From contig JAIXMG010000004.1 in the NCBI GenBank assembly GCA_025201345.1, positions 1,302,001 to 1,366,000 on the forward strand: a stretch of DNA of 64,000 nucleotides, in the 5' to 3' direction. This DNA comes from Thamnidium elegans. Lineage: Eukaryota; Mucoromycota; Mucoromycetes; Mucorales; Mucoraceae. The position numbers and the translations under genes were made by a program. Of the stretch, positions 1 through 64,000 are shown in pieces. The number at the start of each line of letters is the position of its first letter. Within the stretch, counting starts at the first letter, position 1. The notes under the pieces were generated by a model. It saw nothing but the letters and a program-made list of their open reading frames with translations. It was not told the DNA's origin and did no database searches.

Positions 1-21
1 TCTCTTTTTTTTTATGCTTAC

Positions 22-545
22 GCGATAGCATCATCAGCTGTACGTTTTGTTAATAATTCCTTGTATTGTTGAGCGGTTCTACTAGAATACTTTACTCTTG
101 CGTCCTTAGTGGTACTACCTCCATTTTTAGAAAAGAACTCTGTTGCAGTTTGATTACCTCCAACTTTCATCATACGAAGTTGTTCCCAACTCCATGAATC
201 GAGTACAGTAGATCTATTTGTATGCAAAGTTTAGATTCCTTACCTCTCATCTTTTACATGACGCATAATACCATTTACCTGACAAAGCTAATATGGACAC
301 CTAAATTACGATGAGCAGAAGAGCAATCGGTACAAATGTAAACACCAAATGATACAGAAGCCCAGTTTGGGTTTTTTGAATTACAATCGAAGCACGCCTT
401 TTATACAGCAACAATACTTAGTAAAAAAAAAGGGGGGGGAGCTTTCTTTCTCATGGTTATATATTTAATACATTACCTTATTATAGCGATTCTGCTTAAG
501 CTTCTTGAATACAATTTGAATTTGCTCTTTTGTAGGTTCTGGCAT
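22..545 (-). CDS. Glo3-type ArfGAP, 5' part (runs off the window start)
   Basis: Three exons are visible: 545-477, 397-279 and 213-22, all with GT..AG introns. The last ends at a good donor (GC|GTAAGC), so the gene continues beyond base 1. ArfGAP proteins stimulate GTP hydrolysis on Arf and so control COPI-type vesicle coats. The predicted protein starts [18 protein letters not shown]. Exon 2 encodes the C4 zinc finger (CFDC..CTDC) followed by the ArfGAP-typical [12 protein letters not shown] block with the arginine finger region. Exon 3 continues with [19 protein letters not shown] and a [14 protein letters not shown] stretch, which resembles the Glo3/ArfGAP2-3 subgroup more than Gcs1. Only about 125 residues are present. 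It is divergent from the SYLF-SH3 gene, with about 800 bp between the start codons. Subgroup assignment is inference; the ArfGAP fold is clear. Confidence 0.88.
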
Positions 546-1135
546 ATTTTATAGCAAGATGAAGAAAAAAGTTACTCTGCAATAGGGTTGGTATTCGCAC
601 TTTTAAAGGGAAAAAAAAAAGGTTTTTTTATTGGCTGTATTGAGTTTTTTTCTTTGGGATAATTATATATCCAGCAATAAAAACTAAGAAAATAATGCAG
701 GCATTTCATGCTTTGTAATAATGAAAATCATTATTAAACTTGACCATAATCATGGATAAATTTTATAAAAAAGCCAATTCTAAACCTTCCCTATCAGTTA
801 AAAAAATAAAAAATAAAAAAAAAGATAGAGAATCATTAAGATGTTATCAGATGTAATTTTTATTGTTCTTAACTACAAAAAAAACAAACGATATCCCTTA
901 CGGGTTTTTATAGTTCGAAATTCACGAACTCTCAATAAAATAATCAGATAAATATGCATTCATCACTTATTAAAGCGTCGATTAAAAACTCAAAAAAAAA
1001 AAAGATTACAAGTTAGCATTTATGGAATACACAGAAAAGAGAAAAAAAAAGAAATACAAGTTAATTTGACATCGTACTTGTTTATATACACATATTATCC
1101 TATTGCATTGAATCTGATAGAAGTACCTCACTAGG

Positions 1136-1172
<37 letters not shown>

Positions 1173-1339
1173 TATAAAGGCTGTGTAATGGTATATATAT
1201 ATTGAAATGATACCTCCTTGTCAGCCAATCATGGTGGCTCTCCTTTGCTTACAAAATAATGATTTATTTTTTTAATCTTGTCTGCAGCTCTTTTATTTCT
1301 AGATTAACCTTTTGAAGAGATCTTTTTTTTAAAACTGTA
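546..1339. promoter_or_regulatory. Shared upstream region of ArfGAP and SYLF-SH3 genes
   Basis: About 800 bp between two divergent start codons. It is very AT-rich with poly(A)/poly(T) runs and a (TA)n tract near 1142-1166. I see no reading frame with a recognisable product and no RNA gene. The short string GGGATAATTATATATCC with a following CAGCAATAAAAA (656-685) recurs at 36964 and 54557. Confidence 0.5.
1142..1166. repeat. (TA)n microsatellite
   Basis: An uninterrupted TA dinucleotide tract upstream of the SYLF-SH3 gene, seen directly. Confidence 0.9.
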
Positions 1340-3375
1340 ATGAAGAAGCCAAGTACACCAACTTCTTTCAATTCTCCTTTACCAACGGACTTGGCAGGTA
1401 AAACAAAATATATAGTCTAGTCTAATAAAAAGTATACTGATCTTGTAGTTTTTTTTTAGGTGAATGCAAGAAAGCAACCAAAATTTTAAACTCTTTTCTT
1501 GGTGCGAAAAATAATATAAAAAAAAGAATATCCAAGTTAAATAATATTCCCTTTTATAGATCCAGGACAAGGTTTTGATATCATTATTCCACCATCTATC
1601 TTGGAAAATTCAATGGGTTTAGCTATTTTCACTGTATTAAAGGCAGGATTTTTATTTTCGGGTAGAGCTGGTAGTGGTTTAGTAGTTGCCAGGTATAATT
1701 AAAAAAAAAGGGGGTGGGGGGAATGGTTATCTCTCTTCAAAAGGAAAATAAAAATAATAAATTAAGTATACTAGGTTACCAGATGGTTGTAAGTAAAAAA
1801 AGAAAAAAACGTCAAAAATAAAATAAAAGAATTACGTGCAGGGTAACTGAATTATGTATAATATATGTATAGCTTGGAGTGCACCTTCAGCTTTATTTAC
1901 AGGTGGTATAGGAGCGGGTGGACAAATTGGTAATTATATTTATTTATTGTAATAAAACTTTAAACGCAACTTTATATATTTAACTAGGTGCGGAATTGAC
2001 TGACTTTGTACTTGTATTAAATACAAAAGAAGCTGTGAAAACATTTAGTCATTTTGGAAATATTACATTAGGTGGCAACATATCAAGTAAAATCACATTG
2101 CATTTATATTTATATACAATATTAAAAAGAAAAAAAATGTAGTTGCTGCAGGACCTATTGGACGTAACGCAGAAGCATCTGGATCTGCTACTTTAAAACA
2201 TATATCGGCGGTGTATTCATACAGTAAAACACGTGGATTATTTGCTGGTGTGTCACTGGAAGGATCAGTTATATGTACACGAAATGATGCAAATGAAAAG
2301 ATGTACGGTGAAAGATATACAGCTAAACAATTATTAAACGGCACTGTACCTGCTCCATCGGAAGCTGATTCTCTTTACCGTGCTTTAAATGCTAAATTTC
2401 GTTCGTTTGGAAGTATGGGTTCCATGTATCAACGTAAAATAGAAAGAGAACCAGTTAAAATTTATAGAAACACGACTATTTCTGCTCCTGGTACATTACG
2501 TATTCCTCCTGTTAGACGAAATATAGGTTACAGTACGCCTCACCTTATTGGAGCTCCTCCTCCTCCTCCTCCTCCTCCAGCACCGAGTCATGGGTACAAT
2601 AATAATATTAATGTACAACCACCTCCACCACCACCACCAGTATCTTCCACCTATTATAAATATACTCCAGTGACACCATCTGCACCTACGGAGAGCCCTA
2701 TCACTATTCAATACAATAAACCTTTTCAACCTGACAGTCCAATCACACCCCACCTAAATAAACCTTTCCAACCCGATAGTCCAATGCCACGCCACATCAA
2801 CAAACCTAATCAATTCTCACCTGTCGTGAAGAATGCTAGAGCCAGTATGCCATCTCTTCTACGCGATAGCGAAAAGATAAGTTACTACAGCAACGAGAGT
2901 AGCAGTAGTCTTAAAACTTTACCATCGGCACCATTATTTGATGGTGGTCAACGTATGAGCTTTACAACAGATGTAAAAAAACCAGCGTCAGCTCCTTTGT
3001 TTGAAGGCCAACGTATGAGTTTTACAACAGAGATAAAAAAGACGGTGCCTGCTCCATTGTTTGATGGTCAACGTATGAGTTTCACAAGAGAAATCAATCC
3101 TTCTTCTTCTTCTGAAACGAAACTAACATCTCATCAAAAGGCAAAGGCACTTTATGCATATACCAGTGAACAAGAAGGTGACTTGAGTTTTCAAGCAGGT
3201 GATGTGATCCTGGTTACTGAAAAAACAGATAATCAAGATGCTTGGTGGACTGGAAAATTACGTGGACAATCTGGATCGGTTCGTTTTTTTTTTTCTTTTA
3301 TTTGTTTGTATTTTTCTACTAATGATTTTATATATATATATGTAGTTTCCGTCCAACTACGTTGAGCTACTTTAA
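1340..3375 (+). CDS. SYLF domain + proline-rich + SH3 protein (Ysc84/Lsb3 type)
   Basis: Eight exons: 1340-1397, 1460-1501, 1560-1692, 1775-1788, 1873-1929, 1988-2086, 2143-3278 and 3346-3375. They join in frame to 522 residues. Ysc84/Lsb3 and SH3YL1 relatives bind phosphoinositides and actin through the SYLF domain and act at endocytic actin patches. The N-terminal SYLF domain (about residues 20-215) shows SECKK-like GECKKATKIL, IPPSILENSMGLAIFTVLKAGF, FSGRAGSGLVVAR, GGIGAGGQIGAELTDFVLVLN and AAGPIGRNAEASG. Polyproline runs and three tandem copies of an APLF(D/E)GQRMSFT motif (DNA 2926-3096) follow. A C-terminal SH3 (about 467-522, KALYAYTSEQEGDLSF..WWTGKL..FPSNYVEL) ends the protein. Exon 4 is only 14 nt. 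The last exon supplies the end of the SH3, which confirms the splice. Confidence 0.93.
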
Positions 3376-4798
3376 AAAAAAATTATTAGATACGGAGAGA
3401 TTTAACCCTTACACCCTCTTTTATATACATATATATATATCATATTATAGTTTAATAAATAGTTTCGAATCAGGTATTAGATTCTAGCAAAATGGGTAAC
3501 AGTCGTATATTGTATTATTGGATTATATCACTAAACCCCAAATATTCAGGTACAGCACGTTAAACGCATCGCGTATTTGTTTATATGTAAGCGGCATCGA
3601 AATAATAAAAAAGTTTTAGGTGCTGAACCCTTAACATAAACCAAAGTATTTACGGTATAAACACATGTATTTTTTTTTAAAAAAAAAAGAGAGAAAGCGT
3701 CTAGTTTTATCTAGGCGTATTGTCCGTATACTTGGTACTTGTTTTAATCCTACGCTCTATTGGTCTATTATTTTTCTGAATAGTTATTATTCTTCAAACA
3801 CTAAAACCAATTTTTTTGGATCGAGATTTTACGTAGTTGCACACTAATAAAGTATACACACGTAGCTTTTCGAAGGTTCTATTACTTTATTTATAGTTTA
3901 CACTAATCTCTTTAAAAAAAAAGAGGGAGGACTAGGATAGAGTACATCGAATGTTTTTGTTGGGCTGTGAAAAAAAAAAGCTTCAATAACAATATATATA
4001 TATATATATACAACACACAATATTTTAGATAGATAGATACTTGTTGTTACTAATTTGACAAATCTTTAACAAATAAACCCCTACTTTTTTAAGAGTCAAA
4101 ATGACTAATCGATCTGTTTCTTATAATGGAAAGACTGAGAGTTTATCTTGTCACTCAAAAATTTGCGTTTTGACCGCACTAACCACCACTCGTGTAGATT
4201 TTTAGGCGAGAATAATATAAAAAACACGCCACATTCCTTTGTAGGATTTTTGTTTACTTTTATTTTTTTACAATGCCAATTTTTTTTTTTTCGTATTGTA
4301 TCTTTTTTTTTAAAAAAAAAATCATGTACAACGAATAACAACAACAACAACAACAACAAAAAGAGTAAAAATAGAGGAGAACCTGATAATTTATGATGAC
4401 CATCACTAAAAAAAAAACTAAATATTTAAACATTTCGGAAGCAGTGAACTTGTTTTTTTTTTATAATAGAAAAAAAAAAGGATGAATAGTTACACTGAAC
4501 AACGTGACCCAGTTTCTTTTTAATCTAGTTCACTGATCTCTCTCAAAAACTTCGTTTCAGACTTACTAAACACATGTTTTTTTTTGTAGCGATGACAAAG
4601 AAACTGCTGCAGTATGAGAATGAAGAAGACAGTTTTTTAATCTGTGAAATACTAAAAAAAAATGCTTCAGATAATCACAGCACTTTTTTTTTTATCTCGA
4701 TTTTTCTCGAAAAGGACATAATACCTTCAAAGAACTATTATACTCTCGAAAAAAAACAAACAAAAAAAAAAGAACATAAACCTCACCATTTATATATA

Positions 4799-4829
<31 letters not shown>

Positions 4830-5603
4830 TAGATTTAGTAATAGCCCGTATGTATGTAATAACTAAGCTTTTTTTTTTTTTTTTTTTTTTTTCCAAGTTT
4901 CATATGCTGCGAGTTATGTTAACATAAAAAAAGCGTGTTTTTATTATCTTTGTGTTATACATGATGAAGAAAAAAGACATTTTTAGTCTAGCTTTTTAGG
5001 CTAAACTTATTATAGTCTTTCCTTTGGTTCTGTACATGGGATAAGAGAAAAAAAAGAAAAATCCCAACAAACAAAGCATCGAAACAGAAAGCAGATCCTC
5101 TCTCTGCACACATAAAAAAAAACGCGTAACAAACAACCGTGTTTTTTTTAGAACGAAAAGAACGTGTTTAAAACAACTTAGCCCATATTATATGTCATTA
5201 TCAAATATACAGTACCTACGATGATTTCATTCTAAATTGATTTTTTTTTGTTAGCTTCTTAAAAAAAAAAAGGGACCTTGTATTTAAAATATGTAAACAA
5301 GATTTTTTTATATATATCAAAAGCCAAATTAATACATATTATAAATTACATAAAAGTTTATTGTTTTTTTTTACAGAAAACTTTAAAAGGGGCATAAAAA
5401 AAAAGAGATTAATAAAAATATATATATAAAAAAAAAGAAAGGTATATAAAGAAACCTGTGTGTGTTGTATGTGTGTGTGATTAAGGTTTTTTTTTTTTTT
5501 TTTTTTTTTTGGAACTGTAGAATTAAAAGAATGATATATAAAAAAAAAGGAGAGAGGATACTATGTAAAAATAAATATAGGTGTCATAATTAATAAACGA
5601 ATG

Positions 5604-5634
<31 letters not shown>

Positions 5635-5654
5635 AGTATATGTAGGATATATAT
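3376..5654. other. Intergenic, 2.3 kb, homopolymer-rich; no gene seen
   Basis: Downstream of both flanking genes (convergent). It holds long poly(T)/poly(A) runs, a (TA)n tract near 3990 and a (TG)n microsatellite at 5606-5634. Small frames at 3665, 4090-4200, 4148 and 4574 are mostly homopolymer-derived and lack recognisable motifs or splice continuity. An ACGCGT hexamer lies at 5122-5127. No RNA gene was recognised. Confidence 0.6.
5606..5634. repeat. (TG)n microsatellite
   Basis: Perfect dinucleotide tract just downstream of the DP gene stop codon, seen directly. Confidence 0.9.
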
Positions 5655-6755
5655 TTATGAAACTGTAGTTACAGAAGATGGAGGCCAGATTTTAGTTAAG
5701 ATATCAATATCTTGATAAATAGCAAAAGAAGAAGTAGTAGACAAACAAGCTTCATTACCGTGATTGTAATGAGTTTCGATATCAGCTTTACCTTGGATCA
5801 TAAAGAAGGGTAAATGAATGATTTGTTGATGGGCTGTATTTTGATGATGATTTCTGTTGACAAGTTGCTTCAATCTATTTAAGTTATTCCAAGTATCATG
5901 ATAACTATTCTTATTTTTTTGAATGGAATCAATTAATAATTTTTGACGTAATTCTTCATTTTTGATTTCTTGTTGAAGGATATCTTGTTCATTATCATGA
6001 ATACCAAGCCATTTAATTTCTTTACGATCCTTGGTGATAATGTCCAGAGCCATCAAGACGTTTAATGCATCATAAACACGTCTTCGAATGTTCTTTTGAT
6101 CGATACCGACACTATGACTGTTGTTGCGTTGAATATCTGCTGCCAATTCATCTGCCACTTCATTGTACGTGGTAGTCTTTTTTTCGGCTACCTTATCACA
6201 GACTTGTTTAGAAAACAATCTTAGACCTTTGATTTGTCTATTATCTTCTTCTACCTTTTGTTTTTTGTTTATAGTAGTGAATTCATTCCAAGATCTTTTC
6301 TTTTGTTGTTGCTGAGGAAAGAAATGATGGGCGTTGATGAGTTCTTGTTTTTCCAACGCTAATAATTCAGATCCAGAGTTTAACAAGGATTGAATTGAAC
6401 CTTTTTTAGTGGTGGTGGTAAAAGACGAAGAAGAAAAGGAAGAGTTTGGTGAAGGAAATGATGAAACAGATAGAGCGGACGAACAAGTTGAATAAGGAGG
6501 AGATGGAGGTACTGGAGATGCAACATTTGTTGTTGATTGGTTTGTTAGGATAGGTGGTAATAAAATGTCTGTTGTTGTTGACATTTTATTATAGTAGTCA
6601 TGATTTAACACCATATGATAATCTTCTTTAAATATCATACTACTAGTGTTTATACTTGTCCAGTCGTTATCATCATGCGTACTTTTCTTTAGAAAAAGAG
6701 AAGGTAATGGAGGTAACTGAGTGGTCGAAAATGCGTTTGAGGATAGTATAGTCAT
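5655..6755 (-). CDS. DP-family transcription factor (E2F dimerisation partner)
   Basis: A single uninterrupted exon of 366 codons. DP proteins pair with E2F to bind TTTSSCGC sites and drive G1/S genes. The winged-helix DNA-binding domain spans about residues 177-252. It contains GLRLFSKQVCDKV, YNEVADELAAD, DQKNIRRRVYDALNVLMAL and KEIKWLGI; the RRRVYD DNA-contact motif at 224-229 is intact. The segment after about 255 matches the DP dimerisation region in position and begins with a coiled-coil-like stretch (QQEIKNEELRQKLL). The N-terminal 170 residues are low-complexity Ser/Thr/Pro. Dikarya have largely replaced E2F/DP by SBF/MBF, whereas early-diverging fungi keep both, which fits the organism. 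Possible self-regulatory sites lie about 500-620 bp upstream (separate entry). Confidence 0.93.
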   Translation of the reverse strand: MTILSSNAFSTTQLPPLPSLFLKKSTHDDNDWTSINTSSMIFKEDYHMVLNHDYYNKMSTTTDILLPPILTNQSTTNVASPVPPSPPYSTCSSALSVSSFPSPNSSFSSSSFTTTTKKGSIQSLLNSGSELLALEKQELINAHHFFPQQQQKKRSWNEFTTINKKQKVEEDNRQIKGLRLFSKQVCDKVAEKKTTTYNEVADELAADIQRNNSHSVGIDQKNIRRRVYDALNVLMALDIITKDRKEIKWLGIHDNEQDILQQEIKNEELRQKLLIDSIQKNKNSYHDTWNNLNRLKQLVNRNHHQNTAHQQIIHLPFFMIQGKADIETHYNHGNEACLSTTSSFAIYQDIDILTKIWPPSSVTTVS

Positions 6756-7253
6756 TAATTTTTTTTTTGTTGATTTTTTTTTTTGTTGATTTTTTTTTTG
6801 TTGATTTTTTTGATTTTTTTTTTTGGGTTATATAAGAAGTGTACTTGAATAAAAAAAAAAAATTAAATTTTTTTTTATAATAAATAACAAAGAGAAAGAG
6901 AGAAAGATAGAAATAAAGAGAGAGAGATAGAGAGAGCTTTTTTTTATTATAAATAAGTTAAATAAATAAGAAAGAAGGGAGAAAAAAAAAAGGATATTGT
7001 GTGGGGTGATTGATTTTTTTTTTTTTTGAATTATAAAAATTATAAAAAAAAAAAAATGTAATAAATAATATAATAAGAGAAAAGAAGAAAGAAGAAAAAA
7101 AAAAAAAAAAAGAGAGAAAAAAAAATAATAGTAAAGAAAGAAAATAGTTATTATATGGATTTTTTTTTTCATATGTTTATCATTAGAGTAGTATTAAAGT
7201 TGTAACCATGGAAAAAAAAATCGTGGCTTTTTATTATATAAGAAAATCGAAAA
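6756..7253. repeat. Poly(T)/poly(A) low-complexity leader of the DP gene
   Basis: Contains three imperfect copies of a T-run plus GTTGAT unit (about 6767-6815), then GA-rich and A/T-rich tracts. A 114-codon frame here is almost only F, L, I and Y and is an artefact of base composition. Confidence 0.7.
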
Positions 7254-7376
7254 ACGCGTGTGCACTTCGAAAATTATAAAACAAGTTTCCCTGATATGTT
7301 TCCGGAAGACGGAAAGACTATTTAAAGGGTTGATTGACAGTATCCCGCCCTTTTTTTTTAAAGAAAAGCGCGGGAA
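7254..7376. promoter_or_regulatory. G1/S-type sites upstream of DP: one MCB and two E2F-like boxes
   Basis: ACGCGT (MCB, MluI cell-cycle box) is at 7254-7259. TCCCGCC is at 7343-7349 and GCGCGGGAA at 7368-7376. The last two read as E2F-like TTCCCGC-type sites in opposite orientation about 20 bp apart. They lie about 500-620 bp upstream of the DP start codon in a region that is otherwise nearly free of GC-rich words. That these sites are functional is inference from consensus only. Confidence 0.45.
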
Positions 7377-7897
7377 TGCCTATTTAGTAACAGTAAACAA
7401 TATCATATGAATTTTCATTTTGTTTTTGTTGTTGTTGTTGTTGGGGATAGGCCTAGATCTCTTTTGAAACAAGTTTTACTAATGATTCTAATCCCTTTTT
7501 TTTACCATTTTTTTGCAAGAGAATTTAAAAGAAGAAAAAAAAAAAAGTTTGTTTTTTCGGGTAAGGTTGAAGTATAAATGTCAGTGCGTGAAAAAAAAAA
7601 AAAAATATGTTAATCCTGCATTATGAAAAAAAAAAAAAAATTCCCTTTTTTTTTTTTTTTTTTTTATCGTTGTATATTTATTAAATTAATTTAAATCAAC
7701 AATAATAACAACAATAACAACCAAAAGCGCGATTTTTTTTTTTTTTTTTTTTTTTTTTAACTTCTTTATTATTCTTTTTCTCTCTGTGTGATTCTTCTTT
7801 TTTTTCTCTCATTTCTGTATAAAGGTAGGGAGGAGGAGGAGGGGTGATATTAAAATATTATTATATGTGTATATGTATATAAAAAAAAAGGGTCTAT

Positions 7898-10483
7898 TTA
7901 ACGGGAACTACTACTTGTCAATTTAGAAATAGTGAAAACACCTAAAATAACGACGCCCAAAAAAGTAATTGCGGCAGGCAAAAGTAAATCTTGTGAGATC
8001 GGTAAATTATATTCAGTAGAAAAATCTTTTTTCAGATTTTGATGAGGTAAAGAACGATTCTTTTTTGGTTTGACAATAACTTCTTCTTCTTCTTCTTCTT
8101 CTTCATCATCTTCTTTAATATCACTTAGTGGATTTTCATCTATAGTATATCCTTGTGTAGTTGGTTGACTAGCAGGTACTTCCATTGTATTTAAAAGAGA
8201 ATTAGCCAACTGTTGCTGTTGAAGTGCTTGTCTCTGCTGTAATTTCCTATCCTGCTCTTCCTTTTGTTGTTGTTTTAATAACTGTTGTTCGGCAACAGCA
8301 TCAGCTAAAGAATCATGCACAAACAATCTGACCCGATCTAATCCTGATTTTCTAGCCAACTGAACAGAATCGGCTAAATCTGAATCACAGGTCATTAATA
8401 CTTGATCATTTTCATCGTCCAAATAAGCAACTGTTAGCCAATCCTCGTCTTCTTCTTTGCCTACTGCTATATAGGATTGTGAAATGGATAAATGTTCTAC
8501 CATGATTTTTTGTTGAATGACTTCTAGTAGTGCTTGAAAGTTGGTTCCTTCGTGACGGAATCGATGCGTCTTGTTACCATAGTTGAATTTAAATGAAAAT
8601 GTGTTACCTTGCATGGGGTTGGATGAAATGGTAGATCGATTATCGTCTTGCATAACAGAAGCAGAATCTCCTGGACAGAGTTCAGCGTAACCTAATCCTA
8701 GACCTGTGTAGGTAGGCGCGTGTCCAGGTAACGGAGACGTCATTCGAACAGTCGAATGATCATATTGTGGTGAAGAAGGATGGAACATGTGTGAGTTGGC
8801 TGCTTGAGAAAGTGAATCTGAAATAGCTGATTCAGTCTCCGTTGGATCAGCTGCTGCAATACTACTCCAAAACTTGCTACCATCGCCCTGATTTCCTTCA
8901 ATGCCGTTGATCTTTATTAGATAGTTAATTTCTGCACAGAAAAAAAAACCCCCCCCCTTATTTTATCGTTTACCTGCTCAAGTGTGGCGTATGTTAAGCG
9001 AAGTACATCAATTAATCCAACAATATTTCTATCTTCATCCAATACAGGTAAATTAAGGTAATGACCATCTGAAAAAAATAAATCGTGTGACTTTTTTTTT
9101 AATACGTATATATATATATATATCTATTTTTATCTTTATTTACTTACCATGCATCTTCTTTAAAGCGTCTAAAATACTTGTAGAAGGTAAAGCAGTATCA
9201 GGATGAGGTGTCATTACACGTACAACAGAACAATTATCTGGTGCAAGACCAGCTGCAATTACACGTAAAACAATATCTTTTGACTAATAAATAAAATTAA
9301 GGTTTAAAAGATATAAAAAAAAATAAGGAGATAAACTAAAAAAAAAAAAGACTTACCGTAAAAATACCAGCTAATCCACCATGATCCATAACAAGTACAG
9401 CAGTTGTACGATGCTCCTTCATTAATTTAGCTACTTCACGAACCTGAGCTTTTACAGCTACTTGAACAGGACCAGCATGATCAAGTACAGTCGTTAAATC
9501 AGGACAAGACATTTTTTCACGTAATGCGTCCATATATTGAACAAATTGTACAGGACTATTTGCCCATTCTCTTTCTACACCTTCTAATGCATCATACAGC
9601 TTACGTGAAGATCCGTATGCTTTTTCCATCTTGTGTAATGCTTCATAGATACATTTTGTTATATCAAGTAAACCAAATATATCTCCTTCTTCGTTACAAA
9701 CAGGCTTTTTTTTTTTTTTTTTTTTTTTTTTTTGAAGTTAGAAATTTTTATCGGATGATTTATAATACAAAACTTACCAAATGACGGAATCCACGAGACA
9801 CCATTAAATTTAAAGCGTCTTGTGCAGATGTATCAGCAGTTACACACACTGGATTTTTAGTCATAATATCAGCAACCGTAGTAGATCTATTACATAAAAC
9901 AATTGGGGTTAGATATGATTAAAATTATCTTTATTTATTTTTACCTTGCGTCTAAGTTATCTGCAACTACTCTGTAAGCCAAATCTTTTGCCTATTTTTT
10001 TTTTGTTATATTAGTGTTTTTTCTAATTATTTTTTTTATCAGCTGAATAAACTTACAGTAAAAATACCACTTAAATGCTCTTCATCATCTACAACTAATA
10101 CGCAATCACTTCTTTTAGCAGCCATTAATTGAGCAGCTTCAATTACCAAAATAGTTTCCCTTACAGTAAGAGCTTGTGCAGGTCGGAGAGCAGAAACTGT
10201 ACCTGCAATTTTTTTCGTTTGTTTAATACGTGTTGAACCTCCTCTCTTTTTTAACAATTGGTCTTCAATTTTTTTACGAATAGCCTTTTTTTTTTTTTTT
10301 TGTTAATGAACATTTCAAAAAAAAAAATCCTTTTTCTTTTACCTCATCCTTTTTAGATTGACGTTGTCGACTAGACACAGATAACATATCAGAGTCTGTA
10401 TTGGATTGAACTACTGTTGTGCTTGTACTGATTGAACTTGAAGGTCTACCAGGTTTGTTTTTATTAGGCGATACAACAGACAT
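7898..10483 (-). CDS. Four-CBS plus PB1 protein with C-terminal membrane anchor (Mug70-like)
   Basis: Eight exons on the minus strand: 10483-10343, 10284-10057, 9991-9945, 9886-9778, 9704-9357, 9283-9148, 9068-8974 and 8911-7898. They total 705 residues and all junctions are in frame. CBS domains bind adenosyl ligands; PB1 domains mediate protein-protein contacts. Successive CBS-like repeats are visible: ALTVRETILVIEAAQLM.. CVLVVDDEEHLSGIFT; STTVADIMTKNPVCVTADTSAQDALN..; AKLMKEHRTTAVLVMDHGGLAGIFT; and CSVVRVMTPHPDTALPSTSILDAL.. LPVLDEDRNIVGLIDV. A PB1-type domain follows (FKFNYGNKTHRFRH..DENDQVLMTCDSDL). The last about 25 residues form a hydrophobic helix (LLLPAAITFLGVVILGVFTI), which suggests a tail-anchored protein. 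The architecture matches the fission-yeast Mug70 type. The molecular role is not known from the sequence. Confidence 0.9.
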
Positions 10484-10844
10484 TTATTTTAATTCAAGAA
10501 ATTTATATAAAAGAAGAAGAAAAAGAAAAAGAGGGAAAAAAGAAAATGGTAAAAAAAGTTTTTTCTTTTAATTGTAATCTCCACCCCCTCGCGCCCCTCA
10601 CTTGAACGTTGGGGAAAAAAAAAGCACACATGTTTTTGAGTACAAAAAAGATAGTGTTTTTTATTGGACGACTCCTTTTTCTCCCGACAATATGATAAAA
10701 TAAAATAAAGGCTTACCTTTTTTTTTTTTTCTCTTCTTTTTTTTTAAAAAAAAAGAAATAATTGAAATGAGGAAAAAGGAGGAGAGGAAAAAGGAAATAA
10801 TTTTTTCATAACAAACTTTTTGAAATAATTATCTCTATCAGCTG

Positions 10845-10876
<32 letters not shown>

Positions 10877-11876
10877 ATTAACAGAAATCTTAAACTTACA
10901 ACAACAACCAGTGTATCACCTTGGTTACTTTTTTAGACTTTTTCTTATTGTTGTTAAAAAAAAATGGTGTTACTTTGTAACCTAGGAGACGTTTGACACA
11001 CACAAAAAGCTTAGTACTATTTTTTTTTAAGCCCAAAATTGATGTGTCAGGTCCCAAGCTAAAAAGTATTATTTAAAAAGACAAAAGGTGTTTCATATGA
11101 GTTATAGTTGTAACTTGGTTTATTTTATTTTATTTTTTGCCTCCCCACATTCTGGCTTTTAAAAAAGGTACCTTTTTTTCTTTCTCCTAAAAATAAATAA
11201 ATAGAACGTTCATTAGAAAGTTTGTTCTTCTAGGTCCAGGCAACTCTATTTCGCTGTAACATCAATTGATAACCTTTTTTTTTTCTTTTTTTCTTTTTTT
11301 CTCACAGTTTTTTTTTTCTCTTTACTGTAAACTCGGCAAAACAAATTTGCTTATCAGTTTATAATACCTGCATGAAAGGTATATGCATGATTACCTCATA
11401 TCTACCATGATATTATCAAACGGCTCAATGATAGCGTACACACACACTCATCTCGCGTTACACACAGCTTGAAAAAATACTGGCAGGCAACTATGGCGTA
11501 TGTGTGTGTGCAAATCATTAACCAAAAAGACTTGCTAGTCATCGCGTTGCACAAAAAGAAAGATATGTCCGCAGGGGCAAAAAAAAAAAAAAAAAGATGA
11601 ACTGATAGAACGGGTTTACATGTTCAATTGAATTCAATCATTAGTTTCTTTTTTAAAAAGTAACCTTTGTGCGTGTATCAATTGAAGTTTTTTTTTTATG
11701 TTTTAAAATATAACAAGTTATTTGTTTACACCATCTCTCTTTTCTACCTGAAAAAAAAAAAGAAGATAGGTTGTGACTCGCATCAGTTTATGATGCTATT
11801 ATTTTATTAGGGTTTTTTTTTCTTTCTTTTTTCCCACTTTTCTTTTATTTTATTTTATAGTAGTTTTATAAGCAGC
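10484..11876. promoter_or_regulatory. Shared upstream region of CBS-PB1 and Sip5-like genes
   Basis: 1.4 kb between divergent start codons. It is AT-rich with several poly(A) and poly(T) runs (for example 10845-10872) and a (AC)n patch near 11440. I see no coding frame or RNA gene. Confidence 0.5.
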
Positions 11877-12929
11877 ATGGGAACTACTTGTTCCAAAATG
11901 AAGGTGCTAAATACAGGACTTTCAGTTCTAGATCATGGTTCGTTAATTCCACAAGGCATCTATACTGCTGATGTTGATTACGATACCAATATTGTACGTG
12001 CTTTAATTCGAAAAGGGCAGTTAGCTCCTTTCTACGACGGTAAAAATAATTATAATTAATCATCATCACTCTGTAAAAAAAAAGAAAAAAAAAACTAATA
12101 CATAATATATATAAAAGGTTCTACTGAACCGTGTATTAATAATAAGAAACTATCTTTTGAAACAGAATGTCCAATTTGCTTTTTGGTAAAAAAAAAAAAA
12201 AAGAAAAACAGTGAAATAGATGATATATATTAATCAAACGTTAATTCAGTATAGTTTTATCCTTCCAAAATGAATAGAACAAGGTGCTGTGATAAATCGA
12301 TTTGTACTGAATGCTTTTTACAACTCAGAAGATCTTCTTCTTCTCCGCTGGTTCCTGCTGTTTGCCCGTTTTGTGTGCAACCAAATTTAGGTGTACTTTA
12401 CGTGCCTCCTGCTTGGAGTAAACATTACAATGTAAAATACACATCTTGAAATATATTTGTATCTTTAACTTTTTTTTTCTTCTTAAAAAATAGGCCTTTA
12501 AAAAGAGACGATCGGATTTATTTATTGACGATAACGATATGAATAGAAGAAAATGGAAATTGGAAGCAGACGATCCTGATGTAGTGCTTGTAGGTTAGTA
12601 TATATATAAAAAGGGTATACGTAGAGAAGAGAGAGGTGGTTTTAATATGTATACTAGACACGATAAGACCAAGGTGGGAAGAAATGTTGGAGGAAAGAAG
12701 GTCTTCAGCGGTAGGCACAACACGTAGAAGAAGGGTGCAATTAAATAATGGAGAACCTATAACTGCTGATAGTAGAAGACGAAGAAGACCTTCTAGACAT
12801 GCGCTATCATTACATCACGCTAATGGCAGTAATAATACAATTTATGATACATTTGCTGATATGGATCTGGAAGATGTTTTTGTGATGGAAGCAATTCGTT
12901 TATCACTAGTGAATAATAATAATACTTAA
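11877..12929 (+). CDS. Sip5-like RING-type zinc-finger protein, probably N-myristoylated
   Basis: Five exons: 11877-12039, 12118-12185, 12255-12431, 12494-12593 and 12658-12929. They join in frame to 259 residues. Sip5-family proteins are linked to Snf1 kinase and the Reg1/Glc7 phosphatase in yeast. Conserved pieces visible are DTNIVRALIRKGQLAPFYDG, ECPICFLFYPSKMNRTRCC and CTECFLQLRR..CPFCVQPNLGVLY, which form a cysteine-rich RING-like finger split over exons 2 and 3. The C-terminal half is basic (RRRR runs) and ends DVFVMEAIRLSLVNNNNT. The N-terminus MGTTCS fits the MGxxxS myristoylation rule, with a neighbouring Cys for palmitoylation; membrane attachment is therefore inferred. Divergent from the CBS-PB1 gene. 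Confidence 0.88.
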
Positions 12930-13346
12930 TATATAATATATCCCCCTCCTCTCTCTCTCTCTTTCTCTCTCTCTCTTTAACACCTTATACTTAATAAATT
13001 ATAATAGCCATCGCTACTTTTTTTTTTTAAAAAAAAAAATATATATAATAATCAAGAAGCGGGGGGTAGTACATGGAATTATATTTCGGGTGTCGGATGT
13101 AAGCCGTAAAATCAATTTTTTTTTGTTATTCTATTAACCAAAAACAGATTGCATCCAATAAGAAGGGGTATTTTATTATAAATTAAAAAAAAAAAAAAAA
13201 AAAAAAAAGGTTTTTTAAAAAACAATAAAAAAAAAAAAGGGAATATCAATATAATATATATATACACTATTTTTAAATAATAATAATAATAAAGAAAAGA
13301 GAAGGGGGGGATAAATCTAATATGTAGAAGAAAAAAAAAAAGGTGT
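12930..13346. other. Intergenic between convergent Sip5-like and Rho genes
   Basis: About 420 bp of (CT)n (12945-12976), long poly(A)/poly(T) and (TA)n tracts. No gene seen; a frame reading through 13112-13429 is an overlap artefact of the Rho last exon and homopolymers. Confidence 0.6.
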
Positions 13347-13681
13347 TTATAAGATATTACAGTGGAGACGCCTTCTTTTAATAAGTTTTTTTGGTTTAAC
13401 GGCAACGTGTGCTGCAAGTCGGATAACATCCTTTACGGCTATATTTGCTTTTGCGCTACACTCTCCATATTTTGCACCAATTTCCTTTGCTAACTTTACA
13501 CCCTATATATATATTTCTTATAAATTAAAAAATGTCACATCATTTTTATATACATATATATATGTTTTTTACCTGTTGCTGAGTGATGGTTTTACTGGAT
13601 TGTGAACGCAAATCGATTTTAAGTGCTACAAGTACTAAGGACACGTTATTTCCACAATAGTGTTTGACTTCTGGTAGCCAC

Positions 13682-13714
<33 letters not shown>

Positions 13715-14139
13715 AAATTAAAAACAAAAACAAAACCTTTTTTTGGAATATTTATAGGAAGTTACCTTGTCTCTGACATTTTGAAAAGAGTTTTGATTAT
13801 CTACTGCATAACATATAACTACTACATCCGTTTCAAAGTAAGATAATGGACGTAATCTATCATAATCTTCTTGTCCTGCTGTATCCCACAAAGCAAGTTC
13901 TACCGTCTTATGGTCTAAATCAACTCGAGATATATAATTTTCGAATACAGTTGGTAAATATTTCTATTTTTTTTATTTTTTTTTATTTTTTAACATTTAG
14001 TTTTATTGTTACTGATATTTTATTTTATTTTTGTTACCTCTGGAAATTTACCGTTTTGGTATACGATCAAACAACTTGTTTTACCACAAGCACCGTCACC
14101 AACAATAACAATTTTTTTACGTAGTGTTGTACGAACCAT
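13347..14139 (-). CDS. Rho-family small GTPase with shortened insert region
   Basis: Four exons on the minus strand: 14139-14038, 13963-13766, 13680-13573 and 13502-13347. They give 187 residues, all junctions in frame. Rho GTPases control actin and polarised growth. Visible motifs are the P-loop GDGACGKTS, switch [10 protein letters not shown], switch [16 protein letters not shown]4 LVALKIDLR (Leu where Asn/Thr is common, as in Rho3-like proteins) and G5 CSAK. The C-terminus has a basic run ([12 protein letters not shown]) and a CNIL CAAX box, whose final Leu predicts geranylgeranylation. Between DLR and ECSAK there are only 24 residues, about 11 fewer than in RhoA, so the Rho insert helix is largely absent. 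The start codon is about 225 bp from the divergent RGS gene. The subfamily is not certain. Confidence 0.92.
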
Positions 14140-14363
14140 TTTATTTTTTATTTTATTTGTTAAAGTAAAAGAAGAAGAAAATAAATTGACAGCCGCGCAG
14201 GCGAAAGATGTGAAATTAAGCGGGAATAAAAATAACAATTTTCAAGGTACCGATCTTGTTTGATTGGCACATGTGATTTTTACTGCTATTTTTCCCCTCT
14301 CCCCCCCCCCCAAAAAAAAACGTTTTTCTTTCTCTTTTTTCTTCTTCTTTCTTTTTGTATAAA

Positions 14364-15143
14364 ATGATGAACTTGGCGCAAAAAGCGTTTAGTGGGTTTT
14401 ATTCAACAAACGATTTAAATGGACCAGACGGTTTAACACTAGAAATGGTATTATCAAATACTATAGAGTTCCCTTTCCGTTTACAAGACTTTTCAGATTA
14501 TTTAACACAAACATACTGTAACGAAAATTTATTATTTTATCAATCCGTAGTTGATTATAAAGAAAAATGTAATATTTATTTCAATTTTAACAATGACCAA
14601 CAAGTACTGCTAGTAGACGGTATCAGCCTATTCGATTTCACTTCAAATCAAGCACATTTATTATCACCCAAAGAAGCAACATGGTTCCAGACACTAAAAG
14701 ACTTGTTCGAAATTATACTTTCAACTTTTATATTAAATGATGCACCACAAGAAATTAATTTACCATATGAAATCAGACATCAGTTATTACAGTCCTATCA
14801 ACTGCAACAATCTTATCATCCAATTTTATTATATCCAGCTTGTACTGCTATTATTGAATTGTTACGGATCAGTGCATTTATACCGTTTGCAACTGACCCT
14901 AATAGATTATCATTATACCAAAAGAAATTATCTTCAACACAAGTAGAGCCCAGTTTCTTAAAGAGGTTAACCTCGTTTAAATCACGTTCAATTATAGTAG
15001 AAACTCCTCCAAGATTAACTTGTTGGAAGCAAATCAATACTGATCTTTCACAGTTCAAGTCACCTATTATTATCAGTCGTAGTAGCAGTAGTACTAGCAG
15101 TTGTAGTAGTAACATCAGTTGTAGCAGTAAAAAAAAAAAGTAA
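14364..15143 (+). CDS. RGS-domain protein (regulator of G-protein signalling)
   Basis: Single exon of 259 residues from the ATG at 14364 (an upstream TTG in the same frame is not used). RGS proteins accelerate GTP hydrolysis by heterotrimeric G-alpha subunits. The RGS-like fold is spread over about residues 35-190. Visible parts are FRLQDFSDYLTQTYCNENLLFYQSVVDYK at the start, ILSTFILNDAPQEINLPYEIRHQLL in the middle, and HPILLYPACTAIIELL near the end, matching the usual helical order. The tail is Ser-rich (SSSSTSSCSSN) and ends in four lysines. It shares a 224-bp divergent promoter with the Rho gene, which suggests co-expression, and its 3' end is 90 bp from the convergent SET gene. Confidence 0.85.
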   Translation: MMNLAQKAFSGFYSTNDLNGPDGLTLEMVLSNTIEFPFRLQDFSDYLTQTYCNENLLFYQSVVDYKEKCNIYFNFNNDQQVLLVDGISLFDFTSNQAHLLSPKEATWFQTLKDLFEIILSTFILNDAPQEINLPYEIRHQLLQSYQLQQSYHPILLYPACTAIIELLRISAFIPFATDPNRLSLYQKKLSSTQVEPSFLKRLTSFKSRSIIVETPPRLTCWKQINTDLSQFKSPIIISRSSSSTSSCSSNISCSSKKKK

Positions 15144-15233
15144 AATAATAAATTATTATAGAACCACCTTTTTTTTTTTTTAACTGCACGTTTTTATTTA
15201 TTTTATTTTTTTAAAAAAAAAGTGTACAGTAGT

Positions 15234-15382
15234 TTACCATTTTTCAACTTCTTCTTTTGTATAATTGACAAGTGTAATTTGATTTAAAGGTTGAGAATCT
15301 CTTTGAATTTGTAATTCAGTAGAACTAAAATATGCACTTGATTCATCAACAATAACAAATTCATCTTTTGCTAGCATATCAC

Positions 15383-15413
<31 letters not shown>

Positions 15414-16643
15414 TGATTTAGTACTAGGCTTTTTTTCCTTCTTTTTACAATTCTTTCTCTTTTGTTGTTCCTGTGCTTCTTCTTCTTCCTTTGTCCAGTA
15501 ACGATGTACATCTTTACCATACCAAACTAATAATTCTTCATCTTTCTCAATTTCTTTTTTAGTCCAGCAAATAATTTGATTTACTACCGCACCTTCTACA
15601 AATGCAACCGAAGCAGTCTTTTGTGATGAAGTTTCGTTCATAAAGTGAAAGGGACAGTACCTTGGGCTTTCTGGGTCAGTAATAGGTTGACCTTGATCGT
15701 CAGTTGCGTCTAATACTGTACGGCGATACATGATAGAGTATTCACTTGATCTACCCACTCTATCCTTTAATGAATCAAACTCATCTTCTGTCATTGGTAC
15801 ACCAAAATAAAATCCAATAGGTGTATTGTATGGTAGTTTTCTTTTTGCAAATAATCCATTACCACCAAATGGAATTAAAGATGGCTTTACTTGTACAATA
15901 TCATGCCAACTCTGTGGTATATTTGTTAGGTCAAGTTGATCAAGTGTAATAAGTGGTTCTGGTTCCTTTTGTTTTGTTGCTGTTGGTGTTACTGGTGTTG
16001 CTGTTGCCGTTGGTGGTGACGCCGTTGGTGGCTCAATATAGACTTTTACTTTGTTGCTGTTTTCGTCTATTAGACTCAAGTCCACAAGTTCTTTATCCAT
16101 GGACTCTAATTCGTCTACATGAGACACTGGTGTATGGTAATGAGTTTCATCGATAGATTTAGGTACGCCGAAACAAAACGGCCAATCGTGCTCAATAAGT
16201 TTTTTAAACCAGTTTTGGTATTCGGTTACTGCATCGTCTACATTACCAGGTGTATAAGCAAGTTTGAAATGAGTCGATTTGGAACCCTCTGGTTTGTATG
16301 CAACAAAGTAACGATCACTATTGTTTGTTAATGTAGCTGACGCGGAATTTTTTGGTGTCTACGGTAAAATTTTTTTTTTACTAATGCTTTTAGTTTTGTA
16401 ATAATGGGCGCGCGCGCGCGCGCACGCGGCATAATATATGCAATTACTTACTTTGCCTCGAAATACTCGAGGTAACTGTAATTCAACGCCAATCTTTTTA
16501 TCAAGTTCAATGGCTGCTTCGATTAACTCGGTACGTGGTAAACTGTCTTGAGCATGTTGTCTTAAAGCCAAGAATAATAAGTATGCTTGGTTGTACCAAC
16601 GTGGTTGAATAGGTGTCTTTCTCTTTCGTTTTAAGGATTCCAT
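15234..16643 (-). CDS. PR/SET-domain protein (PRDM-like SET fold)
   Basis: Two exons, 16643-16452 and 16358-15234, giving 438 residues. The intron (16451-16359) contains a (GC)n tract. The SET-type region lies around residues 195-340. It shows GNGLFAKRKLPYNTPIGFYFG (the GxG..A.. opening), then FHFMNETSSQKTASVAF and KDEELLVWYGKDVHRYW. The ELLVWYG ending and the missing canonical NHS motif resemble PR (PRDM-type) domains rather than classical SET methyltransferases. The N-terminal module (TPKNSASATL..YTPGNVDDAVTEYQNWFKKLI) is not recognised. A poly-Asn run and a Lys-rich segment follow the SET region. No C2H2 zinc fingers are present. Activity on histones is possible but unproven; the gene is divergent from the RING-H2 gene. 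Confidence 0.8.
16408..16429. repeat. (GC)n tract in the intron of the PR/SET gene
   Basis: Alternating CG dinucleotides ending in GCACGCGGC, in a region of otherwise about 25-30% GC. Such alternating purine-pyrimidine tracts can adopt Z-DNA; that is inference. Confidence 0.85.
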
Positions 16644-16908
16644 TAAAAGAATAATAATTAAAAAAAAAAAAAAGGAGGGGAGAAAAAATTTTTTTTTGTC
16701 TTTTTTTCTTTTTTTTCAAATTTATGCTGAATAAAAAAGGGGGGATATGATGATGAGCGTTGCTAGGGCACGTGATCTCGTAAGCTGTTCTCTCTCTCTT
16801 TCTATCTCTCGCTCTGTCTATTATTATTTTTTTCTTCTCCTTTTATACACACAACAGCAACAACCAAAAAATAAAAAATTTATACGCACACATAAAAATA
16901 TAGTAATC

Positions 16909-17062
16909 ATGTCCGGAAGCTATTATTGTCATGAGTGTGAAGAAAGAATAAGTCATGTACTCACACCTTTAGACAGTTGTTCTATTTGTGGTTGTGACTA
17001 TATTGAAGAAGTAAATATTTTATTTTATTTTGCGTGAAACTTACACAAAAAAAAAAAAAAAA

Positions 17063-17095
<33 letters not shown>

Positions 17096-17684
17096 TTACT
17101 AAAGTAAATAGATTCCTACAGTGATAGAAGAAGATTTTAACAGACAAGTTGATTTTTTTTGTAATTACTCCAATATACTATCTCAAACCACTAGTAGTAG
17201 TAATCATTTTCAAGTGATTCATGAACAACAAGAAGAAGAAGACGAGGACGATGATGATGATGAAGAGCTGTTGGAAGAAAGATGTTTATATGAACAGATA
17301 TCATCTATTTATAACCATCCTGCCGCTAGAAATATACCTGGACCCAGTCAAAGAAGTAGAATGGATGAAATATTAGGCTCGGATAATGAGGATGAAGAGG
17401 AAGAACAGGACATATTAGCGTATGATGTGTTATTTGAACAGCGAGAAAACGATGGTTCCACCAATATTTTTCAATTACCGTTTGCACGTATTGGTCGTTT
17501 ACTAGAGTAATGCGTGAAAAGTATATTTTATCAAAGGTTAATTTTTTTTTTTAACGCTTTTTTTTTTGTAATTAGTACAATATATAATAGATCGGATGAA
17601 GAATCAGAAGAAGGGGATGATTACCATAGAAGAAGTTTTTTGGATAATCTTGCAGATATCTTATCTGATTTCACGCAAGAGTAA

Positions 17685-17729
<45 letters not shown>

Positions 17730-18232
17730 TTATTGATGTACTTAACCCTCTTTTTTGCTAGTATCGAAACAACTTCTATTGTATCTGCCAATTCACCTTC
17801 AATTGATCTTATTTTATCTAGCTTCAAGAAGAAATATTTGATAGCAACTGATTCAGGTACCACTTTTTGTTTATATCTTCATTAACCCCCCTCTCTTAAA
17901 TAATTATAATTCTGATAGATGTCGGTGATGAATGTATTATTTGTCAAGATACGTTTGGTACGACTTTAGAAATATTTCATTTACCGTGTCATCATCAATT
18001 TCATGGAACTTGTATAAGTCGCTGGTTAAATATCAAATTATCCTGTCCAGTCTGGTAAGTTTTTGCCTTGCGAATTAGTACATAAAAGTGACTCACACAA
18101 AAAATAAAAAATAAAAGTCGTCAGTCGGTATATGATGATGCAGAGTTAACAAACCAACAAGTCGAACCTACTATAGAAGTATCCAATGACAGGTTCATGA
18201 TGAATGAATCAGTATATGAAGAAGTGGATTAA
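16909..18232 (+). CDS. RING-H2 E3 ubiquitin ligase with N-terminal zinc ribbon (RNF115/126 type)
   Basis: Six exons: 16909-17010, 17112-17506, 17576-17680, 17762-17856, 17919-18054 and 18118-18232, giving 315 residues. The N-terminus has a short zinc-finger-like CHEC..CSICGCDYIEE (residues about 6-34) as in RNF115/RNF126-type ligases, where it binds ubiquitin or clients. The middle is very acidic (long Glu/Asp runs at DNA 17230-17270 and 17385-17410). The C-terminal RING-H2 reads CIICQDTF..LPCHHQFHGTCISRWL..CPVC and is split by the last intron inside its final Cys codon. The exon 2 acceptor was placed at 17110-17111 because the next AG (17120-17121) would open with stop codons. Its targets are unknown. 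Confidence 0.88.
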
Positions 18233-18541
18233 TCTATTATTATACACATAAATAAAAAAAGTTTGTACCGGCATAAAAAATGTGAGAAAAATAGTAACTG
18301 CATGTGCGTTCAAGACTTTACAGCCGATCGTCATGTGACCACGTTTAAAAGTGTAAGCAAATGGAATGCGAGCATTTGACTTTTGTAGTTGTGATTCAAC
18401 GTGTACCTGTGCCAATCATATTAAACACTTTCTTCAATCATGCTGAAGCTCGTGATAATAGAAAGAAAAAAAAAGTATATATAATGACTTTTTTTCTTTT
18501 TTTCATATTACTATTTATCTTTTTTATCTTTAAAGAAAAAA

Positions 18542-20667
18542 ATGTCTCCTATCATTGATTTTGTTCGTCGTCAATTGTCATTTAATAATGAAATTGATAA
18601 CCAAAAGAGTGTTATTACTGCCGCTACTGAACCAAAACAAGGTTCTACTGATATAGTAGCAAGATCTGGTTATTTAAATGAAGGTAAGCTAATTATAATA
18701 CTGCAAAAAAGAAAACAATTAATAATAATAATAAAAAAAGGTACCGCCATGTCAGTCTCTAAACGTCAAACACTTGGCTTAAATGGTCTTTTACCTGCTC
18801 GCGTTGAAACATTGGATATCCAAAAGAAGCGTGCTATGCGTGTCCTTCGCTCCAAACACAATTTGTTGGAAAAGTACATTTTAATGGCTCAATTACGTAC
18901 TAGTAATGTACGTTTATTTTACAAGATTGTTATGGATGAATTAGAAGTAAGAGAATATTATAGATAAGCCATATAAATTAGTAATAACTTTTTTATTTTT
19001 AGGAGCTTGCGCCTGTTATCTATACTCCGACTGTTGGCACTGCCTGTCTTGAATACTCTACTATTTACCCCTTCTTGGCTGCTCCTGGTGTTTCAGACGG
19101 TTTGTACTTGACAAAAGGGGAATTACCAGAATTATGTCAAGCCATTCGCAATTACAGCCCTCATTTAAGTGAAGACGGACAAGCATTTAGCCCCGAAATT
19201 TGTGTGATTTCGGATGGATCCCGTATTTTGGGACTCGGTGATCTTGGTACTAACGGTATTGGTATTCCTATTGGTAAATTGCAATTGTATGTCGCTTGTG
19301 CTGGTATTGATCCTTGTCGTACTTTACCCATCATTTTGGATTTGGGCACAAATAATGAGACCTTGTTGAATGATGAATTTTATATTGGTCTTCGACAAAG
19401 GAGACCGTCTGATGAAGAAGTAAATACATTATTTATTTATTTTTATTATATTGATTTTAACTAACAAAGAACAAAAGTTCTACCAAACTGTAGACACTGT
19501 TTTAAAAGCTCTTCATACTGTATACCCTAATATGTTGATACAATTTGAAGATTGGTCAAGTGAACACGCTTTTGGTCTATTAGAGAAATACCAAAACGAG
19601 ATGCTTTGCTTTAATGACGATATTCAAGGTACTGGATCAGTTATTCTCTCTGGCGTGATGAACGCTATTCGTAAAGTAGAAACAGAAAATAATGTGAATG
19701 CTCATGATCATCGAATTGTCTTTTACGGTGCCGGATCGGCTGCTATTGGTGTTGCACGACAAATTCAAGATTATTTCCAGATTGAACACAAAATGTCGGA
19801 AGAGGAAGCAAAAAAGGTGTTTTGGATAGTTGATTCCAAGGTTAGTAAATTTTTTTTTTGTATTTGTATTTGTATTTACTTATCTTTTTTTTTTTAAAAA
19901 AAATAGGGTTTAGTAACGACTGATCGTGGTGACAAGTTGGCTCAACATAAAGTATACTATGCTAGAAATGATAATCAAGGTCAACAGTATAAACAACTGA
20001 TTGATATTATAAACTATGTGCAACCTACAACGTAAAGTATTATAAAAAAAAAAAAAATTTCTTTTTTCTTGGTTCTAACTTGGGTTTTAAAATTATTTAA
20101 ACTAGCTTGATTGGTCTTTCATCTACAAGTGGTGCATTTAATGAACAAGTTCTTTCTCGTATGGCCGAACTTAATAAACAACCTATTGTGTTCCCTCTTT
20201 CTAATCCAGCTACACAAGCAGAATGTTCATTTGAACAAGCTATGAAAGCAACCAACAATACAGTTATCTTTGCATCGGGTACCGCTTTTCCTTCTTTTAC
20301 AATCGAATCTACGGGAGAAACTAAATATCCTGGTCAAGGCAATAACATGTATATCTTTCCTGGGTTGGGTTTAGGAGCTGTGTTGGCTAGACCTAAATAC
20401 ATTACAGATAGTATGATTTATGCTGCTTCGAAAGCTTTAGCTGATTCTTTAACTGAAGAAGAAAGAGGTCATGGTTGGCTTTATCCTTCGTTAAAACGTA
20501 TTCGTCAAGTATCTGGTATTGTTGCTGCTGCTGTAGTTAGAGAAACTGTAGAAAAAAATTTAGCTGCAAATGAAGAGTTAAAGACAATGAATAATAAGCA
20601 AATTCTAGACTATGTTACATTACATATGTGGTCACCAACAAATGAAAATTATGGTAGTAAGATGTGA
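18542..20667 (+). CDS. Malic enzyme (malate to pyruvate, NAD(P)-dependent)
   Basis: Six exons: 18542-18683, 18741-18946, 19003-19419, 19478-19840, 19907-20031 and 20106-20667, giving 604 residues. Malic enzyme decarboxylates malate to pyruvate; in mucoromycete fungi cytosolic forms are studied as NADPH sources for lipid synthesis. Family landmarks are complete: YTPTVGTACL (catalytic Tyr about 123), SDGSRILGLGDLGTNGIGI, KLQLYVACAGI (catalytic Lys), DLGTNNETLLNDEFYIG, FEDW..CFNDDIQGTGSV (metal-binding Glu/Asp/Asp), YGAGSAAIG (nucleotide fold) and FPLSNPATQAECSFEQA. No clear mitochondrial presequence is seen, though the N-terminus (MSPIIDFVRRQLSF) is mildly amphipathic. Cofactor choice cannot be decided by eye. 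It is followed 165 bp later by the PDE gene on the same strand. Confidence 0.95.
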
Positions 20668-20744
20668 AACAATAAAAGAAAAAAAATACCTTTTTGGGTT
20701 TTATCTCCATTTCGCATAACTGGTAATAATTCTCCCTAAAAAAA

Positions 20745-20777
<33 letters not shown>

Positions 20778-20831
20778 CCTTTCTTTCTTTTTTCTTTTTC
20801 TTCTTCTTTTACTGTTATTTTTTTATTCAGT

Positions 20832-21335
20832 ATGCTTATTTTACGGTATAATACTTTATCATCTGAAGACTTGTTTGTCATTGAACGTGTAAGTTGCATT
20901 GGACTTTTTAAACGCTTACTACTTTTTTTTAAAAGAAAAAACAACAGCAAAAACTAATCACCATTTAAAAAAAAAAGCGCATGATCAAAGTAGCAGATCC
21001 TAAATATGAAGTAAAAGATTTAAACAATTTTACAGTACTTGATAAATCTCGAGCAGAACTGTACGGTTTTATTCTTGGGTTTTCAGAAAGACTTGGATTA
21101 TGCGAATCAATTGGGGTTACACCATCTGAATTTCTTGATTTTCTAGTTGATATAGATTATGGTTATTTACCAAACGCGTATCATTCATTCTATCATGCTG
21201 TAGATGTAGCTGTTGTATTATATCATATGTTATGTCAGTATGATGTTGCTACTTATATTTCTAGAATCGATATGGCAGCTTTAATAATCGCTGGGTTATG
21301 TCATGATATTGGTCACGTAAGTCTTTAAACTGTAC

Positions 21336-21366
<31 letters not shown>

Positions 21367-22764
21367 CTAACCAAGTATACAAATTAGCCAGGAAAAAATA
21401 ACAATTTTCAAGTCAATTTAAAAACTGATTTAGCTAAACGTTACAGTAACAAATCGGTCTTGGAAAGTTATTCGTGTACAATCACCATGGATCTATTGAC
21501 AAAACATAAACTTTTACGACATATTGAAACAGCAAGTGGATTATTAGGATTACCCACATCAGAATCAGAAATGCGTACATCGATTATTAAAATGATTTTA
21601 GCTACAGATATGATATTCCATTATGAATTACAAGAGAACTTGGCAAATATTTTGGAGATTATCTCTGATGACGATACTAGTCAATTAAGATCTGTGTCAC
21701 ATAAACCAGTGTTGCCTTCTACAGCAGAAGAAAACGAGGAGGAAGAAGAGTCACCATTATCACCTGTAAAAACCACCTGTTGTCACCATGCTCCTCTAAA
21801 TATTACCATCGAAAAACAAGATGAAACTGAGGTTCAAGTAAGAGATATTTTCTCTAGTCAAGGTGCTAAAAGTGCAATTTCTTATTTCAGAAAGAAATCT
21901 TATTTCGACGAAGATATGATTCCATTAAGTTTAAAAACAATGCCTATATTACCTGCTAGTCCTGAAGAAGACGAAGAAGTTGAAGAGGAAAAAGAAAAGT
22001 TAAATACGAGTAGCCATTTATCTGGTGCGGATTTGGTTACTTCAACTATTACTGTCAATGGTGTTGAAAAAATTGTATATACGCCACCAAATTATATTAT
22101 GGAACCACAACAGAGATTAATATTGTGTCAAATTATACTGCATGCAGCAGATATTAGTAATGCACTACGACCTTGGCCCATCTGTCTTAGTTGGTCTAAT
22201 TTGGTTTGTGAAGAGTTCTTCTGTCAAGGTGAAGCAGAGAGGCAACACGGTTTAAAAGTGTCGCCTAATATGGATCGAAATCATGTAAGCCAAACCACTA
22301 TTGGGTTACAGTTTGGTGATTTTGTTGTGAGTCCTTATTTTGAAATATTTGCTGCTTTATTTCCAAAAGCAGACGAATTATTAAAAACATTAGCCGAAAA
22401 TAGAATACAATGGTTAAAGATGGAAGAAGAAAGCGATAAAAAGGAAAAGGAAGAGGAAAACGATAGTGACGGTAAACAGAGATTGCCTTCGAGTATGTTA
22501 CCTGATCGTCCTATCATTAATCCCTCTGGTAGAAGAGTAAGTGTCGCAGCTGGTATGGTGGTTATTCCTGATGAATTAGAGGAACGTACAATTGGTACAG
22601 GTAGATTCAAACGAAAATATTGGGGTGTACGTAGTGTAAGTCACAGTGATATTTCTGATTTCGATCAAAAGAAGAAGGTTGATATAATTAAAAGAAGGAA
22701 AAGTGAAGAACCTAATTTAGTTGTGTCTCGTCAACAAAAAAGACCTAATTTAATACAAAAATAG
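20832..22764 (+). CDS. Class I cyclic-nucleotide phosphodiesterase with large acidic insert
   Basis: Three exons: 20832-20888, 20978-21316 and 21388-22764, giving 590 residues. It hydrolyses cAMP/cGMP and so terminates the signal. The metal-binding HD-domain motifs are visible: HSFYHAVDV (His88..His92; the family's HNxxHAxD with Asn replaced by Ser), CHDIGHPGKNN (His128-Asp129), ILATDM, and HAADISN (about 384-390). A purine-pocket-like region (GLQFGDFVVSPYFEIFAALFP) lies before a basic tail. About 140 residues rich in Glu, Ser and Pro (about 227-368) are inserted between ILATDM and HAADISN, inside the catalytic fold. The first 19-codon exon is inferred from an ATG and a GTAAGT donor that fit in frame; a start at the ATG at 20981 is the alternative. 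Confidence 0.9.
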
Positions 22765-22845
22765 CAAAGTAGTAATTTTAATAAATATATATTTCCCCCC
22801 GTTCCTCCCTACACTGTAAATTTTTTTTTGTTTTTATTTTTTATT

Positions 22846-25265
22846 ATGGAACTTACTTCTATAACCTCTATTGCTTGTATCGTACCAACTCATGATAAAG
22901 AAATTGCTTATACTTCAAGTTCTTTTATACCTCCTCATATACAATATACACAGCAAGGCGATGATTACCAAATAAGCGCCAAAGGTACTCTATTTTTTTT
23001 TTGTAAAAAAAAAAAAAAAAAAAAAAAAACTATATAATACATTGTTCGTAGATCTAATCATATGATCTATAGATGAAAACGAAACGTAAGCAGTTATCTT
23101 TTTTTCTATAACCAACACCATTTTCTTTTTTTTCTTTTTTTTTTAAAAAAAAGTTTCTTTTTAGTTTAACCTGGAATATAAATCATGTACGAACACCTGG
23201 TACAATACCCGAGCAAGAACAATTAGTAAACTATGCTTTGAATGGTAATCCCTTCATCCTTCTTTTTAATTTACGAGTAAATATTGACACATCTTTAGGA
23301 TTTGACGTTGCTTCTTTATCTATTAGTGTTTGGTATGTTATATAGTTATATTTTTTAGAGCAGTATTTTCTAAAGCGAATGTATAGTAATGGACCTACAC
23401 AAGACATGTACCAAGCGCGTAAACAAAACTTAGACGCGATATTTCAAATTCTAGAATCGAAACTTGGTTCCAAACCCGATATTCAAATTGAATTTGCGTA
23501 TGTTTGTTTGCACGATCAAGGCTGTTATGATTTAAGAAAGGAACTGGATCGATCAAGTAAGCAAGGGAACAAACGAAGAGAGAGAGAGAAAGTACTAATT
23601 TAAAACGTATAGATGAATCTATGATTGAAAGAGGATTAGAAGGTATTATGAAGCCAGCAAAATTAAAAGAGATTTGGTCAGATGCGTTAAGAGGTACTGC
23701 CTGGCCTAGTATATTAACTATTAAATTGATCGATCCCGCAAAAGACACGGTGGGACGTCTTTCGTTGGTTGATTTGTTACATCCTCGTTTTTCGTCTTTA
23801 TTAAATTCTGGTAAAGATAAATGTTATCACTCGTTTCAGAAACTTGGTAAGTGTTTACAGTCTAACTTGAGAATTCTTATTAAAAAAGAGACATTATAGT
23901 CAATACAATTACTGCAGTGACAACTCCAGGATACAATGGTAAATTATCAACGAATAATTGTTTTCTTATCCACGAACTCGAAAAGTATATTACTGGACGT
24001 AATAAATTGATTGTGTTTGGGTTTATGAACGATAAAATGGTGACGGAAATTCATTGGAGAGAAACGAAGTCTTTATTATATTTAATGCAAGCTTTGAAGG
24101 ATATGCCTGTACGTATGGTACCTAATCCGTCGGCGAAGGAAGTAATTGATAATAAGCACTTAAAGGTACTTAAGAAAAAAACATGAGAGGAGTGGTAAAC
24201 TAATTTTTAAAAATATATAGCAAAGTACAACTACAATGACTAAACAAAATAAATCTTTGAAATCAAATATGGAACATTTACAACGTATAAATAAAACTTT
24301 ACAAAGTACATTACAAGAAAAGGAAAGAGAAGTGAGTAAGGAAAAATATTGGGGGAGGGGGGTTTATATATATTAACGTGTATGTGTGTGTAGCTTCAAT
24401 TGTTTAATCAGGTTGAAAAGCAACAAATGGATTATGCACAGCATACAATCGAACAATATAATTCTGATTATGCAAATATTGCAAACCAACTTGAAAACGC
24501 TACTAGTAAGTTTCTTCCATTTTTTTTTTCTTTTTGTATGTCGTGCCTAACTCTTTTTTTTTTCTTTTTTTTCTTTTTTTTCTTTTTGTGTAGGAAAGTT
24601 GAAAGAAAAAAACGAAGAAATATCATCATTATCAAGTGGGATTGTAGATTTAAGTCAACAGTTACAAGATATTAAAAAAGAAGAACAAGGGAAAAGAGAT
24701 GAATTAGTTGATGCACTGGAGCACTTACTGAAAAAAAATGAACATACCACACGCCAAAACAGTGAATTAAAAAAGGAAAATAGACAATTACAAAGAGAAT
24801 TTGATACGGTTGATAGTGACAATCAATACTTGAAAGTACAAATTCAAAAGAAACGAAGAGAATGCTTTGAGTCAAATACACTTTATGACGAAGAAAAACG
24901 AAATTGCGAGAAACTTGAACAAAAGTTAAGAACGGAAATTAACGCAAGAAAACTATTGGAAGATAAACTTGAAAATATGAAAGGAACTGAAAATGTAAAT
25001 ATCATTTTTTATTTTATTTTCTATATGAGAATAATTAACTTGTATATTATAGGTATCGTCAGCAGAGTTAGAAAGTATAAAGGAAGATTTGGAACAAAAG
25101 ATGTTAGAAAAATATGAACTCAAAAAGAAAAAGATACAAGAAAAAGCACAAGCCAAGATATCCAGTTTTGAACCTATTTTGATGGAAAAGGAAGATAAAA
25201 TAAACGAATTGCTTGCAAAGATACGTCAACTTGAAAACAACACAGATAGTGAAGATCAAGATTAA
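22846..25265 (+). CDS. Degenerate kinesin-like protein (motor homology without nucleotide motifs) with long coiled coil
   Basis: Eleven exons: 22846-22984, 23073-23085, 23165-23244, 23299-23327, 23361-23556, 23613-23846, 23900-24165, 24221-24331, 24394-24505, 24594-24994 and 25053-25265, giving 597 residues. The first about 370 residues follow a kinesin motor in order. ETLTWNINHV sits at the place of FTFDxVF, and ALNGFDVASLSIS at the strand before the P-loop. KPDIQIEF..CYDL matches VxxSxxEIYNExxxDLL, GRLSLVDLLHPR matches switch II LVDLAGSE, and CYHSFQKLVNTITAV the INKSLxALGxVI helix. The P-loop GxxxxGKT, the switch I SSRSH and the LAGSE residues are all missing. The rest is heptad-like coiled coil. 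The junction 23327/23361 uses a weak donor and is the least certain. Structural resemblance to yeast Vik1/Cik1 motor-homology domains is inference. Confidence 0.68.
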
Positions 25266-25729
25266 TAAAAAGTACGGGTTTACCTTTTTTAAATATAAAA
25301 AAAGTTTATAAAAAAAAGCACGAATTTGTAATGAGAAAGAAAATAGACTTTTTTTTTTGGCTTGAGCAGTATTTGGCACAATTAGACATTAATGTTGCAA
25401 AATAAAATATGTGTCTACAACTAAATATCTAAATTGTCGTTTCCAATAAAACCGTGTCCTCTACGGCGATTTTATTTTCTTTCAAAGGCATCACGTCTTC
25501 CTTTCTCTTCCCGAATCTATTGGGAAATATGCAGCATATTTTTATTGACATTAACATTTCAACTCCAAAGTATGCTGCAGTTTTTACTGTCTAGGATACT
25601 TTTGATGTATGTATCATTGGGAAGTTTTGTAGCAGTAAGGCTGGCTATATTGCAAAAACTACACACTTTCGAAGTTTTGAGCTCGTTTATACTAACACGG
25701 CGAATTTAGAACTTCTTGATCTCTATCAG

Positions 25730-25770
<41 letters not shown>

Positions 25771-26232
25771 GAATTGCTGCTGTTACCGAGACTAGACCTT
25801 TTATTCTATTAGTGTCAGAATTCTTCATCCCGTCTCCAAAGATAGCAAGAGGTTCTGAAAGAGAAGGCTAGAACTTGCTTTTTTCCCGTCTTATCTTCTT
25901 CTTTTCAGATAAACGCAAACATTTAAGTTGTTTATTCTCTCGTTTATTTCTTACTTTTCTATTATTATTTTTTGTTCTAGTTATTCGCATAAAAAAATTT
26001 GTTGTTCTGCAGGTTATTCCTAATAATGAAAGTGAACCGTGAACGTACTTATGTTATGAGTTAGTCTTGGCGGATATTAAATAAGACTGCTTTATAGTTT
26101 CGTGTGCTTGAGATCTGTCAGATCTGTCACACAACCATTGTCTATAAAAGAAACTAAAAAAAATCTAACAGTAATTGATCAAAGTTTATGAATGATTTTA
26201 ATAAAAAGTTCATTTTATATATAAACAGTAAG
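25266..26232. other. Intergenic, about 1 kb; CT microsatellite, no gene
   Basis: Includes a (CT)n tract at 25732-25769. A 91-codon frame at 25434 lacks recognisable features. Nothing else was identified. Confidence 0.55.
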
Positions 26233-26838
26233 TTACTCTTCATCTGAAGAGAGAATGTTAACATAATCTATATTTTTTGGATCAATGGGTACGTTTTCTT
26301 TATGTTTTGGAAACTGACCAAAAATATTCCAAGCTACTTTAAAAAGAGAAGAATAGGTTTTGTCAACACTAAAATATAGTTTTTGGATGGGAAGATACTT
26401 CAAATGTAAATGGCCTAATTTAACAGGGAGAAAATGTACATTCAATGAATTCTGAAGAATAAAAGGTTATACTTTCACTTTAAGTTTAACTGGAGCCTTG
26501 AGTAGTAAGTAAGTAAATGGTTCGTCTGAAAATGATGTGAAGGAAGGTTCGTTGTAAATACATACAGGTAAATTGTAAGCATCAACAACAGCTTGAGCAC
26601 ATTAAGGCGTCTTAAACAGGACAGGCAGCGTATTGCATTTTGCATCTAAGCCAGCCTTTAAGTCTTTTTCTAAATTGACAGTGTCGAAATCGAAGAATCT
26701 TAAATACGCATCTTTGTTAGTATCTAGAGCAACAAACACGTCTTCCTTGACGTCTTTATATCTATTTTCACCACCATAACGTAAATAGGATATAGTTCTA
26801 TACAAACTCTTACGGACCACTGGGTACCCGATCCTCAT
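26233..26838 (-). pseudogene. Relic of an OTU-like cysteine protease (mobile-element type)
   Basis: One minus-strand frame runs from 26838 to 26233 but is interrupted by two in-frame stops (near 26604 and 26466). Pieces resemble OTU-like proteases carried by Mucorales transposable elements: YRTISYLRYGGENRYKDVKED (after the catalytic Asp-Gly-Asn-Cys position), CAQAVVDAYNLPVCIYNEP, and NVHFLPVKLGHL with a candidate catalytic His. The usual DGNCxFR catalytic Cys segment reads PVVRKSLYR, so the active site is destroyed. The tail ends ILSSDEE. Assignment is from overall pattern only. Confidence 0.4.
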
Positions 26839-26999
26839 TATCCCTATGGGCGCCCACCATGGTCCTTAAGAAAGCCGTGAAGAATATTTGGAAGTAAAAA
26901 CAAAACCGGGCGTGACGTCATAAACAAAAAAAGTAGAGGAGGAAAGGAAAATTCCTCCTTCCTTTTTTTTTTTGTCTTTTCACGATCTATTATTTCAAC

Positions 27000-27765
27000 A
27001 TGTCAGCTTTCCTTCGTCCTATTACTCACTCAGTCAAGTTTGCTAGAGTAAGTGATATAGTATAATTTAGAAAATTTACGCGCTATTGACACTAGACGCG
27101 TTTTATTTATGTTTTAGTCTTTCTCAGCTTCTGCTACTCGTTCTGATTGTAAGTTGCTACAAAAAAAAAATATTTTTATAAAAAGTGGTAATTGACAACA
27201 ATTATAGTGAACAAGGTTACCTTGATTGGTCGTATCGGCGCTGATCCTACTACTAACGATGTTGGAGAACGCCACGTCACTAACTATACCCTTGCTACTT
27301 CAGACACCCGTCCAGATAAAGAAGGTAGTATATATTTTTTTTTAAAAAAAAGGGGATAGGATAAGGTAACTAACGTGTAATTGGATAGGTAACTTGATTA
27401 AGCGTACACAATGGCATCGTATTGCCTACTGGCAATCTGCTGAATGGTTCAGCAAGGTGAAAAAGGGGTAAAAAAAAAATTTATATTTATGTGCGCGTGC
27501 AAAGAGAGAGAGAAAGAGTGAGAGAAACTAAAGAAAAAAAAATGAATAATGAATAGTGATCTCGTATATGTTGAAGGTAACATTCGTTACAATGATTATA
27601 TGGATAAGGATGGAAACCCTAGAACCAAGACTGAAATTAATCAAAGTAAGTATTTTTATTATTATTAATTTATCTGTTTGATAACTTATATATTTTATCA
27701 ATTTAAAAGCTGCTTTCAAGTTGTTAAATCCTTCTCGTAACAAGGATGAAGATGATGAAGAGTAA
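27000..27765 (+). CDS. Mitochondrial single-stranded DNA-binding protein (Rim1/SSB type)
   Basis: Six exons: 27000-27047, 27118-27148, 27208-27324, 27389-27467, 27557-27645 and 27710-27765, giving 139 residues. It coats single-stranded mitochondrial DNA during replication. The N-terminus MSAFLRPITHSVKFARSFSASATR is a typical mitochondrial presequence (Arg/Ser-rich, no acids). The OB-fold follows with NKVTLIGRIGADPT, ERHVTNYTLATSD, QWHRIAYWQSAEWFSKVKKGDLVYVEGNIRYNDYMDKDGN. The C-terminus is acidic (KDEDDEE), as in bacterial-type SSBs. The length fits the family. An ACGCGT hexamer lies in intron 1. Every junction is in frame. Confidence 0.93.
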
Positions 27766-27989
27766 AGAAAAAAAAAAGTTGTATATTTTTGACATTTGTT
27801 TTAGTTCATAGTGTTACAACTTATTACCATAATAAGCCACACTTGTGATGTTTTTTAAAAATAAAAAAAGGGTACCACTGCATACAGTTACACAACGATT
27901 TCATATTTTTACACATATATTTTTTAATAAGAAAACTTTATTACTTTCAATAATGTTGTGTGTGTGTGTGTGTGTGAAAAAAGTTTTTT

Positions 27990-28974
27990 TTAACCAAGAA
28001 GAGGAGCATTCTCGGTATTAGAGTCACGACCTACAAGCTTACAGACATAAGGACGAGCAGGATAGAGAAGGGTAATGACTGCACCAGCTAAAGCAGACCA
28101 GTGAATCCAAGCATCGTGTTGGTTGGTAAAGACAGATAAAAGACCGAGGCCAATAACAACAGCACCAGTAACATCACCCTTGTGTTTCTTGTATTCAACA
28201 TAACCAATAGCAGTAGAGGTCAAGAAAACGATAGCAAGAATAACTAAGATACGGATCCAGATTGAGGGACCATCTTCCTTGATACTGGTGAATGCTTGGA
28301 AAAGGTTAACAACTGCAGAGAATACAATCCAACCGTGCCATAAAGAGAAGGGAGCATGTACAAAGAGTTTATCAGCCCAACCATTACTGGGATAATCCTT
28401 TGTGAGCTTGTCTACATAATATATAACGTGATGAGTATATAAAAGAAAAAAGTCATGTTATTTTTATTTTTTCGCTTACAGAATACGCATGTAACAGAAG
28501 CGGCAGTGAGAAGAACAAAGATGAAACCAATGATAAAGTGGCCTCTTTGCTGTAATAATAATAAAAAAAATTAATCTCACGATAAAAAAAAAAAAAGGTG
28601 GGCGTCTCACTTACTAAAAGAGCTAACCAAGCAGAACTGAGAAGGACAGAGATAACGAAATGCCATCCGACACCGTGAATAGCAGCTTCGTGAGCGGGTT
28701 CAAACCATTGATAAATGACGAAACCACCGAGGAGAAGATGAATAAGAGTCCAAACATATTCAATCCAGTATGCTATTTTTTAAAAAAAAAGGGTTATTTT
28801 TTACATGATAAGATTAGATTATGTCTGTGTAAACTTACAAGGAGTAATATAGGTTTGTCCGTCAGTGATAACGACATCATCGGGAGAAGGACCGACAAGA
28901 GTATAGACTGTAGCAGACAAGAAGAAGAGGTAAACCAAGACATTGGCTACCTTTTGGAAGATGTGTTTAGACAT
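27990..28974 (-). CDS. Multi-pass membrane protein of unknown function
   Basis: Four exons on the minus strand: 28974-28839, 28772-28615, 28549-28480 and 28411-27990, giving 261 residues. At least six hydrophobic segments are visible, among them VLVYLFFLSATVYTLV, LIHLLLGGFVIYQW, FVISVLLSSAWLALL, FIIGFIFVLLTAASVTCVFY, WIVFSAVVNLF and ILVILAIVFLTSTAIGYV. Trp-rich patches such as HAPFSLWHGWIVFSAVVN resemble eukaryotic proteins loosely grouped with TspO-like or DUF1774-type families, but I cannot name the family securely. The C-terminus ends NAPLLG with a possible acidic-dileucine sorting signal (ENAPLL). Codon use and introns match neighbouring genes, so it is a normal host gene. Confidence 0.8.
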
Positions 28975-28993
28975 TTTTTTGTATGATAGTATT

Positions 28994-29024
<31 letters not shown>

Positions 29025-29278
29025 GAAAAAAAAGTGAGTTGGATTAAACGCGTTATTTATAATAGTATTTTTTTTTTCTTTTTTTTTTTTTGTCACACTG
29101 ATGTAAAAATAACAAATTTTTGGGGGGAGAAACTAGTAAAAGTAGTTTTTTTAGGTAGTTCATTGTTTCAGAATAATAAAATGTATCCTTTTCTTTTTAT
29201 TTTCGCTATCCACAGGATGAATTCTATGCATATGTTTTCTTTTTTGATGTAAGAATAAACATTCTATCATCAAGTGTC

Positions 29279-29304
29279 ACACACATACACACACACACAC
29301 ACAT
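29279..29304. repeat. (CA)n microsatellite
   Basis: An (AC)n tract between the membrane-protein gene and the Fanzor relic, seen directly. Confidence 0.85.
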
Positions 29305-29369
29305 TAGAAATAGGAAAACGGAATACTAGTTAAAAAAGCAAGTTGTACAGTTTTATCTGATGACTTCTA

Positions 29370-29430
29370 CACACCCAGAGAGAAACTTCCAAAAGAAGAA
29401 ACAAGCTGGGCCTGAATGAGAAAATTGAAG
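29370..29430 (-). ncRNA. Candidate Fanzor omega-RNA scaffold / element right end, copy A
   Basis: A block of about 55-60 bp downstream of the copy A stop is strongly similar to 45912-45973 after copy B. Its last bases, read on the minus strand, are TTTGGAAGTTTCTCTCTGGG then TGTG; beyond 29370 similarity ends abruptly. CCCAG near its start can pair with CTGGG near its end. In TnpB/Fanzor loci the guide-RNA scaffold occupies exactly this 3' position, with the guide in the flank. Expression and function are inference. Confidence 0.4.
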
Positions 29431-31478
29431 ACAAGTGTTGGTTAGTTAATTTTTTTTTCTAATAAATGACAATACCCGTGTATTAAAAAATCAAAGCGTT
29501 AACTTTGGAGGGTTGTTTACTTTCGAGAAAAGAGCTGGGGGCGTTTTCCTATCTCCCTTAAATTTAGTAATACTTTTTTAAAGTTTAAGTTGGCAGTTTG
29601 GTCTCGGTTCTATAGCTTTCTTTTGCTTTCGTCAATGCATACGGTAATTTTGCATATAATAATTTGTAAATATTACTATTATAAATTTTAATTATCCATC
29701 ACTATTACTATTTTGTCTAAGTAATCCATGGAAAGCAATTGTTGACATCTTCGCTCGTTTGAAAGGTCGAGGGTTAGGAACTGTCTTAAAGGTTTCCAAA
29801 ACATGTTCACATCTCGGACAGAAAGACGAAGCTTTGTATTCATTGACAAGGTATACGGTAAAACCATTTTTTTTTTCAACATAGCAATTAAGCCTTTGTT
29901 TTTAATAGGTTCGTGAAACTTGGTATTAGGGGCAGACAAGTCTCCAAAAACCAAGATAGCATCTTGACTGAATTTATCTCTTAAACCGTCGACCAATTTA
30001 TTATCATTCTGATCGTAAAAAAGTTTACTGGAAAACTTCAATTTTCGAAAAGACAAAAGTTGAAAGTTCTCTAAGGCCGTACTTATCTTCTGTACATAGT
30101 TATCTTGTTGCGCCGACTCGAAAACTTTACTTTCCTGTTGGTCTTCCGATCCTTTGGTAATGGTTGTTGAAGCATTATTTGTACGTAATTGTAGTAAACT
30201 TCACGTTTAAAAGAAAGATCGTCTGATTCACGCTCCGGTTGTAGAAAAAAACCATGAAAAGTCTCCCATAATAGAGATTACACTTTTCATCGAAGCGAAA
30301 ATCAAAAGAGGAGCCAGGGAAATATACTTCTGTTGGCTCCCATAATAACCATACAAAGTGTTGCTTACCGTTGCTCTTGTTTTGGCATAACGCGTAAACT
30401 TTTCCAAGTTTACTGATTTTGGTTCAGTTCCCGAAAGGGCCGCTTCAGCTTCTTTGACGATGGCAGGTTGAGTACTTTTTCGTAAGATACGAAAGTGTGG
30501 AACGTCTGGAGCGGTGGTTCTTTGTATATATAAATGACTCTCTGTGTTCAGCAGCACTGGTCTCTTTTGTACAAAACATAATATCGCGCCTACTGGGATC
30601 TATTAGTACACATTTACTTTCATTACTTTTCAATTCAGCTTGGCTTAATTCTTCAATGTGCTTCGTTTCACTATCATCCACCTTCGTTTTCACATTGCGT
30701 TTTGACAGCTTTCGGCTTGTATCGAAATTTTGCTTGATTACTGAAATGCCAACACCATCCGTTTCTAGAGCTCCATGGAACTGAACAGTCTTCTGAAATC
30801 CTTGGTACTTAAACGTCTTTTTTTAAGGTCTACTGCATTGCCCCATATCTCAGATAGGCATCCTGCTTTCGGTAATGATTTGCTCTTAAGAATACGACAA
30901 TGAACTATTTGTCTATCAAGTGTCATGTAGCAGGGGTTAAAAGTGGTACGTAATGAAAAACAAGAGAATAATTTAATCTCTTCAGCTTCAGACAGTTCGG
31001 CCAATTTGAAGAAGGATTCAAAATGGTTTTCTGGACTAGCCATAACGTCTAAGTAGAACGAGTTCTTTTTAAATGAGTATTTTTTTGGGCAACCTGAGAT
31101 AAAAGAGTTTAATTTTCTTCTTGACTGATTATCCAAAAGACCAACTTCAGGCATCTCTTTTCTAGAGACAGCCGACTTCATCTGGTTACAAAACATATAG
31201 ACTCGATTTCGAATAACTTCTTTAATATCTTCCTCGCTAGATTCGTTTGCTTGCATTTCTTCGCGAAGCTCTTCCTTATATTTCTTAAACGCGGAAACTG
31301 CTTACATGCGTCAGAACCAAATCCGTAACGGATTATTATTGTTATGAAACGTATCTATTGCTGTGTTGCTCTAATTTAGTAGCTTTTTTTTATTAAACCA
31401 ATATCTGAGTATTCCCAAATCAATCTTCCCACATCCATGTAACATAAAATTCCTAAGAAGGAAGGAAAAAAATCTTTT
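29370..31478 (-). pseudogene. Fanzor (eukaryotic TnpB-like nuclease) relic, copy A, longest
   Basis: Fanzors are eukaryotic relatives of the RNA-guided nuclease TnpB. Reading on the minus strand, fragments occur in the order of a Fanzor: 31256-30765 (N-terminal region), then after a frameshift ETDGVGISV and the RuvC-I-like CVLIDPSRRDIMF (near 30600). SVNLEKFTRYAKT..YGYYG follows, then RKLKFSSKLFYDQNDNKL, ILVFGDLSAPNTKFHEPIKNKG and MLKKK. A one-base slip in the poly(A) near 29865 hides the zinc ribbon NEYKASSFCPRCEHVLETF (Cys pair at 29808-29821). Farther on come CKITVC, RKL-stop-NRDQTANLNF (RuvC-III, 29601-29609) and a stop at 29517. At least one frameshift near 30765, the poly(A) slip and a Trp-to-stop change make it non-functional. 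The 5' end of similarity to copy B is near 31478. Confidence 0.8.
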
Positions 31479-31650
31479 GGGGTGTATATGACGTTTCTTT
31501 TTTGCATTAACTTTTTTTGCGGGCTGTGTGCACTCAAAAAAGTTAATAAATCATTTCATTATCCGCCCTTGCTGCTGTGAGTTTGTATTTGTTTTCCCCC
31601 CCTTTATTCTTTTACTCTCTCTCTCTCTCTCCCTTTCTGTATTTGGTGTC

Positions 31651-34803
<3,153 letters not shown>

Positions 34804-34903
34804 TACCTTTTTTATATATCATATATATATTATTCCCCCCTCCCCCCTTATCCTCTCGCCTTATATGTTATACCTAAAAAAAAGGCTTTTTTTTATTTTT
34901 TTA

Positions 34904-36893
34904 TTATATTAAAAATTTGATATCAATATTATCTGCAAAGTCGTAAATAGCAAGTTCAACTAGATTGGAACAACATACAATTTTTGTAAAATCAAATTTA
35001 AGATTAAGTACTCTACTATTTAAATTAACATACATACATACATAAAAAAAAGTGTATCGTAAATGCGGTATTTACCTTCCTTCAGTTGCTTGACCTAAAT
35101 CTCTAATTAATGTGCCATCTTTTAAATCCCATATCTTTAAATTTCCATTATAACAACCACTGACAATACGATTTGCTACATTATCGATTTGAACTGTTCT
35201 CACTAAATGTAAATGACCAGCTAAAGTGAATAAACAATCACCTGTTTCTGCATTCCATATTTTAATGGTTTTATCACTGGATCCACTGACAATATGGGTT
35301 CCATCAAATTCTACACACGCAACACCTCCTGTATGAGACACTAACTGCTTTAAACACTTTCCTGTATCTAAATCCCAAATACGAATTGTACGATCACCAG
35401 AAGCTGAAACAACTCTTTTATCTTTCCATTGAACTGCATTCACAGCAGCATGGTGACCCAAAAATACACGGACACATTCACCTGTCTCTCTATTCCATAA
35501 TCTAAGTGAACGGTCCTTGGAACAACTAATAATTTGATCGTCATTCATTAGCCTTAAACTTAAAACACCGTCCCGATGTCCTCGCAAGATACGTATAACA
35601 AATCCAGAATCAATATTAGTAATCATAATATTCGAGTCTGAGCTTCCACTGACGATGGATGTAGCATCATACTGCAGGCACAAGACGCTACCCGAATGTC
35701 CTTTTAATGTTTGCTTACATTTACCAGACAAATCCCAAATTTTGATGGTGCGGTCCCGACTACCAGTAACATACTTTTCTTTATCGAATTGTAAACAGTA
35801 AATACCTTCCCAGTGTAAATCAGATTCTAGGCAATTGGCAGGTGGGAATGTGCGTGCTTTAAAATCACCTTGAATCCATCTTTGTTCAATAGCATACCTG
35901 TTTCTATATAATCTTTTCCAGTTGATAAATCGAGTATCAGAATTATGATCGTAGTGATATTCTGATTCATCGTTGTGTTTTTTGAGGTTACGCATACTGT
36001 AGAGTTTAGATAGTTTTTTTCGGTTGATGAGAGGAGAAGAAGAACGTTTGATAGGGATAGAGTTTTTTTCGGCGGGCTGTGAACCTTCTTCTACCGCAGT
36101 ATCGCTTTTGTTGTTACGAGCACCACAGTTACTACTATTACTACTGTTGCTATTCTCGGTGTTATTATTACTACTGCTGCAACTTGCATGGTAGTCTTCG
36201 TCCATAGGTGTGTTTAATAGGTAAGTATCCATTTCGTCACGATCGTATGCCCAGCCTTGATGTTCAAATAAGTTTCGCCAAAGACTAGGGTTCTCGCATA
36301 TAATTTGCCAACTCTTTGAAACTTGAGATGCTTGTAATAATGAAGCAACATCAAGAAACCCAAGAGTATAAATAGCAAGTTCATTAGGTAGCTGCTGCAT
36401 ATATACAAAAAAAAAAAAAAAAAAAAAGGTTAAAAGATATATATATATATATTAACAACAGCAACAAAAATTAATATTTACAGAAACAATATCTCTTTGT
36501 AAATAAGGCCTAATACGATCGACAATTTGACGGACCTGATAAGGCGGTAATGTAGTTAGCATCTCAAAGATAAAGTCTTTTTTTGAGAGAGGATAAGTTG
36601 AGAAGGGAAGTGTATTTTCGTTAGTGCAACAGCTTGGTTTTTATAAATAAATAAATAACAATAACAGCAATAACATTTTTTTCTAAAAGAGAAAAAAAAG
36701 ATATATTTACCAGCTTTTTGTTTATCTGTCCAATATGTCATGTAATCAGGTATTTCAAATGTGCAATCTGAATCTAAATGAAAAAAGGCACGTTTTCTAA
36801 GTAAGCAACAAGCAAAAAATGGAAGTAATGGTTTTCGATATAGAAAAAAGTGTATACGTGTATGTATTTACCATTATTTTGTGGCGATGACAT
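34904..36893 (-). CDS. F-box/WD40-repeat protein (SCF substrate receptor, Cdc4/Pof1-like)
   Basis: Five exons on the minus strand: 36893-36872, 36773-36711, 36576-36482, 36394-35076 and 35015-34904, giving 536 residues. F-box/WD40 proteins select phosphorylated targets for SCF ubiquitin ligases. An N-terminal helical segment (DFIFEMLTTLPPYQVRQIVDRI) precedes the F-box (QLPNELAIYTLGFLDVASLLQASQVSKSWQ). A Ser/Asn-rich spacer follows, then seven WD repeats (GIYCLQFDKEKYVTGSRDRTIKIWD onward, each ending IWD/LWN/IWN). The final exon adds LNLKFDFTKIVCCSNLVELAIYDF, an extra blade-like tail. The exon 4 acceptor is a NAGNAG (CAGCAG at 36399-36391), so one Gln may be optional. The exon 3 acceptor was chosen at AAAAG|AC after a pyrimidine tract because only this keeps the frame. 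Confidence 0.9.
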
Positions 36894-37257
36894 TGCGTAC
36901 TAGAAAAAGTAAAAAATAAAAAAAAATGCAGCAATGGCGGGATATGTAAGTTTGTGTTTTTTCGGGATAATTATATACCCAGTAAACACGAGGTACTTAC
37001 GCCAAAGTGATAATATAATTTTCTAATGCACAGCAGAATATAACACTCCAGAATATATAATAGTATAGTTTTTTTTTTAGTGCATTGATAAATAGCAATG
37101 ATCTAAAAGGCATGACTTTATTGACTGACACGTAAATGAGTATTTTAGATGATGTAACATGTGTGTATGATAATCCATGTATGTGTGTGTATAAGAATAA
37201 TCCGAAAATTGTGTGGATATAATGCGAATGTATAAGGGGGGAAATGTTTCTATATTA

Positions 37258-38359
37258 TTAGTTGCTCATTAAAGACTTTAAAGTTTCATAGGTGGGGAAA
37301 AAGATACCACAAATACCAAACCACCAAACACTTCTAGGTACAGCACCGACAAAGAAAGCGTTATAAGTATTTACAGATTTTTTAAATGAGCTAGAGTGAG
37401 GTTGAGCCCATGCTTTATCGACCATAAACTGAGCCATTTGTAATACTGACATGGTTTGATTTGATGCCTTTTGTGCAATTAAACGTGTACGAAGAACGTC
37501 CATAGGAGTTGTTAAATAACCAGCAAGGAAACCACTGACACCACCATATACTACACTACGCATAGTAGGAATATCTGCTTCTAATTCTTCAAATGCAGAC
37601 CCTGCCACTGCGTTATGTTTCTTTAATCTATATTCTCTTGTGTTTTCAAATGCTTCTTTCACTGATCTGTGATGGAAGGCTTTAAAGTTTTCGTAAGATA
37701 CCAGTAAGATTACCATAAAGGGTGAATCTCTGGCTGCAATTGCCCAGAAACCTCTGAATAAACCTTTAGGACCTTCCTCTATTAATGTTTGACGAATAAC
37801 GTATGTTGCGTTTGGTTGGATACCATTTGCATTTGGTTTATAATGATCGATTTGAAGTCTACACACGGAAAAAATAAAAGGGTTTTTAATTAGTAAAAGA
37901 TAACAAATTTATATATATATATATATATAAATGTAAATACTTACTTGGCTGTAATGACTTCTCTAGGTACTTTAATTACACTTGAAGCTAAATCACCTAT
38001 CACTGCAGATAAAGCAGTTACAGGAATAGTTAAACCATTCTTTTCTTTTGGCAACATTCTTGATTTACAGAACTCGTAAGTGCCAAATCTAGCACCGCCT
38101 TGACCAGCAGCGCCTAAAGCAGATACAAAGAAGCCTTTACCGAGACTATGAAGAGTAGACTTTGAAAATACAACTCTACGCCAATTTCCTGTAGTATCCG
38201 CTTGAATTCTAGTTTTAATAGTGTCGAGAGGATGCATACAAGCGTAAGAGAGAGAAAGGCCTGTAGCTCCAGAAATAAAGTGAGCTTTTGTTGTTGTGAA
38301 AAGGTTAGAATACGGGAAATTATTTAAAAAATAAATGAATTACTTTTGAATTGATCCAT
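37258..38359 (-). CDS. Mitochondrial carrier family (SLC25-type) transporter
   Basis: Three exons on the minus strand: 38359-38344 (only 16 nt), 38284-37945 and 37858-37258, giving 318 residues. Carriers of this family exchange metabolites across the inner mitochondrial membrane. The three Px[DE]xx[KR] signatures are present, one per repeat: PLDTIKTRIQ, VPREVITAKLQ and TPMDVLRTRL. The protein opens MDQFKTHFISGATGLSLSYACMHPLD. Repeat 2 has Glu for Asp in the signature, a known variation. The transported substrate cannot be told from the sequence; the weakly S-adenosylmethionine-carrier-like pattern is only an impression. It precedes the nucleoporin gene on the same strand, with about 320 bp between them. 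Confidence 0.9.
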
Positions 38360-38682
38360 AGCGTATATTATTTACTGTTATTATATGAATATGTATAAAG
38401 ATAAAGTTTATAAAAAAATAAAAAAGATAGAGGATAAGGATAACCCATTACATTTTAAATAGTTTGATGAAAAATGAGTGACTCAAGAAAACTATCCAAT
38501 AGGAAGAAAGACAATGAATGCAATAATTATTGTAGGCTGATCGTCAAGTTTGCTCATTGCCTATATCCTACAGTGATTGGCTAAAGAAAAATTTTACATT
38601 CAATTTTTTCCTTGGGTTACATGCAAAGTAAGACCTTTTTTTTTTTTACCCTTTTCATGCAAATAATTTTTTTATTAAGAGT

Positions 38683-39763
38683 TTACCAACCAAAAAAAGT
38701 ATCTTTTAATTTTGACATGATACCCCCATTCGAAGCTATTTCATTTGATACATGAGAAGGATCAGTAATGCTCACACCCACTTTTCCACTACCTAATCCA
38801 TGAATATTTTTAAATACACTTTCATTTGCATCCAAAGGAACTACACCTTGCGTAACTATAGGGGTCTTTTCTTCCATGGAAACCCCAATCATGTACGTTC
38901 TTGAAATAATTATGCCATTACTTTTTAACGCTGCTAATGCACAGGTACTACTTTCATAAGTTATAGTCACCCAATTACCGGGTGATTCGTGGTATTCCTC
39001 TATTTTTCCATATGTCATAAAATGTTCAATTACATTGTGTAATAAGTTGGAAGGATATCCAAATACTCTAACTGTTTTTGAAGGCTCCAATGAATCAACA
39101 TGAGGTGCAGCACTATATTTTAGTAGGTTAATAATAATACTAGTTTTGATAACGTAAATAAAAAAGAAATTTAAATTATTACATATTATCCTGATTTCTG
39201 TTAGTACCGCGATTTGCCACTATAACAAAAATATATAATTTTAATAAGAACACATCATTTTGTCTGTTAGTTTTTGTACCTTACCTTTCACTCTTTTATC
39301 ACCAAATATACCACGGTTAGCATCAGTTGCATCTAATATAACTCTTCTATAATGTATAAAACTTTTAATACCTAAGTTTAGTATACATTTTATTTTTCCT
39401 TGTACATACTTGCTAGGTATTTCTATCGCGTTTTCTTCCTTTTTATCTCCTTCAGTCGTCTTAAAATTAATTCAAAAATGGGTAAATTTAACTTGAATTG
39501 TATATATATATATATATATATATCTGCAGCACTTATTTTACCTCTGCTAAAATACGAGAAAGTCTTCTATCTCCATATCCAACAACTAATCCTGAATCCT
39601 GACTTGGTTCTGGTTCAAATGCTACTTTCTTTTCTGTTTCGTGAGGACCAACAAAAAAACAAGGAGGGATACGATCTAAATCCTTCTTGATTTGTGATTC
39701 AGTTGTTGTAGTTTCTTTTATAGACGTAGTAGGTATTTGTGTAAATACTGAATCAGTTGACAT
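38683..39763 (-). CDS. Nup35/Nup53-type nucleoporin (MPPN/RRM domain)
   Basis: Five exons on the minus strand: 39763-39542, 39459-39410, 39346-39285, 39219-39183 and 39112-38683, giving 266 residues. This nucleoporin links membrane and scaffold in the nuclear pore. The RRM-like MPPN domain is in the last exon: KTVRVFGYPSNLLHNVIEHFMTYGKIEEY, GNWVTITYESSTCALAAL, and IISRTYMIGVSM. The extreme C-terminus SKLKDTFFGW is the amphipathic membrane-binding helix typical of Nup53. The N-terminal half is short and contains CFFVGPHETEKK. Human Nup35 and yeast Nup53 are longer (about 326 and 475 residues), so this is a compact member. It shares a 529-bp divergent promoter with the FSH1-like gene. Confidence 0.9.
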
Positions 39764-40292
39764 TGGTGTTAATTGCTGGAACAGATGTATTTGAATACTT
39801 GGAACTTAAAAAAAAAATCACAAGGACAACAAAATTCATTCTATTGTGACTTGCTTTTAAGCATGTAAGGTGTGACGACAATTCTGCGTGTGCATAGTGT
39901 ACTGCAGTTTGGCAAGAAAAGCGCATTGACTTTTATCTACAACAGCAACCGCCGATTTTGTGCGTCTGTGCATTATTTTTACAATCGTAAGAGTCTCCCT
40001 TTTTAGTTGCATTTGCGTTAGGTCATTCACTGCGGAAATATACTCTTAAAATAATGAAAAAGATACTAATAATTTTTAACTTATTGTACTATTAGTAAAT
40101 ACAACATATAGATACACTTGAGCACTTTGTATTCACATACTTTATCACAGATTATATCTTTTTTTTTTCTTTTCTTTTTTTCTGGAAAAAAAGTCACGTA
40201 TTACTTTTGAAACCTATGAAAAGCACTAAAAAAGAAAAAAAAAACTTTTTTTTTTTTTACTGTTCTTTTTCTTTTATAATTTTTATTAGAAA
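39764..40292. promoter_or_regulatory. Divergent promoter of nucleoporin and serine hydrolase genes
   Basis: 529 bp between opposite start codons, with homopolymer T/A tracts toward the hydrolase side. No coding frame or RNA gene was recognised. Confidence 0.5.
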
Positions 40293-41177
40293 ATGACAGC
40301 AGAAAATAAGTTACGTATTTTATGCCTTCACGGTATGGTTCAAAACGCAGTTGTGTTTAGAAAGAAGACAGCCGTCATTCGAAAGAAAATAGACAAGATG
40401 GCAGAACTAGGTAAAAAAAAAAAGTATTAAAAAAGGGTTACTGAGAAATTAATTGTTTTTTTTGACAGTTTATGTCACTGCACCTCAGCTTATTACAGAC
40501 CCCAAGTATACTTCAGAAGCTCATCGTGCTGCTGCTCAAGATGAAAATGCGCCCGAAGGTAAGATATATACATATATATATAAATTAAGACGATGTTATT
40601 AATTCTTACTAATAAAAAAAAAAGAGGGTAAGCCTGGTGCTTGGTGGTATCCTTATGATGATAAACAAACTGAGGAGGGATATTATGTTGGGTTTAAAGA
40701 ATCAGTTACATTTTTAAAGGACTTTATGACCAGAGAAGGACCATTTGATGGAGTGTTTGGATTCTCTCAGGGCGCTTGTCTTGCAGCAGTAATGACATTG
40801 TGTCTTGAAGACCGTACATTAGCACCTGACTTGTTTGGACCTGAATTTGATCACCCTAATTTTAAATTTGCCATTTTGGCTGCTGGTTTTAAACCTCTTC
40901 CTCAAAAAGCAACACAACATATTTGGACTCATAAGATTACGACACCTACACTTCATATGATTGGTGAAGAAGACAAGTTAATTACTCCTGATCTTCAACA
41001 AACACTTGTAGACCAATGTATCGACCCAGTAGTTATTCGTCATGCCGGAGGGTAAGAATTTTTTATTATTTTTGTTAATATGTTATTCTAATATATTTTA
41101 TATGTAGTCATGTTGTACCTTCCAATGCTCCTTCCCGTAATGATACTGTTGCATTCGTAACAAAGTTTTTAAACTAG
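40293..41177 (+). CDS. FSH1-family serine hydrolase
   Basis: Four exons: 40293-40410, 40469-40558, 40625-41051 and 41108-41177, giving 234 residues. FSH1 (family of serine hydrolases, OVCA2-like) are small alpha/beta hydrolases of unclear substrate. The fold opens with LRILCLHGMVQNAVVFRKKTA. The nucleophile elbow is GFSQG (Ser about 117), the acid is in GEEDKLI (Asp about 186) and the His is in GGHVVPSN (His about 213), so the triad is complete. AWWYPYDD is a family-typical segment. In exon 3 the acceptor giving Glu-Glu-Gly-Lys was chosen; the AG two bases later would create a stop. Confidence 0.93.
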
Positions 41178-41494
41178 ATTTATAGATTATTTTCTGCACT
41201 CACATATTAATACATAGAATAAAATACTTATTATACCGACAATAGTAGACAGATATAGAGACTTTTTTTTTTTTTGTCTGTAGCCTAGAATATGATCGTT
41301 TTTATTGTTGTTGAATCAGTTGATGTTATAAATTAAGAGTTTATAAGCAAGCACATGCTTTTTAGCGTCATTCGTATCAATCGAAAAACTAATATTCATA
41401 CTATATTAAATTTAACTTGTCATATGTTTAGTAATGGATCATTTAATCTGCTTTTTTCTTTTTCTTTTTGCTCTGTCAGATATTATTTTGTCCC

Positions 41495-41847
41495 TTATCT
41501 TACATTGTAATATGGTAGTTTCTGCCTAAGATCCTTTAGAATGTGTGTAGCGTACCAATTAACTGTAACTTTATCCTCATCTGCGCCAAATATACAAAAA
41601 TGTAAATAATAATTATAAAAGGCATGTATTTTTATTAACTGACACATTATACGTTTCAAAGAAAAAAAAAGTTATATAACTTTTTTACTTTTTTTACTCC
41701 TTTTTTTTTTTTTTTTTTTTTACCGCATTCGGCAGCAAGGATAAGTGCAGGATATTTGAGTGAGAGTGTGTGCTTATATTGTTTGATCGACATGGAAACA
41801 ACTTCGTCTGTAGGTAAGGTTGAGGTTTTATTACCATAATCAACCAT
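41495..41847 (-). CDS. Small two-exon protein, possibly APC13/Swm1-like
   Basis: Two exons, 41847-41724 and 41580-41495, separated by a GTAAAA..GCAG intron, give 69 residues. The reading frame stays open across the junction: TSTLPTDEVVSMSIKQYKH, then LAAECDEDKVTVNWYATHIL and KDLRQKLPYYNVR. Composition looks like real protein rather than homopolymer noise. The LP-x-D-E pattern followed by an acidic segment and a single Trp near the end is reminiscent of the anaphase-promoting complex subunit 13 (human form 74 residues). This is only a weak impression. Further upstream exons are not excluded. It is convergent with the FSH1-like gene. Confidence 0.4.
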
Positions 41848-43685
41848 TATTCTTGATCACAAGTTTCTCTTTCTTTTAGTATTGTTAGAACATGAGATAA
41901 CAAAAAAAAACAATGCGTTTTTTAAGTAATTCGTAAAGTAAAAAAAAATGATGATGTTAGTTGTGTAACTAAGCCCTTTTCGGGAGAGAAAAAATAAAAT
42001 GCAATTTTTTACGCCACTTGGAACGCTTTTGTAAATATGTTTTCCTCTTGACTATGCAAGAAAATAACTTCGAGTATATCTTTAAATTTTGCGTACAAGT
42101 TAAAAATCTAACGATATATTTATAATAACAGCAATAACCCTTTTTTATATATATCACAGCACAGAATCTCCCTATTTCGCCATAGGATAAAAAATAAATT
42201 GACGTCAGCACAAAAATCAATTTTTTTTTAAAAAAAATGGGTCTTACCTAATGAAAGGGGATTCTTTGGCCGAAACTTTTCTAAGTTTCCTTATATATCT
42301 TGCTTAAGTCTAGCAGTAGTGTTAAAGATCATAGAACAACTAAAAAAAAAAAAAAAAAAAAAAATAGCATAAACGTATTATCCCGATAATTGTTATATCA
42401 TGCCATACCAGTCAACCAGAGTCAATACCCACTGGGCACTGGGGGAACAGTCTCAATGAGTAAATCTTCATGATATATTGTTCTAAAAAGAGCGATAAAA
42501 AGTAAATGTAAGCTCGATGGGATTTTCATAGTGCGTTATGTTTTATGAAATTTATATTTAAATATATATTACCTGCAAGATCTAAAACACCCTTTCGTAA
42601 CGGAAACCATATACCAGACTTAAAGGACAACACCAGAGTTAGCTATTTGGAAACTTGTAGTAGGACGAGACTATACGTAATAAAAAAAATTAATCAAAAA
42701 TATTATATCAATATTTATGTGAGATTATTTTACCTTTGTGATGAATAAGAGTAGACGATATTTTTGCATAGATTAATGAGTTGTATGTTCGCGCTAAACC
42801 TTGGCATTTGTAAAAACCTTTCGTGAGGAAAAGATCACCGAAGAGTAGCAACAACTCGAGAATATAATCACATCCGTTGGCACCAAAAAAAAACCCCCCA
42901 TAAAAACATTACTAGCACCATTCAGAGTTCAAGCAGAGTAAGAGTCCAACCGAAGTAAGCGTCCAACTAGAGTAAGCGTCCAACCAGAGCAACAGTTTAA
43001 GCAGAGTAAGGATTTGTTAATCAGAGGCATGTATTTTTAAATAAAATTGATTATCATTATGAAAACTATCATTTTTACGCATGAAACTGATACTTCCTTC
43101 TTTTTTGCTTGATATAGGACTTATTAACAACAGGAAGCTTTTCAATTAAGTAGGAGAAAAAAAAAATAAAGAAAATAAGGATACATTTATACTTTTGTGG
43201 TATGATTTATTCAGTTGTCAATTACTGACATACTTGTATTTCTTAAATAATTGTATTTTTTAGTAATACCTACTTTGTTTTTTTTATCTGGAAATACGAA
43301 GAACAGCAGGAATACTAAGCAGAAAAAAATATGTTTATGTATTTTATCGTGTGTAAAAGCAGTATAAAATGAAAATCGTTAAACGTCACCGACCAAAATT
43401 TTCTAATATGGCAAATATCGATTAAATAACTTTGACCTTTGTCACAGCCTTTTTTCTCTATAACTCAACTTATTATGTGGCGAGATAGGGAGGTTCCACA
43501 GCACATAACTACGTCATCCAATCTAAAAATGGGCACAAATAATCACCTCTTTTAAAACAAAACAGGTTTTTTTGCGAGATTTATTTTATTTTTTTCTTTT
43601 AACCTTTTTACATTATCCCTTTTTTTTTTCTTTTAAATAAAAGAAGAAAACTTTTTGCTTTAACAACAATAACAATAACAACAAA
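41848..43685. other. 1.8 kb intergenic with a 17-bp tandem repeat; no gene recognised
   Basis: Upstream region of the small gene and the Zn2Cys6 gene. A 67-codon frame at 42545 has no recognisable motif. It contains the tandem repeat described separately (42923-43011) and poly(A) near 42342. Confidence 0.55.
42923..43011. repeat. 17-bp imperfect tandem repeat, about 5 copies
   Basis: Units at 42935-42951, 42952-42968, 42969-42985 and 42986-43002, with partial units before and after. Consensus AGAGTAAGCGTCCAACC. Read directly from the sequence. Confidence 0.8.
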
Positions 43686-44771
43686 ATGAATACGTTTGCT
43701 GAATATACATTTGATAATAAAGTGCAGTTATTACTTCAGCAAAAATATAATATAGAGAATATATCTTCACCATCGGATGCGACAGCAAACAATATCGTCA
43801 ATAGTAACAACAAAAATAATGATCAACCCGTAACAAATATGTCACTTAACGATCTTAGTAAACCAAAGCGTCGACAAGTAAAAAATGCGTGTGGTAAAGT
43901 AACAAAGCCCACTTTATAAATAAATATACATATAAATAATGACATGCGAAATTAAAAACAACATGATTTTTTTTTTCTTTAATTAGTAAATTGCCAGAAG
44001 GCCTGTAAAAAATGTGATGAGGGAAGACCCTGTCAAAGATGTGTAAAATATAATCTGACCGAAACTTGTCAAGACTCTGTTCGTAAAGAACGTAAGAAAG
44101 GTGTCAAGCGAGGACCTTACAAAAGAGGTCGTCTGGTTCAATCGCTAGGAGAAAGAGTTAATAAAAAAGTATTGAAAAAACAAGATACGAAGGTATTGGT
44201 CTCGACCACTACCGAAGACGATGGAAGCATGTATCCTCACAAGTTATCAGCAACACAAATGTCTGTATTACCTAATAATAACAAATGCGATAGCACGAAT
44301 GAGTATGTTACACCACCGCCACCAAGCGCTATTTGTTCATCTCAGAACAATCTCTCTGGATTCACTACCTCATCACCATATCATAATAATCAATTTAGTC
44401 ACCCGGACTCAATTGTTTATAACAATAATAATATAATGGGGGAGTATCATCATGACAGAAACAATAACAACGTTAATATGATGCCATCACCAATGAGCAA
44501 CCATATTGACACTATGGCCACCAACGGTCAGTCACCCCAACACTGTCCTCCTGTACCACAAGAACACAACTTAGTAGATATGTACTCTTTTTACAATAGT
44601 CATATACGACACGAACAAAATAGTTTAAACATGTATGGTACGCCTGTTGGTTCACCCGTTATATCATCTGCCCATAACCCTGATATTGCTTTAAATACTG
44701 ATTTTGTAGTGGATTTGTCTTGGCAACCACCCAATACAGAAAAATTTTATACCAATTTTTATTGTCAATAA
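43686..44771 (+). CDS. Zn(II)2Cys6 transcription factor
   Basis: Two exons, 43686-43893 and 43987-44771, giving 330 residues. Fungal Zn2Cys6 proteins bind CGG-containing DNA. The binuclear cluster spans the splice site: KRRQVKNACVNCQKACKKCD, then EGRPCQRCVKYNLTETC, which fits Cys-x2-Cys-x3-Cys-x2-Cys-type spacing with further Cys downstream as in many Mucorales members. A basic linker follows (RKERKKGVKRGPYKRGR). The rest is Asn/Ser/Pro-rich and ends SWQPPNTEKFYTNFYCQ. Introns within the first cysteine group are common in this family. The regulated genes are not evident from the neighbourhood. Confidence 0.9.
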
Positions 44772-44934
44772 AATCCCTTGTGTCATACTATTAATAATAC
44801 TTTATATATATATATATATATATACACGTTGTGGCCAAGGATGATAGACTTGTCTTAAAAAAGAAAGTTTTTTAGATTATGTGCTAATTATTATACTAAA
44901 CTTGGGTCACTTTTAAAATTCAGCAGCTTATTTT

Positions 44935-45973
44935 GAAAAAATCCTTTTTCTTTCTTAGGAATTTTATGCTACATGGATGTGAAAAGATTGATTTGGGGTC
45001 CATTGGGAATACTCAGATATCAAAATATTGAAGATATAATAAATTTTGTTATTGCTTAAAATACGGTTTTTATTGATATGATAAAAATAAAGCTACTAAA
45101 TTAGAGCAATATAACAATAGATACGTTTCATAGCAATAATAATCCGTTACAAGGGGAATAAATTACTTACCCGGCCATTGATAGGCAGAAAACTGTTTCC
45201 GAAAAGCTACAGGCTTCTGATACAGTAAAACACTAGCCGGAAGTCCATATGCCGCCGATAGACGAGAACTGTTACCAGAAAACTACAGTAACTATGTAAC
45301 AAACGATTTATACAGGCTTAAAGTAACACCGTACTAAAGACAACAAAGTAATAAAATAAATCCATGTTTTAGTTCTTATTCTAGGAGATTGGTCCGCCCC
45401 GAATACCAAATTTAAGAACCAACAAGAAACAAAGGATTAATAAAGATGTTGAAAAAGAACGGAATCGCTGTATACCTGATCAACGAGTTTAGAACGTCTT
45501 CTATGTGTACAATTTGTGAAAACAAATTAGAGAAATATCAAAGTTGTAACAAACCCTCGTCCATATAAAAGGCAGAAGAGTCCAAATCTGATATGTCATG
45601 GGCTGTAGAGGTAAGTTAAAGTAATTAAATTAATTATTGGTAATTGATGCAACGCTAGAGATACAAACCACGCCTGTCTCGAAGGAAGAAAGATGAGATT
45701 ATGAAATCGTGACTTGGCCGCAACTCTTAATTTTCTTAAAATATCACAAAGCTTGAGAAATACCGGTGAGCGTCCTGCCGCTTTCCGCAGAAATAATTAA
45801 AAAAAAAACAATCCGTTGAAGTTAACGCTTCTATATTTTACTATCGGGTATCATCATTTTATATTGACATTTTATTATGTAAAGAGATAAAGGGTAAACT
45901 AAACAACAATTATTTTCAATTTCCTCATCCAGGCCTAGGCTTTTCTTCTTTTGGAAGTTTCTCTCTGGGTGTG
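44935..45973 (+). pseudogene. Fanzor relic, copy B (internally deleted)
   Basis: The 5' segment 44935-45165 is clearly similar to the minus strand at 31478-31250 (copy A), sharing for example TTAGGAATTTTATG and GCTACTAAATTAGAGCAA. Most of the middle is missing or unrecognisable. From 45370 the C-terminal half is readable: GDWSAPNTKF, then stops, LKKNGIAVYLINEFRTSSMC, TICENKLEKY (Cys pair 45506-45517) and HGL-stop-R. A GTAAG intron comes next, then CNARDTNHAC, RKMRL-stop-NRDLAATLNF (RuvC-III Asp at 45711-45713), and LRNTGERPAAFRRNN before the stop. Several stops and frame changes show it is dead, but the RuvC-III block NRDLAATLNF is intact. Confidence 0.78.
45912..45973 (+). ncRNA. Candidate Fanzor omega-RNA scaffold / element right end, copy B
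   Basis: Nearly the same as 29430-29370: shared TCTTCTTTTGGAAGTTTCTC and CTGGGTGTG, with few differences upstream (CATCCAGGCCTAGGC here, CATTCAGGCCCAGC in copy A). Similarity stops after 45973. CCAG near the start can pair with CTGG near the end in both copies. The functional assignment is inference. Confidence 0.4.
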
Positions 45974-47855
45974 ATAATAAAATCTATCATACATTTTTTA
46001 TAATAAATAAAATCCTAGAAATAAAAGCGGGGTAATTCGTTTATAAAGATCCTGAGCTGTAAAAATCCACTGCTTTAGAATCTTCAGAACCTAAAATTAT
46101 AGTGCGTGAATTAAAAAAAAAAGCCAAGTGAAAAAGAAGTTAAAATGACTTCAAATAGAGATGATAACATTAAAAATCGTGTCTTAAATACGCTATGCAG
46201 TTTTCGTGCATTTAACTCTTTTTTAAACTTTTATTTGCCGTCATAAAGTATGAGGTTTTTTTTTTTACCATAAAAACTATTTTAGAGTATTATTTTTTTT
46301 TCTCACTTGTAAAACTGTAATGGGTCTAGTCGAGGGACTCGAAAAATACTATCGGTTAAATATTATACGCAAATGAAACATAGCATTCGATAAGTAAACA
46401 TGTATATAGTATGTATTATCTGAAACAGTATACGCCCCGAACAGGCGGGAAACAAATATATTCACGCGTATACATCAAAACTATGGGTATAGTAGTATTT
46501 TTGTCTAGTTTATTCGAATACAATAAGGTGTATCTTTGTACTACGTCTTTTTTTTTTCAAGACAACATCTCTAACCTTTTTAGTATACAATACTGACCGT
46601 GCCAACGTGCAGCTTTTTGGCTTTGAAAGATACATTTTTTGTCGTAAAATAATGGTTCTAAAATACTTTTAGCCTTACTTGCTACAGATATATGGTGCAT
46701 TTGATAAGAAATATTGAGTATATCCGATTACTTGATATGATCTCTTACGTACTACCATAAAATAATTGGGGAACATTCAGTTTGTAAGAGCTCCCTTGTA
46801 ACATAGTATGTCTTTATACTAACATATTTTCCTACTTGAAGTTTTACCTAATCTAACCAGCCAAACACAAAAAAATTAAATAAAATGCTCTTAAAAAATT
46901 GTATTGTAACCTAAATTTTAGATAATTTATAATAATGTATTACCCACAATTACTACAATTTGGTGAGAAAAAAAACTAAATAGCAGCATTACGTATAACT
47001 CAGGAAAACAAACAATAACATGGTACTACTTGCACTAGATATATATATGCAGGAGAAACGTTTTTACTTGGCTTTTTTTTTTTAACTAAAAAATATGTAT
47101 TTGTTACGCAAAAAAAAAAATGTACATGGGTTCGTTAAAAAGCTTTCAAAATAAAACAAAATGGATAATAATGATGGGAGACATGCAATGCATGAGTTTT
47201 GATGATCGTGTAACGTTAAACTTCTTCATTTAGGTATACGACTATTATTGTTATTATTTTTAGATGATCTTTGTACGTCTGTACCATTTAAGAACTAAAG
47301 AAAAGAAATATTTTAGTAACAATAAAACAAATTTTATTTTTCGTATTTCGCATTTTTTTTTCGATACAGTATCAACTCATCAAAGATATATAGACGCACA
47401 AATGATATTATTAGTCGTAAACATTTTTGGATGTAAAGATTATTCACCATTTTGCTTTTATTTAACATTCCAATTATTTGGTAATAGCGGAGTCGGTGTT
47501 TTGATGTCATTTCATAAACTACCCGCGAAATATATGTATTGTTTGTATCGGTTTATGTCATAAAAAAAATAAAATAAAAAAAACAAATTACATATTGTAC
47601 TGTTTAAAACTTTCACACACAGGAACATTACTTAATTATATGGGATGAAGAGGGGTTTTTATTATATATACGATTTTTATCTAAAAGCAGAAAATAAATA
47701 ATAAATAAATTATTCTCAGAATGTTTGTGTGTACAAGTTATGGTTTTGTGTAAATGAGAATAAAAAAAAAAAAAAAAAAAAAAAAGTAGCATTTACGAAA
47801 TAATAAGAAATAAAATAAAATTAAGATTTACATAAAATGCTTGTATATACGTATA
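45974..47855. other. 1.9 kb AT-rich intergenic; no supported gene
   Basis: A 99-codon frame at 47264-47563 and a 61-codon frame at 46411 lack domain motifs, are Phe/Tyr-rich and have no supporting splice structure. Poly(A) at 47763-47785. Confidence 0.5.
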
Positions 47856-49055
47856 TCACGATGTATATGGATCAAAAATTGCATTTCCAGAAGAATAGTT
47901 AATAGTATATCGTGGGTGTATTTGATTTTTACTCCACGGAATGTTAGTTCCGGACGATAATGGATGGCTTATTTCAAACGCTAATCATGTATATATTATT
48001 ATTAGTCATATGAGAAAACATCTATTTTTTTTTTTTTATAAAAAAAAAAAAAAGAACTTACGTGTACAATGCGACATGTCATTGTAAGACATTTGTATAT
48101 GATAATTTTGAAAGTCTTCATTTGATAAGCTGCTTTCGTCGTCATCATCGGGTAACAATCTCGATGAGGAAGAAGAAGAAGCTGAAGGTATTACGTACTC
48201 CGTGCTATTTTGATTGGCAAATACAGGTTGGTGGCGCCATTCTACACCAAAAGGAGCCGTGGGACCCATCATATTCATTTCATCAATTTGGCTACAGTAA
48301 CGAGATAGGTTCGTATTGTTCGACTTATCGCCATCACAGGCGGCGGGAGGAGCTTTGGCAGAGCTTTCCGAAAAAACGTGTTGTTGCTGAGGGACAGGAA
48401 GACAGGTGGTGACCGGCGAAGAAGAATTAGGGGAAGTAATCATTATATTAGTGGATTGTTCTTGTGCGATATTAATTTGAGTCAATAGCCTTCTATTTTC
48501 ATTTTGAAGTTGCATTATCTGGTATTGGTATCTATCCTCTTTGGACATGTTTTGCTTTACCCAGTCTAAAGCCTTTTCAACAATCTGACCCTTAGAGGGA
48601 CGACGATGGTTTTGAAGATTAGGCAGAGCTTCGGCCAGTTGTAAAAATTTGGAGTTTAAACATTCTCTTCGAGCTCGTTCAATTGCATTATGTTCAGCCC
48701 TTCGTTCAGCTTTATTTAAGGACACTCTTCTAATACAATAAATTTTATACATTAGTTTATTATATTTTAAGATAAAAGGTCTATTATCGCAACGACGTAG
48801 TTACCTTTTCGAATTGGAGTTATCAGAAGACTCTGAATCTTCACCGTATACTTCTTTCGCGCGTTCTTTATCAGGCACATATGGAGAGTTTTCAGCTGTC
48901 GGTATAGATGATACATGATTGTGGGCTTCATTTACTCCAGCGGAAGATATGGAACTACTAGCAGGGAATTTGTTAAAAATCGAAAACAAATCGTTATCAA
49001 TCGTAGTAGACGGAGTTATATCTCTAAATGAAGGTCTTCTGTTACGATTATACAT
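47856..49055 (-). CDS. bHLH transcription factor
   Basis: Three exons on the minus strand: 49055-48805, 48729-48062 and 47980-47856, giving 347 residues. bHLH factors bind E-box DNA as dimers. The domain is at the start of exon 2: ERRAEHNAIERARRECLNSK (basic region and helix 1; His-Asn-x-x-Glu-Arg-x-Arg-Arg intact, so E-box binding is expected), a loop with HRRPSKGQ, then IVEKALDWVKQN (helix 2). A leucine/coiled segment follows (IMQLQNENRRLLTQI). The rest is Ser/Asn/Gln-rich. The last exon was added because it continues the frame over a good acceptor after a CTAAT-type branch site, ending IFDPYTS. It stands as an island in a repeat-rich region. Confidence 0.88.
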
Positions 49056-52000
49056 ATTGTATAGATTATAAATAGTAGGATATATATATATGTAATTATA
49101 GTAAATAAAAAATAAAAGCGGCTGAAAGAAACTAGCAAAGGAAAAAAAGAAAGAGGGAAAGTGTATATTTTAAACAGAGTTAAAAATATGGTATTTATAT
49201 GAGGTTTTATATATTGTGGGCCTCTTTTCGCTGGCTTGTAACTTCGATCTTAAAAAAAAAATTAAAACAGCGGAAGCTTCGGTTCGACTGACTTCCTTAT
49301 TCAACTAGACCTATAAACCAGTTTTTTTTTTTTGCAACACTCCGAAGGACCCATGACCAGTTTCTATTGATTTGTGTTCATTTTTCGCGCTATTGTCACA
49401 GTTGAAGTATCACTAACATCGACTTTTGACTCTTCGAATCCGGACAATGTGCTATTCACGTTGTTCCAATTTTATTGCATTTTTTTTTACTCGCAACAAA
49501 GCCTAACGAATATATTTTGGTGTTATTTTTCTCCGACTTTATAAATAAAACCGCTCGCCCCTCCGTAACTGGGGATCAATTGACTATCCAAAAACTTCCC
49601 TTATCTTTTGTTATACTCGCTGTTACGGTAGATGTTAATGCCGCTAGGACATATATATCGCCGATGCAACAGATTATAGATTTTTTTTAAGCTCGTCGTA
49701 TTTTTCAATTGATCGTCTACTGATTGATATATGCTCTTGAATATTACAAAATATAAGTTATATATGTAACACAATCACGCGCCCGTGCACATACTAATAA
49801 TAAGAAAAAAAAAAGAATAAACTCCGGAGCTTGTCATTTAAAGATAAAATACACAGGAAAAAAGATCTATTCTACAATTAATTATTGAAAACCGCCTATG
49901 AACTTTAAATGTTAAAATACTCACGGTAATGGCATATCTAATAAAGAAACACTCTGTAAACCGGTATTCAAATTCAGAAATTAGATACAAGTTGATATTC
50001 TAAAGCAATTTATCTTTTGAAGCATGTGTTTTTTTTTGCGTTAGAAAAAAAAACATATATATTAGTATTTGGATCATAGAGTTTATCAAACATTATATAC
50101 GATCGAATTTAATATGGAAGTAAAACTAGCTATAAATGGCAACAGAAACAGCACGCCCAACAACAAACAAAAATGAATAGTACAATTGACCAAGTTTCAC
50201 CTTTTTTTTTTCTTTGATCTTTGAGCGTTTAGTATATTTAATTGAAATCTTACCAGTTATGTGTTGTGAGAAATGACAAGCCAGGGAACCAATAAGAAAG
50301 GAAAGCGAATGTATGCATGTACGAGAAGCACTTCCATTCTATTTCATCGAAATATCCCGCACATATCTAGTATCAAATATAATAAGTCCTTTTAAGTTTA
50401 TTACAATAAGAATCATAAATTAGTTGGTGTTACTTATACAGTTTAAAGTATGGTTTCTACTTGAGCGACACGATGGCCCTTGGATCGATACCACTTAGAT
50501 TAAACAAATCAATGTCACACGATCGTTTTCACTCTAGAACGTTTCTTATTACTTTTGTAAATGAGAAAGTATGTTGCATTAAATTTACTTTTATATTACT
50601 TTATTGTAGAACCGCCATAATAAATGTTTAGATCCGAGGAGGGGAAATAAACAAAATTAGAACCGGACCCGTTATTTCTATCTCCACACAGCGTAATTTT
50701 TACAGATGAAACTTGACTAATGGGCGCAAATTACATATGTGCTCAAAAAATTAAATATTGTTACCGGGATTAAAGTCCTGGTTGTTTTGTATGCTACTCT
50801 TATACAATTAAAGAGTTTGTATAGTTTATGGCATCTATGGTCTTCGAATATCTTATTTTACGGTATGAAATTTAATCGTATCATATAACGACTTTCTATT
50901 TTTATATTTTTCCCGACGTTGACTTCCCTTTATTGTACTTCCTCCCGTTCCGTCAAGTTTGTAGACTTGGTAAGCTAATGGTTTATAGTTATTTTGGGAG
51001 GACGTATCTATAAAGTTATTAGCTAAGAGTACATTAGTATAAATTTTTTTTATATATAAACGTTCCTTTTAGTAAACTTTTTATTCTTTTAGAATTCAAA
51101 TATTTTAAAAAGCTGGAGTTACAGTTACACGTCTAGTCTGGGTACAGCGCACAGATAACGATTAAAGTTCATGTCACTAAGATATACATATATTATTATT
51201 TTGTCTTTTCTATCAAAATTATAGCAGATCAATTAACGCACTCAGCTACATATCTTTTTTTTTTTTAAAAAAAATAGAGGTACTACGAAGTGTATAAGAA
51301 TAGTTTAGTCTGTATACGCTATGGCCGCTATTTTTTTTTTAAAAAAAAAAATCGTTTATTAAAAAAAAGAATGGGCAAAGAAAAAAAAGAATAACTAGGA
51401 GCGTACGAATGCATATAAATATACATATTTGTATATAGCGTAACAACTTAAGGCTTAGCTAAACCAAACGTTCTCTAATTATAAATTAGATTAGATGCAT
51501 ATTTTTTTCTATATAATTTTCAAAAAAAAATGTTTGCTATTTTTTGTCCCTTTTAAAAAGTATATGGATAAAGTGGTGACCAATTTATAGAATACATAGG
51601 CTTGAATGAGTCATGACATAAAAAAAAATGGTGTTGTTTCTGTGGAGCGCTTTCTGGGAGACCAAACTAAATTTTAGAGTGACTGGTATCGTATACTGGT
51701 AGGAAAATGAAATCATTATTCCCATGGTTACTCATCATTGTATGACTACTACTATATACTCATCCAACTGCCTTTTGTATCAAAACCCTGAACATATGTT
51801 TATTACGTGTTAAAGGGTCTGTCCAATTATAAAGATTTCATTCAACTTCCTCTTTCCAAGACTACGTCTATTTTAAATGATATTTCCGGGGCACGTAATA
51901 TCAGTATTGTAGTCCTACGAGCTTTCTCAATACATCCGATTATTTTCACCTCCCGCTTTCTTGTTTAGCCCTTAGATAATGCTCCATACCAACCCGATCA

Positions 52001-54747
52001 GACCATTTGTACTGTCAAAATATGAGCAATACGTCTCTCAATATCAATTGATCTACTCCGAATAAGCCTATCCTCTCCCCTCACTAATTCAATTTAGTAT
52101 TATTTTTATTCCTGCGGCCTTAAACTTTTAAGTCCATCTAGATGGCTTTACTTTATATATAATTTTGCACTTCCCTCTATTTGGTCGTGTAACTTTTAAA
52201 ATCAAATAAAACTGATGGGGCTTTTGTCACTTCTGTCAAAATTTTTGAAAGCATTTGTAGACAGTATTTTTCTTTTATGTATAACATGACTCTTTCTTTA
52301 TTAAAATTAATATATATCGCTTTTGTCAATTATAAAATTTTGGACCCTATTAGTACGCCGTATGACAAACGGAAAAAAGTTTAATTTAGTATAGAGTTTT
52401 AAATCTGTGTTTTTTCCTGCTTCATGTGCAAAGCATGTGTATTACCTCAAGCGGTCCACATGTAGAATCGTAAATATTATAAGTCAGCAAAAAAAAAAAA
52501 AACTTAGAAACAGTGAGATCAAAATACTTTTTTTTTACTCTATCCCATTCGCGAATTACGAAATATAATTAACAACTTTGAAATCAATAAACTTGAGCGC
52601 AGCAAGTAATATGTCAATTGATTCTGCTACTGGTCATACAAAAAAAGGGACTACTATTGTAATGTTTGAACGTGTTCAGGAAAAATCTTTGGTTTGTGTA
52701 ACCGCTACTAGTTAACAATCAACAAGCACAGACACTCTGCCATACTCATTGGGCTGGTGCATAACCTTAATATAAGTGCGCTTTTGTATTACTGGCCAAT
52801 AAAAGTCAGTAGTAGATCATCCCATCAATCCGATCGGTATTGTGACAAATCATATTCTTTTTTTATAAATCCAAATTTTTTCTCATCAGATAATTAAAAG
52901 TCATATCAAATGAGGGATGTGCAGTGAAAAAAAAAATGAAAATAAAGATGTATGTCTTTTTAATTGAAAAGGGTCATAAAGTACTATTGGGTACGAAGAG
53001 AGTTTTCTTATTTACGGTATTATGGTTGGAGAATCCAAATTGGTTTGGTCAGTATATTGATGGCAAATCTTTATGGCGATACAAACGACTTGGTTCGGGA
53101 TCAGTCAAAAACGAAACGCCAATACTGTAGCCAGACGGCTTCGAGGATTACAAATAATCCTTAATAGGAAGTGCTACACGAATTACTTACAAATTTCCAT
53201 CTTTTTACTGTACAGTGCCGATAGGTTCAAATGGCGGATTTCCTTGGCCGAATAGCGTATATTATTTTTACTTTAATGCCTTGAATAGATAGAAACAGAA
53301 CGTTTGCTATTACTTTTCATGATACATCATACGCGGATCAACATGCTTCAGCAATTGTTGCGTGGATGTCTTCTTTAACGGATTTTTTTTAATACGACAG
53401 TCGAAAATTTGAAATCCGCTATTTGAACTGTAAACATTTTGAAAAAAGTGTGCTCTTTACTAAGCTGATATCCTGGTGATCGTAAAAAGTAAAATACCTA
53501 ACACTCCCTAATATCCGACTGTTGTACAAACGTTACATACTTTCAATCTATTAGTTTCACATTCTTGCAAAGATAATAAAAAGTAGTTAAACTATCTAAG
53601 GATGGCAGTTATTTCGTTCGAGTCATAAACTAATAAGGTTCAATTAAAAATCAATGGCTTAGCCGGGTATACATAGGTTCTTTTATTTGAAAACGAGAAC
53701 AGCTCCCCATCTCCAGTATTTGGCGAAACTGGTAAAACTGCTCCCTCAAGCTACATTCTTAAAAAGAGTAAAAATCTTTAGTTACAAGGATCCTTAATCG
53801 AAAGCTAACATATCTGAAAAGGCTTACATGATGAGTACAATCTTAGGAAGGAAATATGGCAAATAAAACTATTTGATATACGCTGTCGCTTAGAATTGAT
53901 AAATACTTTTTCCCAAAGCATTAGATCTGACGATTAAAAAAAAGCTTTTTCACTTATTTTAATAGTTCTAAGATTTGATACACCTCCTTTAAATACTTTC
54001 GGGTTTATTGTTTTACTTGGCTATATTTCTTACAAGGGATTCGTTTATAAAGTTCATTTTACGCAACCCTTTTTCCGTTTCTCCCAAATTACAATTATTA
54101 TGATTTTGTATTTTAATAAATTATGGCTTTTGGGCCTATGATGTCGGCTTATATATATATATACTGCATTGCAGTTAAATTCTTTCTTACGGAGATGATC
54201 AAATGAAACTTTGCTTACAATCTAGTTTTTTTTAAAAAAAATCTGACTCTGAATAATAAAGCGAGTTGTAGAATTTTCAAAAAAAAATCTATATCGCAAA
54301 GCGTACACAAATCCTCATTTGAGTTATTATCTCTAGACTTAGCTAGTTGTACTATAGAAGGAGGTCGTATAATCTTATGACTCTATGGTCATTCGTTGCC
54401 TAAAAATATTAAAAACGTGAAACAAGAAAATTTAGGTTTCTTGCATCACTTTGGCACTATATATGATTTCAAAAATTTGCTTCGTAATACAGTAGCAGCT
54501 CTATTTAAGGGTAGCCGAAATCTGGAAGAAATCCAATCTTAAATTGAACAGTGGACGGGATAATTACACAATATCCAGCAATAAAAATACTGCACAAGTA
54601 TTAAATGTACTGTATTGATCGAGTCAGTTATAGTAATAAACACATTTCTAACGAACAAGCGAGGTGAAAGCGAAAGAGTAGAAAGAGCAATTATGCTAAA
54701 GAAAAAAGACCAGCTTGAAAATCATTGCTAAGAAAAAGTCTCATTGG
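49056..54747. other. 5.7 kb gene-poor, decayed-repeat region
   Basis: No intact gene. Small frames at 49475, 52924, 52964 and 53073 show no convincing family. Around 51735-51830 a pattern of Cys, then PEH, then Cys (CLLYQNPEHMFITC) resembles the zinc-knuckle-like segment near the C-terminus of LINE reverse transcriptases; this is tentative. At 54487-54518 there is a pogo-like terminal sequence. (TA)n and poly(A) runs are frequent. Confidence 0.5.
54487..54518. mobile_element. Pogo-like terminal-sequence fragment
   Basis: TACAGTAGCAGCTCTATTTA followed by AGGGTAGCC. It is similar to 59772-59800 (TACAGTAGCGGCTCTATCTA). The CAGTAGxxxCTCTATxTAAGGGT form is like the terminal repeats of Tc1/pogo-type DNA transposons; no transposase is nearby. 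Confidence 0.3.
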
Positions 54748-55018
54748 AATAAATCATATAAAATAATTAATTATGTGTCATTTTAATACATAGCTCTGTA
54801 TTATTTTAATTGATAACAATAAAGTTTTTAATAGAATTTAATGTTTGAGCTTTCGTAGAATAATATATACAGTATATTTTTCTGTGCAATAGCTTGGGTA
54901 GGTTCAGGAATTATTTAAATTATTATAATCCATCATTGTTCGTCCGTTATCCTTTTTAAAACATTCGTTTTTATACGAATATTCAGGCATCACTTCTAAA
55001 AAAGTAATTTTATTAATG
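54748..55018. repeat. 271-bp dispersed repeat, copy 1
   Basis: Matches 60090-60360 base for base except about two substitutions, same orientation. No coding potential seen. Probably a recent duplicate or non-autonomous element; no clear terminal inverted repeats. Confidence 0.85.
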
Positions 55019-55184
55019 TTTAAAATAAGGTGTTTTCTGTGTATAATTAAAAGTCAGGAAATGATTCTTTTGCCCAAGTTACTTAATGAAAGTTAGTCAT
55101 CAAGTCATTGTCTTTAACACCAAATATTGAAAACCGCTTGTTGTTATATATTTTTCTCGATTTTTCCTACTTTTTTTGTGGTCG

Positions 55185-55845
55185 GTAATTTTTGCCATTT
55201 TTGATCATTTTTGGGGATCAACCCCTTTTGTTTTTCGATTTTTTTTCTCAGATTTTTTGCAATTAATCCCGATCTACTTTTCTTTTCTTTGTGAAAAAAT
55301 CAATGCTAATAAAATACTCTTTTAGATGCATCTAATCCATCTAAAAGCATATTTTTACTAAAAATACTGAGCGAGTATTCAGCATTTAAAGACGTTTTTT
55401 TTTTTACTAAAATTTGAGTTAAGCGGAACTTAAAATAGCGTTTTCTTTAAAGCGCGTTTTCTCGCTCAGTTTTGGTTTTAGCACATTTATTTATAAATAA
55501 ACAATGAAGGGTTTTTAAAGATCTATAATCGTTGCTATAACCAAAAATAGTAATAAAAAAATACATTTTATGTAATCACGGAAATGAAAAAGTCGAGAAA
55601 AATTGTTACACAGAAAACGCATGTCATTTTTTTCAAAAAAAAAAAGTTATTTTTAAACAGTGATTACTCTTTCAATTTTTGAATTAAAAATTTGATTTAA
55701 AATGGATTAAATGCGTCTAAACAAGTACTTTACTATCCTTGTTTTTTTTTACAAAGAAAGGAAACTTGGATCCGGAGTAATCGCAAAAAAACCGTGATTT
55801 TTGGCCAAAAAACAAAAGGGGTTGACCCCCAAAAATGAAAATCGA
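55185..55845. mobile_element. Fold-back (long inverted repeat) element, MITE-like
   Basis: The left arm about 55185-55390 and the right arm about 55655-55845 are inverted copies with many substitutions. Both contain CATTTTTGGGG(A/G)TCAACC, CCTTTTGTTTTT, TTTCTTTGT and (T/C)GCAT(C/T)TAATCCAT in the same order, read toward the centre. The loop of about 270 bp has no frame of note. No transposase is present, so it would be non-autonomous. Confidence 0.6.
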
Positions 55846-56810
55846 AAAAAAAAACAAAAAAACAAAAAAAAGTACGTTTTTAATTTTTTTTTATCAAAGA
55901 TGTATTCGAAACAACTATTTTGTATTATACAACTTGGGTCCGAAACGCGTTTTCTGTTTTTTAATAAATTAAAGACCATTATTTATTATAAGTGCTGAAA
56001 TTAGCAGTGTTTTCTTATGTGAGCGATTTTTAAGCTGCGAAATCTCAATGAGATCTTTTTTTTTAGCAGTAATTATCACACCACAGTTGCTCTTTTCTTC
56101 CTGCCTTTTCCCCCCTCGTATCCCTTCAGAGTGTTCTTATTATTATTACGTTTTTATAGTTGACTCGAGTAATATATAAAAACGTAGTTACCATGTGCTC
56201 AATGGCAAATAAAATAATTTACAGAACAATAAAATAAATCGAGTGCCACTGCCAATAAACAACGGTATCATTGCGTTGATAACAAAGAAGATCATAATGA
56301 CATTTAGACACAGTGTAGTGCCATTCATATGAGTTTTTTTTTTAAGAGCAAGATAATGACCAAAGGAATTACAAAAGAAAATGTACAGTCAATTGCAGCG
56401 TGTAATAAAGGAAAGATGATTAAAAGAATAACTATAAACGCTAAGGAAATATCCTATTTTAAAAAACCTCTAAGCACTACTGGTATTCTGTTTATTTATT
56501 TAATATAAAAGAATAGTAATTTTTTAAGATAAGAAAGTTTAAAAAAGTTGGTTTTATTAAGTTAAAAGATTGGTATGCCAGAGCTGATAAACAAGTAATA
56601 TCTGTAAATATTTGTATCATCGTATCCCGACTAGTAACCATACAGTGCCCTTGAAAGCCTTTCTTTTATGGCACCCACAAAGTGCCCTCAATCGAGCCTT
56701 TTCTTTACGGAGCCGGCTATTTCTGACTAAACATGGTATTGGATAGAACTCGCAGCAAAAGCAAAAGGAATAGAGATTAAATAAAGTTTTGTAGCAGAGC
56801 ATTGTACCAG

Positions 56811-56852
<42 letters not shown>

Positions 56853-57211
56853 AGAGTTGCGTACCAAAGTATAGGAAGAAACCAACCAAAATCTTGTGAA
56901 AGAGACCCACCCAAAGTCTCAAATGAATTTTTGCATATAACAGGAGTAAAAGGTTTTAAAATATTTTTGACAGCATTTACAGTAGAGACCAAACAAAGTA
57001 TCACACCAAACTATTGTACCAAAGTATAGTAGTAAACCACCAAAGCCTTGAAACAAAGCAAAATAATAGACCAGAAGAAAGCCTTGAATAAAGCTTTGAA
57101 CAGAACAGAACCAAACGTGTTAAAATTATTTTGACAGAATTTTAAAGAGTTTTAGAAACTACCTGGGGTATTCTTCTATTACTTTGACAGCCATTGAGCA
57201 TGTGTGAAAAG

Positions 57212-57243
<32 letters not shown>

Positions 57244-57833
57244 TTTCTTTATAACTTTGTTTTTAGTTTAGTCTTTACCATAGAAGTCAAAAGGAAGAAA
57301 ACACTACTTCAAGTGAAACATTTTTCTTAATCTTTTTTTTTTTTTTTAATAGTTACTCTTTTTTACTTCCTAAATTATTCAAGTCCAACATGTACATTAG
57401 CATTCTACAGGTTCGAACAAAAAGTAAATAATGATGTAATTTTTTTTTTCATCAACCAAAGCCAAAGTTAAACTCGCCCTCCCAGTACATTTAATCGATG
57501 CTCTCTTCCTTAATCAAAATAAGTGCAAAGATATATGTTAAAACGAGTAGTTCTTTCATTGTAAAGGATCATCATCTTTTTAATTTATTATAGTTTCTAA
57601 TACGCCATATTTTTGTGTGTCACAACTGTCCAAAAAAAAGAGGCCGTGCTTTTTTATCAGTACATGAATTACCCTTCCTCACTTTTCTATGTGACGCGAT
57701 CTTGTTTCTATTTTTATTTGAGAAAAAAAAAAAGACTTTTTTCCCGCTCTTTCTTTACTTCTTTATCACTTCTGAAATAAGGTATGTACATACTAGTTTT
57801 ATTTCAACTTACTCACACTTTTCTTTTTTATCC
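55846..57833. other. 2 kb intergenic, ACCAAAG-rich and homopolymer tracts
   Basis: Poly(T) at 56813-56849, an ACCAAAG/ACCAGAG-word-rich segment (56850-57120) and (TAA)n at 57220-57240. At 56640-56710 two imperfect copies of an AGTGCCCT..AGCCTTTCTTTT..GG-type unit occur. No gene recognised. Confidence 0.5.
57052..57113 (+). repeat. Short dispersed repeat related to 60362-60423
   Basis: Shares AATAGACCAGAAGAAAG, CTT, AATAAAG and GAACAGAACAGAACCA with 60362-60423 at roughly 90% identity. It lies in a stretch (56850-57120) rich in ACCAAAG-like words. Confidence 0.75.
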
Positions 57834-58420
57834 CAGGTCCTACTGCTGTATCCGAAATGGGTGTTCTTTGAAACCTCGTGATGGATTGATGCTCTCTATA
57901 CCGCGTCTTCTAGGCTGGCTGGTAGGGCGTACGTCGTCATAAGTATGTGCGGGGTACACGGCAACGCTTCTTCTGATTGTGCTCACTAGTTGAGCACCGC
58001 GGTGGCTCTGTGATGGTACATACTTCCTCAAGTTAGCAGAGGATACGCGATTCAGGTGAGCCTAAACGACACCTGATGACCGACGCCTTGTTATGCTTGT
58101 TATGTGGATGTACTGGTGGCTCTGGCGTATGGATGTGGTGATCTTACTGCTGTGGCGAATTGAAAAGCCCTAGGTGTGGACTTTCTTTCTAACCTTGGTT
58201 TCACTGGATGTGATGGTTCTGTCTGTTTCCCTGGTTTCTTGACCTCTGGTTTTTTAACTGTAATTACTTGATCTGATCCCTGGTGACGGGTTCACTTGAT
58301 CCTTGGTTTACTCCCTTCTCAAGTTCCTATTACTGTGAAAGTGTCTTCTATTTGAGGATTCTAAAGAATATCGGCCAAAAAAAAAAAAAAAAAAAAAAAA
58401 TTACATTCCTTTACACTACA

Positions 58421-58623
58421 AATGCTGGACATTTTGTCTAAAAATCCAATCCCCTCCTTTTGTCCTTGCCTCTTCTGTCCGCGCCTCTCTCTCTCTCTCT
58501 CTCTCTCTCTCGTAACAATGCTAGACATTTTGTTAAAAAAAAAAACTCCTTCCGCTCTTTCTGTCCTTGTCTCTGCTGTCCACGCCTCTCTCTCTCCATC
58601 TCTCTCTCTCTCTCTCTCATAAC
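58421..58623. repeat. Tandem repeat, two about 100-bp units with (CT)n
   Basis: Each unit begins AATGCT(G/A)GACATTTTGT, has CTCCTT..CTGTCCTTG..CTGTCC and ends in a (CT)n tract. Unit 1 is 58421-58516, unit 2 about 58517-58623, and a third unit starts at 58624 and breaks off. Confidence 0.85.
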
Positions 58624-58648
58624 AATGCTGGACATTTTGTAAGGAGAT

Positions 58649-58824
58649 GTCACCTTGGTAGAAAGAAGAAAGAAGACTGAAAGAGATACTTTTCTCTTTT
58701 GGCATTTTCTTTCTTGCGAGTATATCGAGGTGGCGGGTCGCCTTGGTAGAAAGAGGAAAGAAGATTGAAAGAGATACTTTTCTCTTTTGGCATTTTCTTT
58801 CCTTCGAGTATATCGAGGTGGCCA
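58649..58824. repeat. 88-bp tandem repeat, two units
   Basis: 58649-58736 and 58737-58824 differ at only a few positions. Both start GTC(A/G)CCTTGGTAGAAAGA and end GAGTATATCGAGGTGGC. Confidence 0.9.
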
Positions 58825-59664
58825 ATCTCCTTGCAATAAAAAAAACTTTAAGGTGCTGGTCACTTTGACCAAAAAAAAAAACAAAAAAAACAGCTGGTAT
58901 TCTTTGGTCTCCCTCTTATAGTCGGCACTGGATCAGTAAGAAAGAACTTGGGTTGGTCGTAAATCTTGGTGACGGTGTTCCCTGATCCGTGGTGAGGATC
59001 GGGTAATTATAGTTTTAAAACCATGTCAATAAATCGTAAGTGGAAACAGGTGGTTCCAGATCTGAAGGTGGGATTAAGGTTGGAAAGATTGTCTGCATCT
59101 AGGTGTCTTTTCGTGAAGCCATGGCGGTTCGATTTATCGCATCTGTACAAAGGAGTTACTGGTACTGAAGCATAACTTGTATAATAAAGTTAGGTTATCA
59201 GGAGTCGTTTAAGTCCACCCAAATTGCGTATCTCCTGCTAACTTGAGGAAGTGTGTACCATCCCAGAACCGCCGTGGTTATTGACGGTGAGCCAGCTAGA
59301 AGAAGTGCTGTTGTGTGCTTACGTGTAACATACTTTGGCGCCGTATGCTTCTATCGGGCAGTTCTGGTTTTTCTGCGATATTTATAGCCAGTCCTCAGCT
59401 CAAATTAGGGTACACTGTTCATGTACAGCGCAGTAGCATCTGGGATGGGATCAGATGTGTTTCCGCCTTCACGTGGCTGATCCTGTTAGTATCAAAGTGT
59501 TCTTTTTTATACATTTATAAAAAGGTCTGATTTGAGAACCAAGAGAAACACGCTTTAATTAAATAAATAAAACTACACTTTTTTTTTCAAATAAATTTTT
59601 AAATAATGCTTTTAGAATTATACAACATCTTCTTACTGATAGATGCATAACACTATCATTCCGC

Positions 59665-59670
<6 letters not shown>

Positions 59671-59698
<28 letters not shown>
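59671..59698. repeat. (CT)n microsatellite
   Basis: An uninterrupted CT tract, seen directly. Confidence 0.9.
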
Positions 59699-59702
<4 letters not shown>

Positions 59703-59771
59703 CATGTATACTTACAATTGCATTGAACCCCAAGAATATATGAGCAGTATAACCCGGAAAAAAACGTGCTG

Positions 59772-59842
59772 TACAGTAGCGGCTCTATCTAAAGGTATTC
59801 GATTTAAGGGTAGGTTCTATTTAAGGGTGGATTTTTCCAGGA
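59772..59842. mobile_element. Pogo-like terminal-sequence fragment
   Basis: TACAGTAGCGGCTCTATCTA followed by AAGGTATTCGATTTAAGGG and a further TTCTATTTAAGGGTGG. Compare 54487-54518. TTTAAGGGT is repeated within it. No partner end or transposase was found in the window. Confidence 0.35.
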
Positions 59843-60089
59843 CACCTTCTTCTGTCCTCCGCTTTAATACCACTATTACCACTATTCGATTTCCGGGTGA
59901 AATACAATTTAACAAAACTACTAAATATATAAAAAGGAAGTCTTCAACTATTTTCGAGATGTGTCTATTTAATTTACGAGGAAATTATATGAAAGATTCT
60001 AGTCTTCAAGAATGTATTATTTACCAATATTATTCATAAACAAAAAAAGAAAAAGAATCGAAATGATAGAGAGAGAGAGAGTATAATGA

Positions 60090-60360
60090 AATAAATCATA
60101 TAAAATAATTAATTATGTGTCATTTTAATACATAGCTCTGTATTATTTTAATTGATAACAATAAAGTTTTTAATAGAATTTAATGTTTGAGCTTTCGTAG
60201 AATAATATATACAGTATATTTTTCTGTGCAATAGCTTGGGTAGGTTCAGGAATTATTTAAATTATTATAATCCATCATTGTTCGTCCGTTATCCTTTTTA
60301 AAACATTCGTTTTTATACGAACATTCAGGCATCACTTCTAAAAAAGTAATTTTATTAGTG
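60090..60360. repeat. 271-bp dispersed repeat, copy 2
   Basis: Near-identical to 54748-55018. It lies directly before the 62-bp repeat and Fanzor copy C. Confidence 0.85.
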
Positions 60361-60361
60361 T

Positions 60362-60423
60362 GACAAAGCAAAGTAATAGACCAGAAGAAAGTCTTGGATA
60401 AAGTTTCGAACAGAACAGAACCA
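60362..60423 (+). repeat. Short dispersed repeat related to 57052-57113
   Basis: See the partner entry. It abuts the Fanzor-like coding sequence at its 3' end. Confidence 0.75.
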
Positions 60424-60840
60424 ATTCATGGGAAAGGAATGAAAAAAATGTTAAGAAAAGAAGAGTTCCAAGTTTATCCACTTGATGAATACAAAACCTC
60501 GAGTATCTGCCCATCTTGTGAGTATCAGCTTGAAACTTTTAAAGAATGTATTAACCCAAGACCATATCGACGTTCAAAGAATCCTACTGTGAAGTGCCAT
60601 GGACTTTTAAGGTAAAACTATATATTACTATTATATGAATCAAAAAGCCTATATATAACCTGTGTTAATGTTTTAGATGCAAAAATCGAAAATGTTTAGA
60701 TTCCAAGGTGCTTACAGAAGAGGATACAAAGTTTAGATTATGGAATAGAGACTTGGAGCGATAAACTTTTTTCAGGCACTTTTTTAAAGTATCTGTTCAA
60801 TAATTTATGCTAATTGAACCTTTGTGAACAAAAATTATTG
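60424..60840 (+). pseudogene. Fanzor relic, copy C (C-terminal part only)
   Basis: Starts abruptly inside the protein at GKGMKKMLRKEEFQVYPLDE, continues YKTSSICPSCEYQLETF, INPRPYRRSKNPTVKCHGLL, and is spliced (60612 GTAAAA .. 60676 TTTTAG) to CKNRKCLDSKVLTEEDTK and RLWNRDL. The Cys-x2-Cys and Cys-x4-Cys zinc-ribbon pairs and the RLWNRD RuvC-III motif are intact. Directly after NRDL a frame slip replaces the expected AATLNF; the other frame reads AINFFRHFFK. No RuvC-I or upstream domains precede it, so it is a 5'-truncated fragment. Confidence 0.72.
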
Positions 60841-62010
60841 AAGAAAAAAAAGTTTATAACTATCAACGTGTATTTTAATTTTCAGGTGGGGAAATACCCG
60901 GTTATTTTCTTTTCCAGCATGAAATCGCGCGGAATTATGAAGTACCTGGGTTACTTATCGGAGGAGAGAAAGCAGTAGGTTGGCCATGATATCGATAGTA
61001 AACACTGAATGTTGAATTGTGGGTCTCCAGAACCTGACGTTGGTTTAATTTGCTGTGTTCGTCGCTTTTTAGAATCTCGAAATGATTTTAAAGAACAGAA
61101 ATCAGCCTTGCAAGAACTAGTTGAAAATTCCGGTCACATTTTTGAGCACGATTAAGACGTGACTATACGTATAAGTCACTCGAACAGAACATGCATTCAT
61201 TCCTTGATAAAGCTGAAAACTTAGTTCAAAGAAGACGATATTTTAGAAGACCCATGGAATATATAGAAGCTTACAGTAAATGTAGCAATGGTCGTGAAGC
61301 AGTTCAGACAGTAAAAAATATCTGTCTCATAGAAAAGTCAGAATCCCTTCTGATTTGAATAATTAAAAATAAAAGTTTGCTTTATAAAAAAAATTATTTT
61401 ATGCCTCATAGTATCACATTACAATTGGAACGGTCATCTTTCTTAAAGATTCATGTCTAATGTACATTCTGATAGATCCTTTTTTCAAAAAAAATTTAAG
61501 GTTTAAAACATTTAAGCTTGGTGGCACGTTAGCTAAATCGGAGCAAGTACGAAAATCCTTTATACATACAAAAATAGAATATATATAAGTATTTGGGTAA
61601 TACAACTGAATAAGATTACTGGCATTAAATACTCCAACTTTATTAGCCAATACTCTAGAGAACATTTGATTCTCAGTGTACTGAATAGCTTTTAAAAATT
61701 ACACAAGTGAGCACAACTTAAATTTTATATTCAAGTTTGTGTAAAGAAGTATAATATTCCAAAGATATTAAATAAAAGCATCTTCGAAGATGACCTTCAA
61801 GTCATGTTACTGATGAGCTTTAATCTCGTCTTACCATAACACAAACAAAAACAGTCACCGTATAACCCACAAAAAAAAAAGGCGTCCTTTTTCCAGGCGG
61901 CATATAAAAAAAATTGACAGATATAACTACAACTACATCGGTAGGCTTATTTTTACCTTTTTTTTCCCTTTCTACAAACTCAAGTTAAAATTTACTACAA
62001 ATATAATTGA
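60841..62010. other. 1.2 kb, decayed coding-like fragments; no intact gene
   Basis: Protein-like stretches occur, such as CVRRFLESRNDFKEQKSALQ near 61050-61110 and a segment near 61200-61310 (LVQRRRYFRRPMEYIEAYSK). They are broken by stops and belong to no family I can name; probably transposon remains. The last 150 bp is the upstream region of the NiCoT gene. Confidence 0.4.
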
Positions 62011-63357
62011 ATGGAAAGAGATACAATTGTTAATAACAAGCCGGGAAGGCTTGCAATGTTCGCGTTAAAGTTTATGTCTGAAAAATCCTTTCCATACAAG
62101 ATATTATTTGGGCCTGATCCACATAAGGTTCGTCCCAAAGTCCTTTTACTCTTAGTTGGTTTAATTGCTGTTAATATTATTGTGTGGGTAGTATCTGTGA
62201 TTATATTTAAACCTTACCCTTCTATGATTGCTACAGGCGCACTTGCTTATACTCTTGGTCTTCGTCACGCCGTTGATGCAGGTAAAACATGATTATATCT
62301 TTGTGTTCCCTTCTTTTTTTTCTCACAGATTTTAAAATTAATAGATCATATCTCTGCCATTGATAACGTAACCCGTAAGTTACTTAATAACGATCAACAT
62401 CCTGTTTGTGTCGGGCTCTTCTTTTCCTTGGGTCACTCTACCGTGGTTTTTATTACCACCATGATTGTAGCCGGTACTGCTAATGCAGTAGCCAATAATA
62501 TTGACGACTTCTCTTATATCGGTGGACTTATAGGCACTTCTGTCTCAATTGCATTCTTAGTTTTAATTGCCATCTTGAACATTATTTGTATGGTTGGTGT
62601 AATTAAGACAATGCGTAAGGTAAAGAAGGATGGCATATATACTGAATTAGATATTGAAGAATATTTGAGTAACCGCGGTCTTTTGGGTCGTTTCTTTCGT
62701 CCTGTTTTTAAATTTGTCAATGCATCCTGGAAAATGTATCCTCTTGGTTTCCTCTTTGGGCTTGGTTTTGATACTGCCTCTGAAGTTACTCTCCTGGGTA
62801 TTGCAGCAGTTCAAGGTGCACAAGGCATGTCTATGTGGCTTATTATTCTACTTCCACTTCTTTTCACCTCGGGAATGGCATTGATTGATTCCTTAGATAG
62901 TATGTTGATGCTATTCACATATACATGGGCCTATATTAATCCAGTCAGAAAGCTCTTTTATAATTTAACAATTACATCTATCAGTGTTGTTGTTGCTATA
63001 GTCGTCGCTCTCATCGAATTTTTTGCATTAATTGGTGAACAGCTTGAGCTGGATAATGGTTGGTGGAGATTCTGGTATTTCCTCGCTGATAGTTTTGAGT
63101 ATATTGGTATTATCATTATCGGTGCTTTTATTATTACGTATGTTGTAAGTGCTATTATTTATCGCTTTGCTGGATATAGAGATCTGGAGAAGGAGTTCGA
63201 TGATTACAACCCCAAAAAGGTTATCAAACACACTATTCGTGATGACGAAGAGATCCCTGGTAAAGATATTGAAGAAGGAATGAAGACCGAAATCGAAGAA
63301 ATTACTCCACAAAATGAAATGGGCGACCAAGAAAAAAAAAATAGAATCAGAATATAA
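62011..63357 (+). CDS. NiCoT-family nickel/cobalt transporter
   Basis: Two exons, 62011-62281 and 62345-63357, giving 427 residues. NiCoT permeases import Ni2+ or Co2+ with high affinity, feeding urease and similar enzymes in fungi. The defining signature Hx4DH is present as RHAVDADHISAIDN (His86, Asp91, His92) and spans the intron. Other family blocks are FFSLGHSTVVF, LGFDTASEVTLL and GMALIDSLDSMLM. About eight hydrophobic segments are visible. The acceptor AATAG|ATCAT was used, not the stronger-looking CTCACAG upstream, because only it preserves the DHISAID frame. A hydrophilic acidic tail follows the last helix. Confidence 0.95.
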
Positions 63358-63515
63358 GACAAGCTGCTAAATAAGCTGTGTATTTGTCATGTATAATAAT
63401 AAACCCCATAATTTTCTTGAATAGCAACATTTTTAGTCCGTTATACAATTTAAATAACTTTTATACTTTATCATAACTGTAATTTCCCTCCCTCCTACTT
63501 TTTTAGTTATTTCAA

Positions 63516-63954
63516 ATGAAATCTTCTATTCTCACTATAGTATATTTTTTTAGCCTTTATGTTGTTTCTTTTGTTCTTGCACAAGTTAACATTCCAAGAA
63601 CATCACTTCGTCTATGCGATATAAATACAGGGTCATTCAAGTAGTATCTTATTTCTTATTATTTAGATTTTGTTTTACCAATTTATTTTCTTTAAACTCA
63701 TAGGTTTAACTACATTCGTTTAAATCCAAACCCTCCTGTCAAAGGACAAAAAGCACTCGTTGAATATGGTGGGCATTTAAACGAGAAAGTGCCCCAAGGT
63801 TCTTTCGTAAATTTGTTAGTAAACTATGTTTCTGTTCCGATAATTCAAGAAAGATTTGATCTTTGTAATGACACATTAAAAGTAATAAGAAAATGCTCAT
63901 TCGAGATAGGAAACTATAACCTTTCAACAAGAATAGATGTTCCAGGAAATCTTC
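63516..63954 (+). CDS. Secreted ML-domain (NPC2-like lipid-binding) protein, 5' part
   Basis: Two exons visible, 63516-63640 and 63704-63954. The second ends at a clear GTAAGT donor, so the gene continues past the window end. A signal peptide is evident (MKSSILTIVYFFSLYVVSFV then LA). ML-domain features follow: LCDINTGSFK, IRLNPNPPVKGQKALVEYGG, QGSFVNLLVNY, FDLCNDTLKVIRKCSFEIGNYN and STRIDVPGNL. The three cysteines are at the places expected for the fungal phosphatidylglycerol/phosphatidylinositol-transfer and NPC2 group. It probably binds sterol or phospholipid in the vacuole or outside the cell. At least the C-terminal strand is missing from this window. Confidence 0.88.
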
Positions 63955-64000
63955 GTAAGTATTACAATATGTCTTTTAGCAAATACTAAGAAATATTTAT

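Follow-up and report, generated by a model that had tools for sequence, protein, structure and literature searches.

Fanzor1 remnants at the locus

A 64,000-nt stretch of contig JAIXMG010000004.1 of Thamnidium elegans (hereafter the window) holds the remains of three Fanzor-related copies, A, B and C. Relatives were sought in the 34.1-Mb genome of this Mucorales mould and carry L numbers below. Our literature search found no paper linking Thamnidium elegans with Fanzor.

29368..29369: TA adjoining the right end of A, target duplication
29370..31484, minus strand: copy A, decayed Fanzor1 element, 2115 bp
29370..29445, minus strand: right-end block of A, candidate omega-RNA scaffold
29517..29519, minus strand: stop codon TAA of the Fanzor frame of A (RDQTANLNF...FSRK*)
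31400..31484, minus strand: left-end block of A, starting CACCCCAAAAG
31485..31486: TA adjoining the left end of A
44911..45974, plus strand: copy B, Fanzor1 element with an internal deletion, junction near 45373
45798..45800, plus strand: stop codon TAA of the Fanzor frame of B
45898..45974, plus strand: right-end block of B, candidate omega-RNA scaffold
45975..45976: TA adjoining the right end of B
60418..60756, plus strand: copy C, a truncated piece from another Fanzor subfamily that stops short of its right end

The protein of the A/B elements is a decayed Fanzor1. A 215-aa open stretch of one relative (L009), compared with PDB sequences by phmmer, matches two solved Fanzor1 proteins: PpFz1 of Parasitella (E 1.9e-72), its nearest solved relative, and SpuFz1 (E 7.9e-15). 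In tblastn, separate pieces of A and B hit Fanzor-like proteins of Rhizopus and others. In Pfam, a Cas12f1-like TNB domain in L009 stays below the cut-off (19 vs 26.3 bits), and the other nine pieces give no Fanzor or TnpB domain. Searching the genome with the 215-aa query gives 57 matches, and many of them contain internal stops. The RuvC/zinc-ribbon motif, excerpted from Bao & Jurka as D...[TS][TS]XX-C4-RD (PMC3627910), is not intact in copy A: its coding sequence is split over several frames, DPS stands where L012 has DPG, and Phe takes the place of the third zinc-ribbon Cys of L009, with RD kept; L009 retains SSFCPRC...TCHGLL. Copy A is homologous to Fanzor1 but not functional here. Unlike PpFz1, the Thamnidium copies are broken: all five A/B-type copies with listed frames (A, L009, L012, L020 and L026) are disrupted and B is internally deleted, and the right-end block is therefore probably a relic in this strain.

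Copy C represents a second Fanzor subfamily. A copy on C27 (L038) has a frame of 506 aa that runs off the end of the L038 stretch, and of 550 aa in the genome search; when it is aligned with eight relatives, 5/9 end at TCTCTAAT and 2/9 at TCTCTATT, and AACCAACA, a word also present in the A/B block, occurs in 6/9. Two folds of these second-subfamily ends have z scores of -0.01 and -0.77, not better than shuffles. The window also contains a 275-bp direct repeat with 99% identity (54745-55019 and 60087-60361), the last 62 bases of which occur at many genomic places.

A shared right end

Where does the similarity between the copies stop? The sequence-only reading of the window placed the boundary at 29370 (minus strand, A) and 45973 (plus strand, B), and this proves exact; its estimate of ~60 bp between stop codons and boundary does not, as the stops lie 147 nt (A) and 173 nt (B) before the end. 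The two right-end blocks are 87% identical over 78 columns. A search with the last 25 nt (at most three mismatches) returns 19 matches in the 34.1-Mb genome and the reversed pattern returns 0, so the shared right end is not due to chance.

The analysis takes in 23 right-end loci (A, B, L009-L027, L036 and L037); partial matches at C2:229695 and C31:263168 and a B-like C30 copy lie outside this set. Across many genomic copies a common right end is followed by unrelated flanks: identity among 12 copies is 0.20-0.28 over +4..+30 and 0.21-0.33 over +31..+60, the bin of the first three flanking bases being too short to yield a value. Apart from A/TA, no similarity extends past 29370/45973 in the other copies. 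The smallest relic, L036 (C2:69600-70000), is a ~50-bp sequence in which the left end is joined directly to the right-end block.

TA dinucleotides and an inverted left end

TA follows 19 of the 23 right ends (p 2.6e-16, assuming one fixed position; an optional A roughly doubles the per-copy chance of TA and leaves the conclusion unchanged). It stands directly after GGGTGTG, or a variant of it, in four copies (A, L010, L012 and L025) and is preceded by one extra A in 15 of the 19; because these 15 copies have this A in common, their end lies 1 nt further. Two right ends without TA are readable (L020 and L036), and two are too decayed to read (L016 and L024).

The left end was found as TCACCCCCAAGG directly preceded by TA; inverted, it reads CTGGGTGTGA followed by TA, and the inverted right end reads TATCACACCCAGAG. 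Sixteen left-end loci were collected (A, B, L009, L011, L019, L023, L027 and L028-L036), with a weak match at C29:152816 kept outside. Read with the pattern TCAC-CCCC-AAGG followed by a T run, 12 of the 16 are legible to the last base, the exceptions being B, L009, L023 and L029. TA precedes seven of these 12 (A, L011, L019, L027, L030, L032 and L036); the other flanks are CA (L028, L031 and L034), TT (L033) and AA (L035). A precedes the TA in 6/7 cases (background 0.35; p 0.009), giving ATA in 6/12 readable left flanks. Four copies have TA at both ends: A, L011, L019 and L027, with lengths of 2115, 1892, 2523 and 2044 bp. The 2115 bp of copy A follow from locating its right end and inverted left end, although the register of its left TA is ambiguous by 2 nt because the left flank reads ...GTCATATA. 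The extreme left terminus of B is not recognisable; at 44901-44910, CTTGGGTCAC resembles, by eye, the terminal repeat turned round in place.

Does the TA belong to the element or to the target? The optional terminal base is missing from both ends of copy A, where TA is nevertheless retained, and this assigns TA to the target: the TA at the right end is a target duplication. TA target duplication and terminal inverted repeats (TIRs), the combination that marks Tc1/mariner elements, are thus both found, although the two ends match over only ~8-10 nt, and no long inverted repeats were seen with the two right-end motifs searched. A Helitron end was considered and rejected: the right end lacks CTRR, the motif named for Helitrons in the excerpted survey (PMC3627910), and shows the TA pattern instead.

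The element end at the block is established by the common right end of many copies, their unrelated flanks, the inverted left end and the TA on both sides. In Thamnidium, the block forms the right-hand end of a decayed Fanzor-carrying transposon family, and the sequence-only reading was right to see an element end here.

No paralogous empty sites were recovered for A, L011, L019 or L027, all eight matches being the copies' own flanks. A C28 left end (L035, L047) survives as a relic: ~330 nt of the 5' part remain, with no Fanzor match, and no right end lies within ~2.1 kb downstream. Neither an autonomous partner with these TIRs nor a transposase attributable to the family was found in the genome, which has at least 165 DDE_3 matches (150 of 406 candidates scored). 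One Fanzor element, L019, contains at 4600-5280 a mariner-like DDE_3 transposase remnant, probably a nested insertion.

Preservation of the block

The comparison of preservation takes in seven A-type and five B-type copies, 12 of the 23 with a right end. Between types, identity is 0.89-0.93 over the last 33 nt; upstream it is 0.73-0.74 (-75..-34), 0.41 (-111..-76) and 0.70 (-147..-112), in three coding bins from -400 to -148 it is 0.37-0.52, a range lowered by the B-type deletions, and past the element end it is 0.20-0.24. Within types the picture is flatter: A-type copies gain little (0.93-0.98 in the last 33 nt vs 0.78-0.90 in coding sequence, with 0.72-0.81 over -111..-34) and B-type copies nothing (0.88-0.92 vs 0.88-0.90 in the last 150 nt of coding sequence). 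The statement that the block is better preserved than the coding parts therefore holds between A-type and B-type copies but not clearly within either type.

One might suppose that the block is simply an ancestral tail, a 3' UTR or terminator, that has yet to decay since a recent common ancestor, and that its end reflects a chance truncation. The copies are indeed paralogues with common ancestry, but many of them stop at one base with TA adjoining and unrelated flanks, and divergence between the two types is far greater in coding sequence than in the last 33 nt. The TA/TIR pattern refutes chance truncation, and we regard this explanation as hardly credible.

Fold and covariation

The last ~50 nt are predicted to fold into an outer stem around an inner hairpin, with the 3' arm formed by the element terminus itself. 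In copy A, the parts are as follows.

29370..29378, minus strand: outer stem, 3' arm (CUGGGU.UG), includes the terminal inverted repeat
29386..29398, minus strand: inner hairpin CUUCU UUU GGAAG
29406..29414, minus strand: outer stem, 5' arm, pairing 1 (CA.GCCCAG)
29411-29418, minus strand: outer stem, 5' arm, pairing 2, CAUUCAGG

The inner hairpin is constant: its four pairs, CUUC(U)...GGAAG, form in 18/18 aligned copies, and L025 has U-A changed to C-G. The CCAG/CTGG pairing singled out by the sequence-only reading is present but not unique, CTGGG having two possible 5' partners. With pairing 1 (CA.GCCCAGA), inner hairpin included, 94.1% of 222 lettered cells are paired; with pairing 2 (CAUUCAGG), 97.5% of 197; slid controls stay at or below 65%. 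Of 500 shuffles, 0/500 (pairing 1) and 4/500 (pairing 2) attain the covariation score, although relatedness can inflate it. Double-changed cells number two per pairing and are equalled by 17/500 and 13/500 shuffles. Compensatory double changes do occur in the stem, then, but they are thin: all come from a single copy, L025, which is otherwise damaged in pairing 1. In the RNAalifold consensus, four outer pairs remain besides the inner hairpin, at only -3.3 kcal/mol.

Sequences were also folded singly. Ten 53-nt right ends, chosen from the 18 aligned with copies damaged in the 5' arm excluded, have z scores of -0.84 to -4.45, negative in 10/10; five 76-nt right ends, the damaged L014 included, range from -0.70 to -2.59, negative in 5/5. 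The 5' arm is partly or wholly missing in L014, L026 and L027. No Rfam family matches the window at gathering scores. The fold signal of the right ends lends the scaffold moderate support.

Could the block have been kept only as DNA, a terminal or subterminal repeat bound by a transposase, with no guide RNA at all? The left end, too, is conserved across A and B types without being a scaffold, the end-only relic L036 persists, and covariation is weak and derives from one copy. Against this, the right-end block resembles the left end for no more than ~10 nt, has its last bases in a stem when folded, and sits where excerpted reports place the Fanzor1 omega-RNA (PMC11423790, PMC10432273). We consider a DNA-only role unlikely. 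That the block encodes a guide-RNA scaffold, as the sequence-only reading had proposed, is likely from PpFz1 homology, from position and from a modest fold signal that includes the last bases; covariation adds to it weakly. A conserved 3' block that ends at the element boundary and gives way to a variable flank, the arrangement expected of OMEGA loci, is what the copies show. The scaffold reading accounts best for the established element end, and the block most likely encoded the scaffold of an RNA that guided the Fanzor DNA-cutting enzyme.

Relation to known Fanzor systems

Published systems are compared here as excerpts of the cited papers describe them. PpFz1 of Parasitella parasitica (PDB 9cf0-9cf3), of the same protein subfamily and the same order, Mucorales, as the Thamnidium copies, is a proven RNA-guided nuclease with a 75-nt omega-RNA, a 7-bp SL1, a 4-bp SL2 and the TAM ATN (PMC11423790). 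Its omega-RNA is short, as in our reading, and its TAM would fit the Thamnidium ATA flanks. Compared by description, SL1 is followed by SL2 in PpFz1, whereas the Thamnidium fold is predicted to nest an inner hairpin in an outer stem. SpuFz1 of Spizellomyces punctatus has a 75-nt scaffold that reaches the right end and is followed by 14-15 nt of flank, and leaves ghosts without the gene (PMC10432273). It resembles the Thamnidium copies as a Fanzor1 whose element measures ~2.1 kb, has inverted ends and leaves gene-less relics, and in having the scaffold run to the right end with the guide in the flank, both of which are predicted in Thamnidium; its inverted repeats measure 30 nt vs ~8-10 nt in the decayed Thamnidium element (PMC10432273). 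Fanzor1 reRNAs are predicted to hold the TIR and target duplication in their scaffold (PMC10711439). Fanzor1 also occurs in mariner elements with TA (Bao & Jurka 2013, PMC3627910); these Tc/mariner elements share with ours TA at both ends, short TIRs and Fanzor-only versions. By contrast, the Mucorales families ROr-4, PBl-3, MCi-4, MCi-2 and MCi-5 have 6-, 9- or 11/12-bp duplications, vs TA in Thamnidium (PMC3627910). The Thamnidium block is an expected part of an already known kind of element.

A putative guide and its target

Taken together, the block is probably the right end of a short-TIR, TA-inserting Fanzor1 transposon that encodes an omega-RNA; the shared end, the TA, the inverted left end, the Fanzor1 homology and the foldability are observed directly, and transcription, binding, cleavage, transposase type and guide length are inferred. 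The bases next to the block had been taken as the guide; with TA assigned to the target, the predicted guide begins after it, from 29367 downwards in A and from 45977 upwards in B.

29348..29367, minus strand: predicted guide of A, in the flank beyond TA, of assumed length (PMC11423790, PMC10432273 and the flank sequence)
45977..45996, plus strand: predicted guide of B, in the flank beyond TA, of assumed length (inference)

The intact ancestor would have been a short-TIR, TA-inserting DNA transposon with Tc1/mariner-like ends, carrying a PpFz1-type Fanzor1 gene. In a live element, a transcript running through the block into the flank would yield the omega-RNA, composed of a ~50-75 nt scaffold extending to the transposon's last bases, the TA and a 15-20 nt guide from the flank. 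Because insertion is mostly at ATA, the empty donor site would read ATA-flank, which fits a TAM, ATN in PpFz1, plus a guide match; the nuclease could thus cut emptied sites, and such cutting would favour restoration of the element.

TA-GAAG follows the right end in 4/19 TA ends: A (29364-29367), L019, L021 and L026. In draws from the TA contexts of the window, a count of 4/18, as it stands before L037 is added, is reached by some GC-containing word with a frequency of 0.0003 and by any word at all with a frequency of 0.0082. This excess may reflect a target preference or be guide-related. A bolder idea, which we rate as quite improbable, is that the target TA is used doubly, both as the duplication left by the transposase and as the closing bases of an ATN TAM, with the terminal repeat lying within the last omega-RNA stem. 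If so, each excision would leave a cuttable TAM-plus-guide site, and the TA-GAAG excess (4/19) would mark guide-directed, not random, insertion.

PpFz1-type Fanzors of a Mucorales fungus can now be placed in TA-inserting elements with defined ends, and these ends make the scaffold boundary, the start of the guide and the TAM predictable without RNA data. After comparison with relatives, the ~20 copies may be used for testing how the scaffold evolves.
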